From Eggerthellaceae bacterium (GTDB taxonomy: Bacteria; Actinomycetota; Coriobacteriia; Coriobacteriales; Eggerthellaceae): DNA of 64,000 nucleotides. The notes below the pieces were generated by a model. It had not been told where the DNA came from. It worked only from the letters and a program-made list of their open reading frames with translations, and did not search any database. The stretch covers positions 62,001 through 126,000 of the forward strand of contig JALCHN010000001.1 of the NCBI GenBank assembly GCA_022644775.1. The letters run 5' to 3'. How positions within the stretch are numbered: position 1 is the first letter of the stretch; each line of letters begins with the position of its first letter. This document shows, piece by piece, positions 1 to 64,000 of the stretch. The position numbers and the translations under genes were made by a program.

Positions 1-1
1 C

Positions 2-418
2 ATCACCAAGCGCGCCGACCTCGACGATATCGTCGAGCAGAGCCTGCGCGACGCCGCCGTGTGGGACGAGCTGAAAGACCGCCTCGACGCCAACGGCCTG
101 GGGCTTTCAGGCGGCCAGGCCCAGCGCCTCTGCATCGCCCGCGCCCTGGCCATCGCCCCCGACGTCCTGCTCATGGACGAGGCCACGAGCGCCCTCGACC
201 CCATTTCGACCAACAAGGTCGAAGAGCTCGTGGGCGCGCTCAAGGACCGCTACACGATCGTCTTGGTGACCCACAACATGCTGCAGGCCACCCGCGTCGC
301 CCAGAAGACCGCCTTCTTCCTGATGGGCGAGATGGTCGAGGCCGGGCCCACGATGCAGATCTTCGAAGACCCCCAGGATACGCGCACGAAAGACTACGTG
401 TCCGGGCGATTCGGTTAA
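2..418 (+). CDS. pstB: Phosphate ABC transporter ATP-binding protein PstB, C-terminal part
   Basis: The window opens inside this gene, so only the last 138 residues are visible and the Walker A motif is missing. What can be seen is the ABC signature LSGGQAQR, the Walker B and D-loop segment [11 protein letters not shown], and the H-loop histidine in VTHN. The ending KDYVSGRFG is typical of PstB, which ends with a short Asp-Tyr-(Val/Ile) segment. PstB powers the high-affinity phosphate importer PstSCAB at the cytoplasmic face of the membrane. A strong terminator follows 26 bases after the stop, so pstB ends its transcription unit unless a downstream phoU lies elsewhere. Other ABC ATPases are possible but fit the C-terminus less well. 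Confidence 0.9.
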
Positions 419-444
419 CCGGACATCTCCCTTCCCTCTAGCCT

Positions 445-480
445 GGAACGGGCCCGCACTATGCGGGCCCGTTCCCTTTT
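445..480 (+). terminator. Rho-independent terminator after pstB
   Basis: A perfect 14-bp stem (445-458 with 462-475) with a 3-base loop is followed by CTTTT. It lies between pstB and the convergent DUF5692 gene. The T-rich tail is on the plus strand only, so it chiefly serves pstB. Confidence 0.85.
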
Positions 481-523
481 GTGCGCCGGGAATTCCGGCT
501 GCACGTTATGCGCTCGTGGGCGC

Positions 524-1606
524 TTAGGCGGCCAGCTCGGCCTCGTCGATGCGGGCGCGGGCCTGTTCGTAGTCGCGCGTGCCGACGAAGACCTCGTGCT
601 TGTAGGGGTTCACGCCGAGCTTCTTGGCACGGTAGGCGATGTAGGCGATCGCGAAGACGTTCACCGCAAGGGCGATGAGCGACACGGTGAGGTTGACCGT
701 GTAGTTGAGGGTGGAGTTCACCGCGAACACCGAATCGAATCCCATCTGGGGGAAGCTGTCCTGGAACTGCGGGAAGACCTGGGCGAACATGCACCAAATG
801 GCCAGCGTGTTCGCACGGTTCTGGATCCAGCCGCCCTTGTTCCAGAAGGCGTTTGCCACCGTGGGAGCCAGCAGCAGGGCCAGACCGCAGTACCATGAGT
901 GGTTGGGCAGGCAGTTATAGGTGTAGCAGAAGTTCCAGATGTCGTAAGCCAGGATGAAGACCCAGGTCATGTCGGCCCAGACCATGTCGTCCTTCTTCTT
1001 AGAGGTGTAGATGGCCCACCAGCCGGTCATGCAGAAGATGTTGATGAGGCCGGCAATGCCGTTGAAGAGGTTGTTGTAGCCGGCAATCTGCGTGGCGTGC
1101 TCGCTCGTGACCCACACGACCGAGCCGTTCTGCACGAAGGCGCCTGCCGATCCGGGCACCGAGGGGTCCTGAATCACGCCGGCCGTGAACTGGAGGTAGT
1201 GGATGAAGGATTCGAAATCGCTCACGTTGGCGATCATGATGTTGATGGCCACGATGATGAAGGGGAAGCATTTGAACATTTCGGACTTGCCGAGCTTGCC
1301 CCAGTGGTACTTGATGATCATGAAGCCGATGCAGCCTGCGAGCGCCGCGTAGACCTTGGCGTAATGGAACCATCCGTTTTGGAAGAGCACGGTGGGATTG
1401 TTGACGCCCCAGGAAAGCCCTGCGTTGGCGGCGAGCGTCACCGCGATACAGTAGATCGTCATGAAGATGGGCAGCACGACGAACATGATGATGCCGCCCG
1501 TTTTCGATCGACGAGCGAACTCGTTGAGCAGGATGAGCCCGATGAACACCATCACCCAGCCTACCCACTGGAACAACGCGTTGTCTCCGTACACTTGGAA
1601 TAGCAT
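524..1606 (-). CDS. DUF5692 family polytopic membrane protein
   Basis: The 360-residue product is strongly hydrophobic, with about nine to ten membrane segments separated by short loops and a short charged C-terminus containing YRAKKLGVNPYKHEVF. It resembles the DUF5692 family, which has no assigned biochemical role; the family call is from memory of its typical N-terminal segment and length. The start is supported by GAGGAGG seven bases upstream of the ATG. The gene lies downstream of a TetR regulator on the same strand with a 161-base gap, so TetR control of this putative transporter or receptor is plausible but unproven. No catalytic motif is visible. Confidence 0.75.
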   Translation of the reverse strand: MLFQVYGDNALFQWVGWVMVFIGLILLNEFARRSKTGGIIMFVVLPIFMTIYCIAVTLAANAGLSWGVNNPTVLFQNGWFHYAKVYAALAGCIGFMIIKYHWGKLGKSEMFKCFPFIIVAINIMIANVSDFESFIHYLQFTAGVIQDPSVPGSAGAFVQNGSVVWVTSEHATQIAGYNNLFNGIAGLINIFCMTGWWAIYTSKKKDDMVWADMTWVFILAYDIWNFCYTYNCLPNHSWYCGLALLLAPTVANAFWNKGGWIQNRANTLAIWCMFAQVFPQFQDSFPQMGFDSVFAVNSTLNYTVNLTVSLIALAVNVFAIAYIAYRAKKLGVNPYKHEVFVGTRDYEQARARIDEAELAA

Positions 1607-1767
1607 GGTCCGACCTCCTCGTCGTTCCTACTGGCATATACCGTTCGAATCGCCCTAAAGACGCGACGACCCAAGGCCCCGCCCTCACGGGGTCTCCTTA
1701 GCAGGTCGATCGGAATGAAAACAGAGGACGCACGAGCGCCCGCGTCGCGCGGCCGCTTCCTTCTCTC

Positions 1768-2418
1768 CTAGCGGCACTCTTCTTCGGGCGTCAGGTCGCT
1801 CGCAGGGTCCCTGCGGGCGGAACCGTCAAGGTCGAGCCGAAGCGCCTGAGCGATGAGGTCTTCCAGAAGCTCGTCGGGGGCGTCCGGATTCTGCCGGACG
1901 TAGCTCACCAGCCCCACCACGAGCAGATAGAACGTCTCGTAGACGTGATCGATCCGCTGGTAGTGGTAACGGGCGTACTCGACGGCCGTGGTGTCGGTTA
2001 GGAACCGAGCCAGCCGCGAGGCGGTGAGAGAGATGAACTTCTGGTAGAGGCCCGCGTTTTCGCTGTTGGCCACGCTCCAGCGGAACGGCTCGGAATCGAA
2101 CACGCCCCGCCGGAGCATCTTCACGCAGGAAACGAGCGCTCCCCTGACGTCGCCGCGGACGCGCGACTCGTTCCAGAGCCGCACCATCTCGACGAAGTCT
2201 TCGACGTAGGAATCGAGCACGGCCTGGGTCACATCTTCTTTGCTGGCAAAGTAGTGGTAGAGCAGACTGCGCGATACGCCGACCTTTTCGGTGATGTCCT
2301 TGACGGTGGTGCTGGCAAGGCCCTGGGTGTCGTAGAGCTGGCGCGCCGCCTCGACGATTTCAGCCCGTCGCTCGGCGCTCTGCTCCGATAGCACATTGCC
2401 TGGGTCCTTGCCCGCCAT
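1768..2418 (-). CDS. TetR/AcrR family transcriptional regulator
   Basis: The 216-residue protein has an N-terminal TetR DNA-binding domain at about residues 15-65, with the helix-turn-helix segment TVKDITEKVGVSRSLLYHYF. The rest is a mostly helical ligand or dimerisation domain with no recognised signature. AAAGGAG lies eight bases before the ATG and fixes the start. An inverted repeat of the kind TetR proteins bind overlaps the promoter upstream, so autoregulation is likely. The next gene on the strand is the DUF5692 membrane protein, the obvious candidate target. The ligand cannot be inferred. Confidence 0.88.
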   Translation of the reverse strand: MAGKDPGNVLSEQSAERRAEIVEAARQLYDTQGLASTTVKDITEKVGVSRSLLYHYFASKEDVTQAVLDSYVEDFVEMVRLWNESRVRGDVRGALVSCVKMLRRGVFDSEPFRWSVANSENAGLYQKFISLTASRLARFLTDTTAVEYARYHYQRIDHVYETFYLLVVGLVSYVRQNPDAPDELLEDLIAQALRLDLDGSARRDPASDLTPEEECR

Positions 2419-2454
2419 CGAGCCAACTCCTTTCGCATCTCAAGAACAATTCGA

Positions 2455-2496
2455 CGATAGCTGCATACTATCTTCACAATTGACAGAGGGTCAATG
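2455..2496 (-). promoter_or_regulatory. Promoter and candidate TetR operator
   Basis: Reading the minus strand, TTGACC (-35) and TAGTAT (-10) are separated by 18 bases. The -35 hexamer lies inside the inverted repeat ATTGAC-N5-GTCAAT (2479-2495), a likely operator. A second short repeat, GATAG-N7-CTATC, spans the -10. Both place a regulator where it would block polymerase. Confidence 0.55.
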
Positions 2497-2556
2497 AACA
2501 GAAACGCTAGAGCGTCAGCGGTGCTTGCGGCGCACGCGCCGATGCGCAAAAGGACG

Positions 2557-2574
2557 GTCGCACTGCTGTGCGAC
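2557..2574. repeat. Short perfect inverted repeat between tetR and the IS
   Basis: GTCGCAC-TGCT-GTGCGAC, a 7-bp stem with a 4-base loop. On the minus strand a TTTT run follows about six bases later, so it may be a weak back-up terminator. The rest of 2497-2633 shows no gene. Confidence 0.4.
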
Positions 2575-2614
2575 AAGAGAACCGGCCCTTGACACAGGGT
2601 CCTCCCCCACCGCG

Positions 2615-2633
2615 AAAAAGGGCGCCCTCCCGA
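2615..2633 (-). terminator. Distal half of the rpsA terminator, split by the IS
   Basis: On the minus strand this reads TCGGGAGGGCGCCC followed by TTTTT. It is the 3' arm and U-tract of a Rho-independent terminator whose 5' arm lies at 4112-4125 on the other side of the insertion element. Rejoined, the arms form a 14-bp stem with one mismatch and the tetraloop TTCG. Confidence 0.8.
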
Positions 2634-2659
2634 TGAACCGCACCCCAGAAGTTGGAGTC
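2634..2659. repeat. Left terminal inverted repeat of the IS
   Basis: Twenty-six bases beginning TGAACCGCACCC, identical to the reverse complement of 4082-4107. The match ends at base 27. Confidence 0.95.
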
Positions 2660-2679
2660 GATAAATAAGAGTCTAGCGG

Positions 2680-4040
2680 CTATGCCGCGTCCCCGAGGGC
2701 GTGATTCCTGTATTCGGCAGGGGTCATGCCCTCGAGCCCTATTTGGCGGCGTCGCGTGTTCCAGTGGCGGATACATCCGTCGAGGTCCCGCTTGAAGGAT
2801 TCGAAGCTGTCCCATTTCTGGTGGCGGAAGAACTCGTCCTTCAGATGCCCGAAGAAGCCCTCGGTGCAAGCGTTGTCGAGGCGGTTTCCCTTGCGCGACA
2901 TGCTCTGGACGAACCCCGCGCCCGCTATGGTCGCGCAGTACCAGTCGCTCTGGTACTGCCAGCCCATGTCGCTGGTGAGTATGGGGCGGGCGCCCTCCGG
3001 CTTCCTTCCGAGGAGCATGCCCAGCATCTCTCTCTGCTGGGCCATGTCGGGGTGCTCGGATATCGACCAGGCCACGACCTCGTCGGTGCAGAAGTCGAGC
3101 ACGGGCGCCAGGTACGCCTTGCCGAAGCCCAGGTTGAACTCGGTGACGTCGGTGCCCATCTTCTCCCATGGCCGACCGGCCCTGAAGTCGCGTCCCAGCA
3201 GGTTCTCGAAGGTGCGGCCCACCTTGCCCCTGTAGGAGTTGTACCGGTGGTATTCGGTCTCGCGGCGTATGCCGCATCTCAGCCCCATCTCGCGCATCAT
3301 CTTGAGCACGGTCTTGCCGGAGATGCGCACGCCGTCCTCGGCCCTCAGGCACATCATGACCTGCCGGTACCCGCAGCCGTTGGCCGTGCGCCGGAATATC
3401 TCCTCGACCTTGGGCCACAGCTCCCTGCGCGTGGCCCTGGGCTCCCTCCTGAGGTTGTAGTAGTAGGTGGAGCGCGGGATGCCCGACGCCTCCAGCAGGT
3501 CGTCCAGCCCGTACCCCTGCCCCGAAAGCCCGCGGATCACCTGGCACCTGTCCCACGTGCCCGCCCCTCCGCCTCCAGGGCTCGAAGTTTTTTTAAGTAC
3601 GCGACCTCGGCCCTGAGCTTCCGGTTCTCGGCCTCGAGCTCCTGCTCGCGGGTCGGCTCGGGCCCGGGACGGCTCCTCGCCCCCCTCGGCCTGCCCTTCG
3701 GCCTCGGCCTGAGCGCCTCGGGGCCTCCGTCCCTGTACGCCTTCACCCATCTTTGGAGCGCCGACCTGCTCGCTATGCCGTGCTTCGACATCACAGCCTG
3801 GAGGGGCATTCCGTCCTCGAGGTGGTCGCGCACCGCGGCGAGCTTCGTCTCGTAGTCGTATGCCCTGTGCTCGGACCCCATGCCGAAGAGCACCTCGCTT
3901 CCGCACGCCCTGTATGTCTCGACCCATTTTCGGACGGTGCCTTCCGGCATTGCAAGCCTTTTGGCTATGGATGCCCAGCCCAGCCCCCTCTCCATCAGCC
4001 TCGCGGCCGCCCTCCTGACGTCGACGCTGTACTCGGTCAT
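2680..4040 (-). CDS. IS3-family transposase OrfAB (-1 frameshift product, DDE integrase)
   Basis: OrfB continues from OrfA by a -1 shift at 3588-3594, giving a fusion of about 453 residues. The OrfB part has an HTH_21-like segment (SGIPRSTYYYNLRRE, GCGYRQVMMCLR) followed by an rve integrase core. The three acidic residues are visible in GTDVTEF, LTSDMGWQY and ACTEGFFGHLKDE, matching the D-D-35-E pattern of the family. The core ends with the usual WNTRRRQIGLEGMTPAEY. The protein cuts and joins the element ends through a circular intermediate, as known for IS3. Nothing is truncated. Confidence 0.92.
3537..4040 (-). CDS. IS3-family OrfA (helix-turn-helix regulator and transposase N-terminus)
   Basis: The unshifted product is 167 residues. 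Two helix-turn-helix segments are visible, GLGWASIAKRLAMPEGTVRKWV and MPLQAVMSKHGIASRSALQRW, followed by an Arg/Pro-rich linker and a leucine-zipper-like helix, ELEAENRKLRAEVAYLKKL. Two such segments plus the zipper are typical of the IS150 subgroup. OrfA made alone usually binds the ends and dampens transposition. The start taken is the ATG at 4040; a GTG four codons earlier lies too close to GGAG to be preferred. It reads in the same direction as rpsA, so read-through could express it. Confidence 0.88.
   Translation of the reverse strand: MTEYSVDVRRAAARLMERGLGWASIAKRLAMPEGTVRKWVETYRACGSEVLFGMGSEHRAYDYETKLAAVRDHLEDGMPLQAVMSKHGIASRSALQRWVKAYRDGGPEALRPRPKGRPRGARSRPGPEPTREQELEAENRKLRAEVAYLKKLRALEAEGRARGTGAR
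3588..3594 (-). other. Programmed -1 ribosomal frameshift site of the IS
   Basis: A run of seven A residues on the minus strand, read as TTA AAA AAA CTT in the orfA frame. Slipping back one base gives AAA AAA ACT in the orfB frame. This is the standard IS3 way of making OrfAB. Confidence 0.85.
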
Positions 4041-4081
4041 GAAAAACCGCACCTCCAGAAATCGTTGTCCTTTACTTTCTG

Positions 4082-4107
4082 GACTCCAACTTCTGGGGTG
4101 CGGTTCA
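4082..4107. repeat. Right terminal inverted repeat of the IS
   Basis: Perfect 26-base partner of 2634-2659. The direct repeat CGA follows at 4108-4110. Confidence 0.95.
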
Positions 4108-4110
4108 CGA

Positions 4111-4126
4111 AGGAGAGCGCCCTTTC
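4111..4126 (-). terminator. Proximal half of the rpsA terminator, split by the IS
   Basis: On the minus strand this is AAAGGGCGCTCTCC, the 5' arm of the terminator, starting about 22 bases after the rpsA stop. Its partner arm is at 2617-2630, now 1.47 kb away, so the rpsA transcript no longer meets an intact hairpin. Confidence 0.8.
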
Positions 4127-4147
4127 AGAGCACGGTATGCGCGCGAG

Positions 4148-5353
4148 CTATTCGGCTTCGCGGGCGGCACGCTCGGCGGCGCGCTTGGCCTGGCGAGCTT
4201 CCTTGGCGGCGAGCTCTTCCGGCGTCGGGTCGGCGACGGCGATCTCGATGCCCAGCTCGTCGGCGGCAGCCTTCATGGACAGGCTGATGCGACGACGCTC
4301 GGTATTGACGTCCATGACCTTGACCTTCACTTCGTCACCGGCATGCACGACCTGAGTCGGGGTGTCGATGTGCTTGTTGGCCATTTCGGAGATGTGCACG
4401 AGGCCTTCGACGTTGGGGCCGAGCTCGACGAACGCACCGAACGGAACGGTCTTGGTGACCTTGCCGTCCTGGATGGAGCCCACCGGGTAGTTCTCGACGA
4501 GCTTGATCCAGGGGTCGGGCGTGGTCTGCTTGAGGCCGAGCGAGATGCGCTCGCGCTGCAGGTCGACGTCGAGCACCTGAACCTCGACTTCCTGGCCGAC
4601 CTTGACGACCTCGGAAGGATGGTTGACGTGGGACCAGGACAGCTCGGAGATGTGCACCAGACCGTCGATGCCGCCGAGGTCGACGAAGGCGCCGAAGTCG
4701 ACGATCGAGGACACGGTGCCCTTCAGGCGCATGCCCTTCGACAGGCGGGAAAGGATTTCCGCACGCTCGTTCTTGCGGCCCTCTTCGAGGAGGACGCGAC
4801 GGGACAGCACCACGTTGTTGCGGTTGCGGTCCATCTCGATGACGCGGGCTTCGAGTTCGGTGCCCAGGTAGGCGTCGAGATCCTTGACGCGGCGCAGGTC
4901 GACGAGCGAGGCAGGCAGGAAGCCGCGGAGGCCGATGTCGAGGATGAGGCCGCCCTTGACGACTTCGATGACCTCGCCGGTGACGGTTTCGCCGGCCTTG
5001 AACTTCTCTTCCACGGAAATCCAGGCACGCTCGTACTCGGCGCGCTTCTTGGAAAGAATCAGACGACCGTCCTTGTCTTCCTTCTGCAGAACGAGGGCTT
5101 CGATCTTGTCGCCCAGGTTCACGATCTCAGAAGGATCGGCATCCTTGCGGATGGACAGCTCGCGAACGGGGATGACGCCCTCGCTCTTGAAGCCGATGTC
5201 GACCAGCACTTCGTCGTGCTCGATCTTCACTACCGTGCCGTCGACCAGATCGCCTTCATCGAACTCGGTCAGCGTGCCATCGATCATCTGGTTCATCTGC
5301 TCGTCGGAGATGTCTTCGAAGTCGATGACGGACGGATTTTTGATTTCGGTCAA
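4148..5353 (-). CDS. rpsA: 30S ribosomal protein S1
   Basis: The 401-residue protein has four S1 RNA-binding domains at about residues 35-105, 120-190, 205-275 and 290-360, with typical segments such as GMRLKGTVSSIVDFGAFVDLGGIDGLVHISELSW. Four domains, not six, is usual for Gram-positive S1 homologues. A charged Ala/Glu/Arg tail ends the protein. S1-type proteins bind mRNA at the 30S platform. AAAGGGG lies upstream of the ATG. The gene has its own leader with a strong palindrome and formerly its own terminator, so it looks monocistronic. The IS insertion leaves the coding region untouched. Confidence 0.95.
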   Translation of the reverse strand: MTEIKNPSVIDFEDISDEQMNQMIDGTLTEFDEGDLVDGTVVKIEHDEVLVDIGFKSEGVIPVRELSIRKDADPSEIVNLGDKIEALVLQKEDKDGRLILSKKRAEYERAWISVEEKFKAGETVTGEVIEVVKGGLILDIGLRGFLPASLVDLRRVKDLDAYLGTELEARVIEMDRNRNNVVLSRRVLLEEGRKNERAEILSRLSKGMRLKGTVSSIVDFGAFVDLGGIDGLVHISELSWSHVNHPSEVVKVGQEVEVQVLDVDLQRERISLGLKQTTPDPWIKLVENYPVGSIQDGKVTKTVPFGAFVELGPNVEGLVHISEMANKHIDTPTQVVHAGDEVKVKVMDVNTERRRISLSMKAAADELGIEIAVADPTPEELAAKEARQAKRAAERAAREAE

Positions 5354-5421
5354 AATGGACCCCTTTCAAAAAATAGAGGGACCCTTCGTCATGATTGCGT
5401 GTACATATGCCATGTTCACGG

Positions 5422-5441
5422 TGCCGCTTGCACAAGCGGCA
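5422..5441 (-). promoter_or_regulatory. Palindrome in the rpsA leader
   Basis: TGCCGCTTG-CA-CAAGCGGCA, a perfect 9-bp inverted repeat about 70 bases upstream of rpsA. GCAAGC/GCTTGC words recur several more times at 5441-5505. It could be an RNA hairpin for autogenous control or a protein site; the sequence alone does not decide. Confidence 0.4.
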
Positions 5442-5510
5442 AGCCAAACATGTCTCGGGGGCCAACAATACGTGCTTGCCTCTTTTTGCAAGCTTGCCAA
5501 GTGTACCACA

Positions 5511-5552
5511 GCAAAAGGCCCCGCTCCCGCCAAAATCGGCGAGCGCGGGACC
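5511..5552 (-). terminator. Terminator after the ion transporter gene
   Basis: On the minus strand a GC-rich imperfect stem (5537-5552 with 5517-5531) is followed by TTTTGCTG. It separates the transporter gene from the rpsA promoter region. Confidence 0.7.
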
Positions 5553-5633
5553 TTGCGCACAAGCCCTTCACGTTGGGTACGGCTGCGACGTTTCTGCAGC
5601 TAGAGGGCGATATTCTTTCGCTTGGCGCGCACC

Positions 5634-6917
5634 CTACATCAGGGCCAGGCCGTAGCGCAGGACGCAGTAGACGGTGGCCACCGCAACGGTGAGCAGCATG
5701 ATCGGCATGCCCTCTTTCGTGAAGTCCATGAAGGTGATCGGATAGCCTTCCTTGGTGGAAATCGAGGAGAGCACGACGTTTGCGCTCGCGCCGATGAGCG
5801 TGCCGTTGCCGCCCAGGCAGGCGCCCAGCGACAGGGCCCACCACAGACTCGACACGTCGACGCCGGTGGCACCGATAGCGGTGATGATGGGGATCATCGT
5901 CGCCACGAAGGGGATGTTGTCGAGGATGGCGCTGATGAGCGCGCTCGCCCACAGGATCACGAGCATGAGCGCAAGCGGATTGTCGTTGGTGATCGACATG
6001 AGCCACTGGGCGAGCATGGTGATCACGCCCGTTTCGGACAAGGCGCCCACGACCATGAACAGGCCGCAGAAGAAGCCGATCGTGGTCCATTCGACGCTGA
6101 AGACCGAAAGCTCGAGGTCGGCCTTGCCGATGAGCAGCATGATGCAAGCGGCCGACAGGGCGATGACCGACGAATCGAGGCCGAGCTGGCCGTGGAGCAT
6201 GAAGCCCGCCACCACCACGGCGATCATGACGAGGCTCTTCTTGAACAGGGCCAGGTCGCGGATGTGGTCTTTGGGCTCGAGCGCCATGACCTTCTTGCGG
6301 TCCTCTTCGCTCGAGTCGAGCTTGCGCCCGTAGATGAACTTGAAGGCGAAGATCACAACGGCGAGGATGATGATCACCGCGGGCGCGTCGTTGGCAATGA
6401 AGTCGAAGAAGGTGAGCCCCGCCTTCGAGCCGATCATGATGTTGGGTGGGTCGCCGATCAGCGTGGCCGTGCCGCCGATGTTGCTCGCCATGATCTCGGT
6501 GACGAAGTAGGGCACCGGATTGATTTCGAGCAGCTTGCATACCACGAGCGTCATCGGGCCGACGAGCAGCACCGTGGTGACGTTGTCGAGGAAGGCGGAC
6601 AGGACGGCCGTGATCAGGATGAAGGCCACCATGATCCGCCAGGGGTCGCCGTCGGCCTTCTTGGCCGCCGCGATGGCCGCGTACTCGAAGAGACCCGATT
6701 CCTTGACCACCGACACGAACAGCATCATGCCGAGCAGGACGCCGATCGTGTTGAAGTCGATGTGGCTGATGCCGGTGTCGAAGGAGATGACGCCGGTGAC
6801 GATGAGAATGAGGGCGCCCGCCAGAGCCGCGATGCATCGGTGGACCTTTTCGGAGGCCACGAGCACCATGACGCCGACGAACACGAGGATTGAGATGATT
6901 TGCGCTGTGGTAAACAT
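5634..6917 (-). CDS. ArsB/NhaD-like ion transporter superfamily membrane protein
   Basis: The 427-residue product has about eleven to twelve hydrophobic segments and the two pseudo-symmetric re-entrant motifs of the Ion Transporter superfamily, GGTATLIGDPPNIMIG near residue 135 and GGNGTLIGASANVV near residue 380. A soluble stretch, KLDSSEEDRKKVMALEPKDH, divides the two halves. Relatives include ArsB arsenite pumps, NhaD sodium/proton antiporters and P-protein homologues, so the substrate cannot be named. The start at the second methionine (MFTTAQ) is preferred because the preceding 22 residues are polar and unlike the family. No arsR or arsC gene lies nearby, which weakens an arsenic role. 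Confidence 0.8.
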   Translation of the reverse strand: MFTTAQIISILVFVGVMVLVASEKVHRCIAALAGALILIVTGVISFDTGISHIDFNTIGVLLGMMLFVSVVKESGLFEYAAIAAAKKADGDPWRIMVAFILITAVLSAFLDNVTTVLLVGPMTLVVCKLLEINPVPYFVTEIMASNIGGTATLIGDPPNIMIGSKAGLTFFDFIANDAPAVIIILAVVIFAFKFIYGRKLDSSEEDRKKVMALEPKDHIRDLALFKKSLVMIAVVVAGFMLHGQLGLDSSVIALSAACIMLLIGKADLELSVFSVEWTTIGFFCGLFMVVGALSETGVITMLAQWLMSITNDNPLALMLVILWASALISAILDNIPFVATMIPIITAIGATGVDVSSLWWALSLGACLGGNGTLIGASANVVLSSISTKEGYPITFMDFTKEGMPIMLLTVAVATVYCVLRYGLALM

Positions 6918-6981
6918 GCCATCCCGTTCGTTGAACTGCCTGCAATGACACTCGATTGTAAGAGAAAGCGCACCAAACGGC

Positions 6982-7022
6982 AAAACGGCATGCCCCGGGC
7001 CTTAACGAACCCGAAACATGCC
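6982..7022 (-). terminator. Terminator after amt-glnB
   Basis: On the minus strand GGCATGTTTCGGG pairs with CCCGGGGCATGCC through 13 pairs, three of them G-U, around a 10-base loop. GTTTTG follows. Confidence 0.65.
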
Positions 7023-7059
7023 GCTCGATCATTCCGCGGGCATCTGTGCGAAACGGGCG

Positions 7060-7398
7060 TTAGACAGCCGCTTCCCCACGCTCGCCGGTGCGGATGCGCA
7101 CCACCTCTTCGACGCTCGAGACGAAGATCTTGCCGTCGCCCACCTTGCCGGTGCGGGCGGTTTCGCACACGACGTCGAGCACCTTGTCGACTTCGTCGTC
7201 GGACACGATGAGCTCGAACTTGACCTTGGGGACCATGTTGAGCAGAACTTCGGTGCCGCGAACGTATTCGCTCCACCCGTGCTGATTGCCGCAGCCCTGC
7301 ACCTGGCTGATGGTCATGCCGCTCACGTCAACGGCGAACAGGGCATCCTTGAGCTTTTCCATCTTTTCGGGACGAACGATGGCGGTAATCCTTTTCAT
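7060..7398 (-). CDS. glnK: P-II nitrogen regulatory protein (GlnB/GlnK type)
   Basis: At 112 residues this is full length for P-II. The C-terminal signature TGKVGDGKIFV and the T-loop segment GWSEYVRGTEV are clear. P-II trimers sense 2-oxoglutarate and ATP/ADP and block AmtB; co-transcription with amt (27-base gap) marks this one as the GlnK type. In the T-loop the position of the Tyr modified in Proteobacteria and Actinobacteria (the Tyr of Tyr-Arg-Gly) is Val here, with a Tyr one residue earlier. Control by uridylylation or adenylylation at the usual site is therefore unlikely. The ATG follows GGAAAGGAG. Confidence 0.93.
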   Translation of the reverse strand: MKRITAIVRPEKMEKLKDALFAVDVSGMTISQVQGCGNQHGWSEYVRGTEVLLNMVPKVKFELIVSDDEVDKVLDVVCETARTGKVGDGKIFVSSVEEVVRIRTGERGEAAV

Positions 7399-7425
7399 GC
7401 GTGAACTCCTTTCCTCTTCTCGATC

Positions 7426-8745
7426 CTAGTCGAGGCCCATGAAGGCCGGGTAGGCCGATTCGCCATGGACCGTGACGTCAAGGCCGAGCGCTTCATCTTC
7501 CTCGCTCACGCGCAGGCCGCCGAAGGCCGCTTTCACGATGAGGCCGATGATGAGGCTGCCGACAGCGACGAAGGCGATTGTCACGAGGATGCCGAGAATC
7601 TGGCTGCCGAGCAGGCTCGCATCGCCGGTGTAGAACAGGCCGCCGTAATCGGTCCAGGACAGGTCGGGCACGCAGAACAGGCCGGTGAGAATGCCGCCCG
7701 TGATGCCGCCTACGCAGTGGCAGCCGAAGGCGTCGAGGGCGTCGTCGTAACCGAACTTCGCCTTGGCTTTGGAAATCGCCAGGTAGCAGACCGGGGAGAC
7801 GATGAAGCCCATCACAATCGCGGCCCAGGGCTCGACGAAGCCGGCGGCCGGGGTGATGACGACCAGGCCGGCGACGAGGCCGGTGGCGCCGCCGGTAAGG
7901 GTGCAATGCTTGGTCGCGAGCTTTTCGACGACCAGCCAGGACAGGCAGGCGGCGCCGCTCGCAACGACGGTGTTCACCAGGGCAAGGCCCGCCGTGCCGT
8001 CAGCCGCGAATTCGGACCCGGCGTTGAAGCCGAACCAGCCGAACCACAAAAGCGTGGCGCCCAGAAGGACGAAGGGCACGTTGTGCGGACGGTTGCGCAT
8101 GACGCCGAAGCCCTTGCGCTTACCGAGCAAGATGCACAGGATGAGGCCGGTGAGGCCCGAGGAGATGTGCACGACGTCGCCGCCGGCGAAGTCGAGCGCG
8201 CCGATCATGTCGCCGATGAGGCTGCCGTCGCCGCCCCAGACCATGTGGGCCAAGGGAGCGTAGACGAGGACGACCCAGGCTGCGCAGAAGGCGATAACCG
8301 CGCCGAACTTCATACGGCCGGCTACGGCGCCCGTGATGATGGCCGTCGTGATCATGGCGAAGGCCATCTGGAACACGACGTTGATGATAGACGGGTACGT
8401 GGCCGCATCGGCGCTTGCGTCGATCGTGCCGGCGCCGGTGAGCACCGCGAAGGCGTCGGGGGTGTTGGCCGCCTCATCGAGCATGTCCTGGACGTTGCCG
8501 ATAAGCCCGATCTGGTCGAACCCTCCGAAGAACGGAATCGATCCGTCGCCGCCGTATGCGAACGACCATCCGCAGACGACCCATGCGACAGCGACGACAC
8601 CGATTACCGCGACCGACATGATCATCGTGTTCACCACGTTCTTGCGACGGGACAAGCCGCCGTAGAAGAACGCGAGCCCCGGTGTCATGAGCAGCACGAG
8701 CATCGTGCATACCAACATGAATGCAGTTGATCCCGTATCGATCAT
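7426..8745 (-). CDS. amt: Ammonium transporter Amt
   Basis: The 439-residue protein has eleven predicted membrane segments. The family signature DFAGGDVVHISSGLTGL supplies the first pore histidine and DAFGCHCVGGITGG the second. It ends with a short cytoplasmic tail, the usual GlnK contact. The ATG at 8745 is chosen because GGAGGAA lies six bases upstream; an in-frame start 21 codons earlier would add a charged leader not found in the family. Amt conducts ammonium into the cell and is gated by the P-II protein encoded next. Two direct repeats in the upstream region may mediate nitrogen control. Confidence 0.95.
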   Translation of the reverse strand: MIDTGSTAFMLVCTMLVLLMTPGLAFFYGGLSRRKNVVNTMIMSVAVIGVVAVAWVVCGWSFAYGGDGSIPFFGGFDQIGLIGNVQDMLDEAANTPDAFAVLTGAGTIDASADAATYPSIINVVFQMAFAMITTAIITGAVAGRMKFGAVIAFCAAWVVLVYAPLAHMVWGGDGSLIGDMIGALDFAGGDVVHISSGLTGLILCILLGKRKGFGVMRNRPHNVPFVLLGATLLWFGWFGFNAGSEFAADGTAGLALVNTVVASGAACLSWLVVEKLATKHCTLTGGATGLVAGLVVITPAAGFVEPWAAIVMGFIVSPVCYLAISKAKAKFGYDDALDAFGCHCVGGITGGILTGLFCVPDLSWTDYGGLFYTGDASLLGSQILGILVTIAFVAVGSLIIGLIVKAAFGGLRVSEEDEALGLDVTVHGESAYPAFMGLD

Positions 8746-8856
8746 GATGTTTCCTCCTTGCATCTCGTGGCCCTGCCGGGACATCCAGCGGGCCGTTTTC
8801 TCGTACAAAGAGAATTGTCACGCTGCAGAGCGGGCGAAATCGCGACGGTGCGGGGA

Positions 8857-8888
8857 GTTAACGGAACTGCGCGCAAGTGTTAACGGAA
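8857..8888 (-). promoter_or_regulatory. Two 22-bp-spaced direct repeats upstream of amt
   Basis: GTTAACGGAA occurs at 8857-8866 and 8879-8888, start to start 22 bp, about two helical turns. They lie 110-145 bases upstream of the amt start and are likely operator half-sites. TTCAC-N6-GAAAC at 8902-8917 loosely resembles an actinobacterial GlnR half-site, but the match is incomplete. Confidence 0.45.
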
Positions 8889-8929
8889 GCGAATCGGCTT
8901 GTTCACAAACGCGAAACACGTGGCCAATC

Positions 8930-8996
8930 GTGACAACGGGGGCTGGTGATGTTGTCACGGCCAACCTGTGAAAACATCACCAGCCCCCGTTGTCAC
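8930..8996. repeat. Paired palindromic repeat downstream of dxs
   Basis: Two 29-bp units in inverted orientation (8930-8958 and 8968-8996) are complementary at 28 of 29 positions around a 9-base loop. Each unit also has self-complementary ends, GTGACAAC and GTTGTCAC. The element begins exactly six bases after the dxs stop codon. The same unit recurs three times near 52.7-52.9 kb. There is no U-tract on either strand. Confidence 0.9.
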
Positions 8997-9002
8997 GCCG
9001 CC

Positions 9003-10889
9003 TTAGAGGGAGGCGAGCTTGTCTTTGACGCGGGCGAGCACGCCGGCGGCGTCGAGCCCCAGGCGGGCGCGCACCTGGTCGGGCTTGCCCTGCATAACGA
9101 ATTCGTCGGGCAGGCCCACGACGAGCGCGGGAACCGTAGCGCCCAGGGACGCGAGCACGTCGAGCACGCCTTCGCCGGCGCCGCCCGCCGCCGCACCCTC
9201 TTCGAGCGTGACCACGAGCTTGCAGGCTGCCGCCTGGGCCACCGCGTCGGCGTCGATCGGTTTCGCCCAGCGCATATCGACCACACGAGCCGACACGCCT
9301 TCGGCCGCCAGGGCGTCGGCCACCTCGAGCGCCGTGTTGACCATGCGGCCGAAGCCGAGCAAGGCCACGTCCGTGCCCTCGCGCACCGTATGCGCCTTCC
9401 CCTCTTCCCAGAGCTCGGGCTCGGCGGGAACGGGCACGCCCTCCGCCGCGCCGCGCGGATAGCGCAGGGCCACCGGCCCGTCGAGGGCGAGCGCGGTGTG
9501 CAGGGCGCTCGCCAGTTCGGCTTCGTTGGAAGGCGTGAGCACGCGCATATGGGGTACGGTGCGCATATAGACGATATCGAAGGCGCCCGTATGGGTCGCG
9601 CCGTCGTCACCCACGATGCCGGCGCGGTCGATCGCGAAGACCGTGTTGCGGCCGGCAAGGGCGTTGTCGATGACGATCTGGTCGAAGGCGCGCTGCAGGA
9701 AGGTCGAATAGATGGCCACGACCGGCTTCATGCCGCCGGCGGCCAGGCCGCTTGCGAGCGCGACCGCATGCTCTTCGGTGATGCCCGTGTCGATGAAGCG
9801 TGTGGGATAGGTCTTCGAAAAGGCGCCCAACCCCGCGCCGTCCTTCATGGCGGCGGTGATTGCGACGATGCGCTCGTCGGCGCGCGCCTCGCGCACGAGG
9901 GCGTCGCCGAAGACGCTCGTGTAGGTGGGCGCCGAAGGGGCCTTCTTCTTCGCTTCGCCCGTGGCGATGTCGAAGGGGCTCACCCCGTGGAACTTTTCGG
10001 GATTGCGTTCCGAAGGGCCATAGCCGTGGCCCTTCTGCGTGATCACGTGCACGAGCACGGGACCGTCGCTTTCGAGCGCGATACGGAACATCTGGCGCAG
10101 GGTGGCCACGTCGTGCCCGTCGACCGGGGCCGTGCAGGTGATGCCGAGCTGTTCGAAGATCATCGCGTGCGGAATCACGAACTGCTTCATCGATTCCTTC
10201 ATGTTGCGGCCCAAATCGACCAGGCCGCGCGAGAGGAGGCCGCCCGATTCCATGACCTGCTGCAGTGCGTCGCGCGTCTGACGGTATTCGGTGCGCGTGC
10301 GCAGATAGCCCAAGTGGCGCACGAGGGCGCCCACGGGCTTGGAAATGGACATGCCGTTGTCGTTGAGGACGATGACCATTCGGGTCTGGTCCTGGCCGAT
10401 GTGGTTGAGGGCCTCGAAGGCCATGCCGCCCGCGAGCGACGAATCGCCGATCACGGCCACGACGTTGTTGGTGCCTCCCTGCATGTCGCGGGCCTTGGCC
10501 AGGCCCATGGCCACCGAAAGGCTGTCGGAGGCATGGCCCGAAGGATGGGCGTCGTAGAGGCTTTCGTCGGGGTTGGGGAACCCGGTGAGACCGTCGAGCT
10601 GGCGAAGGGTCTTGAACGCCTCGCGGCGGCCAGTGAGCAGCTTGTGAGCGTAGGCCTGATGGCCCACGTCGAAGACGATCTTGTCATCGGGGCAGTTGAG
10701 CAGCGAATGGAGGGCGACGATGATTTCCACGGCGCCGAGGCTCGAAGCGAGGTGACCGCCCGTCTGCGAGGTTACCTCCACCATCTCTTCGCGCAGCTCG
10801 CGACAGAGAATCTCAAGCTCTTCGTCGGTAAGGCATTTCACGTCGGCCGGGCTCTTGACCATATCGAGTATCCGCTTGCGTTCGGTCAT
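9003..10889 (-). CDS. dxs: 1-deoxy-D-xylulose-5-phosphate synthase
   Basis: The 628-residue protein is full length for Dxs. It joins pyruvate and glyceraldehyde 3-phosphate in the first step of the MEP isoprenoid pathway, using thiamine diphosphate. Visible motifs are DVGHQAYAHKLLTGR near residue 75, the thiamine-binding GDSSLAGGMAFEALN near 148-162, and the transketolase pyrimidine-domain segment DTGITEEHAVALASG. The C-terminal domain is complete. The gene lies last in the run pyc-accC-asp23-nusB-xseB-dxs, 146 bases after xseB, a placement shared with many Gram-positives that have nusB-xseA-xseB-dxs clusters. A palindromic repeat follows its stop. Confidence 0.97.
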   Translation of the reverse strand: MTERKRILDMVKSPADVKCLTDEELEILCRELREEMVEVTSQTGGHLASSLGAVEIIVALHSLLNCPDDKIVFDVGHQAYAHKLLTGRREAFKTLRQLDGLTGFPNPDESLYDAHPSGHASDSLSVAMGLAKARDMQGGTNNVVAVIGDSSLAGGMAFEALNHIGQDQTRMVIVLNDNGMSISKPVGALVRHLGYLRTRTEYRQTRDALQQVMESGGLLSRGLVDLGRNMKESMKQFVIPHAMIFEQLGITCTAPVDGHDVATLRQMFRIALESDGPVLVHVITQKGHGYGPSERNPEKFHGVSPFDIATGEAKKKAPSAPTYTSVFGDALVREARADERIVAITAAMKDGAGLGAFSKTYPTRFIDTGITEEHAVALASGLAAGGMKPVVAIYSTFLQRAFDQIVIDNALAGRNTVFAIDRAGIVGDDGATHTGAFDIVYMRTVPHMRVLTPSNEAELASALHTALALDGPVALRYPRGAAEGVPVPAEPELWEEGKAHTVREGTDVALLGFGRMVNTALEVADALAAEGVSARVVDMRWAKPIDADAVAQAAACKLVVTLEEGAAAGGAGEGVLDVLASLGATVPALVVGLPDEFVMQGKPDQVRARLGLDAAGVLARVKDKLASL

Positions 10890-11035
10890 TCGCTCTCTCC
10901 TTCTGCCTGTGCGTACTCCACAGGATATAGCAATTGAGGGGGGCGCTGCACGGGTAATTCACCCTGTACAGCGCGAGCGGCCCCGCTCGTTGCGAGACCG
11001 CTCGAATGAGGTGCCGTCATGTTCTCGCGCATAGG

Positions 11036-11245
11036 CTAAGACAGGTCGTCCCCTTGCGCGCCGGGAGCCGCATCGAGGTTCTCCTCGAGCAGCGACGAGG
11101 CGCGCATGCCCAAGCCGACCGCCTCTTCGAACAGGTCGAGCGCGTCGTCTAAGGGCAGCGATTCGTCGGAGACCGCGTCGGCGATCTCCTTCAAACGATC
11201 GTTGACGTCGGAAAACGAGCTCGGCTGTGCCTGTTCGCCGACCAC
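11036..11245 (-). CDS. xseB: Exodeoxyribonuclease VII small subunit
   Basis: The 69-residue protein matches the short helical XseB family, with the segment SLPLDDALDLFEEAVGLGMRASSLLEENL forming its helical core. XseB caps the long helices of XseA to form the nuclease that degrades single-stranded DNA. The start is a GTG overlapping the nusB stop (TAGTG), with GGAGG five bases before it. The large subunit gene xseA, normally just upstream, is not here: nusB takes its place directly. Either xseA is elsewhere in the genome or the subunit lacks its partner. Confidence 0.85.
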   Translation of the reverse strand: MVGEQAQPSSFSDVNDRLKEIADAVSDESLPLDDALDLFEEAVGLGMRASSLLEENLDAAPGAQGDDLS

Positions 11246-11925
11246 TAGTCCTCCGCCTTCGCGGCAGCATCCGAGGCCGGCGCCGCGGTCTGTTCGGTCG
11301 CGTCGACCGCGGCGACTGCACCGTCGCTCGCATCATCGTCCGCGTTCTCGGCAGGAGCGACTGCCTCCGCCGGCGTTTCTTCCCCATCGGACGCATCGTC
11401 GACGGCCGCAGCGTCACCGGCGGGCTCGTCGCCGGCAGCGCCCTTCCCCAGCACGCCCTGGGCCACGAGCTCGTCGACGGTGAGCTCGCTCGGCAGGATG
11501 AAATCGGGGTCATCGAGCTTGCGGGCGATGCCGCCCAGAATGCCGTTCACGAAACTGCCCGATTCGTCTTCCCCGCCGAACTGCTTGGCCAGTTCCACGC
11601 ATTCGTTGATCGTGACCGATACGGGCACGTCGGCGCAGTAGACCATTTCGAACACGGCGATGCGCATGATCGCGCGGTCGACGATCGGCATGCGGTCGAC
11701 CGCCCAGTTCTGAGAGGACTGGGCAAGGAGGTCGTCGATAAGGGTCGCATGCTCTTCCACGCCGTTGACCAGCGTAAGAGCATAGGCGGGCAGAGCGCCC
11801 ACATCGGGAATCGCATCATCGCGCGTGCAGATATCGCTGGCGGCTTCGCCGGTGATTTCGCTTTCGTAGAGAATCTGCGCGGCGATGCGACGCGCCACGG
11901 AGCGTTCTTCATGTCGTTTGGGCAT
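11245..11925 (-). CDS. nusB: Transcription antitermination factor NusB with acidic C-terminal tail
   Basis: Residues 1 to about 150 form a complete NusB domain: RRIAAQILYESEITGE at the N-terminus, then NWAVDRMPIVDRAIMRIAVFEM and VTINECVELAKQFGGEDESGSFVNGILGGI. NusB binds boxA RNA with S10 for rRNA antitermination. The remaining 75 residues are low-complexity Ala/Asp/Glu with almost no basic residue, so the tail is probably disordered and strongly acidic. NusB is usually about 140 residues, so the extension is unusual. The ATG follows AAAGG at 13 bases from the asp23 stop, in an operon. Confidence 0.92.
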   Translation of the reverse strand: MPKRHEERSVARRIAAQILYESEITGEAASDICTRDDAIPDVGALPAYALTLVNGVEEHATLIDDLLAQSSQNWAVDRMPIVDRAIMRIAVFEMVYCADVPVSVTINECVELAKQFGGEDESGSFVNGILGGIARKLDDPDFILPSELTVDELVAQGVLGKGAAGDEPAGDAAAVDDASDGEETPAEAVAPAENADDDASDGAVAAVDATEQTAAPASDAAAKAED

Positions 11926-11938
11926 GGTTACCTTTCAA

Positions 11939-12283
11939 TTATTCGAAGCGCAGGCCGTCGATGAACACGTTCACCGCTGCGACCTTCACGCCAACCTGGG
12001 TGAGCACGGCATCGCTGACCGACTCGCGCACACGGGCCGCCACGTCGGGCAGAACCTGGCCGAAGAAGACCTCGATGCGCACCGACACGGTGACCGTGTC
12101 GTCGTCGTTGACTTCCACGTCGATGCCCTGGGTGGACGGCTTGGTCTTCATCTGGGCGAGCAGGCCCGATGTAGAGGGCGTGCCTACGCTGGCCACGCCT
12201 TCGACGTCCTTCACGGCAATGGCGATGATGGTTTCGATGACGCCGTCGGCCAGCGCCATTCCGCCTACGTTGAGATCAGACAT
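11939..12283 (-). CDS. Asp23/Gls24 family envelope stress protein
   Basis: The 114-residue protein spans one Asp23 domain. GGMALADGVIETIIAIAVKDVEGVASVG at the start and VTVSVRIEVFFGQVLPDVAARVRESV in the middle are typical. Members are small, abundant and membrane-associated through partners. The start overlaps the accC stop by one base (TAATG). Its place between accC and nusB is the same as the yqhY gene in Bacillus, where YqhY is linked to acetyl-CoA carboxylase and lipid metabolism, so a YqhY-like role is a reasonable inference. Confidence 0.88.
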   Translation of the reverse strand: MSDLNVGGMALADGVIETIIAIAVKDVEGVASVGTPSTSGLLAQMKTKPSTQGIDVEVNDDDTVTVSVRIEVFFGQVLPDVAARVRESVSDAVLTQVGVKVAAVNVFIDGLRFE

Positions 12284-13638
12284 TACTTATCCCCCATCTC
12301 GGTTTCGATGAAATCGGTATAGGCTTGGCCCTTCTGGAAGGCGGGCACGTCGAGCACCGCCTGATGGAAGGGAATCGTGGTGCAGATACCGTCGCCCTCG
12401 ATGACGAACTCGCTGAGCGCGCGCTTGCCGCGGGCGATGGCCTCGTCGCGGTCGGCGCCCCAGACGATGAGCTTGGCGATCAGCGAATCGTAATAGGGGC
12501 TGATCCGGCTGCCCTCTTCCAGGTAGCTTTCGACGCGCACGCCGGGACCGGCCGGGAAGCGCAGCTTGGTGATCGTGCCGGGGCACGGGCGGAAGCCGTG
12601 GTCGGGGTCTTCGGCGTTGATGCGGAACTCGATCGCATGGCCATTGGGCGAGAAGCGCGGCGTGTCGGCAGACCGCATGCGCTCGCCTGCGGCGATGCGC
12701 AGCTGCTCCTTGATGATGTCGACGTCCGTGATCATTTCGGTCACCGGGTGCTCCACCTGCACGCGCGTGTTCATTTCCATGAAGTAGAAATTGCCGTCCT
12801 GGTCGAGCAGGAATTCGATTGTGCCGGCCGAACGGTAGGACACGGCTTCGACCGCCTTGCGGGCGGCTTCGCACATAGCCGTGCGCGTCTCTTCGTCGAG
12901 CGCAGGGCTCGGAGCCTCTTCGAGCAGCTTCTGATGGCGGCGCTGAATGGAGCAGTCGCGCTCGCAGAGGGCGGCGAAGTTGCCGAAGTTGTCGGCGAGC
13001 ACCTGGATTTCCACGTGGCGCGGGCGCAGGACGAGCTTTTCAAGGTACATGTCGTCGTTGGCGAAGGCAGCCTTGGCTTCCGCCTTAGCGGCGAGGAACT
13101 CCTTTTCGAGGTCGGCCGGGTCGTGCACCTCGCGCATGCCCTTGCCGCCGCCGCCGGCCGATGCCTTGATGAGCACCGGGTAGCCCACGGACTCAGCGAA
13201 GGCGCGCGCCTCTTCCACGGAATCGACCGTGCCGTCGGAACCGGGAACAGTGGGCACGCCGCAGCCCTTCATGGTGTCGCGGGCCTGGCTCTTGTCGCCC
13301 ATCTTCTCGATGCATTCGGGCGCCGGGCCAATCCACACGAGGTCGTTGTCGGCGCAGGCGCGGGCGAAGTCGGCGTTTTCGGAAAGGAAGCCGTAGCCCG
13401 GGTGGATGGCCTGGGCGCCGGTGTTCTTGGCGGCGGCGATAACGTTGGACATCACCAGGTAGCTCTTGTTGGCGGGCGCGGGTCCGATGCAGACGGCTTC
13501 GTCGGCATAGCGCACGGGCAGCGTGTCGGCGTCTTCGGTGGAGTACACGATGACCGTCTTCACGCCGAGCTCGCGGCAGGCGCGCTCTATGCGCAGGGCC
13601 ACTTCCCCGCGGTTGGCGATGAGAATCTTGTCGAACAT
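12283..13638 (-). CDS. accC: Biotin carboxylase
   Basis: The 451-residue protein is full length. It has the N-terminal MFDKILIANRGEVALRI, the ATP-grasp glycine loop KASAGGGGKGMR near residue 160, and the active-site segments EMNTRVQVEHPVTE and RINAEDP. It carboxylates biotin on a carrier protein using ATP and bicarbonate. The gene starts at the stop of the upstream pyruvate-carboxylase/BCCP fusion (one-base overlap), so its main partner is likely that protein, forming a two-subunit pyruvate carboxylase. Service to acetyl-CoA carboxylase is also possible, since no second biotin carboxylase is seen here. Confidence 0.95.
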   Translation of the reverse strand: MFDKILIANRGEVALRIERACRELGVKTVIVYSTEDADTLPVRYADEAVCIGPAPANKSYLVMSNVIAAAKNTGAQAIHPGYGFLSENADFARACADNDLVWIGPAPECIEKMGDKSQARDTMKGCGVPTVPGSDGTVDSVEEARAFAESVGYPVLIKASAGGGGKGMREVHDPADLEKEFLAAKAEAKAAFANDDMYLEKLVLRPRHVEIQVLADNFGNFAALCERDCSIQRRHQKLLEEAPSPALDEETRTAMCEAARKAVEAVSYRSAGTIEFLLDQDGNFYFMEMNTRVQVEHPVTEMITDVDIIKEQLRIAAGERMRSADTPRFSPNGHAIEFRINAEDPDHGFRPCPGTITKLRFPAGPGVRVESYLEEGSRISPYYDSLIAKLIVWGADRDEAIARGKRALSEFVIEGDGICTTIPFHQAVLDVPAFQKGQAYTDFIETEMGDK

Positions 13639-15509
13639 TAGTTGTTCTCCGGATCGTGCGGCTCGAGGTAGAAGAGAACGGTGCCGAACTCGACCGGATC
13701 GGCGTCCTTCACGCAGACCTCGCGGATGGTGCCCATCTGTTCGGCCGTGATCTCGTTCATAAGCTTCATGGCCTCGATGATGCAGAGGGTCTGGTTGGCC
13801 GTGACCTCGTCGCCGACCTTCACGAAGGGCGGCTGATCGGGCGCGGGGGCCTGGTAGAAGGTGCCCACCATGGGGGCCTTCACGGCGATCCAGTTGGCCG
13901 GACGGTCGGCCTCAGGGGCTGCGGGAGTCGGCTGCGGCGCAGCAGCCGGAGCGGTTTGCACGGCCGGTGCCGGCTGCTGCGTGCTCGTGGCGGCCGCAAC
14001 CGCGCTCGGCATGCGCACCGCGATGCGGGCGCCCTCTTCTTCTACCACGATCTCGCCAACGCCGCTTTCTTCGGCTACGCGCACAAGCTCGCGAATCTGA
14101 TTGATATCCACGTAATCGTCCTCCTTGGTGCCGCTCGATTCCTCGGCCATGAGGAAATCGACTTTTTCGGATGTGCGGTGCTTGCTCAGGTAGGTGCGCG
14201 CCTCGTTGGGGAACAGCGCGTACATGAGCACGTCTTCTTCGCTGTGGGCCAAATCGCCGATCTCTTCAGCCAGCTCGTCATAGGTGGTGGTGACCAGCGT
14301 GCTCGGGGAAATCGACGGATCGAGGATTTCGCTCGGGTCGCGTACGACCTTCTTCACGATCTCCTGGTCCATGGGGCCGGGAGCCTTGCCGTAGTAGCCG
14401 CAGATGTAGTCCTTCATTTCCTTGGAAACGACGCCCCAGCGCTTGCCGGTGAGCACGTTGAAGACGGCTTGGGTGCCGACGATCTGGCTCATGGGGGTCA
14501 CGAGCGGCGGATAGCCCACTTCTGCGCGGACCTTGGGGATTTCCTTCATCACGTCGTCGAGGCGGTCGCTGGCGTTCTGTACCTCGAGCTGGGCCATGAG
14601 GTTGCTCATCATGCCGCCGGGGACCTGATGGCTGTAGACCTTCATGTGCACCAGGCTCGACACGCCGCGCTTGTGATGGGTGCGCTTGCGGACCTCTTCC
14701 CAGTATTCAGCAATCTCGAAGAGCAGGTCGAGGTCGTAGTCGGTGTCGAAGCGGCTTTCCTTCAGGGCGGCCACGATCATCTCGACCGCGGGATGGCTGT
14801 TGCCGAAGGCCAGAGGCGCGCTCGCCGTGTCGGCGATCGCCGCGCCCGCTTCGGCGCCCTTGATGATGTTGGCGGGCGCCATGCCGCCGACGTAGTGGCA
14901 GTGCAGGTGCACGGGCAGGCCGATTTCCTCGTTGAGGGCCTTGACCATGCGCTCGGTGCGGTAGGGGGTGAGCATGCCCGCCATGTCTTTGATGGCGATC
15001 GAATCGGCGCCGAGGTCCTTGAGCTGCTGGGCGTATTCCAGGTAGCTGTCGAGCGTGTGGACCGGGCTGATCGTGTAGCTGATCGCGCCTTCGAACCAAC
15101 CGCCGCATTCTTTAATGGCTTCGGCGCTGTCGCGCACGTTGCGAATGTCGTTCAGGGCGTCGAAGATGCGGAAGATGTCGACGCCGTTGCGCTTGGCCGC
15201 CTTGATAAAGCGGTTGACGATGTCTCTGCTGTAGTGCTTGTAGCCCACGAGGTTCTGGCCGCGCGAGAGCATGGCCAGGCGCGTGTTCGGCGTCTTGGCC
15301 TTGATCTGGCGCAGGCGCTCCCACGGGTTCTCGTCGAGGAAGCGCAGGCACGTATCGAACGTCGCGCCGCCCCATGCCTCGAGCGCCCAGTATCCGACCT
15401 TGTCCATCTTGGGAAGGATAGGGAGCATGTCGCCGATGGGCATACGCGTCGCCCACAGGCTCTGCTGGCCATCGCGAATCGTGGTGTCCATAAGTTGAAG
15501 TTTTGGCAT
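13638..15509 (-). CDS. Pyruvate (oxaloacetate) carboxyltransferase fused to an AccB-like biotin carrier
   Basis: The 623-residue protein begins with an OadA/PycB carboxyltransferase: DTTIRDGQQSLWATRMP at residue 8, the metal and lysine region SIAIKDMAGMLTPY and HCHYVGGMAPANII. A linker at about 460-490 leads into a segment resembling the AccB N-terminus, DINQIRELVRVAEESGVGEI, then an Ala/Pro hinge and the biotinyl domain with EAMKLMNEI. With AccC it should make oxaloacetate from pyruvate. The start at MPKLQL is supported by TAGGAGG upstream and a TATAAT 35 bases upstream that rules out the longer frame. A sodium-pumping decarboxylase is less likely because no oadB or oadG lies nearby. Confidence 0.88.
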   Translation of the reverse strand: MPKLQLMDTTIRDGQQSLWATRMPIGDMLPILPKMDKVGYWALEAWGGATFDTCLRFLDENPWERLRQIKAKTPNTRLAMLSRGQNLVGYKHYSRDIVNRFIKAAKRNGVDIFRIFDALNDIRNVRDSAEAIKECGGWFEGAISYTISPVHTLDSYLEYAQQLKDLGADSIAIKDMAGMLTPYRTERMVKALNEEIGLPVHLHCHYVGGMAPANIIKGAEAGAAIADTASAPLAFGNSHPAVEMIVAALKESRFDTDYDLDLLFEIAEYWEEVRKRTHHKRGVSSLVHMKVYSHQVPGGMMSNLMAQLEVQNASDRLDDVMKEIPKVRAEVGYPPLVTPMSQIVGTQAVFNVLTGKRWGVVSKEMKDYICGYYGKAPGPMDQEIVKKVVRDPSEILDPSISPSTLVTTTYDELAEEIGDLAHSEEDVLMYALFPNEARTYLSKHRTSEKVDFLMAEESSGTKEDDYVDINQIRELVRVAEESGVGEIVVEEEGARIAVRMPSAVAAATSTQQPAPAVQTAPAAAPQPTPAAPEADRPANWIAVKAPMVGTFYQAPAPDQPPFVKVGDEVTANQTLCIIEAMKLMNEITAEQMGTIREVCVKDADPVEFGTVLFYLEPHDPENN

Positions 15510-15543
15510 GCTGGTCGAGCACCTCCTAATGTTCGAGTTCCCT

Positions 15544-15549
15544 ATTATA
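15544..15549 (-). promoter_or_regulatory. -10 box for the pyc-accC-asp23-nusB operon
   Basis: TATAAT on the minus strand, 35 bases upstream of the ATG. No clear -35 is visible 17 bases further. Transcription would start near 15537. Confidence 0.5.
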
Positions 15550-15639
15550 GAGAACGACCTCGCGTTTACGCGCATGCGCACGGAATTTCACCGACAAGGT
15601 ACACGAAGCAGCGGCACGCCCCGCCCACCGCGCGCGCCT

Positions 15640-15655
15640 GCGCCGCGAACGGCGC
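15640..15655. repeat. Hairpin between divergent promoters
   Basis: GCGCCG-CGAA-CGGCGC inside the 300-base gap between the divergent pyc and sstT genes. On the minus strand the loop is TTCG. There is no T-tract. The rest of the gap holds only the two promoters. Confidence 0.35.
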
Positions 15656-15746
15656 ACAGGGGCCAGCGACGCGCACCCGCAAGCGCTTTTTACCGCCAAA
15701 ATGGCGCCTTTGCGGGAGAAATCCCTTCGTATCGCTGGGAATTTCT

Positions 15747-15774
15747 TTGATGCTTTAGTCGAATAGAGTATAAC
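15747..15774 (+). promoter_or_regulatory. sstT promoter
   Basis: TTGATG (15747-15752) and TATAAC (15769-15774) with 16 bases between. The predicted start is near 15781, giving a leader of about 30 bases before sstT. Confidence 0.6.
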
Positions 15775-15809
15775 TACACTATTACTTTCAGACAGACGGA
15801 AGGAACCGT

Positions 15810-17054
15810 ATGAAACAAGCGTGGGAAAAATGGAACAGCTGGAGCCTGATCGGGCGCATCGCGTGCGGCCTGGTCATCGGTATCCTGCTTGCCCTGGTGA
15901 TTCCGGGGCTTGACGGCATCGTGCTTCTGGGCACCCTGTTCGTCGCCGCCCTGAAGGCCGTCGCGCCCATCCTGGTCTTCTTCCTGATCATTTCGGCCCT
16001 CTGCAACGCGCGGCAGAGCGGCGCCATGAAGCGCATCATCCTGCTCTACCTGCTGAGCACCTTCTTGGCCGGTGTCGTGGCCGTGCTCGCCTGCAACCTG
16101 GTGCCGCTGCACCTGACCCTGGCCGACGCAGTCGACAAAGCCGCTCCGAGCGGCATCGGCGAGGTCATGACCAACCTGCTCACGAGCGTCGTGGCCAACC
16201 CGGTCGACGCCCTTGCCAACGCCAACTTCCTTGGCATCCTCACCTGGGCCATCCTGATCGGCGTCGCCCTGCGCGCCGCCAGCGAGACCACCAAAGAGGT
16301 CATGGGCAACATCGCCGACGCCGTGCAGACCGTCGTGCGCGTCGTGATCGCCTTCGCCCCCTTCGGCGTGCTCGGCCTGGTCTACAACGCCGTGTCGACG
16401 AGCGGTCTGGGCATCTTCACCGAATACGGCATGCTCCTGCTGGTGCTCGTGGGCTGCATGCTCATCATGGCCTTCGTCGTCAACCCGGCGATCGTCTACG
16501 CGCAGATCCACCGCAACCCCTACCCGCTCGTCATGCGCTGCCTGAAGGATTCGGCCATCACCGCCTTCTTCACCCGCAGCTCGGCGGCCAACATCCCCAT
16601 CAATCTCGAGCTCTGCAAGAAGCTCGGCCTTAACAAGGACAACTACTCCGTGTCGATTCCGCTGGGCGCCACGATCAACATGGGCGGCGCCACGGTGACC
16701 ATTTCCGTGATGGCCATGGCCGCCGCGCAGACGCTCGGCATCCAGGTCGACTTCATCACCGGCGTCATCCTCTGCGTGCTCGCCGCCGTCTCCGCCTGCG
16801 GCGCTTCCGGCGTGGCCGGCGGCTCCCTGCTGCTCATCCCCGTCGCCTGCTCGCTGCTGGGCATCCCCAACGACATCGCGATGCAGGTCGTGGGCATCGG
16901 CTTCATCATCGGCGTGATCCAGGACTCCTGCGAGACCGCCCTGAACTCTTCCTCCGACGCCCTGTTCACCGCCACCGCCGAATACGTGCGGTGGAACAAG
17001 GTCGGCAAGGACTACGTTCCCGGCCACGACAACACGCCGCTCGTCGAGGCGTAA
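15810..17054 (+). CDS. sstT: Serine/threonine:sodium symporter SstT
   Basis: The 414-residue protein belongs to the dicarboxylate/amino acid:cation symporter (DAACS, SLC1-like) family and matches the SstT branch: the opening [40 protein letters not shown] in the first hairpin region, and [30 protein letters not shown] in the substrate and sodium site. [22 protein letters not shown] closes the family core. It imports serine and threonine with sodium across the cytoplasmic membrane. GGAAGGA lies five bases before the ATG. It has its own promoter and terminator and is the only plus-strand gene between pstB and the surface-protein cluster. Confidence 0.94.
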
Positions 17055-17080
17055 CGCGCGCACCGCATATCCTGCCTTTG

Positions 17081-17110
17081 AAGGACCCCGAGCGATCGGG
17101 GTCCTTTTTT
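17081..17110 (+). terminator. sstT terminator
   Basis: AAGGACCCCGA-GCGA-TCGGGGTCCTT followed by TTTT. The stem is 11 bp with a 4-base loop. Confidence 0.92.
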
Positions 17111-17200
17111 CTTGCGCGACGCCCTTCACGGCCGCAGCCGAGCCCTCGCCGCCTGCTGCGGGCGCGCCGGGAGCGTCTGGCCGAAGCGCCGGCGCATACG

Positions 17201-17241
17201 AAAAGCGCCCCGCTTCGTTCCTTGCGGACGAAGCGGGGCGC
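17201..17241 (-). terminator. efp terminator
   Basis: On the minus strand GCGCCCCGCTTCGT pairs perfectly with ACGAAGCGGGGCGC over 14 bp around a 9-base loop, followed by TTTTCG. It starts 28 bases after the efp stop and ends the long aro-efp run. Confidence 0.9.
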
Positions 17242-17268
17242 TCGGCACAGGGCCTTGTGAAACGCGAG

Positions 17269-17829
17269 CTAGACGCGCTTGATGAAGCGGCCGTCACGGG
17301 TGTCGATCTGCAGGACGTCGCCCACGTTGATGTACATGGGGATGTTCACCACGGCGCCGGTTTCGAGCGTCGCGGGCTTGGTGCCGCCCTGGACGGTATC
17401 GCCCTTGAAGCCCGGGTCGGTGTCGGTGACTTCGAGCTCGACGAACATCTGCGGGGTGATGCTGATCAGTTCTTCGCCGGCGTACTGGAGCGTGACCTCG
17501 TCGTTTTCCTTGAGCCACTTGGCGGTGTCGGCCACCACGTCGGCCGGAATCGACATCTGCTCGTAGGAGTTAGGGTCCATGAAGTAGAAGTCTTCCCCAT
17601 CGTTGTAGAGATAGGTCATCTTGCGCTCTTCGAGACGGACCGTGTCGAATTTGGTGCCGCTGTTGAACGTGTACTCGACCACGCGACCGCTGCGGACGTC
17701 GCGCAGCTTGGTGCGGACGAAGGCGCCGCCCTTGCCCGGCTTCACATGCTGGAACTCGTTGATGGTCCACAGCTTGTTGTTGTAAACGATGCACATGCCG
17801 TTCTTGAAATCGGCGGTCGAAATTGCCAT
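17269..17829 (-). CDS. efp: Translation elongation factor P
   Basis: The 186-residue protein has the three beta-barrel domains of EF-P. The first is a KOW-like domain with the loop PGKGGAFVRTKL, whose lysine contacts the P-site tRNA. The later domains include the signature segment starting DPGFKGDTVQGGTKPATLETG. EF-P relieves stalling at polyproline. The ATG at 17829 has AGGAGG four bases upstream; an upstream in-frame Met would run through that ribosome site. It follows the M24 peptidase by 30 bases, a pairing (pepQ-efp) common in Gram-positives. No lysine-modifying enzyme gene is seen here. Confidence 0.97.
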   Translation of the reverse strand: MAISTADFKNGMCIVYNNKLWTINEFQHVKPGKGGAFVRTKLRDVRSGRVVEYTFNSGTKFDTVRLEERKMTYLYNDGEDFYFMDPNSYEQMSIPADVVADTAKWLKENDEVTLQYAGEELISITPQMFVELEVTDTDPGFKGDTVQGGTKPATLETGAVVNIPMYINVGDVLQIDTRDGRFIKRV

Positions 17830-17859
17830 TGATCCTCCTGGTGAAATTAACAAACGGTT

Positions 17860-18978
17860 TTACAGTATAACCATATCGTGCGTAGACCTGGTGAAGACGT
17901 CGTAGCCCGTTTCGGTGATTACGCCGAAATCTTCCAGCCGCATGCCGAATTCGCCGTCGAAGTAGACGCCCGGCTCGACCGTGACCACGTTTCCCGGCAC
18001 GAGCGGCTCTTTGTTGCGCGGGGCGAGCACGGGCGATTCGTGGATGTCGATGCCCACGCCGTGGCCGAGGGCATGGCCCATCTTGCCTGCGAACCCGTGG
18101 GCGGCGAGCACCTCTTCGGCGCGGTTGTGCGCGAAGGCTCCCGTGACGCCGGGAGCGAGCAGGGCCTCGACCGTTTCGTTGGCCTCGCGCACGGCGGCGT
18201 AGGCGTCGCGCAGGCGGGCGCCGGGCTCGCCGATGAAGACGGTCCGCGTCATGTCGGAACAGTAACCCTGGGAACGGGCGCCGAAGTCCATGACCACGCA
18301 CTGGCCCGCCTCGAGACGGGCGGGGCCGGGAATCGCATGCGCCATGGCCGCATCGGGGCCGGTCGCCACGATCGAAGAGAAGGCCAGGCCCACCGATCCG
18401 TGGCGGTACATGAAGTCCTCGAGCTCCACCTGGACCTCGCGTTCGGTCATGCCAGGACGGATGAAGGCCGTGATGTGGGCGAAGGCGGCGTCGGTGATCG
18501 CCTGGGTCGCCCGCATCCGCTCGATTTCCATCGCGTCCTTCACGGCGCGCAGGCGGGGCACGAAGTCGGCGGTTTCCACGACGCGCGGGGCGATGCCCTC
18601 GTCTGCGAAGGCGGCCTCGAGGGCGCGGAACTCGCGCAGGGGCAAATCGTCTTCGATGCCCACGACGCCCGATGCGCCCGCCGCCTTCAGACGGCGTGCC
18701 GCCCACTTTGCGTGGGAGACGCGATCGTCCTCGACGTCGACGGGTCCGCCTGCAGCCGCCGTGCGGCAGGCGAGCGCATAGCGCGAATCGGTATGCAGGG
18801 CCGCCGCATCGGGCCCCACGAGCACGGCATGCGCCCGCTCGTCGTCGAACACGTCGTCGAAGGCCGTCATCCAGGCGATGCTCGACGTGCCGCGCACGTA
18901 GAGGGCGTCGATTCCCTGCTCGCTCATGGTCGTGCGCGTCCGCTCGAGGCGGCGCGCGCTATAGTCGCTGTTGTTCAT
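17860..18978 (-). CDS. M24 family Xaa-Pro aminopeptidase/dipeptidase
   Basis: The 372-residue protein has a creatinase-type N-terminal domain (residues 1-135) and a pita-bread metallopeptidase domain. The five metal ligands are in place: the two Asp of VMDFGARSQGYCSDMTRT, the His of GHALGHGVGIDIHE, and the Glu residues of VVTVEPGVYF and GMRLEDFGV. It should remove N-terminal residues preceding proline, in the cytoplasm. The ATG at 18978 follows GGAGCAAGGT, a shifted but usable ribosome site. It lies directly before efp, which fits the known linkage between proline-peptide metabolism and EF-P. PepP and PepQ specificity cannot be separated by sequence alone. Confidence 0.93.
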   Translation of the reverse strand: MNNSDYSARRLERTRTTMSEQGIDALYVRGTSSIAWMTAFDDVFDDERAHAVLVGPDAAALHTDSRYALACRTAAAGGPVDVEDDRVSHAKWAARRLKAAGASGVVGIEDDLPLREFRALEAAFADEGIAPRVVETADFVPRLRAVKDAMEIERMRATQAITDAAFAHITAFIRPGMTEREVQVELEDFMYRHGSVGLAFSSIVATGPDAAMAHAIPGPARLEAGQCVVMDFGARSQGYCSDMTRTVFIGEPGARLRDAYAAVREANETVEALLAPGVTGAFAHNRAEEVLAAHGFAGKMGHALGHGVGIDIHESPVLAPRNKEPLVPGNVVTVEPGVYFDGEFGMRLEDFGVITETGYDVFTRSTHDMVIL

Positions 18979-19051
18979 ACCTTGCTCCTTGCAGAAACGC
19001 CCGCGCCGACAACCGGGGCGCGGGCGAGAACGATACCGTATCGATTGCGCG

Positions 19052-20131
19052 CTATTGCCGGGCCCGGGCCCAGGCGCGCACGTGCTCGCGCAGGACGCTT
19101 TCGTCCACGCGGTCGAGGCTCCACTCCCCCACGTCGCGCGGGAGCAGGAAGGCGGGCACGGCGCTCTCGCGCACGAGCTGCCCCGTGAGCTCGTCGGCGT
19201 CGGGCGCAACGGACACCGCCGGCAGGCCCAGATCGTCGAGCAGGGCGTCGAGCGCGTGGACCGCGTCGACCGAAAGCCCTTCGACCTCGACGCCCAGGCG
19301 GGCGGCGAACCGCATGCCTTCGGCGCGGAAGGCGGGCGGAATCGCGTCGAGCCCCTGGGCGCGGGCGAGCGCTTCGCCGAACTCTTCTCCGAAGGCGCCC
19401 GCGTCGAGCAGGCCCGGGGCGCTCGCGAAGGCGTCGGCTTCGGCCACCGCGCAGCGGGCGATCGCCTCGGAGGCGACCGCGTGGTCGCGCTCGGCGAGCG
19501 CGCGGGCATGGTCGCCCAGCCAGAAGAAGAAGTCGTCGGAATCCATGAAGGCCCAGGCCGCGATGTCGGCGAGGCCCTCTTGCCAGGACGCGTCGGAAGT
19601 CGAATCGAGGGCGCGCACGTCGGCGCACACGTACACCGGATCGCTATGGACCGAGAGCACGTCGCGCTCATCGCGCACGTCGACGAAGGACCGGGCGCCC
19701 ACGCAGCGGCGCACCATCGCGTGCACGGTCGTGGGCACGAGCACCACATCGAGCCCGCCTTCGTAGGCATGGGCCGCGAACCCCGCGATGTCGAGCACGT
19801 TGGCCCCGCCCACGGCCACCACGACCGCATCGGAAGCCATGCCCTTGGCCGCGAGCGCCTGCCATATCTCGAGCGCGCATTCGGCGTTCTTCGATTCCCG
19901 GCCCGACGGTAGGGTGATGTCGGTCACTTTCAGGCCCGCCTGCGAAAGCTGGGAGCGCGCCGCCGGCCCGTAGGCTTCGGCCACGCGGGCGTCGGTGATG
20001 AGGACGGCCCGCCGGGCGTCGGGCGCGCAGGCGACGCAGCGCGACCCCAGGGTATCGGCCGCCGTGTCGCCGATGCGCATGTCGTAGCTCGTACCCTCCG
20101 GCAGGTTCACCACTACTTTGATGTTTGACAT
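19052..20131 (-). CDS. AroB-like (3-dehydroquinate synthase family) protein with degenerate active site
   Basis: The 359-residue protein aligns along its whole length with 3-dehydroquinate synthase: TLPSGRESKN, DIAGFAAHAYEGGLDVVLVPTT and GLADIAAWAFMDSDDFFFWL are recognisable. Key positions have changed. The NAD loop GGG is GGA (about 108-110). The zinc-ligand segment G-L-A-E-V-I-K is GLADIAA (186-192). The region normally G-H-T-x-G-H-A is GEEFGEA (248-254), and the HGEA motif is FRAE (268-271). It is unlikely to bind zinc or catalyse the usual reaction. The ATG overlaps the aroK end by 18 bases, so it is co-translated with aroK. A structural or repurposed role is an inference. Confidence 0.8.
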   Translation of the reverse strand: MSNIKVVVNLPEGTSYDMRIGDTAADTLGSRCVACAPDARRAVLITDARVAEAYGPAARSQLSQAGLKVTDITLPSGRESKNAECALEIWQALAAKGMASDAVVVAVGGANVLDIAGFAAHAYEGGLDVVLVPTTVHAMVRRCVGARSFVDVRDERDVLSVHSDPVYVCADVRALDSTSDASWQEGLADIAAWAFMDSDDFFFWLGDHARALAERDHAVASEAIARCAVAEADAFASAPGLLDAGAFGEEFGEALARAQGLDAIPPAFRAEGMRFAARLGVEVEGLSVDAVHALDALLDDLGLPAVSVAPDADELTGQLVRESAVPAFLLPRDVGEWSLDRVDESVLREHVRAWARARQ

Positions 20132-20664
20132 AGCACACCCCGTTTCAGAAGAATGCAGCGGATATCCCACGCAAGCTTGCCCACCGAAGCGCCCTTGGTG
20201 TCGACGGTCACGTCGGCGAGCTGCTCGTAGTAGGGCAGGCGCACGCTCGAGGCGGCGCGGAAGGAATCCATCGATTCAAGGTAGGGCCGCGTGGAATGGT
20301 CGCTGATGCGGGAGGCGCTCTCTTCGGGCGTGACCTTCAAATAGACCGCGAACCCGCGCTTGCGGATGATCTCGCGGCTGCGGGCGCCCATGACGATCCC
20401 GCCGCCGCAGGAGATGAGCAGCGGGTCACCTTCTACGAGCTCTTCGAGCTGGCAGGCTTCGAGTTCGCGGAAGCGCTCTTCCCCGCACTGGAGGAAGAGC
20501 TCTTTGGCCCGCATGTCGAAGGCGCGCTCGAGGCAGCGGTCGACGTCGACCGAAGCGAGCCCGCACATGCGCGCGAGCCGGCGCGTGACGGTGGTCTTGC
20601 CCGCCCCCATGAACCCAATGAAGAAGACTGGGCGCTTCAGCTGGTAGGTTTTCTTCGACCCCAC
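20113..20664 (-). CDS. aroK: Shikimate kinase
   Basis: The 183-residue protein has the P-loop GFMGAGKTTVTRRLA, the substrate Asp in VDVDRCLE, the GEERFRELE motif and the CGGGIV loop, followed by the lid region STRPYLES. All expected active-site residues are present, unlike in its AroB-like neighbour. It phosphorylates shikimate at the 3-OH. The start is a GTG at 20664 with GGGGGAG four bases upstream, just 13 bases after the aroC stop. Longer frames would overlap aroC. It is part of the aroC-aroK-aroB-like cluster. Confidence 0.93.
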   Translation of the reverse strand: MGSKKTYQLKRPVFFIGFMGAGKTTVTRRLARMCGLASVDVDRCLERAFDMRAKELFLQCGEERFRELEACQLEELVEGDPLLISCGGGIVMGARSREIIRKRGFAVYLKVTPEESASRISDHSTRPYLESMDSFRAASSVRLPYYEQLADVTVDTKGASVGKLAWDIRCILLKRGVLCQTSK

Positions 20665-20677
20665 GTCGCTCCCCCGC

Positions 20678-21844
20678 TTACTTAGAGAGCGTCTTGATGC
20701 GGTCGAGGTAGTTGTGCATGTTCGCCTTGATGTCGTCCATGTTGTCACAGCCGAACTTCGAAAGGTAGGCGTTGGCGAGCACCATGGCCACCTCGGCTTC
20801 GGCCACGACGGCGGCGGCGGGCACCGCGCACACGTCGCTGCGCTCCTTGGAGGCCTTCACGACTTCCATCGTGTCCATGTTGACCGTGTTGAGCGGGGTG
20901 CGCAGGGTGGGAATGGGCTTCATGCCCACCGTGAGGATGAGCGGCAGGCCCGTGGTCATGCCGCCCTCCAGCCCGCCCGCGTTGTTGGACGCGCGCGAGA
21001 AACCGGTTTCGGGCGATTGGATGATCGGGTCGTGCACCTGGGAGCCGGGACGGCGCGTGGCTTCGAAGCCCAGGCCGAACTCGAGCCCCTTCTGGGCAGG
21101 AATGGAGAAGATCGCAGCGGCCAGCTGGCTCGTGAGGCGGTGGGGACCGGCGTCGAAATCGCCCAGGCCCGGGATGAGGCCGGTGACCACGACGCGGTAT
21201 ATGCCGCCCAGGCTCTCGCCCTGGACCTTGGCCACGTCGATCATCTTCTTCATGCGGTCGGACGCTTCGGGGTCGGGGCAGCGCACTTCGCTCGTTTCGA
21301 TCTGACCGGTGGTGTAGCGGGTCGCCTGGGCAGGGTCGTCGTCCATCGCGGCCGACCCGATGCGGACGACATAGCTGTGCACGTCGACGCCGAGCGCCGC
21401 CAGGAAATCCTTGGCGATGCCGCCGGCGGCCACGCGGGCGGCCGTTTCGCGGGCGCTCGCGCGTTCGAGGACGTTGCGGCAGTCGTCGGTGTTGTTCTTC
21501 AGGGCGCCCACCAGATCGGCGTGACCCGGACGCGGGGTGACCTCGCGGCGCATCCGTTCGGGACGGTCGCCGAACTGGGCCATGATTTTGGTCCAGTGGG
21601 CCCAGTCGCGGTTGATCACCTGCAGGCAGATCGGCGTGCCGAGGGTTTTGCCGAAGCGAATGCCCGACTGGACGACCACCTGGTCGGATTCGATCTTCTG
21701 GCGACCGCCGCGGCCGTAGCCCGACTGGCGTCGCTTGAGGTCGGCGTTGATCTGCTCGATGGAGATGGGGAGGCCGGCGGGCACCTCGCTGACGATGGCG
21801 GTGAGGGCGGGACCGTGGCTTTCCCCAGCTGTTACGTAGCGCAT
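20678..21844 (-). CDS. aroC: Chorismate synthase
   Basis: At 388 residues it is full length. It opens with MRYVTAGESHGPALTAIV and has RRQSGYGRGGRQKIESD, the FMN-site segment RASNNAGGLEGGMTTG, and the closing SDVCAVPAAAVVAEAEVAMVLA. It converts EPSP to chorismate with reduced FMN. All signature histidine and arginine residues are in place, so the last pathway step looks functional. A 134-base gap separates it from the aroE-like gene upstream, so it may have its own promoter, although no clear one is seen. The following aroK starts 13 bases after its stop. Confidence 0.96.
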   Translation of the reverse strand: MRYVTAGESHGPALTAIVSEVPAGLPISIEQINADLKRRQSGYGRGGRQKIESDQVVVQSGIRFGKTLGTPICLQVINRDWAHWTKIMAQFGDRPERMRREVTPRPGHADLVGALKNNTDDCRNVLERASARETAARVAAGGIAKDFLAALGVDVHSYVVRIGSAAMDDDPAQATRYTTGQIETSEVRCPDPEASDRMKKMIDVAKVQGESLGGIYRVVVTGLIPGLGDFDAGPHRLTSQLAAAIFSIPAQKGLEFGLGFEATRRPGSQVHDPIIQSPETGFSRASNNAGGLEGGMTTGLPLILTVGMKPIPTLRTPLNTVNMDTMEVVKASKERSDVCAVPAAAVVAEAEVAMVLANAYLSKFGCDNMDDIKANMHNYLDRIKTLSK

Positions 21845-21978
21845 GCGGCAACTCGTTTCTTCTCGCGTTTTACTGCGATTCTACCAAAGGCAGGCATGCC
21901 TTACGTGCCGTCCGCATACATTTAGCCAAAGCGCAAACAAGAAGCCGCCGAAGGGCTGAGCTTCGCCGTCGATGCGCC

Positions 21979-22839
21979 CTACCAGACCTGGGCGAAGGCC
22001 TCTTCCAGGCACCCGTAGAGGTCGTTCCAGCTAGGCAGGCCGTCGACGGAGACCAGGCTCACATGGGCCAGCGTGGCGCAGCAGGCCTGCGAGGCCGTTG
22101 CGCGCACGACGCTGCCGCTCGCCATTTTGGCGTTGGGCGCGCCCAGTTCGAGCACCTTGCAGGCAGGCGCGAACATATCGTGGGGCATGGGGGCCCCGTA
22201 GGGGTGCAGGACGAAATCGGCCCGGCCGAGCGCCGCCTTCGACGTGACCGACGATGCGAAGAGGAAGTCGGTGTCCTCGTAGGCTTCCCGCTCGCTCTTG
22301 GGGAAGGGGTCGTGCGAGCCCAAGTCGATGCCGCCCATGGCTACCTGGCGCAAGCGGTCGAGGTAGTCGTCGAGGGCGACGCGGGCCCGGTCCTTCGACT
22401 CGTCGGCCAGGATGATGCGGCGCGCGCCCGAAAGGGCCGCCGCATGCACGCCCGAAAGCGAGATGGGCTCGCTGCCAAGCACCGCCACGCAGGAGCCGGC
22501 GAAGTCGACGCCGTCCCGGCCCATGCGCCAGGCAAAGCCGGCGCTCGCCAGGTCGCTGCCGAAAACGGTCCCCTTCAGGTTGATGAGGAAGTCGGAGCGC
22601 TGGGAGACGAGCGCCGAGGCCGCGTGGCGGTCGCAGAGCGAGAAGGCGTGACGGGCCCAGCCGGGAGCCACCACGGCTGAATCCCAGGCCCGGGCCGACA
22701 CCGCTCCCCCCACCGAGCCCATATCGTCGCCCGGATGCGGGGCGATCTTCATATCGAAGCCGTAGGTGCTGACGAGCACGCGCAGCATGCGGGCGATCAG
22801 GGTGTTTTCATCCGATCCGATAAGGGCGCAGGTGCTCAC
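21979..22839 (-). CDS. AroE-like (shikimate dehydrogenase family) protein, highly divergent
   Basis: This 286-residue protein begins with GTG in a four-base overlap with yqeG. The middle (LINLKGTVFGSDLASAGF then CVAVLGSEPISLSGVHAAALSGARRIILADE) aligns with the shikimate dehydrogenase linker and NADP fold, and VSVDGLPSW sits where family members have D-G-L-G-M-L. The N-terminal catalytic region lacks the S-x-S-P serines and the N-V-T-x-P-x-K lysine, and the nucleotide loop G-A-G-G-A is GSEPI. The position next to yqeG matches Gram-positive yqeG-yqeH-aroE clusters and supports the family call. Enzyme activity is doubtful. It could be a non-catalytic descendant. Confidence 0.6.
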   Translation of the reverse strand: MSTCALIGSDENTLIARMLRVLVSTYGFDMKIAPHPGDDMGSVGGAVSARAWDSAVVAPGWARHAFSLCDRHAASALVSQRSDFLINLKGTVFGSDLASAGFAWRMGRDGVDFAGSCVAVLGSEPISLSGVHAAALSGARRIILADESKDRARVALDDYLDRLRQVAMGGIDLGSHDPFPKSEREAYEDTDFLFASSVTSKAALGRADFVLHPYGAPMPHDMFAPACKVLELGAPNAKMASGSVVRATASQACCATLAHVSLVSVDGLPSWNDLYGCLEEAFAQVW

Positions 22840-23369
22840 GGGCGATCCTTCTCTCTGCAGGCGTTTGCGGGGTCTGGCCCCTCGGGCGTGCCGATGATTG
22901 CGCGCTCGAGGGCGCGCACGAAGCGGGTGTGCCCCGGCTCGCCTTCCTCGACAAGCGGCGCGACCAGATAGGAGCGCATGCCAGCCAGATGCGCCCCGAG
23001 GACGTCGGTGCTCGGCTGGTCGCCCACGACTACCGTGTCGGCCCGCGTGCCGCCGATCTTCCGACTCGCCACCGTGAAGCCCACCGGCAGGGGCTTCATC
23101 GCCTTGGCGACCACCGGCAGGCCCAAGGCCTCGCCGGTGGCAAACGGCGTGCGATGCCAGTTGTTGGACAAAAGGCAGAGCCGGATGCCGGCCCGTTTCG
23201 CGTCGCCGAGCCATTTCATCACGTCGAGGGGGACGCTGTGGGTCGCCCGCGACAGAATCGTGTTGTCCATGTCGAGCAGGACATGGGTGTAGCCGCGGGC
23301 GAGCAGGTCGCTTTCAAGCGAGATCGCCGACACGCGGGAAAAGTAGTTGTCAGGTTCGAGCAGGGACAC
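22836..23369 (-). CDS. yqeG: YqeG family HAD-IIIA phosphatase
   Basis: The 177-residue protein has the HAD motif I DMDNTIL near residue 33, motif II LLSNNWH, the lysine region AKAMKPLP and motif III VVGDQPSTDVLGA. YqeG relatives are phosphatases of the phosphatidylglycerophosphate or nucleotide type with poorly defined substrates. The start is GTG, overlapping the mltG stop (TAGTG). It ends inside the aroE-like start (GTGA overlap), so mltG, yqeG and the aroE-like gene are translationally coupled. Confidence 0.88.
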   Translation of the reverse strand: MSLLEPDNYFSRVSAISLESDLLARGYTHVLLDMDNTILSRATHSVPLDVMKWLGDAKRAGIRLCLLSNNWHRTPFATGEALGLPVVAKAMKPLPVGFTVASRKIGGTRADTVVVGDQPSTDVLGAHLAGMRSYLVAPLVEEGEPGHTRFVRALERAIIGTPEGPDPANACREKDRP

Positions 23370-24607
23370 TAGTTGTTCGACCCGTCCTGCTGCCCGTCGC
23401 TCCCATTGTCCGAACTCGCAGCATCGCCGGACGATTCCGACGACTTATCGGAGCTCGACGAACTCGACGAGGCGCTCTTGATGGCCTGCAGGTGCTCGTC
23501 GTAGGTCTTGCTGAAGTAGTAGTTGAGCGAGCCGTCGTCGTTCTTGGTGAAGTAGAAGTAGAGGTAGTCGGTCTGGTTGGGCTGGCAGGTCGCCTGCAGG
23601 GAGTCGAGCCCGGGCGAGCAGATCGGCCCGGCCGGCAGGCCCTTGTGCTGGTAGGTGTTGTAGGGGCTGTCGACCGACAGGTCATCGTGGGTCGGATCGT
23701 GCCCCACCACGTAGGCGATCGTCGCGTCGCTCTGCAGGGCGGTGTTGGCGGCCAAGCGGTTGTAGAAGACGCTCGCGACGTCGGCGCGCGTGTTGGCGTC
23801 ACTCTCGCGTTCGACGACCGACGCCAGCTTGAGCACGTCGTAGGCCGAAAGCCCCTGCGATTCCGCATAGGAGTAGTCGAGGCTCTGCACTTCCTGCTCG
23901 TACTGGTCGAGCATCATGCGAACGATCGAGTCGGCGGTCGCATCTTTGGGCAGGGTGTAGGTCTTGGGAAAGAGGAAGCCCTCGAGCGAGTTGTTGTAGG
24001 CGTCGGCCACGAAGGGATAGTCGTCGGCGTAGGCGCTCGCGTTGGCAGCGGCCGCCTTGAAGTCGTCGGCGGTCACCGCCCCGTCGGTGGCCTTTTCCAC
24101 CGCATCGGCCGTACGGGAGACCGTGTAGCCTTCGGGGACGACGAGGGTGTTGGCGGAAGGCCCGGACACGAGCATGCTCACGATGTCGGCGGCGCTCGTG
24201 CCGCCTTCGATCTGGTAGTCGCCGGGCTTGAGCTGGGAGGCGGCGTCGGAGGACTTGACCGCGTCGGTAAACTCGGAGGCGTTCGCAATCAGCTTGGCGT
24301 CGACGAGGGCCTGCCCGATCTGCTGGGCGCTCGCGCCGTCGGGCACGGTGACCTCGACCGTGGTGCCCGGCTGGACCAGATCGGTCGACGAGCAGCCCCG
24401 GCTACAGGAGGGCACGGCGATGAGCAGGACGATCGCCATGACGACCGCGATGACGATCGCGATCAGCGTGGGGCCCTGCGGCACTTTCGACCGCGGGTTG
24501 ATGTATGAGGTGTCGTAGGTGCGGAACTCGCGGCTCCCGCGCGCGTGGGCAGACCGGGCCGCATGGGTCGAATGCTTGGAATAGGTAACCTGGCGTCGTC
24601 TTACCAT
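23369..24607 (-). CDS. mltG: Endolytic murein transglycosylase MltG
   Basis: The 412-residue protein has a basic cytoplasmic N-terminus, one membrane segment at about residues 48-66, then a LysM-like and YceG domain. The catalytic Glu lies in ASVVERESDANTRADVASVFYNRL, and LQSDATIAYVVGHD, YNTYQHKGLPAGPICSPG follow as in the family. It cuts nascent peptidoglycan strands outside the membrane and sets their length. The final 35 residues are a low-complexity Ser/Asp tail, probably disordered, that is not part of the family. It sits between ruvX and yqeG, a common Gram-positive order. Confidence 0.93.
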   Translation of the reverse strand: MVRRRQVTYSKHSTHAARSAHARGSREFRTYDTSYINPRSKVPQGPTLIAIVIAVVMAIVLLIAVPSCSRGCSSTDLVQPGTTVEVTVPDGASAQQIGQALVDAKLIANASEFTDAVKSSDAASQLKPGDYQIEGGTSAADIVSMLVSGPSANTLVVPEGYTVSRTADAVEKATDGAVTADDFKAAAANASAYADDYPFVADAYNNSLEGFLFPKTYTLPKDATADSIVRMMLDQYEQEVQSLDYSYAESQGLSAYDVLKLASVVERESDANTRADVASVFYNRLAANTALQSDATIAYVVGHDPTHDDLSVDSPYNTYQHKGLPAGPICSPGLDSLQATCQPNQTDYLYFYFTKNDDGSLNYYFSKTYDEHLQAIKSASSSSSSSDKSSESSGDAASSDNGSDGQQDGSNN

Positions 24608-24618
24608 GGGCGTGCCCC

Positions 24619-25047
24619 TTACTTGTGCGATTCGCTGGAATGCTGCCTATCAAGCCACGCCTGCAGGAAAAGGCTGGCGGCAACTCCGTCGACCTTGCCG
24701 CGCATGTCGCGCTCGGAGAGCCCCTGCTCGCGCAGGATGCGCTTGGCTTCGCGGGAGCTCAGGCGCTCGTCGGCGAAGTCGAGGGGAAGGCCGGTCTGCC
24801 GGGAGATCTGCTCGGCGGCGGCGCGAATGCGCGCGGCCTGCTTGCCCACCTCGCCGGCCATCGTTTTGGGAAGGCCCGAAAGCAGCAGGTCGGGCTCCCA
24901 ATCTTCCAGCACGCGCCGGAACTCGGGCGCGTTGGCGAGCACCGCGCGCGTGGGAAGGACGGTCACGGGGCTTGCAATCGTACCGCGCGGATCGCTCACC
25001 GCGATGCCGCAGCGCACTTCGCCGATATCGATTGCAAGCACCCTCAT
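24619..25047 (-). CDS. ruvX: Putative pre-16S rRNA nuclease / Holliday junction resolvase RuvX (YqgF)
   Basis: The 142-residue RNase H-like protein has MRVLAIDIGEVRCGIAVSD at the start, GLPKTMAGEVGKQA in the middle, and FADERLSSREAKR and KVDGVAASLFLQAWLD at the end, supplying the expected acidic residues. The family matures the 16S rRNA 5' end in E. coli and was first proposed as a resolvase. It lies eight bases after alaS and eleven before mltG, the alaS-ruvX-mltG order found in many Firmicutes and Actinobacteria. Confidence 0.93.
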   Translation of the reverse strand: MRVLAIDIGEVRCGIAVSDPRGTIASPVTVLPTRAVLANAPEFRRVLEDWEPDLLLSGLPKTMAGEVGKQAARIRAAAEQISRQTGLPLDFADERLSSREAKRILREQGLSERDMRGKVDGVAASLFLQAWLDRQHSSESHK

Positions 25048-25055
25048 ATACGCTC

Positions 25056-27701
25056 CTAAAGAAGGATCTCGCGCGCCTTGGCGAGCGCGTCGTCGATGCC
25101 GGCGGCGTTCTTGCCGCCCGCCTGGGCCATGGTCGGCTTGCCGCCGCCACCGCCCTGGATGGCCGGGGCGATCGCCTTGATGATCGCGCCCGCGTTGAAG
25201 CCGGCCGCCACGGCCGCGTCGGTGCCGGCGGCCAAAAGCAGGGGCTTGTCATTGTTGCTGCCCGCGAGCACGCAGGCGCTTCCGTCGCCGCACTGGGAGC
25301 GGACGACGTCCCAGGCGCTGCGCAGGACGTTGGCCGGCACGTTGTCGACGCGAGCGATGACCACCGGGTAGCCCGCGGCCGACGTCGCGACCGATTCCTG
25401 GGCAATCTTCTTGAAGTCGCCGGCGGCAGCTGCCTCTTTGGCGCGCTTGGCTTCGGTTTCCATCTGCTTGAGCTTTTCGGCGTCGGCGATCGCGCGACCC
25501 GCCGCCTGGAGGGGCTTGACGCCCAGGGCGTCGGCGAGCGTGCGCAGCTCGGCTTCCTCGGCGTTGAGGAAGGCCAAGGCGTCGAAGCTCGTCACGGCCT
25601 CGATGCGGCGCAGGTTCGAGCCCACGGACTGTTCGGACTCGATTTTGACCAGGCCGATTTCAGCGGTGTTGCGCACGTGCGTGCCGCCGCAGAGCTCGCG
25701 GGAGAAGCCGTCCATGTCGACCACGCGCACGACGTCGCCGTACTTTTCGCCGAAGAGCGCCGTGACGCCCTGTTCGCGGGCTTCGTCGAGGCTCGTTTCG
25801 TAGGTGGTCACCGGATGGGCTTCCATGATCTTTTCGTTGGCGATGCGCTCTACCTCGTCGAGCTGCTCGCGGCTCACCGCTTCGAAGTGGGCGAAGTCGA
25901 AGCGCAGACGGTCGGGGGCCACGTACGAGCCCGCCTGCTTGACATGGTCGCCGAGCACGGTGCGCAGGGCCCAATGCAGGATGTGGGTGGCGCTATGGTT
26001 GCGGCGGATGCGCTCGCGGCGCAGGACTTCGATGGCGGCATGCGCGGCCACGCCCACCGTCACCGTGCCCTCTTCCACCGCGACGTAGTGCACGGTGAGG
26101 CCCTTTTCGGGGGACTTGGTATCGGTCACGCGGGCGCGGAAGCCCTCGCCTTCGATCGTGCCCGTATCGCCGATCTGGCCGCCCATTTCGGCGTAGAAGA
26201 CCGTGCGGTCGAGGACGATCGCGCCTTCGTCGCCGGCGGAAAGCGCATCGACGCGGGCGCCGTCCGCAAGCAGGGCGACGACCGTGGCGTCGCATTCGTT
26301 CTTGTCGTAGCCTTCGAAGACGGTGGCGCCCACCTCTTCCAGAATGCCCGACATCGTGCCGTCGTAGGTGGACCAGGCGGCTTCGGCGTCGTCCTGGGTG
26401 GCTGCGCGGGCGCGTTCCTTCTGCTGTTCCATGCAGCGAGCGAACGCGTCGGTGTCGACGGTAATGCCCTCGTCGGCGCAGATCTCCTGCGTGACCTCGA
26501 GCGGGAAGCCGTAGGTGTCGTGCAGGGTGAAGGCGGCCTCGCCGGAAAGGACGTCGCCGGCCTTCATGCCCGCAAGCTCCTGTTCCAGGTACACGCGGCC
26601 CTGGCGCAGGGTGGCGCCGAAGCGCTCTTCCTCGTTGCCCACCACGCCCAGGATGAGCTCGCGGTTCTCGACGATTTCAGGGTACTCGTCGCCCATGACA
26701 TCGATGATCTTGTCGACGTAGTGGTGCATGAAGGGACCCTCGATGCCGAGCAGCTGGCCCTTCATGATCGCACGGCGCAGCAGGCGGCGCAGCACGTAGC
26801 CGCGGCCTTCGTTGGACGGGAGGATGCCGTCGGCGATCATGAACGTCGCGGAACGGGAGTGGTCGGCGATCACGCGCAGGGCGGCGTCATCCTCCTCGCT
26901 GCCCGATTCGTAGGTCTTGCCCGAAAGCGTTTCGCCCACGTGCACCAGGCCGCGCAGGATGTCGGTGTCGAAGTTGCTCGTGACGCCCTGCATGATGGCA
27001 GCGATGCGCTCGAGGCCCATGCCGGTGTCGATGTTCTTGTGCGGCAGGGGCTTCAGGGTGCCGTCTTCCTGGCCGTCGTACTGGGTGAACACGCAGTTCC
27101 AGTATTCGAGGAAGCGATCGCAATCGCAGCCGGGGTGGCAGTCGGGACGGCCGCAGCCCACTTCGGGGCCCTGGTCGTAGTAGATTTCAGAGCAGGGCCC
27201 GCAGGGGCCGGTGGGGCCGGCGCGCCAGAAGTTGTCGTCTTCGCCCAGGCGGGACAGGTGGCTTTCTTCCACGCCCAGGTTGCGCCAGATCTCCCAGGTT
27301 TCGTCGTCGTCTTCGAAGACGGTCATGTAAAGCTTGTCCTTAGGCAGGCCGAGCACGTTGACCGAGAAATCGAGGGCCCAGGCGCACATCTCCTTCTTGA
27401 AGTAGCGCCCGAAGCTGAAGTTGCCGAGCATCTCGAAGAAGGACAGGTGGCGGCCGTCGGTGCCGATCAGGTCGATGTCGTTGGTGCGCACGCACTTCTG
27501 CGAGGTCGTGGTGCCGATGTAGGCGTCGTCAAGATGCTTCTGCTGCAGGAAATAGGGCTTGAACTGCACCATGCCCGCGCTCGTGAGCAGCAGGCTGGGG
27601 TCGTCGGGGATGAGCGAAGAGGACGGCATGCGCTTGCAGCCCTTCCCCTCGAAGTAGCTCAGGTAGGCTTCGCGGATTTCCGCTGTGGTCATGTAATGCA
27701 T
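25056..27701 (-). CDS. alaS: Alanyl-tRNA synthetase
   Basis: The 881-residue protein has all parts: the class II catalytic domain (from MTTAEIREAYLSYFEGKGC, with LTSAGMVQFKPYF), the tRNA-recognition domain, the editing domain with HSATHILHWALR and CGGTHVRNTAEIG, and the C-Ala domain ending near GGGGGKPTMAQAGG. It charges tRNA-Ala and reads the G3:U70 pair, which is present in the tRNA-Ala(CGC) at 46.6 kb. A Cys-rich insert (CGRPDCHPGCDCD) near residue 190 is a possible extra zinc site. The start at 27701 is uncertain by three codons because no strong ribosome site precedes it. Confidence 0.96.
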   Translation of the reverse strand: MHYMTTAEIREAYLSYFEGKGCKRMPSSSLIPDDPSLLLTSAGMVQFKPYFLQQKHLDDAYIGTTTSQKCVRTNDIDLIGTDGRHLSFFEMLGNFSFGRYFKKEMCAWALDFSVNVLGLPKDKLYMTVFEDDDETWEIWRNLGVEESHLSRLGEDDNFWRAGPTGPCGPCSEIYYDQGPEVGCGRPDCHPGCDCDRFLEYWNCVFTQYDGQEDGTLKPLPHKNIDTGMGLERIAAIMQGVTSNFDTDILRGLVHVGETLSGKTYESGSEEDDAALRVIADHSRSATFMIADGILPSNEGRGYVLRRLLRRAIMKGQLLGIEGPFMHHYVDKIIDVMGDEYPEIVENRELILGVVGNEEERFGATLRQGRVYLEQELAGMKAGDVLSGEAAFTLHDTYGFPLEVTQEICADEGITVDTDAFARCMEQQKERARAATQDDAEAAWSTYDGTMSGILEEVGATVFEGYDKNECDATVVALLADGARVDALSAGDEGAIVLDRTVFYAEMGGQIGDTGTIEGEGFRARVTDTKSPEKGLTVHYVAVEEGTVTVGVAAHAAIEVLRRERIRRNHSATHILHWALRTVLGDHVKQAGSYVAPDRLRFDFAHFEAVSREQLDEVERIANEKIMEAHPVTTYETSLDEAREQGVTALFGEKYGDVVRVVDMDGFSRELCGGTHVRNTAEIGLVKIESEQSVGSNLRRIEAVTSFDALAFLNAEEAELRTLADALGVKPLQAAGRAIADAEKLKQMETEAKRAKEAAAAGDFKKIAQESVATSAAGYPVVIARVDNVPANVLRSAWDVVRSQCGDGSACVLAGSNNDKPLLLAAGTDAAVAAGFNAGAIIKAIAPAIQGGGGGKPTMAQAGGKNAAGIDDALAKAREILL

Positions 27702-27837
27702 GAATGTCTGTCTTTCTTGCCGATTGCCTCGCATGCGGCCGACCGCTTGCGCCGGCCCGTGCATCGAACTAACTAAAATATTTTATATCGCCCCCTGCGC
27801 CCCCATCGGCGCGGCGGGAACTCTTCAGAATTCCTCT

Positions 27838-29298
27838 TCAGTGGAAACGCGGGCCGGAAGCGGACGAATCGCCCTCGCCCGCTTCGCGGGCGCGGCCGGG
27901 CGCGTCTTCGCCCGAAGAATCTCCTGCTCGGCTGGCGGTTTCCGTAGCGTCGACGGCTTGGTGGGCGTCCCGGTGGCGCTCGGCGCCATGCCAGTGGCTT
28001 TCGGCGGTGCCCATCACGCGCGCGGACTGCTCGATCGCCGTGACGGCCTTATGGGCGCGGGCCTTGATGCGGGCGCGCATCGTGGCAGTGGCGTCTTCGG
28101 CCGGATCGATCGCATCGCCTTCCGACGGCACGCCTTTGAAGAAGACCCCGTCGGGGGCGACGATCTGGCGGCCGGTGCGGTTCTCGAAGTAGTAGACGAA
28201 GACCGCCTTGAGGATCGCGGCGAAGGGAATCGAGATGAGCATGCCCGTGAGGCTGCCCACCAGGCCGCTCATCTGCCAGCCGATTGCGTAGCCGCACATC
28301 ATCGACATGATGACCAGGATGGGGTGCACGTCGACCGAATCGCTCATGATCTTGGGCGAGATGAAGGTATAGACCACCTGCTGGATCGCGATCGTCACGA
28401 GCAGGGAGACGATGGCCGACACGGGGCCCAGCGACAGGGCCGCCACGGCCGCCGCCGCGCCGCCGAGCCAGGGGCCCACGACCGGGATGATGTTCAAGAT
28501 GCCGCAGATCACGCCGAAGGCGATCGCGTTGGGCACGCCGATCGCGGTGAAGGCGATCACGCAGCCCACGCCGATGATGGCGCACTGCAAAAGCGTGCCG
28601 CGGATGTAGCCGCCCACGACGCGCGAGAAGGTGAGGCGGAAGAAGCGCACGCCTTCGGAATGCGAATCGCCCACGAGCCGGTCGAATTCGCGACCGATGT
28701 TGGGAGAGGCCAAGAGCAGCCAGAAGGCCACGACGAGGGCGAAGCCCACGCAAACGAAAGTATTGGCCACGGCCGAGCCGATGTCGACGAGGCTGTCGAG
28801 GCCGGTGTTGACCAAGGTGCGCCCGAAGTCCTCGAGCGAGGACTGCACGTCGCCGATCCAGGCTGCCACCTGGGGATTCTGCGTGAGCGCCGGGTGCGCC
28901 GCCGAAAAGGCATTGTAGGCGTCGGACAAGCCGGCGAAGTAGGCCGGCGCGTTCTCGACGATGCCGGTGAACTGGGCTCCGACGCCCAGAAGGGGCGAGG
29001 AGACCACGTAGAAGATAAGGGCGAGCACCGCGACCATGATGAGATAGGCCACGGTGACCGCCGCCGTGCGCGACAGACCGCGGGCGGCGAGGGCGGCGAC
29101 CGTCCCCTTCAGGCAGAAGACGATGATGGCCGTCCAGATCACGATGCCCACGGGCACCGAGAGCACGGAGAGCACGAAGCCCAGGCAGTAGGTGACGATC
29201 GCCACCCCCACGAGGGTCCAGACGATCAGCGCCGCGCGGCGCCAGGCCGCCATCGACCGTTCGCGCTGGTTGGACGAGGCGAGGCCGCTACTCGGCAT
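27838..29298 (-). CDS. AI-2E family transporter (PF01594-type permease)
   Basis: The product is about 486 residues with seven to eight membrane segments. The segment VGGYIRGTLLQCAIIGVGCVI and the downstream IPVVGPWLGGAAAAV and SDSVDVHPILVIMSMM are typical of the family. Members export varied small molecules or sodium, and the autoinducer-2 name reflects one early example, so no substrate is claimed. The C-terminal 110 residues are a hydrophilic, Ala/Arg/Glu-rich tail. The start is not fixed by a ribosome site; 29298 overlaps the DUF948 stop by 11 bases, with alternatives at 29304 and 29253. A 136-base AT-rich gap precedes alaS. Confidence 0.82.
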   Translation of the reverse strand: MPSSGLASSNQRERSMAAWRRAALIVWTLVGVAIVTYCLGFVLSVLSVPVGIVIWTAIIVFCLKGTVAALAARGLSRTAAVTVAYLIMVAVLALIFYVVSSPLLGVGAQFTGIVENAPAYFAGLSDAYNAFSAAHPALTQNPQVAAWIGDVQSSLEDFGRTLVNTGLDSLVDIGSAVANTFVCVGFALVVAFWLLLASPNIGREFDRLVGDSHSEGVRFFRLTFSRVVGGYIRGTLLQCAIIGVGCVIAFTAIGVPNAIAFGVICGILNIIPVVGPWLGGAAAAVAALSLGPVSAIVSLLVTIAIQQVVYTFISPKIMSDSVDVHPILVIMSMMCGYAIGWQMSGLVGSLTGMLISIPFAAILKAVFVYYFENRTGRQIVAPDGVFFKGVPSEGDAIDPAEDATATMRARIKARAHKAVTAIEQSARVMGTAESHWHGAERHRDAHQAVDATETASRAGDSSGEDAPGRAREAGEGDSSASGPRFH

Positions 29299-29917
29299 GC
29301 TCATGGGAGTAGGTGTAGTAGCGCGGAGCCGCGTCCTCCCCTTCTGCGTCGCCTTCCGCTTCGGCGGCGGCCGCAGGGGCCGCGGCATGGGCGGGCGCGT
29401 GGGCGGGACGGGCGGCCGGGTCGTCTTCGGAGACGGCGGCGAGCTCGGCGGCGCGGGCGTCCGCCTCCGCCTTGGCGGCGGCCAGACGGGCCGATTCTTC
29501 GGAAGCCTTGCGGCCCGAGAAGGCGCCGTGGAGCTTTTCAGTCACGTCGTTGATCATGTCGGCCGGCTTTTTGGCGACCGCGTCGAGGGCCTTGGAGGCG
29601 TCGGAGACCGTGGAGGTCACGTCGGTCGCGTCTTCCAGGATCTCGTCGACGCGCATGAGCTCGAGGTTGACGGCGTCGAGCGTGAGCTGGGCGCGCTCGA
29701 CGAGCGGGTCGGCCTTCTTCACGACCGGCTGCAGGTCGTCGGTAATCTGCTGCAGGTGGTCGAGCGTGGGCTGAAGGCGCTCGGAGGTGGTGTCGACCAT
29801 GGTGCGCACCGACTTCATCGTCTTGACCAGATGCACGACGAAGACGATGAGGGCGACCAGCAAAGCGGCGCCGAGCAGGGGCAGCACGATGCCGGTGAGG
29901 ATATCGGAAGCTTGCAT
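29288..29917 (-). CDS. DUF948 domain protein with one membrane anchor
   Basis: The 209-residue protein has one N-terminal membrane helix (residues 8-30), then a coiled-coil region to about 120 (STSERLQPTLDH and similar heptads) typical of DUF948 proteins such as YtxG. The last 80 residues are Ala/Glu-rich and end YYTYSHEHAE. DUF948 proteins are general-stress or envelope proteins of unknown mechanism. The ATG has AAAGGGAC about five bases upstream. It lies between rarA and the AI-2E-family gene in one run and probably shares their transcript. Confidence 0.75.
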   Translation of the reverse strand: MQASDILTGIVLPLLGAALLVALIVFVVHLVKTMKSVRTMVDTTSERLQPTLDHLQQITDDLQPVVKKADPLVERAQLTLDAVNLELMRVDEILEDATDVTSTVSDASKALDAVAKKPADMINDVTEKLHGAFSGRKASEESARLAAAKAEADARAAELAAVSEDDPAARPAHAPAHAAAPAAAAEAEGDAEGEDAAPRYYTYSHEHAE

Positions 29918-29978
29918 GAAAGTCCCTTTCAGATGAAGAAACGCTCGTGTACGGATGGGATTCTAGCACGGCGGCGGA

Positions 29979-31286
29979 CTAGGTGCGCGAGGGTCGGTCG
30001 CGCTTCACGGCATCGGTGCGATAGCCCTCCCAACCGCGCTCGGTGGGCTCGAAGAAGCAGCCGCGATCGAGGCCTTCTGGCAGGTAGCGCTGGTCGACCC
30101 AGCCGCTCGGGTAGTCGTGCGGGTAGAGGTAGGCGCCGTAGCGCTCGCTGCCCGGACGATGGCGGTCGCGCAGGTAGTCGGGCACGGCGCGCAAGGGGCC
30201 GCGGCGCACGTCGGCCAGGGCCGCGTCGATACCGGCTTCGACCGCGTGACTCTTGGGCGCGAGCGCCACGTAGAGGGCCGCTTCGGCCAGGTTGATCCGG
30301 CATTCCGGGTAGCCGATGACCTCGGCGGCCTTGAAGGCGGCTTCGGCCACGAGCAGGGCCTGAGGGTCGGCGAGCCCCACGTCCTCGCTCGCGTGGACCA
30401 TGATGCGGCGGGCGATGTACTTGGGGTCTTCCCCGCCGTCGATCATGCGGGCGAGCCAGTAGAGGGTGGCGTCGGGGTCGCTGCCGCGCATCGACTTGAT
30501 GAAGGCCGACACGATGTCGTAGTGGAGGTCCTTGTTCTTGTCGTAGGGCAGCGCCCGATGGGGCACGGCCGCCTCCACGCAGGCGCTATCGATGGTGGTC
30601 GAGCCCTTCTCCTGGGCCACGTTGGAAGCGAGCTCGAGCGTGGTGAGGCTCGCCCGCGCGTCCCCGCCCGATGCGGCGACGATCTCGTCGAGGGCGTCGG
30701 GGGCGAGGGAGAAGGCGCCCGCAAGGCCGCGCTCGTCGGCGGCGCCGCGGCGGACGATCTCGCGGAGGTCGTCGTCGGCCAGGCTCTTGAGCTCGACGAC
30801 GCGCGAGCGCGAGAGCAGGGCCCCGTTCACTTCGAAGTAGGGGTTTTCGGTCGTGGCGCCCACGAGGACGACCGTGCGGTTTTCGACCGCGTGGAGCAGG
30901 GCGTCCTGCTGGCTGCGATTGAAGCGGTGGATCTCGTCGACGAAGAGAATCGTCCGCGTGCCGTGCGCGCCCAGGCGCGATTCGGCCGCCTTGATCTCGC
31001 GGCGCAGGTCGGCCACCGTGCCTCCGATAGCCGACACCTCGACGAAGGCCGCCTTGGTGGTTTCGGCGATGATGTGGGCGATGCTCGTCTTGCCGGTGCC
31101 CGCGGGCCCGTAGAGGATCACCGACGACAGACGGTCGTGGGCGATCGCCGAAGCGAGCCAGCTGCCCGGCCCCACGGCCTGCTGCTGGCCTTGGAGCTCG
31201 TTCAAGCTGCGCGGGCGCATGCGCACCGCGAGCGGCGCGTTGGCGTTGACCGCCTCCTGTTCCATTTCGGTGAAAAGGTTGTCCAT
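29979..31286 (-). CDS. rarA: Replication-associated recombination protein A (MgsA/RarA)
   Basis: The 435-residue AAA+ ATPase has MRPRSLNELQGQQQAVGPG at the N-terminus, Walker A GPAGTGKTS near residue 57, Walker B ILFVDEIHRFNRSQQD and sensor ATTENPYFEVN. The C-terminal part (KSMRGSDPDATLYWLARMI) is the MgsA tetramerisation domain. It acts at stalled replication forks. The ATG at 31286 follows AAGGAG by four bases. A TATAAT at 31317-31322 implies transcription from near 31310, excluding the longer frame. Confidence 0.95.
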   Translation of the reverse strand: MDNLFTEMEQEAVNANAPLAVRMRPRSLNELQGQQQAVGPGSWLASAIAHDRLSSVILYGPAGTGKTSIAHIIAETTKAAFVEVSAIGGTVADLRREIKAAESRLGAHGTRTILFVDEIHRFNRSQQDALLHAVENRTVVLVGATTENPYFEVNGALLSRSRVVELKSLADDDLREIVRRGAADERGLAGAFSLAPDALDEIVAASGGDARASLTTLELASNVAQEKGSTTIDSACVEAAVPHRALPYDKNKDLHYDIVSAFIKSMRGSDPDATLYWLARMIDGGEDPKYIARRIMVHASEDVGLADPQALLVAEAAFKAAEVIGYPECRINLAEAALYVALAPKSHAVEAGIDAALADVRRGPLRAVPDYLRDRHRPGSERYGAYLYPHDYPSGWVDQRYLPEGLDRGCFFEPTERGWEGYRTDAVKRDRPSRT

Positions 31287-31316
31287 GCGGCTCCTTCGAA
31301 TGCGGTTCAAAGGTCG

Positions 31317-31322
31317 ATTATA
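31317..31322 (-). promoter_or_regulatory. -10 box for rarA
   Basis: TATAAT on the minus strand with no good -35. It lies 31 bases upstream of the start codon and probably drives the rarA-to-alaS run. Confidence 0.5.
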
Positions 31323-31395
31323 CGATTGCCGAAGGACAAAGGCCCATCAGTCACGTACTTGTATGTCAAGACTTTTCTTTCCAAAACCCCCTCCC

Positions 31396-31401
31396 TATAC
31401 T
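31396..31401 (+). promoter_or_regulatory. -10 box for the 6S RNA
   Basis: TATACT about ten bases upstream of the predicted 6S 5' end. The region 17 bases further upstream has no convincing -35 hexamer. Confidence 0.4.
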
Positions 31402-31407
31402 TCCATT

Positions 31408-31609
31408 TGCTCCGTTCTTGATTCCCGCATTTTGCGATGGACCGATGCATTTTCCGAGGGAGCTCTACATTGCGCGTGTAATGGGGATTCGTGCCCGTCG
31501 GTACGAAAGCCAGGCAGCGCACTGCGAGCACCCACCTGTACGAGGTGGGTTCATCCTCCGGGCAAGGGCGGAGTTTCCCTGGGGCGCCGAAAGGCGCCCT
31601 TCTTTTTTT
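31408..31609 (+). ncRNA. ssrS: 6S RNA (candidate)
   Basis: A non-coding stretch with the fold of 6S RNA. The ends form a closing stem: 31410-31420 (CTCCGTTCTTG) and CCCG (31424-31427) pair with 31559-31573 (CGGGCAAGGGCGGAG), including two G-U pairs. On the 3' side ACTGCGAGCACCCACCT-N5-AGGTGGGTTCATCCT matches the shape of the conserved 3' hairpin beside the central bubble of 6S RNAs. A UUUUUUU terminator follows. 6S RNA mimics an open promoter and binds housekeeping RNA polymerase. No protein frame of note runs through it. The 5' end is an estimate. Confidence 0.75.
31582..31609 (+). terminator. Terminator of the 6S RNA gene
   Basis: GGGCGCC-GAAA-GGCGCCC followed by TTCTTTTTTT. A 7-bp GC stem with a GAAA tetraloop. 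Confidence 0.9.
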
Positions 31610-31931
31610 GGCGATGCGCCCCATGCGCGCATCGGGGCCTGAAACATAATGCGGGCCCCTCCTTGGCCGAACCCGTTGCGCCATGCGGCGCCGGGCTGTG
31701 GGCCGCCCATCGCCCCAGCATCCCCCACCGAACCGCTCCGTGATGCGCGCGGAGCAAGCGGGACGCAAGCGCGCGGAAAGCGCGCCCGTTGCGGGCCGTC
31801 TGCGCGCGGTCCGCGCGTCCTCTGCGCGCCGCGCGGGCGCCCTTTCCCGCGACCGATTCCGATGGATTCCGCTAGATGCGGCTGCCAAGCTACGTGTCAG
31901 CTATCCGTTTCGACGCAAAGGGGCCCGCCTT
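31610..31931 (+). other. Gap before the surface-protein cluster
   Basis: A very GC-rich stretch of 322 bases with many GCGCGC words. No promoter matching the vegetative consensus is clear, and no RNA gene is seen. Open frames through it show no recognisable protein. AAGGGG near 31919 is the ribosome site for the next gene. Confidence 0.4.
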
Positions 31932-32540
31932 ATGAATCGCTGCCGCCACACGCCCGGCGTACCCGTCTCCTACCCGCCCGCTGCGCCGCCGGCATCGCAT
32001 CGGCGCCTCGTTATCGCGCTCGCCGCTGCCGCCGCGCTTGCCGCAGCGGCAGCGATCGTTTGGGCGGCCACCGGTCAGAACGCGGTTGGCAACGCCGTTT
32101 CCTACGTGGGCGACGCCACCGGCATAGCGCCCGCCAACAAAGAGATCGCCGCCCAGATAGACGAGCACACCACCTTCCAGTCCACGCCGAATGCGACCTG
32201 GGAGGAAGCGCCCGCCGGCGGTCGCGTGCCCCTGCTCGTTTCCAACCCCGCGGGCAACCCCGTCGACCTCGCTCCCCACGTCTACATCGACTGCAACGAC
32301 GACGGCGAGCTCACCGCCGACGAATGCGTGTGGAACGCGCCCGCCTTCGACGATGAGGGCACCATGACCGACTGCGGCTCCTTCCTCGAACCCGGCACGC
32401 AGGTGGAGGCCATCGAACTATTGCGCGCGGTGCCGGAGGGCGCCCACGAAGGTGCCGTGCAGTACACGGCCGTCCACGCCGCGACCGGCCAGCCGGCCAA
32501 CGGCATGACGATGCGCTTTTCCGTGCAGGTCGGCGCCTAA
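31932..32540 (+). CDS. Exported or membrane-anchored protein with an EF-hand-like loop
   Basis: The 202-residue protein has a positively charged N-terminus and a hydrophobic Ala-rich segment at about residues 24-47, so it is exported and possibly anchored there. The ectodomain has an EF-hand-type calcium loop, DCNDDGELTADE (about 119-130), with D, N, D, G and E at positions 1, 3, 5, 6 and 12, followed by a beta-rich end PANGMTMRFSVQVGA. Two Cys (before and after this loop) could form a disulfide. The family is not recognised. It is the first gene of a plus-strand run of exported proteins. Confidence 0.65.
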   Translation: MNRCRHTPGVPVSYPPAAPPASHRRLVIALAAAAALAAAAAIVWAATGQNAVGNAVSYVGDATGIAPANKEIAAQIDEHTTFQSTPNATWEEAPAGGRVPLLVSNPAGNPVDLAPHVYIDCNDDGELTADECVWNAPAFDDEGTMTDCGSFLEPGTQVEAIELLRAVPEGAHEGAVQYTAVHAATGQPANGMTMRFSVQVGA

Positions 32541-32627
32541 GTGCGCGCGCACGACCCACGGTGCTCCTTTCCGCCGCAGGGCGGGATGCACATATCCGGC
32601 GCCCGCCCACGGGCGCGCACGCACCAT

Positions 32628-32648
32628 GCGCCCGCGCAACGCGGGCGC
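32628..32648 (+). promoter_or_regulatory. Hairpin before the second surface gene
   Basis: GCGCCCGCG-CAA-CGCGGGCGC, a 9-bp perfect stem ending seven bases before the ribosome-binding site. It may stabilise the downstream mRNA end. There is no T-tract. Confidence 0.4.
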
Positions 32649-32669
32649 GCCAGACGAAGGGAGATTCCC

Positions 32670-33632
32670 ATGACACGCATCCATCACGCCGGGGGCGCCC
32701 GTCGCGCCCCGCTCGCGCTCGCCGCCGCAGGACTCATAGCCGCTGCCGCCTGCGCCCTGCCCTCCCCGGCGCAGGCGGCGGCCAACCCGCTCATCCACGA
32801 GCAAAGCGCCGCGGCGTACGACGCCCCCGAAAAAGTCGCGCAGGGCATCGAGCGCGGATCGATCGCCCAGCTCTACGGCAAAGATTTTGTCGACAACATC
32901 TCGCTTTCGGGCAACGCCTGGGTCGCGGGCACCTGGACGGCCACCGTCCAGTACGACACGGCGCTCGTGGCCGCGGACGCCGCCAACGGCGTGCCCGCCA
33001 CGCTTGTGCCCGGGAAATCCACGACCGGGTCGACCACGGACGGCGTCGATGCGCAGTTCGGCCAAGGCGGCTGGCAGACCTACGATTCCGCGACCGGCAC
33101 CTGGCAGGCGACCGAGGCGGGCGGACGCGCCAACGACGGCAAGATCGACCTCGTCTACACCACCGCCGCCGGCCCCTGGGTTCCGCAGTCGAGCCTCGAC
33201 GGCGACCGCACCGCCGACGGCAACGACACGGTCGCGCACGCCAACGGCACCTACCAGGTCACCATCCCCACCGCCATCCGCTACAGCGGGATGAAGGTCG
33301 GCAAGGTGGAAACCTCTGACGACTACACGATCAACGTCACCGGCGTCGTCGGCGCCGGTCAGGTGGTGAAGGTGATCGCCGAATCGGGCAAGGTCCTCGA
33401 CGGCCCCACCGACGCGGGATCACGCATCGTCGAGATCACGTCGATGAAGACGCCCAACTTCTCCGTCGGCGAAGGGGCCTACGTCGACGCCGACGGCAAG
33501 GCGGCCACCTATGCGGCTAGCGACAACTTCCGCATCGTCACCGCCGCCGAAGCGGCCAATCCCAAACCCGAAAACGAAGCGGCCGGCGCGACGCTCGACT
33601 ACCTCGACGACCCCGCCTATTCCGTCCGCTAG
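32670..33632 (+). CDS. Secreted surface-cluster protein with modules shared by its neighbours
   Basis: The 320-residue protein has a clear signal peptide ending near residue 36 (CALPSPAQAAA). Modules can be recognised by comparison with neighbours. SLSGNAWVAGTWTATVQY (about 77-95) resembles the C-terminus of the 783-aa protein. QTYDSATGTWQATEAGG (about 136-152) resembles the small LPXTG protein. YQVTIPTAIRYSGMKVGKVETSDDY through GKVLDGPTDAGS (about 194-250) matches the large protein closely. No anchor or enzyme motif is seen. GAAGGGAG lies seven bases before the ATG. It is likely an adhesive or structural exported subunit, by inference. Confidence 0.7.
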   Translation: MTRIHHAGGARRAPLALAAAGLIAAAACALPSPAQAAANPLIHEQSAAAYDAPEKVAQGIERGSIAQLYGKDFVDNISLSGNAWVAGTWTATVQYDTALVAADAANGVPATLVPGKSTTGSTTDGVDAQFGQGGWQTYDSATGTWQATEAGGRANDGKIDLVYTTAAGPWVPQSSLDGDRTADGNDTVAHANGTYQVTIPTAIRYSGMKVGKVETSDDYTINVTGVVGAGQVVKVIAESGKVLDGPTDAGSRIVEITSMKTPNFSVGEGAYVDADGKAATYAASDNFRIVTAAEAANPKPENEAAGATLDYLDDPAYSVR

Positions 33633-33655
33633 TTCTACAAGAGAGGAGGATGCGC

Positions 33656-34066
33656 ATGCATGCCCAAAGGGAAACCCCCGCCCCGCACGCAGGGCGCACG
33701 GCGGCGGCAGCGCTCGCAGTCGCCGCCTGCCTGGTCTGCGCCCCTGCGCCCGCGCTCGCAGACGAGGGCCTCGCACCCGAAACTCAGACCTACGATTCCG
33801 CCGGGGAGGAATGGGACGGCTCGCTCGCCGGCGGCGCCGGCAACGGGGGCGCCGTCGACCTCTCCTACAGCGTCGTCGCCGACGAGGCGCCCGCCCCCGA
33901 AGAAGAGCCGCCCGCAGAGGCCGCGAGCGCCTCCGGCAGCCCCCTGCCCCGAACCGGGGACCCCGCCGTGACCTTCGCCCTCGCCGCGACGGCGGCCGCC
34001 TGCGCGGGCGCCGCGGGAATCGTGGCGAGCGCCGACGCCCTGCGCCGAAAGGAGGACCCGCGATGA
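33656..34066 (+). CDS. Small sortase-anchored (LPXTG) surface protein
   Basis: The 136-residue protein has a signal peptide (residues 1 to about 36, ending ALADE), a short ectodomain with QTYDSAGEEWDGSLAGGAGNGG that matches a module of the upstream protein, an acidic Pro/Glu spacer, and a full sorting signal: LPRTG at 97-101, a hydrophobic stretch and RRKEDPR. A sortase would link it to the cell wall. The second ATG (33656) is chosen because the first touches GAGGAGG. It overlaps the next gene by ATGA, so the two are coupled. No sortase gene is in the window. Confidence 0.82.
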   Translation: MHAQRETPAPHAGRTAAAALAVAACLVCAPAPALADEGLAPETQTYDSAGEEWDGSLAGGAGNGGAVDLSYSVVADEAPAPEEEPPAEAASASGSPLPRTGDPAVTFALAATAAACAGAAGIVASADALRRKEDPR

Positions 34067-36414
34067 AGGCATCGATCTTGCAACGGGGAGCGCTCGCCCT
34101 CGCGCTCGGACTGGCGCTCGTCCCGGCGCCGTTGCCCACGCCTGCATCCGCGGCCGCAGCCGCCGAGGCGCAGGGGCTCGACGTGCGCACGGCGAGCGAC
34201 CTTCGCTCAATGAAGGCCCAGATGGTGATCGACCGGCTCACCGTCGACAACATGACCGTCGAGGCCTGCGACGCGCGCGTGCACTGGGCGCCGGGCGGCA
34301 TCTCGCACGAGCTCTTCGCGAGCGACTGGTCCAACATCCAGGACAGCGCGCACGTCGGCAGCCTGAGCGCGGCGGGCGGCGGCACCGACAACGGCTACCG
34401 TCGCCAGTACGGCAGCGCCAACGTCTTCTCGGTCGCTTCGGTGCCGGGCGCCGCGACGCTTGCCAACCCCTTCGCTCCGGGAAACGTCTACACCCTGTTC
34501 AACAACCACGAAACCGGCGACGGCCAGGGCGACACCCAGAGCCGCGGGTTCAAGCGCGGCGGCTTCATCCTCGATGCGACGATCGCGGGCACGGGCGGCG
34601 GCACCTTCACCGGCGCCGACGGCGGGCCCCTGCTCAAGCTGAAGTTCGCCGACGCGGGCCGGCGCGTCGTCGACGACACGATCGAAACCTTCGACCTAGA
34701 GGTAGAGGTGAAGAGCATCACGCTCAACGACGTGGTACGGCTGGAGGACGGGGGCGCTTCGACCCTCGTCGCCCCGACGATCTGCTCCTTCTGGGTGGAC
34801 ACCAACGACCGCTACTGGGACGAGGCCGCCGGCACCTGGCGCAACGCGCCCGAAAAGCTCGAATTCGGCCAGAGCAACACCCTCGCCCAGCTCACGCTCG
34901 AAGGCGGCGTCTCGAAACCCGGCGCCTACCATGAAGGCTTCAACGCCTACCCGCGCCAGCAGTACACCGACATCCAGATCACGCCCGTCGACAAAGAGGG
35001 AAAGGCGATCGAGGAAGAGAACCTGCTCACCGTACTCGACATCGACCAGAGCCTCGGCAGCGCCAACCGCGAGGCGGTCCAGCTGCTCGACGGTAACATC
35101 GTCGACGACGCCGTGTTCGTGGGGAGTAATTCGGCCCTGAACGACGCCGATGCGTCGACCGAGGCCTACGACGGCAACACCGACCCGGCCGGCCTGCCCG
35201 ACGCCTTCAAGCAAGTCGACGGAGCCGGCGACGCCGTCGCGCGGCACCGGCTCTTCTACGCCCCGACGGACATCGACGACGGGACCGACGAAGACGACGC
35301 CTTCGCGCTGGCCGCCTACACGAAAGGCAGCTTCGCCCTGCGTTACTACGGCAACGTGCACGCCACCGGCGCGATCGTCGGCGGAGGGTGGAAGACGGTG
35401 CAGCTCGACTTCGACCTGAACGGGCACGGGAAAGCGGTGCCCTCGCAGCTGCTCGTGAAAGGCAACGTCCCCCACGAGGCGGGCGCGCCCACAGCCGACG
35501 GCCTGTCGTTTGCAGGCTGGTACCACGACGACGGCGTCTTCCAGAACCCCTGGGACGCCTCCCGCCCGCTCTTTGACGACACGACCGTCCACGCCAAGTG
35601 GACCGCCACGCTCACGACGCACGCCAACGGCGGCAGCGAAGTGGCGGGGCAAGTGAAAACCGACGGCGACGTCTGGGAGGCGGTGCCCGATTCCGCCTGG
35701 GAGGACCATGCCTTCGCGGGCTGGTACGCCTCCCCCGTCTTCGAAGCGAACACCCGCTGGGACAACGGCGCGCGCAACGCCGTGACCGGCAACGTCGACC
35801 TCTACGCCAAGTGGACGCCCTACTACCGCCTGGTCACCCACGAAAACGGGGGCAGCGAGGTACCCGACCAGAAGGTCCTCGAAGGATCGGCCTGGGCGCC
35901 GGTGGAGGCACCCGCCCGCGAAGGCTACGTCTTCGACGGCTGGTACGCCGCACCCGATTGCGCCGAGGACGGCAAGTGGGACGGCAGCTCCGCGCATACG
36001 GCCACGGCCGACGTGGACCTCTACGCCAAATGGGAGCGAGCCCGCTACACGGTCACCGTCCCCACGGCAATCGCCTACACGGGCCAAGCAGTGGGCAAGG
36101 TCGACACGACCGACGCCTACGACGTGCATGTGGAAGGGCGCCTGTCCCGCGACGACGCGCAGCTCGTCGTGGGCGTGGCACAGGGAAGCAAGGTTCTCGA
36201 CGGCCCCACCGACGGGGCGAGCCTCATCTGTGCGCGCGCCTGCTGCACCGACGAAGACCGCGCCTCCGGCGACGATGCGAGCGCGATGCGGCTCGCCTCT
36301 GCCGAGGTGACCGCAGCGGGCATCGACGTGCCCTGGAAGGTGACGATATCGGGCAACGCCCGCGTCGCCGCCGCCTGGACGGGAACGGTCGACTACGTCT
36401 GCGAAGAACGCTAG
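34063..36414 (+). CDS. Large secreted protein with three InlB B-type repeats
   Basis: The 783-residue protein has a signal peptide ending near residue 30. A large beta-rich region to about 470 has no family I recognise. Three Listeria-Bacteroides (InlB B) repeats follow at about 480-660, each ending DLYAKW or VHAKW with FAGWY or FDGWY cores. The last 125 residues repeat the module YTVTVPTAIAYTGQAVGKVDTTDAY found in the second cluster protein, then VTISGNARVAAAWTGTVDY. There is no LPXTG or membrane anchor. Such repeats are common in host-contact proteins. The protein may be held at the wall by the small LPXTG protein encoded just before it; this is an inference. Confidence 0.78.
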   Translation: MKASILQRGALALALGLALVPAPLPTPASAAAAAEAQGLDVRTASDLRSMKAQMVIDRLTVDNMTVEACDARVHWAPGGISHELFASDWSNIQDSAHVGSLSAAGGGTDNGYRRQYGSANVFSVASVPGAATLANPFAPGNVYTLFNNHETGDGQGDTQSRGFKRGGFILDATIAGTGGGTFTGADGGPLLKLKFADAGRRVVDDTIETFDLEVEVKSITLNDVVRLEDGGASTLVAPTICSFWVDTNDRYWDEAAGTWRNAPEKLEFGQSNTLAQLTLEGGVSKPGAYHEGFNAYPRQQYTDIQITPVDKEGKAIEEENLLTVLDIDQSLGSANREAVQLLDGNIVDDAVFVGSNSALNDADASTEAYDGNTDPAGLPDAFKQVDGAGDAVARHRLFYAPTDIDDGTDEDDAFALAAYTKGSFALRYYGNVHATGAIVGGGWKTVQLDFDLNGHGKAVPSQLLVKGNVPHEAGAPTADGLSFAGWYHDDGVFQNPWDASRPLFDDTTVHAKWTATLTTHANGGSEVAGQVKTDGDVWEAVPDSAWEDHAFAGWYASPVFEANTRWDNGARNAVTGNVDLYAKWTPYYRLVTHENGGSEVPDQKVLEGSAWAPVEAPAREGYVFDGWYAAPDCAEDGKWDGSSAHTATADVDLYAKWERARYTVTVPTAIAYTGQAVGKVDTTDAYDVHVEGRLSRDDAQLVVGVAQGSKVLDGPTDGASLICARACCTDEDRASGDDASAMRLASAEVTAAGIDVPWKVTISGNARVAAAWTGTVDYVCEER

Positions 36415-36713
36415 CGGGCAAGGGGCGCGTCGTACGCGCCCCGTGCCCTTGCCAGGACGCGCTCGAGAGCGGAGAGCCCTTCGGTCGCTCGGGCCCGTAT
36501 TGCGGGCAGGCGGGACGCATCGGGCTCGACGACGGCGAGCGCGTCGGGTCCCGCCTCGCCCGCGTCGAGCGCGCCCACGGTGAGACAGCCGTCGAGCGTT
36601 GCGCCGAAGAGACCGAGCAGATGGGACATCTTGATCCGGTAGCGGGGATGGGCGTCGTTGGTCTCGCGCACCGGGGACAGATAGATGCGAACTCTCTCGA
36701 ACATGTGCTCCAC
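36411..36713 (-). CDS. Conserved-looking small protein of unknown function
   Basis: The 100-residue frame starts with GTG, with GGAG nine bases upstream, or with ATG three codons later. It begins with a basic, beta-like segment (MFERVRIYLSPVRETNDAHPRYRIK), contains a central hydrophobic stretch (HLLGLFGATLDGCLTVGALDAG) and ends in an Ala/Arg helix. A well-formed TATAAT promoter with a palindromic operator lies just upstream, which argues that it is a real gene. Its stop overlaps that of the convergent surface protein. No family is recognised. The promoter quality suggests regulated expression. Confidence 0.5.
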   Translation of the reverse strand: MEHMFERVRIYLSPVRETNDAHPRYRIKMSHLLGLFGATLDGCLTVGALDAGEAGPDALAVVEPDASRLPAIRARATEGLSALERVLARARGAYDAPLAR

Positions 36714-36746
36714 GTGCTTATTCTCCGAAGTGAATAGTCTGAGCGC

Positions 36747-36777
36747 ATTATAGTCCTACGTGAATATTCACTAACAA
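36747..36777 (-). promoter_or_regulatory. Promoter with palindromic operator for the 100-aa gene
   Basis: On the minus strand TATAAT lies at 36747-36752 and a TTGTTA -35 at 36772-36777. The perfect 12-bp palindrome GTGAATATTCAC (36760-36771) fills the spacer, and a half-site GTGAATA recurs at 36730-36736, just downstream of the start. This looks like a repressor-controlled promoter. Confidence 0.6.
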
Positions 36778-36949
36778 GGCGCCCCAATGACTGCACGCAT
36801 TCCGCCTGAAGCGACGGGTAGTGCCCCTGAAAGCCAGCTACCAGACGAGCCCGAACCCTCCCGGCCAATCGACCGCCATCAGTGCGCGCTTTCGCCTCGT
36901 TTCCGACGGTGGCCCTAGGCCTGGGCGACGTGGGAGAGCCAGCGCACGC

Positions 36950-36987
36950 AAAACGAGCGGGACGGCCCTCCGAAGAGACTGTCCCGC
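36950..36987 (-). terminator. Terminator of the ccm-galU run
   Basis: On the minus strand GCGGGAC and GTCCCGC form a stem with further inner pairing (CTC-TTCG-GAG) and are followed by TCGTTTT. It starts 26 bases after the last gene of the run. Apart from this and the promoter above, 36714-37013 holds no gene. Confidence 0.65.
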
Positions 36988-37013
36988 CCGTGGGCGCTCA
37001 TGCACAGGGAACC

Positions 37014-37277
37014 TTATTCGACCGTCCCGTAGACCTGACCCCAGGAGTGGCCGTTGATCGCCGAGTTGAGCTGATCGCACATGGTCTGGCGAGCGTAGAG
37101 GCCCGGCGGCAGAAGCGACACGATCTCGATCAGGTCCTCCGGCAAATCGACTAATTCGGCCCGTACGACCGCGTCGAGCCGTGAGACGAATTCGGCTTCG
37201 CGGTAGAGGTCGTTCACCAGGCGCTGCAGGGCGCCGTAGTCGTCGCTGCGATTGATGTTGGAAAGGGGCTGCCTCAT
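37014..37277 (-). CDS. Small uncharacterised protein coupled to the methyltransferase-like gene
   Basis: The 87-residue acidic protein has no signal peptide or membrane segment. It looks helical, with LQRLVNDLYREAEFVSRLDAVVRAELVDLPEDLIEIVSLLPPGLYARQTMCDQLNSAI as its main body (positions about 18-76). The ATG follows GGTGAGG by five bases and lies 13 bases after the stop of the methyltransferase-like gene. It is the last gene before the terminator. I do not recognise the family. Co-transcription suggests it works with the upstream gene. Confidence 0.65.
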   Translation of the reverse strand: MRQPLSNINRSDDYGALQRLVNDLYREAEFVSRLDAVVRAELVDLPEDLIEIVSLLPPGLYARQTMCDQLNSAINGHSWGQVYGTVE

Positions 37278-37290
37278 GCGCGCCTCACCT

Positions 37291-38190
37291 CTAGCGCACG
37301 GGCACAAGGCCCGCACTCGCCGCGGCGAGCACGCCCGTATGCGCGGGCATCGCGTTGCCCGTCGCGCGCAGGAACTGGGCGCCGGCCGCAACCAGGGCGG
37401 GAACCGACTCCCCCAGCCGGGCGGCGTCGCCGTAGGGGTTGTCTTCGAGCGTGCGCTCGAAGGCGCGTGGCGCTCGTCCACGGATGGCTTCCTTCACGTC
37501 GAGCTGCACCAACAGGGGCACGTCGCAGGCCGCAGCCGCCCGGCGCGCAAAAGCGCAGGCGATGTCGGGCGCCTCGCCCGTACAGAAGCCCGCCACATCG
37601 GCTTCCAGATCCTGCATGATCGCGACGACCTCTTCGATCGGCTCGCGGCCGGCCAGGCGGCCCTCGCTATCGACGTCGACCGACGCGATCACGGGCGTGG
37701 CGCAGAGCTTGCGCACCCCCATGAGGGCGCAACGCACGTCGGCGGCGCTCGCCAGTCCGTTCAGGAAGAAGGCGTCGACGCCTTCGGGGCCGATCGCCTC
37801 GACGGCGCGGGCGTACTGGTCGCGGTTGGCAGAAAGCGAGGCCTTGCTCGTGGGGTCGAGCGGCAGGCCCGTGGGGCCGATCTCGCAGATGAGATGTTGG
37901 GGGCGGAACTGCGCCGCCGCGCTCTTAGCCGCCGCCGCGATTTCGGAGTCGCGGTCGGCCGCGCGGTGGTGGGCCAAGCGGGCCCGCGTGATGCCCTCCG
38001 TCGGCGCGACCAGGCAGGGGGCGCCGGCCACCTGCTGCAGCTTGAGCGCGTCGTGCACGGCTTCAGGGTCGAGGGCGGCCTCCATCGTCGCGCCGAAGGA
38101 CATATCGACCCCCTGCGAGGCCAACGTCGCGTCGATCGGCGACGACAGCGCGAGGACGTCGCGGTGGAAGCGCAGCTGGATATCGGCCAT
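37291..38190 (-). CDS. Homocysteine S-methyltransferase-like protein lacking the Cys-Cys zinc site
   Basis: The 299-residue protein follows the homocysteine S-methyltransferase barrel: the N-terminal strand LSSPIDATLASQG where D-G-A-M-G-T is usual, AGAPCLVAPTEGITRARLAHH, ICEIGPTGLPL, and AARLGESVPALVAAGAQFLRATGNAMPAHT at the end. In active enzymes the last segment reads I-G-G-C-C-G-T-T-P; both zinc cysteines are replaced here (ATGNA). GFCTGEAP may keep a shifted first cysteine. The usual zinc chemistry therefore looks lost. It follows galU by 20 bases in a run with the cytochrome maturation genes. A non-catalytic or altered role is an inference. Confidence 0.7.
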   Translation of the reverse strand: MADIQLRFHRDVLALSSPIDATLASQGVDMSFGATMEAALDPEAVHDALKLQQVAGAPCLVAPTEGITRARLAHHRAADRDSEIAAAAKSAAAQFRPQHLICEIGPTGLPLDPTSKASLSANRDQYARAVEAIGPEGVDAFFLNGLASAADVRCALMGVRKLCATPVIASVDVDSEGRLAGREPIEEVVAIMQDLEADVAGFCTGEAPDIACAFARRAAAACDVPLLVQLDVKEAIRGRAPRAFERTLEDNPYGDAARLGESVPALVAAGAQFLRATGNAMPAHTGVLAAASAGLVPVR

Positions 38191-38210
38191 AGACCCCTCC
38201 TACCCGTTCT

Positions 38211-39026
38211 CTAGTTGGCCTGGGCGCGCGCGTACAGGCGGTTGTTGGTGTCGAGCCAGGTGGCCACGGTGCCCGTGTCGAAGCCTTCGTCGGGGCCGAT
38301 GACCATCGCGTACATCTCCTCGTCGGCGAGCACGGCGTCGAGCGCGTCGGTGAGCTGAATCTCCCCGCCGGCGCCCGAGGCCACGTCGCCCAGAAGCTCC
38401 ATCACGCGCGGCGAGAGCAAGTAGCGGCCGAAGACGGTGAGGTTCGAGGGAGCCTCTTCCGCCGGCGGCTTTTCCACCAGGCCGTCGACCTTCCATACGC
38501 CGTCGGCCACTTCGGAGCCGCTGATCACGCCGAAGCGCGACACCTGGTCAATGGGCACGGGCAGCACGGCGATCACGCTCGCGCCGTTGTGCTCGTCGGA
38601 GATCTTCTTCATGCGGTTGAGCATGTCGTTGCCCGGCACGATCACGTCGCCCAGAAGGACGAAGAAGGGCTCGCCGGCAGTCTTTTCGGCAGCGCAGTGC
38701 ACGGCATGGCCCAAGCCGAGCGGCTCGTCCTGGTAGACGAAGCTCACCGGCAGGTGGCCTGCGTGGTGCACGGCCTCGGCGCGGTCGTCCTTGCCGCGCT
38801 CGTGCAGCGTGGCCTCGAGTGCGGGGTCGGGCGTGAAATGCTCTTCGATAGCCTTCTTCTCGCGGCTGTTGATGATGACGACTTCGTCGGCGCCGCTGGC
38901 CAGGCCTTCCTCGACCACGTACTGTATGACGGGACGGTCGACCACGAGCAGCATTTCCTTGGGTACGGCCTTCGTCGCCGGCAGGAAACGGGTTCCCATG
39001 CCCGCAGCGGGAATAAGTGCCTTCAT
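38211..39026 (-). CDS. galU: UTP-glucose-1-phosphate uridylyltransferase
   Basis: The 271-residue nucleotidyltransferase has AAGMGTRFLPATKAVPKEML near residue 8, RPVIQYVVEEGLASGADEVVII, and LGLGHAVHCA with LLGDVIVPGND, all typical of GalU. It makes UDP-glucose for wall, capsule and lipid glycosides. The ATG overlaps the ccmD-like stop region (one base between). Its tail position in a cytochrome maturation operon has no obvious functional link and may reflect shared transcription only. Confidence 0.95.
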   Translation of the reverse strand: MKALIPAAGMGTRFLPATKAVPKEMLLVVDRPVIQYVVEEGLASGADEVVIINSREKKAIEEHFTPDPALEATLHERGKDDRAEAVHHAGHLPVSFVYQDEPLGLGHAVHCAAEKTAGEPFFVLLGDVIVPGNDMLNRMKKISDEHNGASVIAVLPVPIDQVSRFGVISGSEVADGVWKVDGLVEKPPAEEAPSNLTVFGRYLLSPRVMELLGDVASGAGGEIQLTDALDAVLADEEMYAMVIGPDEGFDTGTVATWLDTNNRLYARAQAN

Positions 39027-39027
39027 G

Positions 39028-39240
39028 TTAGTCCTTCTTCAAAACGGATGCGGTTTCGTCGGTCTGGCGATGCGCCAGGGCCTCTTCCAGCGCGGTCACC
39101 TGAGCTTCGGTGCGCTTCAGGCGAACCGTGACAAAAACAACGTACACCAGAAGCGCCAACCAGACGAGGGCATACGCCGCAATTACAAAGGGTGCCGACG
39201 GAAGAATCGTCGCGTAGATCTGTTCCAGAATAGGGTTCAT
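39028..39240 (-). CDS. ccmD: CcmD-like small membrane protein
   Basis: The 70-residue protein has one membrane segment (about residues 17-38, APFVIAAYALVWLALLVYVV) followed by a basic and charged helix, the layout of CcmD. CcmD helps release holo-CcmE from the CcmABC complex. Sequence conservation in CcmD is low, so the call rests on topology and on its position directly after ccmC. GGAGAAGC lies before the ATG. Confidence 0.75.
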   Translation of the reverse strand: MNPILEQIYATILPSAPFVIAAYALVWLALLVYVVFVTVRLKRTEAQVTALEEALAHRQTDETASVLKKD

Positions 39241-39269
39241 AGCTTCTCCTTAGCGTGGCGCGCGGGGCC

Positions 39270-40037
39270 CTAGGCCTCGTCGAGTTGTTCCTTGATGTGC
39301 TCGACGCGCTCGTCGAGCTCCTGCGCGCGCAGGCGCAGGCGGAAGAGCCCGTAGGCGATGCAGAGCATGCCGAACAGGGACAGCAGCAGCGGCAGCAGCA
39401 TGTCCGGCGACAGGCCCGAATCGGTGCGGAAGATCGTGGGATGCACGCTCGAAGGCACGATGCGGGTGATCGCGAAGGTGATCGGCACGTCGATGAACAT
39501 GACGATGCCGTAGACGCTCGCGAAGGTCGCGCGGCGTTCGGGCTCGTCGAAGGAGGCGCGCATCACGAAGTAGGCGAACACGAGCAGCATGAGGATGAAA
39601 TACGTGGTCAGGCGCGGTTCCCAGGTCCACCACACGCCCCATTCGAAGCGCTCCCACATTTCCCCGGTGAACATGGTAGCCAGCACGAACAGCAGCGCGA
39701 TGCCCGCGGCGATACGGGCGCGCTCGTCCCAGGCGGCGTCGCGCGTCTGCAGGAAGCGGATGCCGAAGTAGGCGACGAAACCGATCATGACCATGCTCGT
39801 CACGGCGACGGGCATGTGGAAGTAGAAGATCTTCTGACTGAAGAGCAGCTGGTTGGACACCATCTCGCCGCCGATGACCTCGACGCCGTTGACGGTGGCG
39901 CCGTTCACGGGCCCCGCCAGCGTGAAGGCCAGCACGAAGCCGGCCGTGGAGAGCAGCGCCCCTATGAGCGTGACGACCGGCGCGATTCTGTCGAGCACGC
40001 CGCCCGTCTGGGGCGACCGATATCCGTCTTTTCCCAT
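39270..40037 (-). CDS. ccmC: Heme exporter/handling protein CcmC
   Basis: The 255-residue protein has six membrane segments and the tryptophan-rich periplasmic motif FEWGVWWTWEPRLTTY, the form of the WWD signature used by CcmC to hold heme. A conserved histidine lies before it (YFHMPVAV). CcmC presents heme to CcmE outside the membrane. The C-terminal 30 residues are a charged helix. AAAGGGG precedes the ATG, 21 bases after the ccmB stop. Its place between ccmB and the ccmD-like gene supports CcmC over CcsA. Confidence 0.92.
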   Translation of the reverse strand: MGKDGYRSPQTGGVLDRIAPVVTLIGALLSTAGFVLAFTLAGPVNGATVNGVEVIGGEMVSNQLLFSQKIFYFHMPVAVTSMVMIGFVAYFGIRFLQTRDAAWDERARIAAGIALLFVLATMFTGEMWERFEWGVWWTWEPRLTTYFILMLLVFAYFVMRASFDEPERRATFASVYGIVMFIDVPITFAITRIVPSSVHPTIFRTDSGLSPDMLLPLLLSLFGMLCIAYGLFRLRLRAQELDERVEHIKEQLDEA

Positions 40038-40058
40038 TATTCCCCTTTCTTGAAGCGC

Positions 40059-40775
40059 TTATGCGCTGATCACGTAATCGTAGAGTACCCAGCTTAAGAG
40101 CACCATGACCACATCGTATCCCCCGGCGAGCAGAAGCGAGTTGCCGAACACGCCCTCGACGTCGCCGCCCGCGAGCACCACCGTCGACGCCGCGACGCAG
40201 GCGTAGAGCAGCGGGAAGACGAGCGGGATGAAGAGCACGGCGAGCAAGACGTCCTTGCCGCGCGAGTTCACGGTGATCGTAGCGAGCAGGGTGCCGATGC
40301 CGGCGATGCCCACCGTCCCCACGAGCAGGGGCAGCCAGATGAGCGGCCAGGTGTCGGCCGGCTGCGTGGTCGTGAGGAAGAAGAAGTAGAAGAGCGGCAG
40401 GACCACGATTTCCACCACGACCAGGAAGATCAGGTTGCTCGTGGCCTTGGCCAGGAACACGACGCTGCGGTCGAGCGGAACGAGCAGGATCCCCTCCAGG
40501 CAGGCGTTCTCCTGCTCGTGGGCGAACGAGCGGTTCAAGCCCAAAAGCGAGGTGAACACCACCAGGGCCCACAGCAGGCCCGCTGCCATCTGCAGGATGT
40601 CGAACTGGTTGGAGGTCTGCGAGAGCGCCGCCCCGTAGACCACGAGCACGAGCAGGGCGTAGATGCCCATCGCGGTGAGCATTTCCTTGGTGCGGAACTC
40701 GCGGCGCAGGTCTTTGGCGAGCAGGGTGCGGTACTGGGCGAAGGTGCTCGGCTTCTTGATGCTGGCGCGCGCCAT
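40059..40775 (-). CDS. ccmB: Heme exporter permease CcmB
   Basis: The 238-residue protein has six membrane segments and the CcmB signature around [27 protein letters not shown], including the LVPLDR motif. It begins with a cytoplasmic segment [16 protein letters not shown]. It forms the ABC complex with CcmA and CcmC. Its start is one base after the ccmA stop, indicating translational coupling. Confidence 0.93.
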
Positions 40776-40776
40776 C

Positions 40777-41538
40777 CTAGGCCACCCCCATTCCCACCGT
40801 GCGACGATAGAGCGCCTCGAAGGCGTCGTAGTCGATGTCGTCTTTGGCAGCGTAGGCCACCACGCGGCCGCGCGCGAGCACGAGGGCGTGACTGCACGTC
40901 GCGAAGCCCTTCTGCAGGTCGTGGCTGACCATGACGAAGGTGCGGTCCTCGCGCACGGCGGCGATAAGGTCGTCGAAGATCTCGACGGCGTGCGGGTCGA
41001 GGCCCGAATAGGGCTCGTCGAGGAAGACGACGTCGGGGTCGTGCAGCAGGGCGCGGGCGATGCAGAGGCGCTGGGTCATGCCGCGCGAGAAGGTGCGCAC
41101 CACGTCCATGCGCCTATGCGACAGCTCGACCGCTTCGAGCATCTCGTCGACGCGCTCGCGAGCGTTCTGGATTCCGTAGAGCTTGGCCGAAAGCATGAGG
41201 TTCTCTTCGGCCGTGAGGTCGCCGTAGAGCATCGAATTGTGGGAGATGAGCCCGATATGGGCGCGGACCGCGTCGGGGTCCTCCTTCAGGTCGATGCCCA
41301 TGATTTTTGCCGAACCCGAGGTAGGGCGCGAGAGTGTGGCGAGCATGCGCAGCAGGGTCGACTTGCCCGCGCCGTTGGGGCCGAAGATGGAAAGGAAGGC
41401 GCCCTGGGGCAGGTCGAAGGTCACGTTGTCGACCGCGCGACGGCGGCCGAAGACCTTGCTCACGTGTTCCAGGGAAAGCGCGGGAGCGCCCGCAAGGGGC
41501 GCTCCCTCCTTCGTTGACGTAGTGCCGATCACGCGCAC
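40777..41538 (-). CDS. ccmA: ABC transporter ATP-binding protein CcmA
   Basis: The 253-residue protein has Walker [10 protein letters not shown] near residue 56, Q-loop [10 protein letters not shown], signature FSRGMTQRL, Walker [14 protein letters not shown] and H-loop MVSHD. In the Ccm complex its ATPase releases heme-loaded CcmE. The start is GTG with AAAGGGGAT directly upstream, seven bases after the ccmF stop; a second GTG lies two codons later. The gene order F-A-B-C-D fixes its identity among ABC ATPases. Confidence 0.92.
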
Positions 41539-41545
41539 ATCCCCT

Positions 41546-43729
41546 TTACGCCTTCGCCGGAGCCGGGCTCTTGGCAGTCGCGCCGCCAGCAGCCTTGGCC
41601 TGCTGTTCCTTGGGTTCGCGACGACCGAACGCGGCGATCGCGCCGCCGGCCATGAGCATGAAGAAGCCGATCCACACGAGCGAAATCTGCGGGTTGACGC
41701 GCACGTCCATGCTGAAGGCGCCGTCGTTGTTGACGCCGCGGTAGACCACGAAGAGGTCCTCGTCGGCGAAGTGGATCACGGCCGCGTTGCTCTTCGACTG
41801 CTGGGTCGTGGCCACGAGCTGCACGTTGGGGCTCACGTGGCCCACGTACTCGTCGCCGCGGTAGACGTCGAAGTCGACGTAGTAGAAGACGTTGGTACTG
41901 TCCTCTTCGATCGAATTGCCCGTGTACTTGAGCGTGTAGTCCTGGATCGTGAAGTCGGGCGCCGAATCGTTGGCCTCGTCGTAGGACAGGTAGCTCGCGT
42001 TTTCGGTCACGTACATCGACGAGCAGATGAGGCCCACCAGGATGACCGACATGGCCAAATGGGCGACGTAGCCGCCGATCTTGGACGCGGCGCCGTTCCA
42101 CATGCCGAAGAAGGCGCGCACGGGATTGGTGCCCGCGGCCTTGGCGCGCTTGGACACCGTGCGGCCGATCAGGAAGAGCGTGTTGAAGAAGAGCAGGCTC
42201 GCCACCAAAAAGCCCACCAGGGCCAGGCCGTTGTAGTACCAGGCCGGGCCTTCGTTGGCCAGGCCGTCGCCGATCGTGCCGCCTGCGGCGATCGTGGCGT
42301 TGTAGCTGGGCACCAGGTAGGTGGCCCAGTAGACGGCGAGCACCACGAAGAGGACGGCCGCGCAGATAGCGGGCACCTTGGCGCGCTTCAGGAAATCGGC
42401 CTTGTCGGTCTTCATCCACCCGAGCAGGGGGCACACGGCGATGACCGCACAATAGACGATGCCCAGCGGGCGCGCCACGGCGTTGTAGGTGCCGGCCGTG
42501 ATCGACTGGCCGCCGAAGGGCAGCCAGCTCGGCAGGGCCTGCGCGATCGTGAGGTAGCAGATCAGGCAGGCGAAGGCCACCATGATCACGTTATTGAAGT
42601 AGTAGGCCGCTTCACGCGAGACGAGCGATTCGACGTCTTCATCGGCGCTGTTCTTGGGGGCGAAGCGCTTCCAGCGCAGGGCCAGGCCCACGATGCCGGC
42701 GAGCAGAGAGACGACGATCATGCCGCCGAAGAGCGCCAGCGAGACCGGGTCGCCTTCGAAGGCGTGCACCGACTGCACCAGGCCCGAACGCGAGATGAAG
42801 GTGCCCGAGATCACGAAGGCGAACGTGATGCAGGTGCACATGATCGCCCAGCGCTTGAAGGCCCCGCGCTTGCGGTAGACGGTAAGGCTGTGAATGAGCG
42901 CCACGCCCACGAGCCAGGGGAAGAAGCTGGCGTTTTCCACGGCGTCCCAGCCCCAGTAGCCGCCCCAGCCCAGCACGACGTAGGCCCACAGGGATCCCAG
43001 GCCGATGCCTACGCCCAGAAGCACCCAGGCCACCATCAGGTAGCGCTGGCACTTGCGCACCCAGGCATCGCTCGAATCGCCCAGGATGAGCGTGGCGATT
43101 GCGTAGGCGAAGGGCACGGTGAGGCCGGCATAGCCGATGAAGAGCGCCGGCGGATGCACGGCCATGGCCCAGTGCTCGAGCAGGGGGTTCATGCCAAAGA
43201 CCGACGCGGCGGTCGTAAGCGACCCGTCAGGGTTCAGATACGACGCCTTGGTGGCGATGAAGGGGCTGTTTGCTTCAGAGAAGAGCATGAGGCCCACGAA
43301 GACCGCGCAGACGATCTGCATCACCATGATGGCCATCGAGTCGAGCTTTTCGGTCTTGCGCACGTTGCGCAGGGTCATGACCAGCGTGAACAGGGAGATG
43401 AGCCAGGCCCAGAAAAGCAGCGACCCCTCGCGGCCCTCCCAGAGGCCGGCAATGCGGAAGAAGACGCCCCAGAGGCCTTCCTGATGGCTGCGGCCCTCGA
43501 CCACGTATTCGATCGTGTTATCCCCCGAAAGGAAGGCCACCACGATGAGCACGCAGCAGAAGGTCAGGCAGGCGAACGTGAGGATCGCGGCGATATGGCC
43601 GGCCCACGTGAGGGTTTCGGCGTTATCGGACTTCTTGCGTCCCAGGAAGGCGCCCACCGCCAGGCAGACGATGGAGACCACAAGCGACGCAAAGCCGATG
43701 AGCAGTCCGAACAGACCAATTTGCGACAT
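41546..43729 (-). CDS. ccmF: Cytochrome c heme lyase subunit CcmF
   Basis: The 727-residue protein has about fifteen membrane segments. The WWD-type motif is WGGYWGWDAVENASFFPWLVG near residue 258, and HPPALFIGYAGLTVPFAYAI precedes it. A large periplasmic domain near the C-terminus is followed by the last helix and an Ala/Lys-rich tail. CcmF ligates heme from CcmE to apocytochromes outside the membrane. No ccmH, ccmI or ccmG gene adjoins, as expected for the variant System I. It follows ccmE by 22 bases. Confidence 0.94.
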   Translation of the reverse strand: MSQIGLFGLLIGFASLVVSIVCLAVGAFLGRKKSDNAETLTWAGHIAAILTFACLTFCCVLIVVAFLSGDNTIEYVVEGRSHQEGLWGVFFRIAGLWEGREGSLLFWAWLISLFTLVMTLRNVRKTEKLDSMAIMVMQIVCAVFVGLMLFSEANSPFIATKASYLNPDGSLTTAASVFGMNPLLEHWAMAVHPPALFIGYAGLTVPFAYAIATLILGDSSDAWVRKCQRYLMVAWVLLGVGIGLGSLWAYVVLGWGGYWGWDAVENASFFPWLVGVALIHSLTVYRKRGAFKRWAIMCTCITFAFVISGTFISRSGLVQSVHAFEGDPVSLALFGGMIVVSLLAGIVGLALRWKRFAPKNSADEDVESLVSREAAYYFNNVIMVAFACLICYLTIAQALPSWLPFGGQSITAGTYNAVARPLGIVYCAVIAVCPLLGWMKTDKADFLKRAKVPAICAAVLFVVLAVYWATYLVPSYNATIAAGGTIGDGLANEGPAWYYNGLALVGFLVASLLFFNTLFLIGRTVSKRAKAAGTNPVRAFFGMWNGAASKIGGYVAHLAMSVILVGLICSSMYVTENASYLSYDEANDSAPDFTIQDYTLKYTGNSIEEDSTNVFYYVDFDVYRGDEYVGHVSPNVQLVATTQQSKSNAAVIHFADEDLFVVYRGVNNDGAFSMDVRVNPQISLVWIGFFMLMAGGAIAAFGRREPKEQQAKAAGGATAKSPAPAKA

Positions 43730-43751
43730 GGATCAAAACCTTTCTATGTCG

Positions 43752-44423
43752 TTAACCTTGCAGGGCGATGTCGGTCGCCGAGAACTTGCCGTCTTCGGTG
43801 AGGTCGCCCGTGAGGACCACGGTCGCCCCGTCGGCGAGCGTTTCTTCGGAAGCGGCCCCGTCGAACTTCACCGACATGACCTGGCTGGGGTCGTCGGTGT
43901 CGGCCACCATGAGGCGGTCGCCCGTGCCCGCGGCATTCTGGCTGCCGGCCACCACGGTGCCCACGACGCGCACGGTCTTGCCCGAGATCTCGCTGCCGTA
44001 GGACAGGGTACGGGACACCGAAAGCGCTTCCGTACCGCTCTCGTACTTAGAGGGGCACTTGGTCACGAGCTCGCCGGCGTGCATCACGCCGTCGTCGTCG
44101 ATCTTGCCCGTGCAGATAGCGGTCACGTCGTTGCCGAACGTGGAGGCCGCCGCGCCGTCGTAGAGGACGTGCAGGGTGGGCGTGTCGGCGTTGTCGGGGT
44201 CGTAGATGTCGAAGGACAGGACGTTGCCGTCGACGGAATAGGAGTCTTCCACCACATTGCCGGTGACCTGGATGCGCTCGTTGTTGACCTCGCCGCTCGT
44301 GGCCTGGGCGAGGCTGACCGTCTTGGCCGAGCTGTTCCCGCCCACTACGGCGAGAATGATGGCCATGACGATTACGATCACGCCTGTCACGATGATGAGG
44401 CGCTTCTTCATCCGTGCGTTCAC
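43752..44423 (-). CDS. ccmE: CXXXY-type CcmE heme chaperone with two OB domains
   Basis: The 223-residue protein has one N-terminal membrane helix (about residues 7-28) and two related OB-fold domains. The first, residues 45-127, ends in KCPSKY: Cys123 and Tyr127 form the C-x3-Y motif that replaces the heme-binding His of classical CcmE. The second, 137-223, repeats the same pattern (TVRVVGTVVAG, DDPSQVMSVKFDGAA, TGDLTEDGKFSATDI) but has no Cys. CXXXY CcmE occurs in archaea and some anaerobic bacteria in systems without CcmH. The GTG start has AAGGAGG five bases upstream. It leads the operon E-F-A-B-C-D. Confidence 0.92.
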   Translation of the reverse strand: MNARMKKRLIIVTGVIVIVMAIILAVVGGNSSAKTVSLAQATSGEVNNERIQVTGNVVEDSYSVDGNVLSFDIYDPDNADTPTLHVLYDGAAASTFGNDVTAICTGKIDDDGVMHAGELVTKCPSKYESGTEALSVSRTLSYGSEISGKTVRVVGTVVAGSQNAAGTGDRLMVADTDDPSQVMSVKFDGAASEETLADGATVVLTGDLTEDGKFSATDIALQG

Positions 44424-44523
44424 AATGTCCTCCTTCGTCTGCGCTGCGCACCTGCAGCGGCGCATGTGCATAAGTAGCCATACTACCCGAGGTGCGCGCA
44501 GGCACCCACGGGGAAAGTCCTAC

Positions 44524-44571
44524 AAAAAAAGAAAACGAGGGGCATACCGATTGCTCGGTACGTCCCTCGTT
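44524..44571 (-). terminator. Terminator after the multiheme cytochrome gene
   Basis: A 16-bp stem with one mismatch and one G-U pair (44535-44550 with 44555-44570), loop of four, followed on the minus strand by TTTTCTTTTTTT. It separates the cytochrome transcript from ccmE. Confidence 0.92.
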
Positions 44572-44635
44572 TGTATACAACCGCTTTGCTGAACCCCTCC
44601 GGCTTGGCGGCTGCGATACGCTCTAGAAGCGTGGG

Positions 44636-45340
44636 CTATTCGGACATAGCCTGCTTTTCGAGTTGGTCGCCCGTCGCGGCGTCGACCCAACCGTCGGGCA
44701 GTTCGGCTTCCGCGTCGGAATGGCACTCGGTGCAGATCAGCACCGAAGCGCGATGCGACTTGTGGCAATCGGAGCATTCCTGCTCGCCGTGCTGCCAAGA
44801 GTGCGGGTTACGGGGCATGTCGCTCGTAAGCTCCGTCAGGTCTGCACGCGTAAGGTCGTGGCAGCCGCTCTTGAGGCAGAACTGATCGCCGGTGCCTTCC
44901 TCGTGGCCCGAGTTGACCATCAGGTCTTCGGTACCGACCTCGGCCAGCGGCACGTAGTAGTCGCCGGTGATGGTCTCGCTCACTTCGGTAAGCTGCTGGC
45001 TCAGCGTAGGCACGTGGCACTGCAGGCAGTTGACGCCCGCCTGCTTGTGGGCAACGACCAACATAGCGTTGGTGTTGGACACTTCATTGCCCCACTTGTC
45101 GACGCCGGTGGTGTTTGCATCCTGATCCCAGGTTGCAACGTAGGAGTCCATGGATTCGTGGCAGAACGCGTTGCAGAAGCTCGGCTGCTCATGCCAGTTC
45201 CAGAAACCGATGCCGGCAACAACGATGACGGCAACGATGACACCTACGACGATCGGCCACTTCTTCTTCTTTGCAGCAGGCTCTGCAGCTGCCTGCTCCG
45301 TGGTAGTGGCGGTCGTTTCCTCCTTCTTTTCCTCGCTCAT
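44636..45340 (-). CDS. NapC/NrfH-like membrane-anchored cytochrome c with five heme motifs
   Basis: The 234-residue protein has a charged N-terminus, one membrane helix (28-46) and an extracytoplasmic domain with five heme attachment motifs. These are C56-x3-C60-H (CNAFCH), C105-xx-C108-H (CLQCH), C155-x4-C160-H (CLKSGCH), C189-xx-C192-H (CSDCH) and C203-xx-C206-H (CTECH). NapC/NrfH proteins pass electrons from menaquinol to exported reductases. Two motifs are non-canonical in spacing. No reductase gene (NrfA, flavoprotein) is adjacent, so its partner is elsewhere. It is the obvious client of the Ccm operon downstream. Confidence 0.9.
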   Translation of the reverse strand: MSEEKKEETTATTTEQAAAEPAAKKKKWPIVVGVIVAVIVVAGIGFWNWHEQPSFCNAFCHESMDSYVATWDQDANTTGVDKWGNEVSNTNAMLVVAHKQAGVNCLQCHVPTLSQQLTEVSETITGDYYVPLAEVGTEDLMVNSGHEEGTGDQFCLKSGCHDLTRADLTELTSDMPRNPHSWQHGEQECSDCHKSHRASVLICTECHSDAEAELPDGWVDAATGDQLEKQAMSE

Positions 45341-45715
45341 ATTGTTTCACCTCTCTCTTCTTTGCTCGCACCAATATGAGTGTGGTCGGCGCGAAACGGA
45401 TGCTGCAAGATCCGAACTTGAGCGCCCCTCCACGACGACCAAGCTATCGAAAACCCCACTTCAGGGCATCACCCATAAAGGGGGAATTCCGACAGAAGGC
45501 ATTCTATCACGACCTCTCCCCTCTCTGGACCACAAGATGTAGGTTCCTACAGCGCTGGGAGTAGGCCTCGTGCGCCCACAGATGGAGCCCGTATGGACGA
45601 AGTGGCCCGAAGCGCCGCTCCCCCGCTTGTGCTGAGGGCCGAAAGAAGGCCCTACGGGGTGGGCCTTGATCGCCGGCAACACGGTCGCGCAGTTCCTCGT
45701 GGCGGCCGCCGCCAG
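45341..45715. other. 375-base gap upstream of the cytochrome gene
   Basis: No gene is seen. It holds the cytochrome promoter region, though no clean -35/-10 pair can be named, the palindrome TGTAGG-TT-CCTACA at 45538-45551, and the short stem AGGGCC-GAAAGAA-GGCCCT near 45638-45656 without a U-tract. Confidence 0.4.
45538..45551. promoter_or_regulatory. Palindrome, candidate operator
   Basis: TGTAGGTTCCTACA, a perfect inverted repeat of 14 bp about 200 bases upstream of the cytochrome start. The regulator is unknown. Confidence 0.35.
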
Positions 45716-46548
45716 CTAGCCGCGCCAGCGGAGCTCCCAGAAGGCCACGGCGCTCGCAGCCGCAACGTTCAGGGAATCGACCTGGTGGGACATGGGAATC
45801 TTCACCGTCCAGTCGCATTGGGCGATCGTGGCGGCTGAAAGGCCGTCGCCTTCGGTGCCGAGCACCAGGGCGAGCCGGTCGATAGCGTGCAGGCGCTCAT
45901 CTTCTATAGACACCGAATCGTCCGAAAGGGCCAACGCCGCCGTCTGGAAGCCGAGTTCGTGCAAGAGGGGGATGCCTTCGGCCGCCCAATCCTGCACGGT
46001 GCCGATGCGGGCCCAGGACACCTGGAAGACGGTCCCCATGCTCACGCGCGCCGCCCGGCGGAAGAGCGGGTCGTGGCAGGACGGAGTCACGAGGACCGCG
46101 TCGATGCCTAAGGCCGCCGCGCTGCGGAAGGCCGCCCCGATGTTGGTGTAGTTGGTGATGTCTTCCAACACGGCGTACGGTGGGCGCCGCGCACGACGTC
46201 GGCGACCGCGGGCTCGGCCGGGCGCAGCAGGGCGCCCAGGGCCCCGCGGGTCACCTCGTAGCCGGTGACGGCGCGGAAGGTCGCATGGTCGACCACGTAG
46301 GCGGGGACGGCAGGGTCGATTGCCTGCAGGCGGTCGATGATCGGCTGGGTCTTGCGGACCCACTTGCGCTCCATGAACAGGGCCGCGCAGGTCACGCCCG
46401 CGTCGAGGGCCCTGCCGATCACCTTGTCCGACTCCCCGATGAACAGGCCATGGGGCGTGCCGGGCCAGGAGCGCAGGTCGGAATCGGGCACGCGACGGAA
46501 GACGTCGAGCCGAGCGTCGCGCGGATCGTCGATTTCGATGAGGGCCAT
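45716..46548 (-). pseudogene. SpoU/TrmH-family rRNA or tRNA methyltransferase, frameshifted
   Basis: Two adjoining frames together make a complete SpoU methyltransferase of about 277 residues. The first frame, from the ATG at 46548 (AAGGAG upstream), gives MALIEIDDPRDARLDVFRR to PAVADVVRGAHR. The second gives YAVLEDITNYTNIGAAFRSAAALG, LVLGTEGDGLS and IPMSHQVDSLNVAAASAVAFWEL, the three SpoU motifs. The switch is near 46178 and needs one missing base. No slippery run is present, so this is a mutation or a sequencing error, not programmed shifting. If real, the SAM-binding knot is lost. Confidence 0.85.
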
Positions 46549-46566
46549 GGCACTCCTTCGGGCACT

Positions 46567-46598
46567 AAAAAAGCAGGTGCGCGGAGTGCGCACCTGCT
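46567..46598 (-). terminator. Terminator of the tRNA-Ala gene
   Basis: AGCAGGTGCGC pairs perfectly with GCGCACCTGCT (46572-46582 with 46588-46598), loop of five. On the minus strand TTTTTT follows. It lies 11 bases beyond the tRNA 3' end and 18 upstream of the methyltransferase start. Confidence 0.92.
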
Positions 46599-46609
46599 TT
46601 TGGTTCAAA

Positions 46610-46685
46610 TGGTGGAGATGAAGGGGTTCGAACCCTCGGCCTCAGCGTTGCGAACGCTGCGCTCTCCCAACTGAGCTACATCCCC
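46610..46685 (-). tRNA. tRNA-Ala (anticodon CGC)
   Basis: The 76-base sequence, with CCA encoded, folds into a full cloverleaf: acceptor GGGGATG/CATCTCC, D-arm GCTC/GAGC, anticodon stem CAGCG/CGCTG with loop TTCGCAA, and T-arm GAGGG-TTCGAAC-CCCTT. The anticodon CGC reads GCG. The G3:U70 pair, the main identity mark for alanyl-tRNA synthetase, is present. It has its own terminator. Confidence 0.97.
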
Positions 46686-46752
46686 ATTGGCTTAGCAAGC
46701 GATATTGTATTTTGCGGGTTGGGCAATCGCTTGTCAAGAACAAAAGGCGATT

Positions 46753-47067
46753 TTACTTAACCGCTTCCTTGTCGTCGCTGCTCTCGAGTTCGTCGATGAG
46801 CGGCTGGAAGAGGGACTCGCCGTTCTGGCTGAGTTCCACCGTGCCGGTGAGCACGTCGACGTATTGGTAGGACTGGCGGGTCTTGCGGCCGCGCTTGCGG
46901 TCGACCTCCATGATGAAGAGCTGCGGGTGCACCTGCACGAGCACGCCTTCGGATTCGACGATCTTAGAGCGACCCATGTTGGCGCGCACCGAAAGGCGCT
47001 GGCCCACATACTGGTCGAGACGGTCATGAATGGCACCGACGATATTGGCTTGTTTTTCGAGTTCCAT
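46753..47067 (-). CDS. veg: Veg family protein
   Basis: The 104-residue protein matches the small beta-barrel Veg family: VGQRLSVRANMGRSKIVESEGVLVQVHPQLFIMEVD in the core and QSYQYVDVLTGTVELS near the end. In Bacillus, veg lies near rsmA (ksgA) and affects biofilm gene expression. Here it follows rsmA by 121 bases. The start MELEKQ is chosen because AAGAAGGA lies just before it. The C-terminal Asp/Glu/Lys tail extends past the usual length of about 86. Confidence 0.88.
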   Translation of the reverse strand: MELEKQANIVGAIHDRLDQYVGQRLSVRANMGRSKIVESEGVLVQVHPQLFIMEVDRKRGRKTRQSYQYVDVLTGTVELSQNGESLFQPLIDELESSDDKEAVK

Positions 47068-47188
47068 GCATCCTTCTTCGAAGCGATTGGACATATAGAG
47101 ATGTGACAAACGAGCATTTTACCATGCCTGTCAATCATTGCAAGTCGAGGGGCAGGCGGCCGGGCAGAACGGGCGGCCGCACGCGCCG

Positions 47189-48070
47189 TTAGGCGCGCCG
47201 TGCGATGCCGCAGGCAAGCGCGCGGCGGCCGAGCTCTTTGAACTCGTCGAGCGAAAGCGACTCCCCCCGGCGGCGCGCGTCGATGCCCGCCGCGTCGAGC
47301 AGGTCGGCGATGGCGCTGGCCGGGACCCCTTTGCCGAAGTAGGTCCGCATCGAGTTCTGGATCGTCTTGCGGCGAGTGGCGAAGGCGGCGTCGGCCATCA
47401 GGGCGCAGGCCGCCCGTTCGGCGGCGGTGAGGTCGGGATGGGCGCACCGATCGAGGCGGATCACCGCGCTGTCCACATGGGGCGGCGGAAAGAAGTTGCC
47501 GGGCGCCACCTTGAAGCGGGATGCGGGCCGGGCGAACAGGGCCAGCTTGACCGTGTAGGCCCCGTAGTTCTTCGTGCCCGGCTGGGCCATCATGCGATCG
47601 GCTACTTCGGCCTGCACCATGACCGTGGCCCGCTGAATGGAATCAAAGCGCTCGAAATAGTCGAGCACGAGGGTCGCCGCCACCGCGTAGGGCAGGTTGG
47701 CGATGAAGGCCGTGGGCGCGAAGGGCAGGTCGTCCGGCTGCACGGCCAAGGCGTCGTTGGAGATGAGGGTGAAGCGGTCGGCCCAAGGGGCGCAGGTTTC
47801 GGCGAGCACCGCAGGCAGGTCGGGGTCGCGCTCGATCGAAACGACCCGGCGGGCGCGCGCGAGCAGGGCCACGGTGAGCGTGCCGATGCCCGGGCCTACT
47901 TCGACCACGTCGTCGACGGGCCCCACGCCGGAAAGCTCGCAGATGCGGCGGATCACGTCGTCGTTGACTAGGAAGTTCTGGCCGAGCGACTTCTTGGTGG
48001 CCAGGCCGTGGGCTTCGAGGACCGCCCGCGTGGCGGACACGCTCGCAAGCGACGAGTATCTATCTCCCAT
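47189..48070 (-). CDS. rsmA: 16S rRNA dimethyladenosine transferase
   Basis: The 293-residue protein has the KsgA signatures: KKSLGQNFLVNDDVIRRI, SAM-binding VVEVGPGIGTLTVALL, the catalytic IANLPYAV, and VMVQAEVADRMMAQPGTKNYG. The C-terminal domain includes FFPPPHVDSAVIRLDR. It dimethylates two adjacent adenines near the 3' end of 16S rRNA. The ATG lies within the end of the flavoprotein gene (11-base overlap), in the run metG-tatD-flavoprotein-rsmA, an extension of the common metG-tatD-rsmA order. Confidence 0.96.
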   Translation of the reverse strand: MGDRYSSLASVSATRAVLEAHGLATKKSLGQNFLVNDDVIRRICELSGVGPVDDVVEVGPGIGTLTVALLARARRVVSIERDPDLPAVLAETCAPWADRFTLISNDALAVQPDDLPFAPTAFIANLPYAVAATLVLDYFERFDSIQRATVMVQAEVADRMMAQPGTKNYGAYTVKLALFARPASRFKVAPGNFFPPPHVDSAVIRLDRCAHPDLTAAERAACALMADAAFATRRKTIQNSMRTYFGKGVPASAIADLLDAAGIDARRRGESLSLDEFKELGRRALACGIARRA

Positions 48071-48626
48071 CTGAGGGGTTCCCTTCTTCTTCAGAGGCGG
48101 CGCGCCCCAGCCAGCGGGGCACGGCAGCACGCGCGCCCGCAGCGCCCGTTCCGATGCAGGGCACGACCGATTCCAAACGAAAGCCCGCCACGGCGAGAGC
48201 CGAGCGGGTGCACACGACGAGCGGGTCGAAGCCGTGCGGGTCGCCGCCCGCGCCCGAGACGAGCAAGCGCACCGGCCGCCGCGCCCCGCCCCGCTCGAAG
48301 GTCCAGAAATAGGGCTGCAGGCGGTCGAGCAGAGCCTTGTAACCGGCGGGCGGGCCGGCGAAATACACGGGGCTCGCGATGAAGAGCTCGTCGCTCGCAT
48401 CGAGCGCCGCGATCACCGCGTCCATGCTATCGCGCATGAAGCAGCGGCCGAGCCGCTTGCAGCGATCGCAGCCGATGCAGGGCGCCACCTCGAGCTCATG
48501 CAGGAACAGCGTGCGCGGGGCGGGCTCCCCCGCCGCCGCGAGCAGACGGGCGGCTTCGCGCGTCGCCGCCGCGCAGGCCCCCTGAGGGCGCGGCGAGGCG
48601 CAGATTATCGTGCGCTCAACTGCCAT
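48060..48626 (-). CDS. Flavodoxin-fold NAD(P)H oxidoreductase with Isf-type cysteine motif
   Basis: The 188-residue protein has a flavodoxin-like fold: IICASPRPQGACAAATREA as the FMN phosphate loop and FIASPVYFAGPPAGYKALLDRL later. Between them CIGCDRCKRLGRC gives C-x2-C-x2-C-x5-C, the compact motif that holds a 4Fe-4S cluster in iron-sulfur flavoproteins. Such proteins move electrons in anaerobes, with varied partners. It is inserted between tatD and rsmA with overlaps of 22 and 11 bases, so it is expressed with housekeeping genes. The substrate is unknown. Confidence 0.8.
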   Translation of the reverse strand: MAVERTIICASPRPQGACAAATREAARLLAAAGEPAPRTLFLHELEVAPCIGCDRCKRLGRCFMRDSMDAVIAALDASDELFIASPVYFAGPPAGYKALLDRLQPYFWTFERGGARRPVRLLVSGAGGDPHGFDPLVVCTRSALAVAGFRLESVVPCIGTGAAGARAAVPRWLGRAASEEEGNPSDGR

Positions 48627-49645
48627 GCGGTGGGCTTTCGGTCGAGCAGGCCGGTGGCGTTGGCGTGCAGCTGGGCGAGGAAACGGCGGCGGTCCTCTCC
48701 CGGGCGCGCCCCGCGCACCTCTGCGAGCATCGCGGCCGTGAAGACGATATATTCCGACCCGTTCTCGATACCGCGCAGGGGCTCGGGCGTCATGTAGGGG
48801 CAGTCGGTTTCGGTGAGCAGGCGGTCCGCCGGCACGAGCCGGGCTCCCGCGCGCGCGTCGTCGAGCTTCTTGAAGGTGACGGCGCCGCCGTAGGCGATGA
48901 AGCAGCCTCGGTCGATCCAGGGCTCGAGCTCTGCCGGGGGCAGGCTGCAGCAGTGCAGGATCGTGCCCGCTTCCGGGAAGCCCTCTTCGTCGAGGATCGC
49001 AAGCGCCTCGGCGTGGGCGTCGCGGATGTGCAGGGCCAGGGGCAGACCCGTTTCGTGGGCAATGCGAATCTGAGCGCGGAAGACGGCGCGCTGGGCCTCG
49101 CGCGGCGACAGGTCGTAGTAGTAGTCGAGCCCCACCTCGCCCACGGCCGCCGTGCGGGGGTCGGCCAGGTAGCGCTTGAGCTCGCTTTCGGTGCCCGCGC
49201 CCCAATAGCTCGCGTTGTGGGGATGCACCCCTACGGCCAGGCGGTAGCGCACGGGCGCCGCAGGGGCGGCGGGCGCGTCGTCTACGGCGGCGGCCCAGGC
49301 GCGGGCCTCGGCTTCCCAACTGGAAAGGCGGGCGAAGGTTTCGGCCGCGTCTTCGGCGGGATCGCACACGTCGCAGGCGAAGTCGACGCCCCAGGCGGCC
49401 GCCCGCGCCATGCTCGCCGCACGAAAGCCGAGCGGGGCCAGATGGCAGTGGGTGTCGGCCACGGGGCCTTCAAGCGCCGGGTCGGGGCCGTCGATCACCC
49501 GGTACTTGCCGTGCTTGCGCCGCTGGTGGAAGAGGAAGTCGGTGAAGCAGGGCTCGGTGGGCGTGCGGCCCTCTTGCGCGGAAGCGCCCGCGGACGAATC
49601 CGCCGGCGCTTCGGAAGCTGCAATCGATGAACGGGAATCGGCCAC
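48605..49645 (-). CDS. tatD: TatD family metal-dependent hydrolase
   Basis: The 346-residue protein has the TatD barrel ligands: the HxH of VADTHCHLA, Glu in AVGEVGLDYYYD, His in LALHIRDAH and GTILHCCS, and Asp in LLTETDCPYMTPEP. TatD proteins are magnesium-dependent 3'-5' exonucleases. About 55 residues at the N-terminus, from the GTG two bases after the metG stop, do not belong to the domain and may not all be translated; no good ribosome site is seen there. The order metG-tatD is common. Confidence 0.9.
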   Translation of the reverse strand: MADSRSSIAASEAPADSSAGASAQEGRTPTEPCFTDFLFHQRRKHGKYRVIDGPDPALEGPVADTHCHLAPLGFRAASMARAAAWGVDFACDVCDPAEDAAETFARLSSWEAEARAWAAAVDDAPAAPAAPVRYRLAVGVHPHNASYWGAGTESELKRYLADPRTAAVGEVGLDYYYDLSPREAQRAVFRAQIRIAHETGLPLALHIRDAHAEALAILDEEGFPEAGTILHCCSLPPAELEPWIDRGCFIAYGGAVTFKKLDDARAGARLVPADRLLTETDCPYMTPEPLRGIENGSEYIVFTAAMLAEVRGARPGEDRRRFLAQLHANATGLLDRKPTAWQLSAR

Positions 49646-49647
49646 GA

Positions 49648-51228
49648 TTAGTCCATGTTCAGGTCGATGTCGTCGAGGTTGAGGCGCGGGAAGAGGGGGT
49701 CGCCCTTTTCGACCGGGTTGCCGGCGGGCAGCTTGCCCCAAGCCGCTTCGCCTTCGATGTCGGTGATCTCGTTCACGTCGCCCAGGCCCAGACGGCGCCA
49801 GGTTTCGGCCGAGGTGTTGGGCATGAAGGGTGCGAAGAACAAGGCGATGATGCGGCAGGCTTCGAGCGCATTGTAGATCACGGCGGCCAGCTCGTCGGCC
49901 TTGGCCGGGTCCTTGGCCAGGTTCCACGGCGCCGCGTCCTCGACGTAGTGGTTGGCGGCGCCCGCGAGCTTCTGCACCGCGGCGGCCGCGGCCGTGAAGT
50001 CGACCTCGTTCATCGCCTTGGTGTAGGTGCGGTAGAGGTCGGCGGCGATGGCGGCAAGCGGGTTTTCCGCAGCCGCAGCCGGCGCCTGGGGCACCTTGCC
50101 GTCGAAGTATTTGCCCGTCATGTTGAAGACGCGCGACACCAGGTTGCCCCAGGTGTTGGCCAGATCGGCGTTGTAGACCTGCACCATGCGCTCCATCGAG
50201 ATGTTGCCGTCATGGCCGAACTGCACGTCGCTCATAAAGTAGTAGCGGTAGGCGTCGACGCCGAAGATGCGCACAAGATCCTTGGGCATCACGCCGTTGC
50301 CCTTCGACTTGCTCATCTTCTCGCCCTTGGTGAGCAGGAAGCCGTGGCCGAAGACCTTCTGGGTGACCGGGTAGCCGGCGGCCATGAGCATGGCCGGCCA
50401 GATCACGCAGTGGAAGCGGACGATGTCCTTGCCCACGAAGTGGTAGTCCATGGGCCAGCGCTGCTCGAATTCGCCTTCGCGGTTGGGATCGGCGTAGCCG
50501 CAGCCGGTGAAGTAGCACAGCAGGGCGTCGGCCCACACGTAGGCCACGTGCCCCTCGTCGAAGGGCAGCGGCACGCCCCAGTCGAAGGTCGAACGCGAGA
50601 TCGACAGGTCCTTCAGCCCGCTCTTCACGAAGTTGACGACCTCGTTGCGACGGGTGACGGGCTGGATGTAGTCGGGGTGCTCGTCGTAGAACGCGAGCAG
50701 CTGGTCCTGGAAGGCGCTCATCTTGAAGAACCAGTTTTCCTCGCCCGAGGACTTCTGCACGGGGCGATGGCACTCGGGGCAGACGAAAACGCCGTCCTCG
50801 TTCTTTTCCAGATCGCTTTCCGCGTAGTAGGTTTCCTCGTGCACGCAGTACCAGCCCTCGTAGCGGCCCTTGTAGAGCCAGCCCTTCTCGTAGAGGTCGT
50901 TCCAGAACTTCTGTACGGTGCGCGCGTGGCGCGGCTGGGTGGTGCGGATGAATTCGTCGTAGCGAATGTCGAGCAGGTCCCAGACCTCGCGGAAGGCCGG
51001 CTCCATCGAGTCGCACCATTCCTGCGGGGACATGCCCTTGGCCGCGGCCGTGTCGGCGACTTTTTGGCCGTGTTCGTCCATGCCCGTCATGAGCAGGGCG
51101 TCGTAGCCGTCCATGCGCTTGAAGCGCGCGAGGGTGTCGGCGCCGACCGTGGTGTAGGCCGTGCCCAGGTGCGGCGCGGCGTTCACGTAGTAGATGGGCG
51201 TGGAGATGGTGAAGGGACCCTTTGACAT
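49648..51228 (-). CDS. metG: Methionyl-tRNA synthetase
   Basis: The 526-residue protein has the class I motif as PHLGTAYTT near residue 20 and KMSKSKGN near 300. The connecting domain holds Cys residues in WYCVHEETYYAESDLEK and VCPECHRPVQ, a possible zinc knuckle. The anticodon-binding domain follows, and the C-terminal EMAP-like dimerisation domain of some MetG is absent. GAAAGAGAG precedes the ATG. Upstream is a leader of about 100 bases with three GCNGCGCGAATG repeats and an extended -10 box. Confidence 0.95.
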   Translation of the reverse strand: MSKGPFTISTPIYYVNAAPHLGTAYTTVGADTLARFKRMDGYDALLMTGMDEHGQKVADTAAAKGMSPQEWCDSMEPAFREVWDLLDIRYDEFIRTTQPRHARTVQKFWNDLYEKGWLYKGRYEGWYCVHEETYYAESDLEKNEDGVFVCPECHRPVQKSSGEENWFFKMSAFQDQLLAFYDEHPDYIQPVTRRNEVVNFVKSGLKDLSISRSTFDWGVPLPFDEGHVAYVWADALLCYFTGCGYADPNREGEFEQRWPMDYHFVGKDIVRFHCVIWPAMLMAAGYPVTQKVFGHGFLLTKGEKMSKSKGNGVMPKDLVRIFGVDAYRYYFMSDVQFGHDGNISMERMVQVYNADLANTWGNLVSRVFNMTGKYFDGKVPQAPAAAAENPLAAIAADLYRTYTKAMNEVDFTAAAAAVQKLAGAANHYVEDAAPWNLAKDPAKADELAAVIYNALEACRIIALFFAPFMPNTSAETWRRLGLGDVNEITDIEGEAAWGKLPAGNPVEKGDPLFPRLNLDDIDLNMD

Positions 51229-51246
51229 GTGTGCTCTCTTTCCAGC

Positions 51247-51325
51247 GCGGCGCGAATGATGCGCTGCGCCCTGGGCCTGCAGCGCGAATGGTGCCCTGCC
51301 GGCGATTGCCAATGCTGCGCGAATG
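51247..51325 (-). promoter_or_regulatory. Three direct repeats in the metG leader
   Basis: The 12-mer GCNGCGCGAATG occurs at 51247-51258, 51279-51290 and 51314-51325 (N = G, A, T), with starts 32 and 35 bases apart. All three lie between the metG -10 box and its start codon, on the antisense strand of the leader. They may be protein sites or RNA elements. Confidence 0.55.
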
Positions 51326-51336
51326 CGCGACTGGAT

Positions 51337-51342
51337 ATTCTA
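51337..51342 (-). promoter_or_regulatory. Extended -10 box for metG
   Basis: TGCTAGAAT on the minus strand, an extended -10 without a matching -35. Transcription would begin near 51330, giving a leader of about 100 bases. Confidence 0.45.
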
Positions 51343-51482
51343 GCAAAGGGAACGGGCGCGGAGCCGAGGCTCCAGGGAAAGCGCACGAGGCGGCCGTGTG
51401 CCGGGGCGCGGGCGCGGCGGCTAGGGCGACGGGGCGCAGGCGCCACGGCGCTGTGCGATCGAGGCGGCCCGGCCCTGACATG

Positions 51483-51508
51483 AAAAGGGGGCGGCCGCAG
51501 CCGTCCCC
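51483..51508 (-). terminator. Terminator after the lysozyme-like gene
   Basis: On the minus strand GGGGACGGC-TGCG-GCCGCCCC with one mismatch, followed by TTTTCATG, seven bases after the stop. Confidence 0.78.
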
Positions 51509-51515
51509 TCTTCGA

Positions 51516-52445
51516 TTAGATCATCGCCATCTGGGCGCGCACGTTGGCGTACCAGCCAGACGGGTTGCTCGTACAGTACTTCTGCGCGGCGCCCGTGGTG
51601 AGCTCGCCGCCGTAGCTTCTCACCAAGCCGGCGACATGGGAGCGGATGGCCTCTTCCCAGCTGCCCCAGCTCGAACGGCCCCAGCCCCAGGCGTTGTGGG
51701 CCTTGAAGCACTTGGCGCCCTTGCTGCTCTCGACGGCCGAAATCGCCGGAGAGAAGCGGGGGTCGACGCCGTAGTCGTAGGCGGCCGCGGCGAAGACCTC
51801 GCCGGTGCCGGCGAGTGCCGAACCGGACAGGTAGTCGTCGATGCGCGCGCCCCATTCGGCCACGTAGGCGGCGCGCTCGTTCGCTGCCGCGGCAGCAGCC
51901 TCGGCCTCGGCCTGGGCGGCCGCTTCGGCTTGGGCCTTGGCCTCGTCGCGGGCCGTCTGGGCGTCGGCGAGCGACTGGGTCGTGCGGTCGACTTCGGCCT
52001 GCGCCTGGGCTTTGGCCGTATGCAGGTCGGCCTGCGAGGCTTCCAAGCTCGTCTTTTCGTTGATCAGGCGGTGGAGGTCTTCTCCGGCAACGCCGGTCGC
52101 GTCGGTGTCGGCGGCCGTGGCGGAAAAGGCGGTAGAGGATGCGTCGTCGCTCAAACGCGAGTTGACGCTCACGCGGTCAGAAGGGCTCAAAGTGAGCTGG
52201 CGCGTGTGGAGGAGTTCCTCGAGTCGGTCGATGCTGCGGTCGTTCTCCTCGATCTGGGTGTCGATGCCGACCGCGCGGTCCTTGGCCCCTTGCAGTGCCG
52301 ACGCCGTAGCGTCCACTTGGTCTTGAAGGCGGGACACCTCGTCGGCCATCGCCGTCGAAGGTGCGCCGAGCGCCGCAACCAAGCCCACAAGCGCAACGGC
52401 CGCGAAGGGCCGGCGCAGGGCCTTGCTCGAAAACGTCCGATCCAT
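51516..52445 (-). CDS. Secreted coiled-coil protein with lysozyme-like C-terminal domain
   Basis: The 309-residue protein has a signal peptide ending near residue 34 (APSTAMADE). Residues 36-195 form a long coiled coil rich in Ala, Gln, Glu and Asp, with only one break, resembling the N-terminus of CwlO/PcsB-type wall proteins. The C-terminal domain (about 205-309), with YDYGVDPRFSPAISAVESSKG and NAWGWGRSSWGSWEEAIRSHVAGL, fits a lysozyme or glucosaminidase-like fold with the likely Glu in AVESSKG. It probably acts on peptidoglycan outside the cell. AAAGGA lies five bases before the ATG. Confidence 0.8.
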   Translation of the reverse strand: MDRTFSSKALRRPFAAVALVGLVAALGAPSTAMADEVSRLQDQVDATASALQGAKDRAVGIDTQIEENDRSIDRLEELLHTRQLTLSPSDRVSVNSRLSDDASSTAFSATAADTDATGVAGEDLHRLINEKTSLEASQADLHTAKAQAQAEVDRTTQSLADAQTARDEAKAQAEAAAQAEAEAAAAAANERAAYVAEWGARIDDYLSGSALAGTGEVFAAAAYDYGVDPRFSPAISAVESSKGAKCFKAHNAWGWGRSSWGSWEEAIRSHVAGLVRSYGGELTTGAAQKYCTSNPSGWYANVRAQMAMI

Positions 52446-52692
52446 GCATTCCTTTCGTCGTGGTCTGCACGCAGCGCAGTCAACATGGCTCGGTGGCACA
52501 TGCCCGTGAGCGCGGAGCCTGGATGTCGCCTTGGGTCTCCGCGCGCCTGCCCGCGGCCGGCAAATGGTGCCGGCGCGCACGGGATGCGCGGCGCGTCGCA
52601 AATTGAGGCGAAAGTATACAGGGGCGGCCTTTTTGTTGCCGAACGCCTCCACGGTTTCTCCCTAGCCCCACGTCAGCGGCGTGGAACCGCGT

Positions 52693-52721
52693 GTGACAAC
52701 AGCCGCGCGTGATGTTGTCAC
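52693..52721. repeat. Single 29-bp palindromic unit
   Basis: GTGACAAC, then 13 bases, then TGTTGTCAC at the end, the same unit as at 8930-8996 and 52882-52947. It is a lone half-element here. Confidence 0.85.
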
Positions 52722-52728
52722 TCCCGAT

Positions 52729-52788
52729 AACGCGCCCTTCTCGAGGCTTCTGCCCGAAAAGGCCGAGAAATCGCGAGAAGGGCGCGTT
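52729..52788. repeat. 15-bp inverted repeat with a 30-base loop
   Basis: AACGCGCCCTTCTCG at 52729-52743 is the exact reverse complement of 52774-52788. A near copy (one mismatch) of the second arm recurs at 52856-52870. Confidence 0.85.
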
Positions 52789-52881
52789 TTCGGAAGGCGC
52801 TCGAACCGGCAACACACCTTTCGTCGCGCCGACGGCCGGAAACGGCGAATTCGGTCGAGAAAGGCGCGTTAATCATTGCGA

Positions 52882-52947
52882 ATGACAACAGGGGCGCGTG
52901 ATGTTGTCACGCCGACGTGTGACAACATCACGCGCGGCCGTTGTCAC
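52882..52947. repeat. Paired palindromic repeat downstream of ygjP
   Basis: Two 29-bp units (52882-52910 and 52919-52947) in inverted orientation. The inner 17 bp (52894-52910 with 52919-52935) pair perfectly around an 8-base loop, and the outer TGACAAC/GTTGTCA also pair. It begins exactly six bases after the ygjP-like stop codon, as the 8930-8996 copy does after dxs. Confidence 0.9.
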
Positions 52948-52953
52948 CCGTCG

Positions 52954-53511
52954 TCACGCGCGCAGCTTGCGCTCGGCGGTGCGCCAGTTCGGCAGGGCCG
53001 CATCGAGCAGGGCATGGAAGCTCGGGCCGTGGTTGGGCTCGCGCAGGTGGGCGAGCTCGTGCACCACCACGTATTCCAGGCATTCGGGCGGATAGAGGGC
53101 CAGGCGCACGTTGATGCAGATCCGCCCCGTCTTCGGCTGGCAGCTCCCCCACCGGCTCGTCATGTTGCGGTAGGCGATCTTGCCCGCGCGCACGCCGAGC
53201 ACCGGCTCCCACTTGGCGACGAGGTCGGGCACGAGCGCCTCGACGATCGTTCGCCAGGCCGCGACCTCTTCTTTCGACGCGCGTGCCGCAACCCCCTGGG
53301 GCGACACAGCCAGGCGCTCCTGCTGCGCGGCGATCCAGGGCATCTTGGCGCGCACGAAATCTTCCACGTGCGCAGCGGGCATGCCCGCCGGCACGCTCGC
53401 CTCGACGTGGCCGTCGGCGGCGGCCACGCGGATGCGCAGGGTCTTCACCTGCTTGCGCACGATGCGCACCTTGACCCCATCGACGACGATGCCCGATGCG
53501 GAAGCGCTCAT
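52954..53511 (-). CDS. YgjP-like zinc metallopeptidase (DUF45)
   Basis: The 185-residue protein has the HExxH motif in VVVHELAHLREPNHGPSFH and upstream RNMTSRWGSCQPKTGRICINVRL, the two signatures of the YgjP/UPF0746 group (DUF45, M48-related). Its cellular substrate is not known. The start codon overlaps the rsmI stop (ATGA). It is last in the run flavodiiron-rsmI-ygjP. A palindromic repeat follows its stop by six bases. Confidence 0.88.
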   Translation of the reverse strand: MSASASGIVVDGVKVRIVRKQVKTLRIRVAAADGHVEASVPAGMPAAHVEDFVRAKMPWIAAQQERLAVSPQGVAARASKEEVAAWRTIVEALVPDLVAKWEPVLGVRAGKIAYRNMTSRWGSCQPKTGRICINVRLALYPPECLEYVVVHELAHLREPNHGPSFHALLDAALPNWRTAERKLRA

Positions 53512-54413
53512 CTGCCCGCCTCGCCGACGCCGTAGACCAGGTCGTAGGCGTCGTTGCGCTTCAAGCCGAACTCGTCGCGCAGGGCGCGCACGACGTCCTT
53601 TTTCGTAAGGTCGCCCTGCGCCAGAAGCTCGGCCGCCCTCGCCTGGGCCTCCCGCTCCGCTTCCGCTTCGGCCGCCTGGGCCTCGCCGGCGCCCGGGGCG
53701 TCGATCACGATCGCGCATTCGCCCCGCATCTCGCCTGCCTCGGTGCGCGCGGCGATCATGCGGGCCAAATCGGGCGCCGCTTCGACGATCACCTCTTCGT
53801 GCACTTTGGTGAGCTCGCGGCAGAGGGCCACGCGACGCTGGGGGAAGGCACGGGCGATCGCCGCGAGGGCGGCCGCCGCGCGGCGGGGGCTCTCGTAGAA
53901 GACGAGCACGGCGTCGAGAGAAGCGAGCGAGGCCAGGGTGCGATCCTGTTCGCCCGCCTTGCGCGGGAAGAAACCGCCGAAGTAGAAGCGGGGGGAGGTG
54001 AAGCCGCTCGCCACATAGGCCGTCGCCGTAGCCGTGGGCCCGGGCAGGACCACGACGGGGACGCCCGCCGCGCGCGCGACGGCGATGAGCCGCTGGCCGG
54101 GGTCGGACACGCCCGGCATGCCCGCATCGCTGCAGTAGGCGATCGTCTCGCCGGCGGCGACGCGGTCGACCACGCCCTGCGCCTTCGCGGCGATGCTCGC
54201 CTCGTCGAGCCGCTCCAAGCGGGCGCGGATGCCGAACGCCGCGAGCAGCTTGCCGGTCACCCGCGTGTCTTCGGCGCAGACCGTATCGGCCGCCGCAAGC
54301 GCATCGAGCGCCCGCGGCGTCATGTCGCGCAGGTTTCCCAAAGGCGTAGGGCAGATGTAGAGCGCGCCGCGCTCGACGGGCGCGCGATCGTCTTCCGAAG
54401 ACAGGGCAGCCAT
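53508..54413 (-). CDS. rsmI: 16S rRNA 2'-O-ribose C1402 methyltransferase RsmI
   Basis: The 301-residue protein has the tetrapyrrole-methylase fold: LYICPTPLGNLRDMTPRAL at the start, AEDTRVTGKLL, YCSDAGMPGVSDPG in the SAM pocket, LPGPTATATAYVASG and FVFYESP-like VFYESPRRA. It methylates the ribose of C1402 in 16S rRNA. The C-terminal 60 residues form an Ala/Glu helix then a helical DNA/RNA-binding-like segment LTKKDVVRALRDEFGLKRNDAYDLV. The ATG sits one base after the flavodiiron stop (TAGGATG). Confidence 0.95.
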   Translation of the reverse strand: MAALSSEDDRAPVERGALYICPTPLGNLRDMTPRALDALAAADTVCAEDTRVTGKLLAAFGIRARLERLDEASIAAKAQGVVDRVAAGETIAYCSDAGMPGVSDPGQRLIAVARAAGVPVVVLPGPTATATAYVASGFTSPRFYFGGFFPRKAGEQDRTLASLASLDAVLVFYESPRRAAAALAAIARAFPQRRVALCRELTKVHEEVIVEAAPDLARMIAARTEAGEMRGECAIVIDAPGAGEAQAAEAEAEREAQARAAELLAQGDLTKKDVVRALRDEFGLKRNDAYDLVYGVGEAGR

Positions 54414-54414
54414 C

Positions 54415-55641
54415 CTATTCGGCCGCCGTCTCGCCGAAATCGCCGGCACGCACCTTGTCGACGCCTTCCGCCACCTGGGCGCGCAGGTCGTCGAGGTAGG
54501 CTTCGTCGCCCGCCCACGCGTGGGCGAAGGTGCCCAGGGCGTTGGTGTAGCCGATGCGCGCGAGCTCGTCGGCCACCTCGCTGGGACCCGCCGGCGCCCA
54601 GCCGTAGGAGCCGAAGGGGATGCCGATGCGGTCGCCGGGCTTCATGCCGCGCGGGGTGAGGCCGCGCAGATAGCAGAGGAAAGCGGCCACGGTGGCCATC
54701 ATCGTGGAGTTGAGCGTGGGCGAGCCCACCGCCAAGTAGCGGGCCGTGAGGGCCTCGCTCACGATGTCGCTCATCGCGTTGTTTTTCAGGTCCATGAGGC
54801 GCACGGGGACGCCGGCGTCGGTGAAGCCCTCGACGATCGCGTTGGCCATGCCTTCAGTGGCGTGCCACATGCTGTCGTAGACCACGAGCGCGCGGTCGTC
54901 GGTCTCCTCCGAGCTCCACGACGTGTAGAGGTCGACGATGCGGCCGATGCTTTCCGCGTCGCGCCAGATCACGCCGTGCGAGGGGCAGATCACGTCGATG
55001 TCGAGCGCGCCGAGCACGCCGAGCGCCTTGCGCACCTGCTTGGCGTAGGGGGCCACGATGTTGGCGTAGTAGGTGCGGGCCTGGGCGAAGACGACCTGCC
55101 CCACCTGGTCGGCGAAGCGCTCGCTCGTGGCCAGGTGCTGGCCGAAGGCATCGTTGCTGAAGAGGATCTTGTCGGTCTCGTCGTAGGTGACCATGCTGTC
55201 GGGCCAGTGCACCATCGTGACCTGCGTAAAGCGCAGGGTGCGTGCGCCGATCGACACCTCTTCGCCGTTGGCGACCGGCGTGACGTTCAGATCGCCGTAG
55301 AGGGCTTCCAGGAAGCGGGCGCCCTGGGGCTTGCTCGTGTAGATGGTCGCCTGGGGGTTGAGCGCCCGCAGGCGCGGCAGAGCGCCCGAATGGTCGCGCT
55401 CGCTGTGGTTGCTCACGATCACGTCGATCTTGGACGGGTCGACCACGCAGGAAATGCGCTCGAGCATCTCGTCGGTGAAGGCGGCCTTCACCGTGTCGAT
55501 CAGGGTGACCTTTTCGTCGACGATCAGGTAGGCGTTGTAGGTGGACCCGCGGTCGGTGGTGTAGCCATGGAAGTTGCGCTCGTTCCAGTCGATGGCGCCC
55601 ACCCAATAGATGTTGGGAGCGATTTCCAACGGACGATACAT
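54415..55641 (-). CDS. FprA-family flavodiiron protein
   Basis: The 408-residue protein has the metallo-beta-lactamase domain with the diiron ligands in SNHSERDHSGAL, HWPDSM and ICPSHGVIW, then a flavodoxin domain starting ALVVYDSMWHATEGMA with GSPTLNSTMM and PFGSYGWAPAG. Flavodiiron proteins reduce oxygen to water or NO to nitrous oxide in the cytoplasm and protect anaerobes. No rubredoxin domain is fused. AAAGGGG lies before the ATG. A short intergenic region of 81 bases separates it from the divergent hydrolase gene. Confidence 0.95.
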   Translation of the reverse strand: MYRPLEIAPNIYWVGAIDWNERNFHGYTTDRGSTYNAYLIVDEKVTLIDTVKAAFTDEMLERISCVVDPSKIDVIVSNHSERDHSGALPRLRALNPQATIYTSKPQGARFLEALYGDLNVTPVANGEEVSIGARTLRFTQVTMVHWPDSMVTYDETDKILFSNDAFGQHLATSERFADQVGQVVFAQARTYYANIVAPYAKQVRKALGVLGALDIDVICPSHGVIWRDAESIGRIVDLYTSWSSEETDDRALVVYDSMWHATEGMANAIVEGFTDAGVPVRLMDLKNNAMSDIVSEALTARYLAVGSPTLNSTMMATVAAFLCYLRGLTPRGMKPGDRIGIPFGSYGWAPAGPSEVADELARIGYTNALGTFAHAWAGDEAYLDDLRAQVAEGVDKVRAGDFGETAAE

Positions 55642-55722
55642 GCAGACCCCTTTCGTCGGCAGGATGTAGACTGTCAAAGAAGTATACGAGCAATGCGAAA
55701 GAGAAACGAGCGGGGGAATCCC

Positions 55723-56613
55723 ATGCAACACCAACTTGTAGAAACCACCGTGGAAGGCGGCCATCTGCACGGCTGCCTCGACGCGCCCGACAACGCGCGC
55801 GGGCTCGTGCTCATCGTACACGGCTGCTGCGACCATTACGGACGCTACGACAAGCTCGCAACCGCTCTGGTCGCAGCCGGCTTCGGCGTACTCCGTTTCG
55901 ACCAGCGCGGATACGGGCGCAACCATGGGCCGCGCGGGGCCATGCGCGATTTCCGGCAGATGCTCGACGACATCGATTCCCAGGTGGGCATGGCCATCGT
56001 ACAGTGCGGCGACGCACCCCTGTTCGTTATAGGGCATTCGATGGGCGGCTTGGAAACGGCCGTGTTCGCGAGCAAATTCCCCACGGTGATTTCGGGCTAC
56101 GTGTTTGTGAGCCCCTTTTTAACCGACCCGCACGGCCATTGCCACACGGGGCTGGGCCTCCCCGTCGACCGCGAGCTTCCCATGGCCCAGTTCAGCACGA
56201 CGGGCAATAGTTCGGAAGCCGCACGGGCCCGCGAGACCGACCCCCTCATGGCAGAGGTGGTTACGGCCGGCCTCCTGCAGGCGGGGGTGGCCGCCCAGGA
56301 TTGGATCGGCGCCCATGCCGAAGCCGTGGCCGACCCCGTCCTTATGATCACGGGCGCCGCCGACGGGCTCGTCCCGCCCGCGGCGACCAAGCCCGTCTTC
56401 GACCGTTTCGGCTCGCCCGACAAAACCTATCGCTGCTATGAGGGCTTGGGGCACAATCTCTACACCGATGCCCGCAGCGCGGAACCCATCAAGGACACGG
56501 TCGCCTGGATCCAGAAGCGCGCCTTCCGCGTGATGCGCGACCTTCTGCAGCAGAAGGCGGGCCGGGTGGCCCCTCTGCCCGGCAGCGCCCGTACCCGGCG
56601 ACCCCTGCGCTAA
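55723..56613 (+). CDS. Alpha/beta hydrolase, monoacylglycerol lipase-like
   Basis: The 296-residue protein has a serine hydrolase fold: oxyanion segment LVLIVHGCCDHYGRYD, the nucleophile elbow VIGHSMGG near residue 108, the Asp in MITGAADGLVPP and the His in GLGHNLYTD. The layout is that of monoacylglycerol lipases and lysophospholipases. No signal peptide is present. GGGGGAA lies before the ATG. It is a plus-strand gene facing the minus-strand flavodiiron gene across a short divergent region and ends at a long inverted repeat. The natural substrate is not known. Confidence 0.88.
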   Translation: MQHQLVETTVEGGHLHGCLDAPDNARGLVLIVHGCCDHYGRYDKLATALVAAGFGVLRFDQRGYGRNHGPRGAMRDFRQMLDDIDSQVGMAIVQCGDAPLFVIGHSMGGLETAVFASKFPTVISGYVFVSPFLTDPHGHCHTGLGLPVDRELPMAQFSTTGNSSEAARARETDPLMAEVVTAGLLQAGVAAQDWIGAHAEAVADPVLMITGAADGLVPPAATKPVFDRFGSPDKTYRCYEGLGHNLYTDARSAEPIKDTVAWIQKRAFRVMRDLLQQKAGRVAPLPGSARTRRPLR

Positions 56614-56657
56614 GGTCGCAGGCGCGCACACGAAAGGCCGATGGCCCTCTGCGACCT
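56613..56657 (+). terminator. Inverted repeat at the end of the hydrolase gene
   Basis: AGGTCGCAG (56613-56621) pairs with CTGCGACCT (56649-56657), with an inner GGCC-GAT-GGCC stem. There is no U-tract, so termination is uncertain. Confidence 0.4.
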
Positions 56658-56731
56658 AACGCGTGAAGCCGGGCCTTCCCGCCCCGTCACCGCAGGCCTC
56701 GTGTGCCTGCACCCCTGGGCGGCACACGAAG

Positions 56732-56766
56732 AAAAGGCCCTGCGGACCAACCGGTCCGCAGGGCCT
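56732..56766 (-). terminator. Terminator after the activase-like gene
   Basis: A perfect 14-bp stem (56735-56748 with 56753-56766), loop of four, followed on the minus strand by TTTTCTTC, 25 bases after the stop. Confidence 0.92.
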
Positions 56767-56791
56767 CGTCATGCGGGCGTGCGCCTGCGCG

Positions 56792-59700
56792 CTACTTGCT
56801 CGACGTGAGCACGGGCTCGTCGTGGACGGCCCCCTCTTCGCCGACCTTTTCCCCGTCGAGATCGAAGAATCCCACCGCGCAGGCCGACGGCTCGGGCGCG
56901 GGCTTGGCGTAGCTGGCCGTGCGGGCGGCGCGGGCCTCTTCGACCTTGTCTTCCATGTTGCTCTTGGCCACCGCGATCATGAGCTTGATGCGGTTGAGCT
57001 GGTTGACCTCAGAGGCCCCCGGGTCATAGTCGACGGCCACGATGTTGCTTTCGGGATAGCGGCGGCGCAGCTCCTTGATGACCGCCTTGCCCACCACGTG
57101 GTTGGGCAGGCAGGCGAAGGGCTGGGTGCACACGATGTTGGGCGCCCCGTGCTTGATGAGCTCGATCATCTCGGCGGTGAGCAGCCAGCCCTCGCCCATC
57201 GAGTTGCACAGGGACACCACTTCCTGGGCCCAGTCGGCCAGCGTGAAGATGTCGGTGGGCGCCTCGAGACGGTTGCTGCGCTCCATGGCTTCGAGCATGG
57301 GCTTGCGGGCGGTCTCGATGTACTTCAAGATGCCGCGCGCCCCGATCGCGCCCTTGGTCGAACGACCCAGCGGGTCCTTCTGGAAGATGCGCCCCGCGAT
57401 GCCGAAGAGGAAGAACTCGATGAGTCCGGGCACGACGGCCTCGCAGCCTTCGGCCTCGATCTGCTCGACGATCTGGTTGTTGGCCGTGGGATGGAACTTC
57501 ACCAGGATCTCGCCGACCACGCCCACGCGCGGCTTGGTGCCCTCGCCGGCAAGCGGCAGGGCGTCGAAGTCGTCGACAATCGCCGCGCAGGTCTTCTTGA
57601 ACTGGCGGCGGGTCTCCCCTGCCCGGATCTGCTTCTTGCAGGTGTCCATCCAGTGGCGGAAGAGGGCCTGGGCGCTGCCGGGCTCGACTTCGTAGGGCCG
57701 GGTGCGGTAGAGGGCGGCCATGAGCATGTCACCGTAGGACAGGGCGTAGATGGCCTGCTGCAGCATGGGCAGGGTGATGTTGAAGCCCGAATTGCTCTCG
57801 TCGAGGTTGTTCTGCAGGGCGAGCGAGATCACGGGGATGTGGGAAAGTCCCGCGGCCTTCAGGGCCTTGCGGATCAGGCTGATGTAGTTGGTGGCGCGGC
57901 AGCCGCCGCCCGTCTGCGTGATGAGCACGGCCAGGTGGTCGGTGTCGTAACGGCCCGACAGCACGGCTTCCATGATCTGGCCCGTGACCAGGATCGACGG
58001 GTAGCAGATATCGTTGTTCACGAAGCGCAGGCCCGTGTCGACGGCCTCGTGGTCGACCGAAGGCAGAAGCTCGAGGTTGTAGCCGTTGGCCAGGAAGATG
58101 GGCTGGAGCAGCTCGAAGTGGATCGGGGCCATCTGCGGGGCGAGGATCGTGTAGCCGGCGTCCTTCATCTCCTGGGTGAACTCGACGCGCTCGAATTCGG
58201 TCGTGGAACCCTCGCGCTGCACGAGCTCGTCGCGGTCGACCGTGGCGGCGTCGGCGGCGCGCAGATCGGCGGCGTTGTCGATGCGGTCGGCGGCGATCTT
58301 GTCGGCCACGGCGGCCGCGGCCTTGGCCTCGGTTTGACCGGTCTTGGCCGCGCGGCGCGCCTCGAAGTCTTCCACAAGCTTGTTGGCGGCCAGATCGCCC
58401 ACCGGGCAGCCGCGCTGTTCGGCTTCCCGTTCGGCCTCCTCGTCCTGCTGCTCCTTGAGCGCGGCGAGCAGGCTGCGCACGCGAATGCGGGCCGAGCCCA
58501 GGTTCGACACCTCGTCGATCTTCAGAACCGTGTAGATCTTGCCGGCGGATTCCAGGATCTCCTGCACCTGGTCGGTGGTGAGGGCGTCGAGGCCGCAGCC
58601 GAAGCTGTTGAGCTGGATGAGGTCGAGATCCTTGCGTTCGGTGACGACCTTGGCGGCGTTGTAGAGACGGGTGTGGTACATCCACTGGTCGACCAGGCGG
58701 ATGGGGCGCTCGAGCTCGCCCAGGTGGGCGATCGAATCCTCGGTGAGCACGGCCAGGCCGAAGCTCGTGAGCAGCTCGGGGATCGCGTGGTTGATTTCGG
58801 GGTCGTTGTGGTAGGGACGGCCGGCGAGCACGATGCCGTGGGTGCCCGTCTCCTCCATCCAAGCGAGCGTTTCCTCGCCCTTCACATGGATGTCGTGCTT
58901 GAAGCGCAGGTCCTCTTCCCAGGCGGCGTCGACGGCTTCGTCGATCTCGCGGCGGGTCGGGGCCTTGGCGTAGCGGCCCATGAGCTCGCCGTGCTGTTCG
59001 ACCAGCTCGTAGTAGAGACGCTTCTTGAGCTTGTCCTTCTGGTCGTAGGGCAGGTAGGGGTTCAGGAACGCGACGTCGGTGTCGTTGAGCTCGTCGATGT
59101 TCAGGCGCAGGGTTTCCGAATAGCTCATGACGATCGGGCAGTTGTAGTGGTTGCCCGCGCCCTCGTCTTCGCTGCGCTCCCACTTGGCGCAGGGCATCCA
59201 GATGAAGTCGGGATGCTTGTCGAGCAGGTTCATGATGTGGCCGTGGCTCATCTTGGCCGGGTAGCACACGTTTTCGGACGGAATCGACTCGATGCCGGCC
59301 TCGAAGGTCTTCTTGGTCGACGGGTCCGAAAGCTCCACGCGGAAGCCCAGCTTGGTGAAGAAGGTGAACCAGAAGGGGTAGTTTTCGTACATGTTGAGCG
59401 CGCGGGGCATGCCCACGGTGCCGCGGGTCGCCTGGTCTTCGGCGAGCGGCTCGTAATCAAAGAGGCGATGGCTCTTCCACTCGAAGAGGTTGGGCACCTT
59501 CTTCTCGTTCTTCGCCATGGCGCCCAGGCCCTTCTCGCAGCGGTTGCCCGTGATGAAGCGGCGGTGCTTGCCGGTGGCCTCGTCCTTGCCGAAGTCGTTG
59601 ATCGTGAGCAGGCAGTGGTTGTTGCAGGCCTTGCAGCGCAGGGTCTTGTGGGTGGGATGCAGGGCGTCGAGCTGATCGGGGGTGAACAGCGTCGACACGA

Positions 59701-61552
59701 CTTCGGCCTCGTTGCCGCCCGCGCGGGCGACGGCCTGCTCGTAGCGGTCGCGCGCCAGAAGGCCCGCACCGTAGGCGCCCATGTTGCCCGCGATGTCGGG
59801 ACGCACCGCATGCACGCCGGAAAGCTGTTCGAAGGCGCGCAGGACGGCGTCGTTTAAGAAGGTGCCGCCCTGGACGATCACGTGCTCGCCCATCTCGCGC
59901 GGGTCGCGCATCTTGATGACCTTGAACAGGGCGTTCTTCACGACCGAAATGGCCAGGCCGGCGGCGATGTCGCCCACCGTGGCGCCTTCCTTCTGGGCCT
60001 GCTTGACGCGGGAGTTCATGAAGACGGTGCAGCGGCTGCCCAGATCGACCGGGTGCTCGGCCTTGTTGGCGGTGGCGGCAAACGCGCGCACGGGCAGGTT
60101 CAGGCCGGTGGCGAAGCTTTCGATGAAGGAGCCGCAGCCGGCCGAGCAGGCTTCGTTGAGCATGATCGAGTCGAGCACGCCGTCGCGCACCTTCATGCAC
60201 TTCATGTCCTGGCCGCCGATGTCCAGGATGAACTGGACGTTGGGCAGCAGTTCTTTGGAACCGCGCAGGTGGGCGACCGTTTCAATCTCGCCCGAATCGA
60301 CGCGCAGGGCTTCGAGCAAGAGGCCCTCGCCGTAGCCGGTCACGGTGGCGTGGCCGATCTTCACGGCCGGCGCGCCCGCATCGGTGCGGGGTAGGTCGGC
60401 GTAGAGCTTGCGGATGCCCTCTTTGGCGGTTTCGAGCACGTCGCCGCGGTTGTTGGTGTAGTAGGACCACAGAAGCTCGGAGTTTTCGGAGATGAGGGCC
60501 ATCTTGAAGGTGGTCGAACCGGCGTCGATGCCAAGGAAGGCCGTGCCACGATAGGCCGAAAGGTCGGCCCGCTTCACGCGCTCCTTGTTGTGGCGCTCTT
60601 CGAACTCCCGGTAGTCTTCATCGCTCGCGAACAGGGGCGGCATGCGGGTGACCTCGCTGCCCTGCAAATCGCCCAGGCCCTCGAGGCGCGCCACGATGCC
60701 GTCAAGCAGCGCGGGCTCGCCTTCCTTGGCGCCCGCGAGCGCGCAGCCGGCGGCCACGAACAGGTGGGCGTTTTCGGGCACGATGATGTGCTCGTCGTCG
60801 AGCCCGAGCGTGATATAGAAGCGCTTGCGCAGTTCGGGCAGATACTGCAGGGGGCCGCCTAAGAAGGCCACGTGGCCGCGGATGGGACGGCCGCAGGCCA
60901 AACCCGAAATGGTCTGCGTGACGACGGCCTGGAAGATCGACGCGGCGATGTCTTCCTTGGCGGCGCCTTCGTTGAGCAGGGGCTGTACATCGGTCTTGGC
61001 GAACACGCCGCAGCGGCTCGCGATCGGGTAGATGATCTTGTGGTGGCTGGCGAGCTCGTTCAAGCCGGACGCGTCGGTGTTGAGCAAGGCGGCCATCTGG
61101 TCGATGAAGGCGCCCGTGCCGCCGGCGCACTGGCCGTTCATGCGCTGCTCGATGTTGCCGTCGAAGTAGATGATCTTGGCGTCCTCGCCGCCGAGCTCGA
61201 TGGCGACGTCGGTTTCGGGGATGAGGGTCTCGATCGCCGTCTTGTTGGCGATGACCTCCTGCACGAAGGGAATGCCGAGCCACTGGCCGAGCAAAAGTCC
61301 GCCCGAGCCGGTGATGGCGCAGGTCATTTCATAGTCGCCGAACTCTTTGGCCGCCCCGCGCAGGACGTCGACGATCGTGGCGCGCACGTCGGAATGGTGG
61401 CGCTGGTAGATGGAGTAGTGCACCGTCTGCGCGTCGTCCAAGATCGCGAGCTTGACCGTGGTCGAACCCACGTCGATGCCCAGATGCAGGCCGCCCTCGA
61501 TGGCAGGCGCCGTTGCGTCGGCAGCGCCCGTGCGCTGTACTTCTTCACTCAT
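56792..61552 (-). CDS. 2-hydroxyacyl-CoA dehydratase activase-related giant protein (two ASKHA domains plus DUF2229)
   Basis: The 1586-residue protein begins with two BadF/BadG-type ATPase domains. The first has [26 protein letters not shown] and RCGVFAKTD. The second has [31 protein letters not shown] and RCTVF. In each, the two Cys fit the bridging 4Fe-4S cluster of the activators. A DUF2229-type region follows, then dehydratase-like segments with [18 protein letters not shown] and GGGCRATNY. Such fusions occur in anaerobes, probably as ATP-driven electron donors to an iron-sulfur partner; no partner is adjacent. The second ATG is preferred because AAAGG sits too close to the first. A TetR gene precedes it by 25 bases. 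Confidence 0.88.
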
Positions 61553-61577
61553 GGTTGTCATGCCTTTCTCGCGAGCG

Positions 61578-62264
61578 CTAGAGCTCGATGGATTCGCCGG
61601 GTTTGATGAAGAGGAGCCGCTGGGCGATGAGCGCCATCTCCTCGGAGGATTCCTGCATGCCCGTTTCGACCCAGCGGTTGATGATGCCCAGATAGGCGTT
61701 GGCGAAGAAGGCCACGTAGTACTCCACGAAGGGCGTGGGGTTGGTGCGGTACTTCTCGTGCAGGATCGACTGGATCAGGCAGGTGCACACCGAATCGCGC
61801 AGGCGCGGGGCGAAGCGGACGTCGCCGCCGTCGCCCATCACCGCGTGCAGGAAGCTGCTCTGGCTGCGCAGGTAGTCGAAGAGCTCGACCAAGATGGGCA
61901 GGGGCTTGCGGCGAGAGACGTACCAGGCCAGCTCGACCAAAGACAGCTGGGCCATGCGGCCCTGGATGTCTTCCAAATCGGCGATCAGGTCGTCTTCGAA
62001 GGTGGCGAGCAGGTTGTCCTTGTCGGTGAAATGGTTGTAGAAGGTCCCGCGGTTCAGGCCGGCGCGGGCGCAGAGCTCGTTGACCGTGATGGAGTCGAAG
62101 CCCTCTTCTTCCATCAGTTCGATGAGCGCGTTGCGCAGGGCGTTCTTCGAGCGCACGATGCGCCGGTCCTCGCCGCGCGTCGATTTGCGCACGGTGCGCG
62201 GCGCGGGAGCCTTGACGGCCGTCGCTTGGGCGGGCGGCCGCGTTTCGATTGTCTCGACGGTCAT
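61578..62264 (-). CDS. TetR-family regulator next to the activase gene
   Basis: The 228-residue protein has an N-terminal basic extension, then a TetR DNA-binding domain with [45 protein letters not shown] (about residues 41-85). The C-terminal part resembles the TetR_C_8-type domain with [30 protein letters not shown] lies nine bases before the ATG. It is co-transcribed with the activase-like gene, which it probably controls, together with itself, through the inverted repeat upstream. The ligand may be an acyl-CoA or amino-acid derived compound, but nothing here shows it. Confidence 0.85.
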
Positions 62265-62320
62265 GGGTACGTCCCTTCCATCGGTACGTGTGAAGCGTAA
62301 ATAGACAGATTGGCCTTTAT

Positions 62321-62335
62321 TGAACATTCTGTACA
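62321..62335 (-). promoter_or_regulatory. Inverted repeat upstream of the TetR gene
   Basis: TGAACA-TTC-TGTACA, symmetric except for one base per half. It lies about 57 bases upstream of the TetR start and could be its operator. No clean promoter is seen beside it. Confidence 0.4.
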
Positions 62336-62510
62336 TTAGCGATTGTAGCGAGGGCGCAGAAGCGTTTCAACCGAAGCGCGCAGACCTTGCACGCCCGTTG
62401 CACAATCGTCACGAAGACCGCACGCAGCCCGCTCGCGGCGGAGCACCGCCTGTGGGCGCGCCCTTCTCCATCGCCGTCACACTTACGCTGCCCGTATGGA
62501 GCACGCGCGC

Positions 62511-62516
62511 TATAAT
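62511..62516 (+). promoter_or_regulatory. -10 box for the UPF0210 gene
   Basis: TATAAT 35 bases upstream of the start codon. The -35 region is weak (CTGCCC). Confidence 0.5.
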
Positions 62517-62550
62517 GGGCCAAATCTCACCCCGCCCGAAGGATTCACCC

Positions 62551-63915
62551 ATGCAAATCACCCCTGCCGAAGTCGCCGAAACCCTCGCGATGGTCAGCCA
62601 GCAGCACCTCGACGTGCGCACGATCACGCTCGGTTTGAACTTGCGCTCCTGCATCGACGCCGACATCGACGCCATGGCCCGCAAGGTCTACGACCGCATG
62701 ACCTCCGCCGCCGAAAACCTCGTCCCCGTCGCCGAGCAGCTCGAGCGCGAGTACGGCGTCCCCGTGGTCAACAAGCGCATTTCCGTCACCCCCGTGTCGG
62801 AAATCTGCGACGCCACCGACGCCTGTGACCTCACGCCGATCGCCCTGGCCATGGACAAGGCCGCCAAGGAAGTGGGCGTGAACTTCGTGGGCGGCTTTTC
62901 GGCCCTCGTGCAGAAGGGCGCCACGCGCACCGACGAAAAGCTCATGAACTCGATCCCCCGCGCGCTGGCCGAAACCGACCTGGTCTGCTCTTCGGTCAAC
63001 GTGGGCTCCACGCGCGCGGGCATCAACATGGACGCCCTGTGGAAGATGGCCAACATCGTGCTCGAGACCGCGCACGCCACCGAAGAGCGCGACTGCATCG
63101 GCGCGGCCAAGCTCGTAGTCTTCTGCAACGCCGTGCAGGACAACCCCTTCATGGCCGGCGCCTTCCACGGGTCGGGCGAAGCCGACGAGGTCATCAACGT
63201 GGGCGTGTCGGGCCCGGGCGTGGTGCGCAACGTGCTCGCGAGCATGCCCGAAGACGCGAGCTTCACCGAGATTTCCGAAGCCATCAAATCGACCGCCTTC
63301 AAGATCACCCGCGTGGGCGAGCTCATGGCCCGCGCCGCGGCCGACCGCCTGGGCTACCAGAAGGGCATCCTCGACCTGTCGCTTGCCCCCACCCCGGCCG
63401 AAGGCGACAGCGTGGCCGAAATCCTCGAGGCCATCGGCGTGGGCCAATGCGGCGCGCCGGGCACCACGGCGGCGCTCGCCATGCTCAACGACGCCGTGAA
63501 GAAGGGCGGCGTCATGGCGTCGAGCAGCGTCGGCGGCCTTTCGGGCGCCTTCATCCCCGTGTCCGAAGACGCCGGCATGATCCGCGCCGCCGAATCGGGC
63601 TGCCTGCGCATCGAGAAGCTCGAGGCCATGACGAGCGTGTGCAGCGTGGGCCTCGACATGATCGCGATTCCCGGCGACACCACGGCCGAGCAGATCGCCG
63701 GCATCATCGCCGACGAGGCCGCAATCGGCATGATCAACAACAAGACCACCGCCGTCCGCGTGATCCCGGCGTTCGGCAAGAAGGCCGGCGAGACCCTCGA
63801 ATTCGGCGGATTGTTGGGCAGCGCCCCGATCATGGCGGTCAACGAAGCCGCCGGCACCGTGTTCGCCCACCGCGGCGGCCGCATCCCCGCCCCGATCAAC
63901 TCGCTCAAGAACTAA
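62551..63915 (+). CDS. UPF0210 (DUF711, PFL-like family) protein
   Basis: The 454-residue protein matches the UPF0210 family: [20 protein letters not shown] near the start, [39 protein letters not shown], and LIDLS-like [23 protein letters not shown]. The C-terminus is [31 protein letters not shown], with the final part typical. Structures show a PFL-like glycyl-radical-type barrel without the radical residue, and its function is unknown. The usual neighbour, an ACT-domain protein (UPF0237), is not here. AAGGAT lies before the ATG. Confidence 0.92.
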
Positions 63916-63936
63916 GCGTTCACCTGGGCATATGCT

Positions 63937-63972
63937 AAAAGGGCGCGCTCCGGTTTCGGGGCGCGCCCTTTT
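63937..63972 (+). terminator. Terminator after the UPF0210 gene
   Basis: AAAAGGGCGCGC pairs with GCGCGCCCTTTT (63937-63948 with 63961-63972). The A/T flanks make it usable in both directions. Confidence 0.9.
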
Positions 63973-64000
63973 CATGCGCAGAGATTTGGGCACCCGCTGC

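Follow-up and report, generated by a model that had tools for sequence, protein, structure and literature searches.

The rpsA terminator is split by an insertion sequence

The window analysed here, a 64,000-nucleotide stretch of contig JALCHN010000001.1 of an Eggerthellaceae bacterium, carries an insertion sequence just downstream of rpsA. The features of the locus are given below by window position; G070 is a congeneric genome used for comparison.

2617 to 2630, minus strand: 3' arm of the rpsA terminator stem, now split (RNA GGAGGGCGCCCUUU), with more U after it at 2615-2616; intact in G070
2631 to 2633: target-site duplication CGA, copy 1, covering three tetraloop bases of the terminator (read from the sequence)
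2634 to 4107, minus strand: IS3-family (IS150-group) insertion sequence of 1474 bp, with perfect 26-bp terminal inverted repeats and a 3-bp duplication
2680 to 3567, minus strand: orfB, DD(35)E catalytic frame (HTH_21, rve, rve_2; NCBIfam transpos_IS3), the DD(35)E spacing taken from the translation
3537 to 4040, minus strand: orfA, 167 aa, with two predicted helix-turn-helix regions (HTH_28 twice, HTH_Tnp_1)
3588 to 3594, minus strand: A7 run in the orfA/orfB overlap, probable -1 frameshift site leading to OrfAB, proposed from the sequence and from IS3-family biology
4044 to 4106, minus strand: left-end hairpin, the terminal repeat paired with a subterminal copy just 5' of orfA (-39.3 kcal/mol, z = -8.9)
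4052 to 4056, minus strand: orfA Shine-Dalgarno GGAGG, placed inside the left-end hairpin by sequence and fold
4108 to 4110: target-site duplication CGA, copy 2 (read from the sequence)
4112 to 4125, minus strand: 5' arm of the rpsA terminator stem, now split (RNA AAAGGGCGCUCUCC); intact in G070
4148 to 5353, minus strand: rpsA (30S ribosomal protein S1), owner of the split terminator, with its stop codon at 4148

The element has the two overlapping frames of the IS3 family, an OrfB with a DD(35)E rve domain, repeats of the form 5'-TG...CA-3' and, in CGA, a duplication within the 3-5 bp range of the family. Its ends consist of TGAACCGCACCCCAGAAGTTGGAGTC in inverted orientation, matching 26/26 at both ends, and the 26-bp inverted repeat begins TGAACCGCACCCC. 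The orfB product scores 252.5 bits against NCBIfam transpos_IS3 (cut-off 160) and also matches Pfam rve, rve_2 and HTH_21. The long OrfA, in which HTH_28 and HTH_23 match in two stretches each, has the two predicted helix-turn-helix regions of the IS150 group. A -1 frameshift at the A7 run would probably yield OrfAB.

A preliminary description of this DNA had marked out positions 2615-4126, that is, the element (2634-4107) plus the hairpin arms. It had placed an IS3-family element exactly in the loop of the rpsA terminator, with both transposase genes reading in the direction of rpsA, and our analysis agrees: the CGA duplication falls inside the UUCG loop, and rpsA and both transposase frames are all on the minus strand. 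The perfect ends, the intact duplication and the open frames also support the recent insertion that it had suggested.

The empty site is an intact terminator hairpin

Joining the flanks with one CGA gives AAAGGGCGCCCTCC-CGAA-GGAGAGCGCCCTTT, with 14 pairs. As had been described, this is a 14-bp stem with a single mismatch, a CGAA/TTCG loop and a U-tract; in the rpsA RNA the lone “mismatch” becomes a G-U pair, and the RNA stem is therefore unbroken. The restored rpsA terminator RNA thus consists of the stem AAAGGGCGCUCUCC/GGAGGGCGCCCUUU with a C(UUCG)G loop, followed by the U-tract. It folds with -28.7 kcal/mol (z = -5.3), and none of 200 shuffles was equally stable. In a mechanical scan of the window no terminator-like site was left at the filled rpsA locus, and the insertion site matched no Rfam family.

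The nearest genome, G070, belongs to the same genus and is 97% identical across rpsA and its 3' flank. At the same place it carries the uninterrupted hairpin CAAAGGGCGCCTTCC-TTCG-GGAGGGCGCCCTTTT, with the same TTCG loop and without insertion, and the stem differences between G070 and the IS-bearing genome preserve pairing. We looked in this relative for arms already separated without the IS, which would speak against loop insertion; the intact hairpin indicates instead that the arms were contiguous before the element arrived. With this empty site, the duplication of the window copy is placed in the loop of a palindromic target.

Related copies occupy the loops of unrelated hairpins

In its own genome the element has a single assembled copy (the assembly has 56 contigs, in which further copies could be hidden), and its OrfB is about 35% diverged from the nearest sampled relatives, so that its preference is deduced from these relatives. 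Relatives with 58-66% OrfB identity are common in the class Coriobacteriia, and in an even sample of the phylum those at E <= 1e-55 were restricted to the order. About 100 loci were collected, ends and duplications were located by one rule, and identical sites were removed. Of the 87 sites kept, 84 had both flanks and 66 of these a duplication of 3-4 bp; the latter are called clean, and since they come from related genomes they are not fully independent.

Pairing was measured by a strict stem score, which counts 10 ungapped stem positions around a 3-10 nt loop containing the insertion point. It replaced an earlier count of the enclosing pairs in the MFE fold of 48 nt, which was too loose for GC-rich DNA. 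A second Coriobacteriia IS3 group, intended as negative control, itself lies in inverted repeats, and control positions and swapped arms were used instead.

The preliminary description had proposed that the empty sites of other copies be folded. Among the 66 clean Coriobacteriia relatives, the duplication overlaps the loop of a predicted hairpin of 8 bp or more in 53, and in 43/66, all among the 53, the centres of hairpin and duplication lie no more than 1.5 nt apart. A strict stem score of at least 9/10 is reached at 36/66 sites compared with 62 of 13,200 control positions (0.47%). The stem signal peaks only at the insertion point and is back at background about 4 nt upstream and about 10-15 nt downstream. 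The empty 48-nt sites have a mean folding energy of -23.6 kcal/mol versus -12.9 kcal/mol for 3960 positions in the same flanks. Examples are CAATAAGCCCGCTAGAACGTTG-IS-TTGTCCGTTCTAGCGGGCTTAA (L129) and CAACAAGGCCCGGCTCCGCCACA-IS-CACAACGGAGCCGGGCCTTGTTG (L127).

When arms were swapped between sites, the fraction with a stem score of at least 8.5 dropped from 64% to 4%. True partners pair far better than swapped arms, which indicates that what is conserved is pairing within each site and not a common palindrome. The arms are unrelated between sites, so the target is not a repeated sequence family such as REP/PU. They are rich in GC, their positional preferences are weak (at most 0.45 bit at any position), and A-rich and T-rich runs lie at fixed distances from them. 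The preference is not absolute, because about one fifth of the clean sites, notably in G374, show no convincing hairpin. Loop-targeting is nevertheless well supported for the group, by the other copies as well as by the empty site, as the preliminary description had suspected.

Some individual copies deserve separate mention. L122-L126 in G374, copies of one sub-branch, are an apparent exception to the loop rule: they are found close to CCTGTCCCC repeats, and their hairpins are weak or off-centre. In G260, G231 and G224, several copies (L159-L162, L164 and L153) sit in one REP-like palindrome family (AAACCACCACAAAGGTGCCTGTCCCCTTTGTGGTGGTTTT), and this sub-branch seems to resemble IS1397 in its use of a repeat. 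The flanks of L166 (G334:C5) form an unbroken palindrome, GCCCCCGGCACTTC-IS-GAAGTGCCGGGGGC, without the direct repeat found at other copies.

Most targets lie at gene ends

Gene orientation was assigned by codon scoring, as longest-open-frame calls misread antisense frames, rpsA included. By these codon-usage calls, flanking genes read toward the site in 69 cases and away from it in 16. Where both flanks were called (n = 29), 18 pairs were convergent, 11 tandem and none divergent. Where a gene reads into the site, the insertion lies a median of 56 nt beyond its stop codon. This position and the lack of divergent pairs suggest that the targets are mostly intrinsic terminators. Relative to the terminator T-tract, the two orientations of the element occur 29:28, and there is no replication-strand bias (27:25); at tandem sites, copies lean towards the direction of the genes (8:3, not significant). 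Random orientation with respect to both T-tract and replication fork is easier to reconcile with a symmetric double-stranded target than with a strand-specific one.

The habit extends beyond Coriobacteriia

Two more distant relatives, on a Bifidobacterium breve megaplasmid (55% OrfB identity) and in the Enterococcus phage Q69 (40% OrfB identity), also lie in the loops of long terminator-type hairpins. Among 25 clean IS150-group copies on viral contigs, a set that includes one Coriobacteriia-type copy, 11 have a score of at least 8.5 versus 1.8% of controls.

In an OrfB tree, which is midpoint-rooted with some long branches and with the type elements of other IS3 groups left out, a 54-row branch that includes IS150 and IS1397 (support 100/100) stands apart from another Coriobacteriia IS3 group, and the OrfB analysed here falls with IS150, not with other IS3 groups. 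IS150, IS1397 and the Enterococcus element belong to the clade that is sister to the Coriobacteriia-Bifidobacterium one. The E. coli IS1397 copies L237, L249 and L250 have their 3-bp duplication in REP hairpin loops.

E. coli IS150 copies (L241, L242, L244, L246 and L236) recur beside hok-family toxin genes on chromosomes and plasmids. These hok-adjacent copies lie at best in irregular hairpins, in a GCCCCG...CGAGGC context.

The second Coriobacteriia IS3 group (ends GGGGGTGCGGAC...GTCCGCACCCCC; OrfB about 38% identical) is found within long inverted repeats, often off-centre and with large loops. It is represented by L206, L209-L211, L213, L214, L221, L222, L227, L228 and L231, and its arm score is 12.2 versus 6.0 for swapped arms (13 copies).

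How might a loop be recognised?

Our preferred explanation, to which we assign a probability of roughly 0.8, is that an IS150-group element inserted recently in the rpsA tetraloop because its machinery selects the loops of GC-rich inverted repeats, mostly intrinsic terminators. Target recognition would depend on strand pairing within the target, as an extruded cruciform or another hairpin form. This is suggested by arms that share no sequence yet are complementary within each site: a protein reading the duplex cannot sense the pairing of unrelated arms, and we infer from the sequence comparison that recognition involves, at one stage or another, a hairpin or cruciform, with the extruded cruciform as a candidate form. 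The IS circle would then be joined across the loop with a stagger of 3-4 bp, so that loop bases are duplicated. The landing site spares coding sequence. A point against this explanation is that the loops of a cruciform are far apart, whereas one transpososome would have to join strands 3 bp apart.

Could the arms be read as sequence after all? Symmetric helix-turn-helix domains of OrfA/OrfAB might recognise a palindromic motif (e.g. GGGGC...GCCCC) in ordinary duplex, as proposed for IS1397/REP, whose specificity has been ascribed to the transposase (PMC1525189). Such reading would agree with GC-rich arms of weak positional preference, with A/T flanks at fixed distances and with the reuse of one repeat family in some genomes (G260). 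We consider it unlikely, because swapped arms pair far worse than true partners and there is no shared palindrome to explain the pairing, and because AT-rich and GC-rich hairpins are both used (L205 versus the Coriobacteriia sites).

Alternatively, what attracts the element may be RNA polymerase as it pauses at terminators or is released there, or else the hairpin of the nascent RNA. Most sites do lie at gene ends and resemble intrinsic terminators; however, the orientation relative to the T-tract is unbiased, and IS1397 copies sit in REP palindromes, not terminators, which leaves coupling to transcription with little chance of being right.

Marginally less probable still is that the pattern reflects selection, with insertions widespread and those between genes near terminators surviving as little harmful. 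The sites are indeed downstream of genes, where the cell would tolerate an insertion, and none of the called gene pairs is divergent. Harmlessness, on the other hand, would not put the duplication inside a 3-9 nt loop; the stem signal is near background within about 8-15 nt, still in the same intergenic region, and an insertion that splits a terminator does, if anything, more harm than one next to it.

Returning to the selection of loops by the machinery of the element, a broader version is that target choice throughout the IS150 group follows DNA secondary structure (extruded hairpins). Intrinsic terminators would then be its main natural target in different phyla, and IS1397/REP an offshoot narrowed by sequence; a further Coriobacteriia IS3 group may share the habit. 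We would put even odds on this generalization.

A hairpin at the left end of the element

The 5' end of the element in the window forms a hairpin of about 20 bp that ends in a U-run. Every Coriobacteriia-clade member that was folded begins with such a hairpin, in which the terminal repeat pairs with a subterminal complement just ahead of the orfA start; the 3' arm contains the Shine-Dalgarno, and a T-rich run usually follows. It is also present in the B. breve element, in that of Enterococcus phage Q69 and in IS1397, while an individual fold of IS150 gave no strong left-end hairpin. The comparison relied on individual folds and on a subset of long-type members, as the two hairpin lengths are not alignable together; within this subset, compensating pair changes occur, for example, at columns 6/60 (C-G to T-A) and 14/51 (A-T, C-G, G-C).

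Insertion sequences are well known to keep the start signals of their transposase hidden in transcripts that enter from outside. The element would shut out host transcription by concealing the orfA ribosome-binding site in the left-end hairpin, and the transposase is probably expressed from a promoter made when the element ends join in the circle. A transcript from the circle junction would lack part of the hairpin, whereas one entering from rpsA would carry all of it, which makes rpsA read-through an unlikely driver. The suggestion of the preliminary description that this read-through could drive transposition, widened here to transposase expression and to selection of this insertion, is compatible with the shared direction of the genes and the lean of tandem sites, and we give it hardly any weight in view of the even T-tract orientation and of a hairpin that sequesters the orfA Shine-Dalgarno and ends in a U-run, as expected of a block to incoming transcription.

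Comparison with known systems

If our explanation is correct, what has been a curiosity of a few REP-seeking elements becomes the target rule of a large and widespread transposon group, which predicts landing at terminator tips and reshaped read-through between neighbouring genes. It would also provide a tractable system for asking whether cruciforms form at terminators in living cells. Two hairpins would be paired, that of the target inviting the element and that at the edge of the element shutting out host transcription. A literature search, with most subscription journals outside its reach, found no report of IS150-group elements targeting terminator loops, and priority is unsure.

Hairpin-loop targeting is not unusual for the IS3 family, contrary to what had initially been supposed: IS1397, ISKpn1 and ISPsy8, all members of it, target REP palindromes. 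For IS1397 and ISKpn1 this has been shown experimentally, and for ISPsy8 genomic evidence gives a strong REP association in Pseudomonas syringae (PMC1525189). The loop targeting described here is thus of a known kind and moderately surprising, the surprise coming from its breadth and its lack of sequence demand. IS1397 and ISKpn1 belong to the same family as the window element, and IS1397, from the adjacent clade, resembles it in its end type (TGAACTGCACCCC...TTCA), in the 3-bp duplication in a hairpin loop and in the left-end hairpin before orfA. They differ in using one repeated family (REP/PU), whereas the stems used by the present clade, in Actinomycetota, are many and unrelated, most of them terminators of genes. 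Further REP-associated IS, ISPsy8 among them, are likewise IS3-family elements but repeat-specific.

IS150, the type element of the group from E. coli, shares the OrfA/OrfB organisation and 40% OrfB identity, and a viral-contig copy with IS150-type ends (L261) lies in a perfect terminator loop. In contrast, the hok-adjacent copies in E. coli occupy at best irregular hairpins, and IS150 has no strong left-end hairpin.

Outside the family, IS1272 targets inverted repeats of unrelated sequence, as the present clade does, and replaces stem-loops (PMC5678879). It has a transposase of another family, and it deletes and replaces the stem-loop without duplication, whereas at rpsA both arms and a 3-bp duplication are present. 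The authors of that study drew a hypothetical pathway “c” in which only the loop is duplicated (PMC5678879), and the loop-only duplication of the present element fits it. Group IIC introns, finally, prefer intrinsic terminators or attC hairpins (PMC7923331) and so share the terminator preference, but they are retroelements that insert beside the stem by reverse splicing, with strand orientation.

Follow-up and report, generated by a model that had tools for sequence, protein, structure and literature searches.

Probable pseudoenzymes derived from AroB and AroE in a shikimate gene cluster of the Eggerthellaceae

The stretch of DNA analyzed here, called the window, covers 64,000 nucleotides from the 1.96 Mb genome of an Eggerthellaceae bacterium, a gut actinobacterium. 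Its minus strand carries a shikimate cluster in the order yceG-yqeG-aroE-aroC-aroK-aroB-pepQ-efp, for which the coordinates and reading frames given in the initial annotation proved correct. The genes, and the codons referred to below, are as follows (omega denotes dN/dS):

23369..24607, minus strand: YceG family protein, a conserved upstream neighbour
22836..23369, minus strand: YqeG-family HAD phosphatase, a conserved upstream neighbour
21979..22839, minus strand: AroE-like protein, probable pseudoenzyme, syntenic with the canonical cluster AroE of relatives; catalytic Lys and Asp lost; omega 0.235; predicted AroE fold, TM ~0.7
20678..21844, minus strand: AroC, canonical chorismate synthase, motifs intact; the sole copy found in the genome
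20113..20748, minus strand: AroK, canonical shikimate kinase, motifs intact
19052..20170, minus strand: AroB-like protein, probable pseudoenzyme, predicted DHQ-synthase fold; catalytic residues all lost; omega 0.21
20075..20077, minus strand: Arg32 codon of the AroB-like protein, a class-specific signature residue (20/20 dead AroBs)
19757-19759, minus strand: codon for residue 138 of the AroB-like frame, where Gly replaces the universal Arg of YMRG
19310..19312, minus strand: Arg287 codon of the AroB-like protein, a class-specific signature residue (16/16 full-length dead AroBs)
17860..18930, minus strand: PepQ-like M24 peptidase, a conserved downstream neighbour
17269..17853, minus strand: elongation factor P (efp), a conserved downstream neighbour

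The AroE-like frame begins with GTG and overlaps yqeG by 4 bases. The AroB-like frame opens at a GTG at 20170, the conserved start of the protein being probably the ATG at 20131 (MSNIKVVVN), and aroK and aroB overlap by a few codons. AroC and AroK, described at the outset as keeping all their motifs, are indeed canonical by profile scores and motif check.

The AroB-like protein scores 113.5 bits against TIGR01357, the AroB equivalog model, for which the cut-off is 305. Its zinc ligands are gone, with D202 at the position of the Glu and E262 and a deletion at 278 at those of the two His; GEEFGEA replaces GHTLGHA, FRAE replaces HGxAVAE, and the second His of GHTxGH is E266. The catalytic and substrate Lys positions are R160, R169, A205 and E244, that of the catalytic Asp is R154, those of the Asn are D170 and A259, and DKK is missing. 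The NAD-loop GGG reads GGA, and both this change and the loss of the zinc ligands, as first described, are borne out by the motif alignment. The Arg of YMRG is G138, and Gly stands there in 14/16 full-length AroBs, from several lineages, that have lost their catalytic residues (hereafter dead AroBs). The AlphaFold model (mean pLDDT 93.2) nevertheless retains the DHQ-synthase fold, with a Foldseek TM of 0.91 to 6lk2.

No Pfam family matches the AroE-like protein, and a PDB sequence search with it gave nothing meaningful. VVAPGWARHA stands in place of NITTPYKPLA, which removes the catalytic Lys, SDLASAG in place of YNTDGQG, which removes the NTD Asp, and the nucleotide loop reads GSEPIS. The initial annotation had noted the loss of the catalytic Lys region, to which the Asp can be added, but the absence of GAGGA that it also counted as a loss is a family trait, as cluster AroEs of relatives with intact motifs carry GTGPT. 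The predicted model, although of lower confidence (mean pLDDT 78.7), has the AroE fold, and its best PDB matches are shikimate and quinate dehydrogenases with TM 0.60-0.72.

The steps of the pathway were looked up one at a time across the contigs of the genome, and the true AroB, AroE, AroD and AroA were all found. A canonical AroB lies on contig C15 (331.6 bits, above the 305 that TIGR01357 requires) with DAHP synthase (DAHPS) adjacent; AroD adjoins an AroE with intact motifs on contig C53; a second AroE with catalytic motifs lies on contig C13; and AroA is on contig C4. Both of these AroEs have their catalytic motifs, though with scores of 196 and 199 they fall marginally short of the 200.2 required by TIGR00507. 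The genome has two EPSP_synthase matches, one of them MurA, and its dehydroquinase is of type I, the genome search having found none of type II. Judged by its genes, the shikimate pathway is complete, with canonical DAHPS, AroB, AroD, AroE, AroA, AroK and AroC all encoded. Beside the aroB/DAHPS pair on C15 lie large repetitive surface-protein-like genes with sortase-like tails (L003 14158-19996).

The gene order of the window recurs across Eggerthellaceae, with a canonical AroB at the same place in most genera and a canonical AroE in many, and orthologues of predicted active type with all their motifs thus occupy the same locus in relatives. On gene order, the yceG-yqeG-aroE-aroC-aroK-aroB-pepQ-efp cluster is ancestral. 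In what follows the efp-linked AroB is called type 1, and AroB located elsewhere, as on C15, type 2. The sister species G001, the only other genome of genus g1 compared with the window genome (G000), shows the same losses at 83% identity for the AroB-like and 78% for the AroE-like protein; with these shared losses, and with intact orthologues at the locus in most relatives, the pattern is far from chance.

Dead type-1 AroBs were found in g1 (G000, G001), G009, g24 (G024, G063), G039, g35 (G071, G093 and G035, the last counted by its profile match) and g43 (G043, G095). The g35 protein is shortened to ~250 residues and that of g43 to ~245, both comprising the N-terminal two thirds only, with the C-terminal metal domain gone. 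Placed on a species tree of YceG, YqeG, PepQ and EfP, these imply at least five changes within Eggerthellaceae, an approximate count of independent losses, as this is a quick tree with some long branches; the g1 and G009 losses may be a single event. A second, canonical AroB is present in G000, G001, G009, G024, G039 and G093. Searches of G063 (99% complete) and G043 (96%) found no other DHQ_synthase match, no DAHPS (PF00793) and no type I dehydroquinase, nor in G043 a chorismate synthase, and these gene contents suggest aromatic auxotrophy in both. No relative was found with the same changes in an active AroB: most relatives that carry the changes either encode another, canonical AroB or are missing further upstream steps, except for the incomplete MAGs G071 and G035 (84-85% complete), and in G071, G035 and G095, which are 81-85% complete, a missing second AroB is weak evidence.

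Two further families of the order, f2 and f3, which we take to be Atopobiaceae and Coriobacteriaceae, also have dead AroBs. In all ten clusters inspected there the gene order is yceG, yqeG, aroK, a dead aroB of full length, then pepQ, with AroK canonical; they were chosen from genomes with a second, weak PF01761 match (G237 having the weak one only) and do not give a family-wide frequency. That these weak matches might be glycerol dehydrogenases was considered and rejected, as the proteins at their loci derive from AroB and lie within the cluster, apart from one (L284) located outside any such cluster. Counter-evidence to retention comes from genus g47 and from g8, in which aroB has been cleanly deleted from the locus. 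In G148 an AroB is split over two frames (L282 6899-8495), by a frameshift or an assembly error, and the AroC of Gordonibacter pamelaeae 7-10-1-b is broken over several frames (L213 6626-8278), probably by sequencing errors.

Selection was gauged by Nei-Gojobori estimates of omega, for which dS is near saturation in distant pairs. The G000-G001 comparison gives an omega of 0.21 [0.15-0.29] for the AroB-like and 0.235 [0.16-0.35] for the AroE-like gene, compared with 0.185 for PepQ and 0.196 for the active AroB; the two halves of each gene behave alike and there are no indels. A neutral simulation at the same synonymous divergence gave 42% identity and 5.6 stops, against the 83% and none observed for the AroB-like gene. 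The shortened g43 AroB has an omega of 0.068 [0.039-0.105], lower than that of PepQ in the same pair. In f3, two pairs give 0.18 and 0.35 for the dead AroB, where their active type-2 AroB has 0.19 and 0.30. Dead AroBs of f2 have 0.18, and the least constrained are those of g24, with 0.45 from a divergent pair. Overall the dead proteins, at 0.07-0.45, are constrained much like active AroB. Purifying selection therefore maintains both the AroB-like and the AroE-like gene, and omega is well below 1 in independent lineages, strongly supporting the initial view that these are not decaying pseudogenes.

To see what is kept, we took positions with 95% conservation or more among 36 active type-1 AroBs and computed their lineage-weighted retention in dead AroBs. 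Class-specific columns are retained at 0.56, compared with 0.24 for universal non-Gly/Pro columns (p = 1.3e-5). Arg32 is present in 36/36 active type-1 and 20/20 dead AroBs, the four shortened ones included, as opposed to 2% of 41 AroBs of other phyla and 0/15 of type 2; Arg287 is present in 36/36 active type-1 and 16/16 full-length dead AroBs, as opposed to 0% of the 41 and 7% of type 2. These two residues and the class-specific retention suggest a non-catalytic function that predates the loss of catalysis, though the class-specific residues may be structural. At the former metal and substrate columns the dead lineages mostly differ from each other, with no conserved new residue set. The NAD-site Asp and a PTT or PTS motif are still present in g1, g24 and g43, and dead AroB may, given such surviving NAD-contact residues in some copies, bind or sense NAD.

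Other enzymes of the cluster have met a similar end in relatives. AroC at the ancestral locus of g47 is full length and divergent, with broken motifs (RPGHAD and ERASARETAA lost) and omega 0.15-0.29 (L134 8002-9183; L135 8722-9852; L136 2230-3360; L137 2597-3823), and a full-length AroC with broken motifs lies at the ancestral locus of G039 (L060 7117-8256). Genomes with such an AroC have a second, canonical one elsewhere. The dead AroC of G108 (L135) still passes TIGR00033, with 213.9 bits against a cut-off of 212.2. In the g47 AroK at the locus, GExxLRR replaces GExxFR and CGEG replaces CGGG (L134 7470-8015; L135 8187-8972; L136 3140-3901; L137 2064-3575), changes that suggest a loss of shikimate binding. 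A degenerate cluster AroE lies beside an intact AroB in G019 (L041 5244-6371) and, upstream of aroC, in G105 (L119), so AroE and AroB can die separately.

We suggest that the AroB-like and AroE-like proteins are most plausibly pseudoenzymes kept by selection for a non-catalytic role, a reading behind which fewer lineages stand for the AroE-like than for the AroB-like protein. They would descend vertically from the AroB and AroE of the ancestral cluster linked to efp, with catalysis taken over by the AroB beside DAHP synthase (C15), the AroE beside AroD (C53) and the AroE on C13. The old copies would then have lost all catalytic residues, while purifying selection kept folded, non-catalytic proteins. 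The efp-linked AroB would have had its second, non-catalytic function before catalysis was lost, and this function could, with less confidence, be the binding of a partner. "Scaffold or regulator", as first proposed, stays the leading class of explanation.

AroK is a tentative first candidate partner of dead AroB: its gene overlaps aroB, f2 and f3 keep the two together, and AroK-AroB fusions are known. Fusions of AroK/AroL with AroB occur in other bacteria (PMC7311316) and are covered by the NCBIfam model PRK14021. AroK as an obligatory partner was rejected: at the level of the cluster, G009 and g43 keep a dead AroB with no AroK beside it, and since G043 also lacks AroC, AroD, DAHPS and any other AroB, AroK cannot be the sole partner. 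More broadly, we lean slightly toward seeing the efp-linked AroB of Coriobacteriia as a two-function protein whose non-catalytic role is marked by Arg32 and Arg287, and which was kept dead after catalysis was displaced or the pathway lost, a course that several lineages took independently and that is widespread in two sister families.

Among other readings of the dead AroB, regulation of the active enzyme deserves mention. DHQ synthase is a homodimer and most genomes with a dead AroB also encode an active one elsewhere, with which the dead protein could heterodimerize and so activate or tune it. A precedent is the trypanosome prozyme that switches on AdoMetDC (PMC5201418). We nonetheless think this unlikely, as G043 (96% complete) and G063 (99%) keep a dead AroB with no other DHQ_synthase match, PF00793 DAHPS or type I AroD found, and the dead AroB of g1 would have to pair with an active AroB of a distant type, at 31-33% identity. 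It is likewise rather improbable that the efp-linked AroB moonlights as a binder of RNA or some other macromolecule, with Arg32 and Arg287 on the binding surface. RNase treatment shifts AroB of Synechocystis and its Nostoc homologue in gradient proteomics (PMC12475003), and both Arg are invariant and clade-specific, but for this clade the basis is analogy and the surface position of the two residues is putative.

Enzymes with new chemistry were among the initial proposals. The dead AroB would then be a sugar-phosphate-cyclase or iron-ADH superfamily protein whose reaction has changed, in line with the kept DHQS fold and the NAD-site Asp and PTT or PTS motif of g1, g24 and g43. This is distinctly improbable, as the metal ligands, substrate lysines and Asp are all gone with no conserved replacement set, and g43 and g35 keep the N-terminal two thirds only, even though the strongest constraint is seen in the g43 copy. 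The dead genes lie upstream of pepQ-efp, and could be decaying pseudogenes whose frames survive solely because a stop would have polar effects on these genes, and g47 and g8 did remove aroB cleanly; polarity, however, bars stops and not missense changes, and this very improbable reading is already contradicted by omega, whose confidence limits stay under 1 in each half of the window gene as well as across independent lineages. Hardly credible, finally, is a broken pathway with import of shikimate or other aromatics, as once considered, even though two cluster steps look dead and the relatives G043 and G063 lack upstream steps: with a canonical enzyme for every step in the window genome, shikimate uptake need not be invoked.

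Pseudoenzymes in general are already a known kind. In the open-licence literature, we found no description of AroB pseudoenzymes, of Eggerthella or Collinsella AroB, or of shikimate pseudogenes in Coriobacteriales, and as far as such searches go, it is new that an order repeatedly keeps a dead AroB at a single locus. Second functions of metabolic enzymes are seldom visible from sequence data alone; here the catalytic site of a core biosynthetic enzyme has been knocked out naturally several times over, which would set catalysis apart from a second function under selection and indicate candidate residues for it. Automated annotation may call the dead proteins DHQ synthase, or the dead AroC of g47 chorismate synthase, and so mislead metabolic models of gut bacteria.

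Compared with known systems, the AroB-like protein resembles AroB (TIGR01357, PF01761, PDB 6lk2) in fold, length, locus and ancestry, but is without the zinc ligands and the catalytic Lys/Asp/Asn/Arg set and falls far under the equivalog cut-off. The AroE-like protein likewise shares predicted fold, locus and ancestry with shikimate dehydrogenase (TIGR00507, PF08501, PDB 3o8q), but is without the catalytic Lys and Asp, the nucleotide loop and any Pfam match. As with the trypanosome AdoMetDC prozyme (PMC5201418), a catalytically dead paralogue exists beside an active enzyme, but the dead AroB persists even where no active AroB was found. In the fused AroK/AroL-AroB proteins (NCBIfam PRK14021, PRK13951; PMC7311316) the association of AroK and AroB is physical as well as genetic and both domains are annotated as active, whereas the AroB of the window is dead and separate, its gene overlapping aroK by a few codons.
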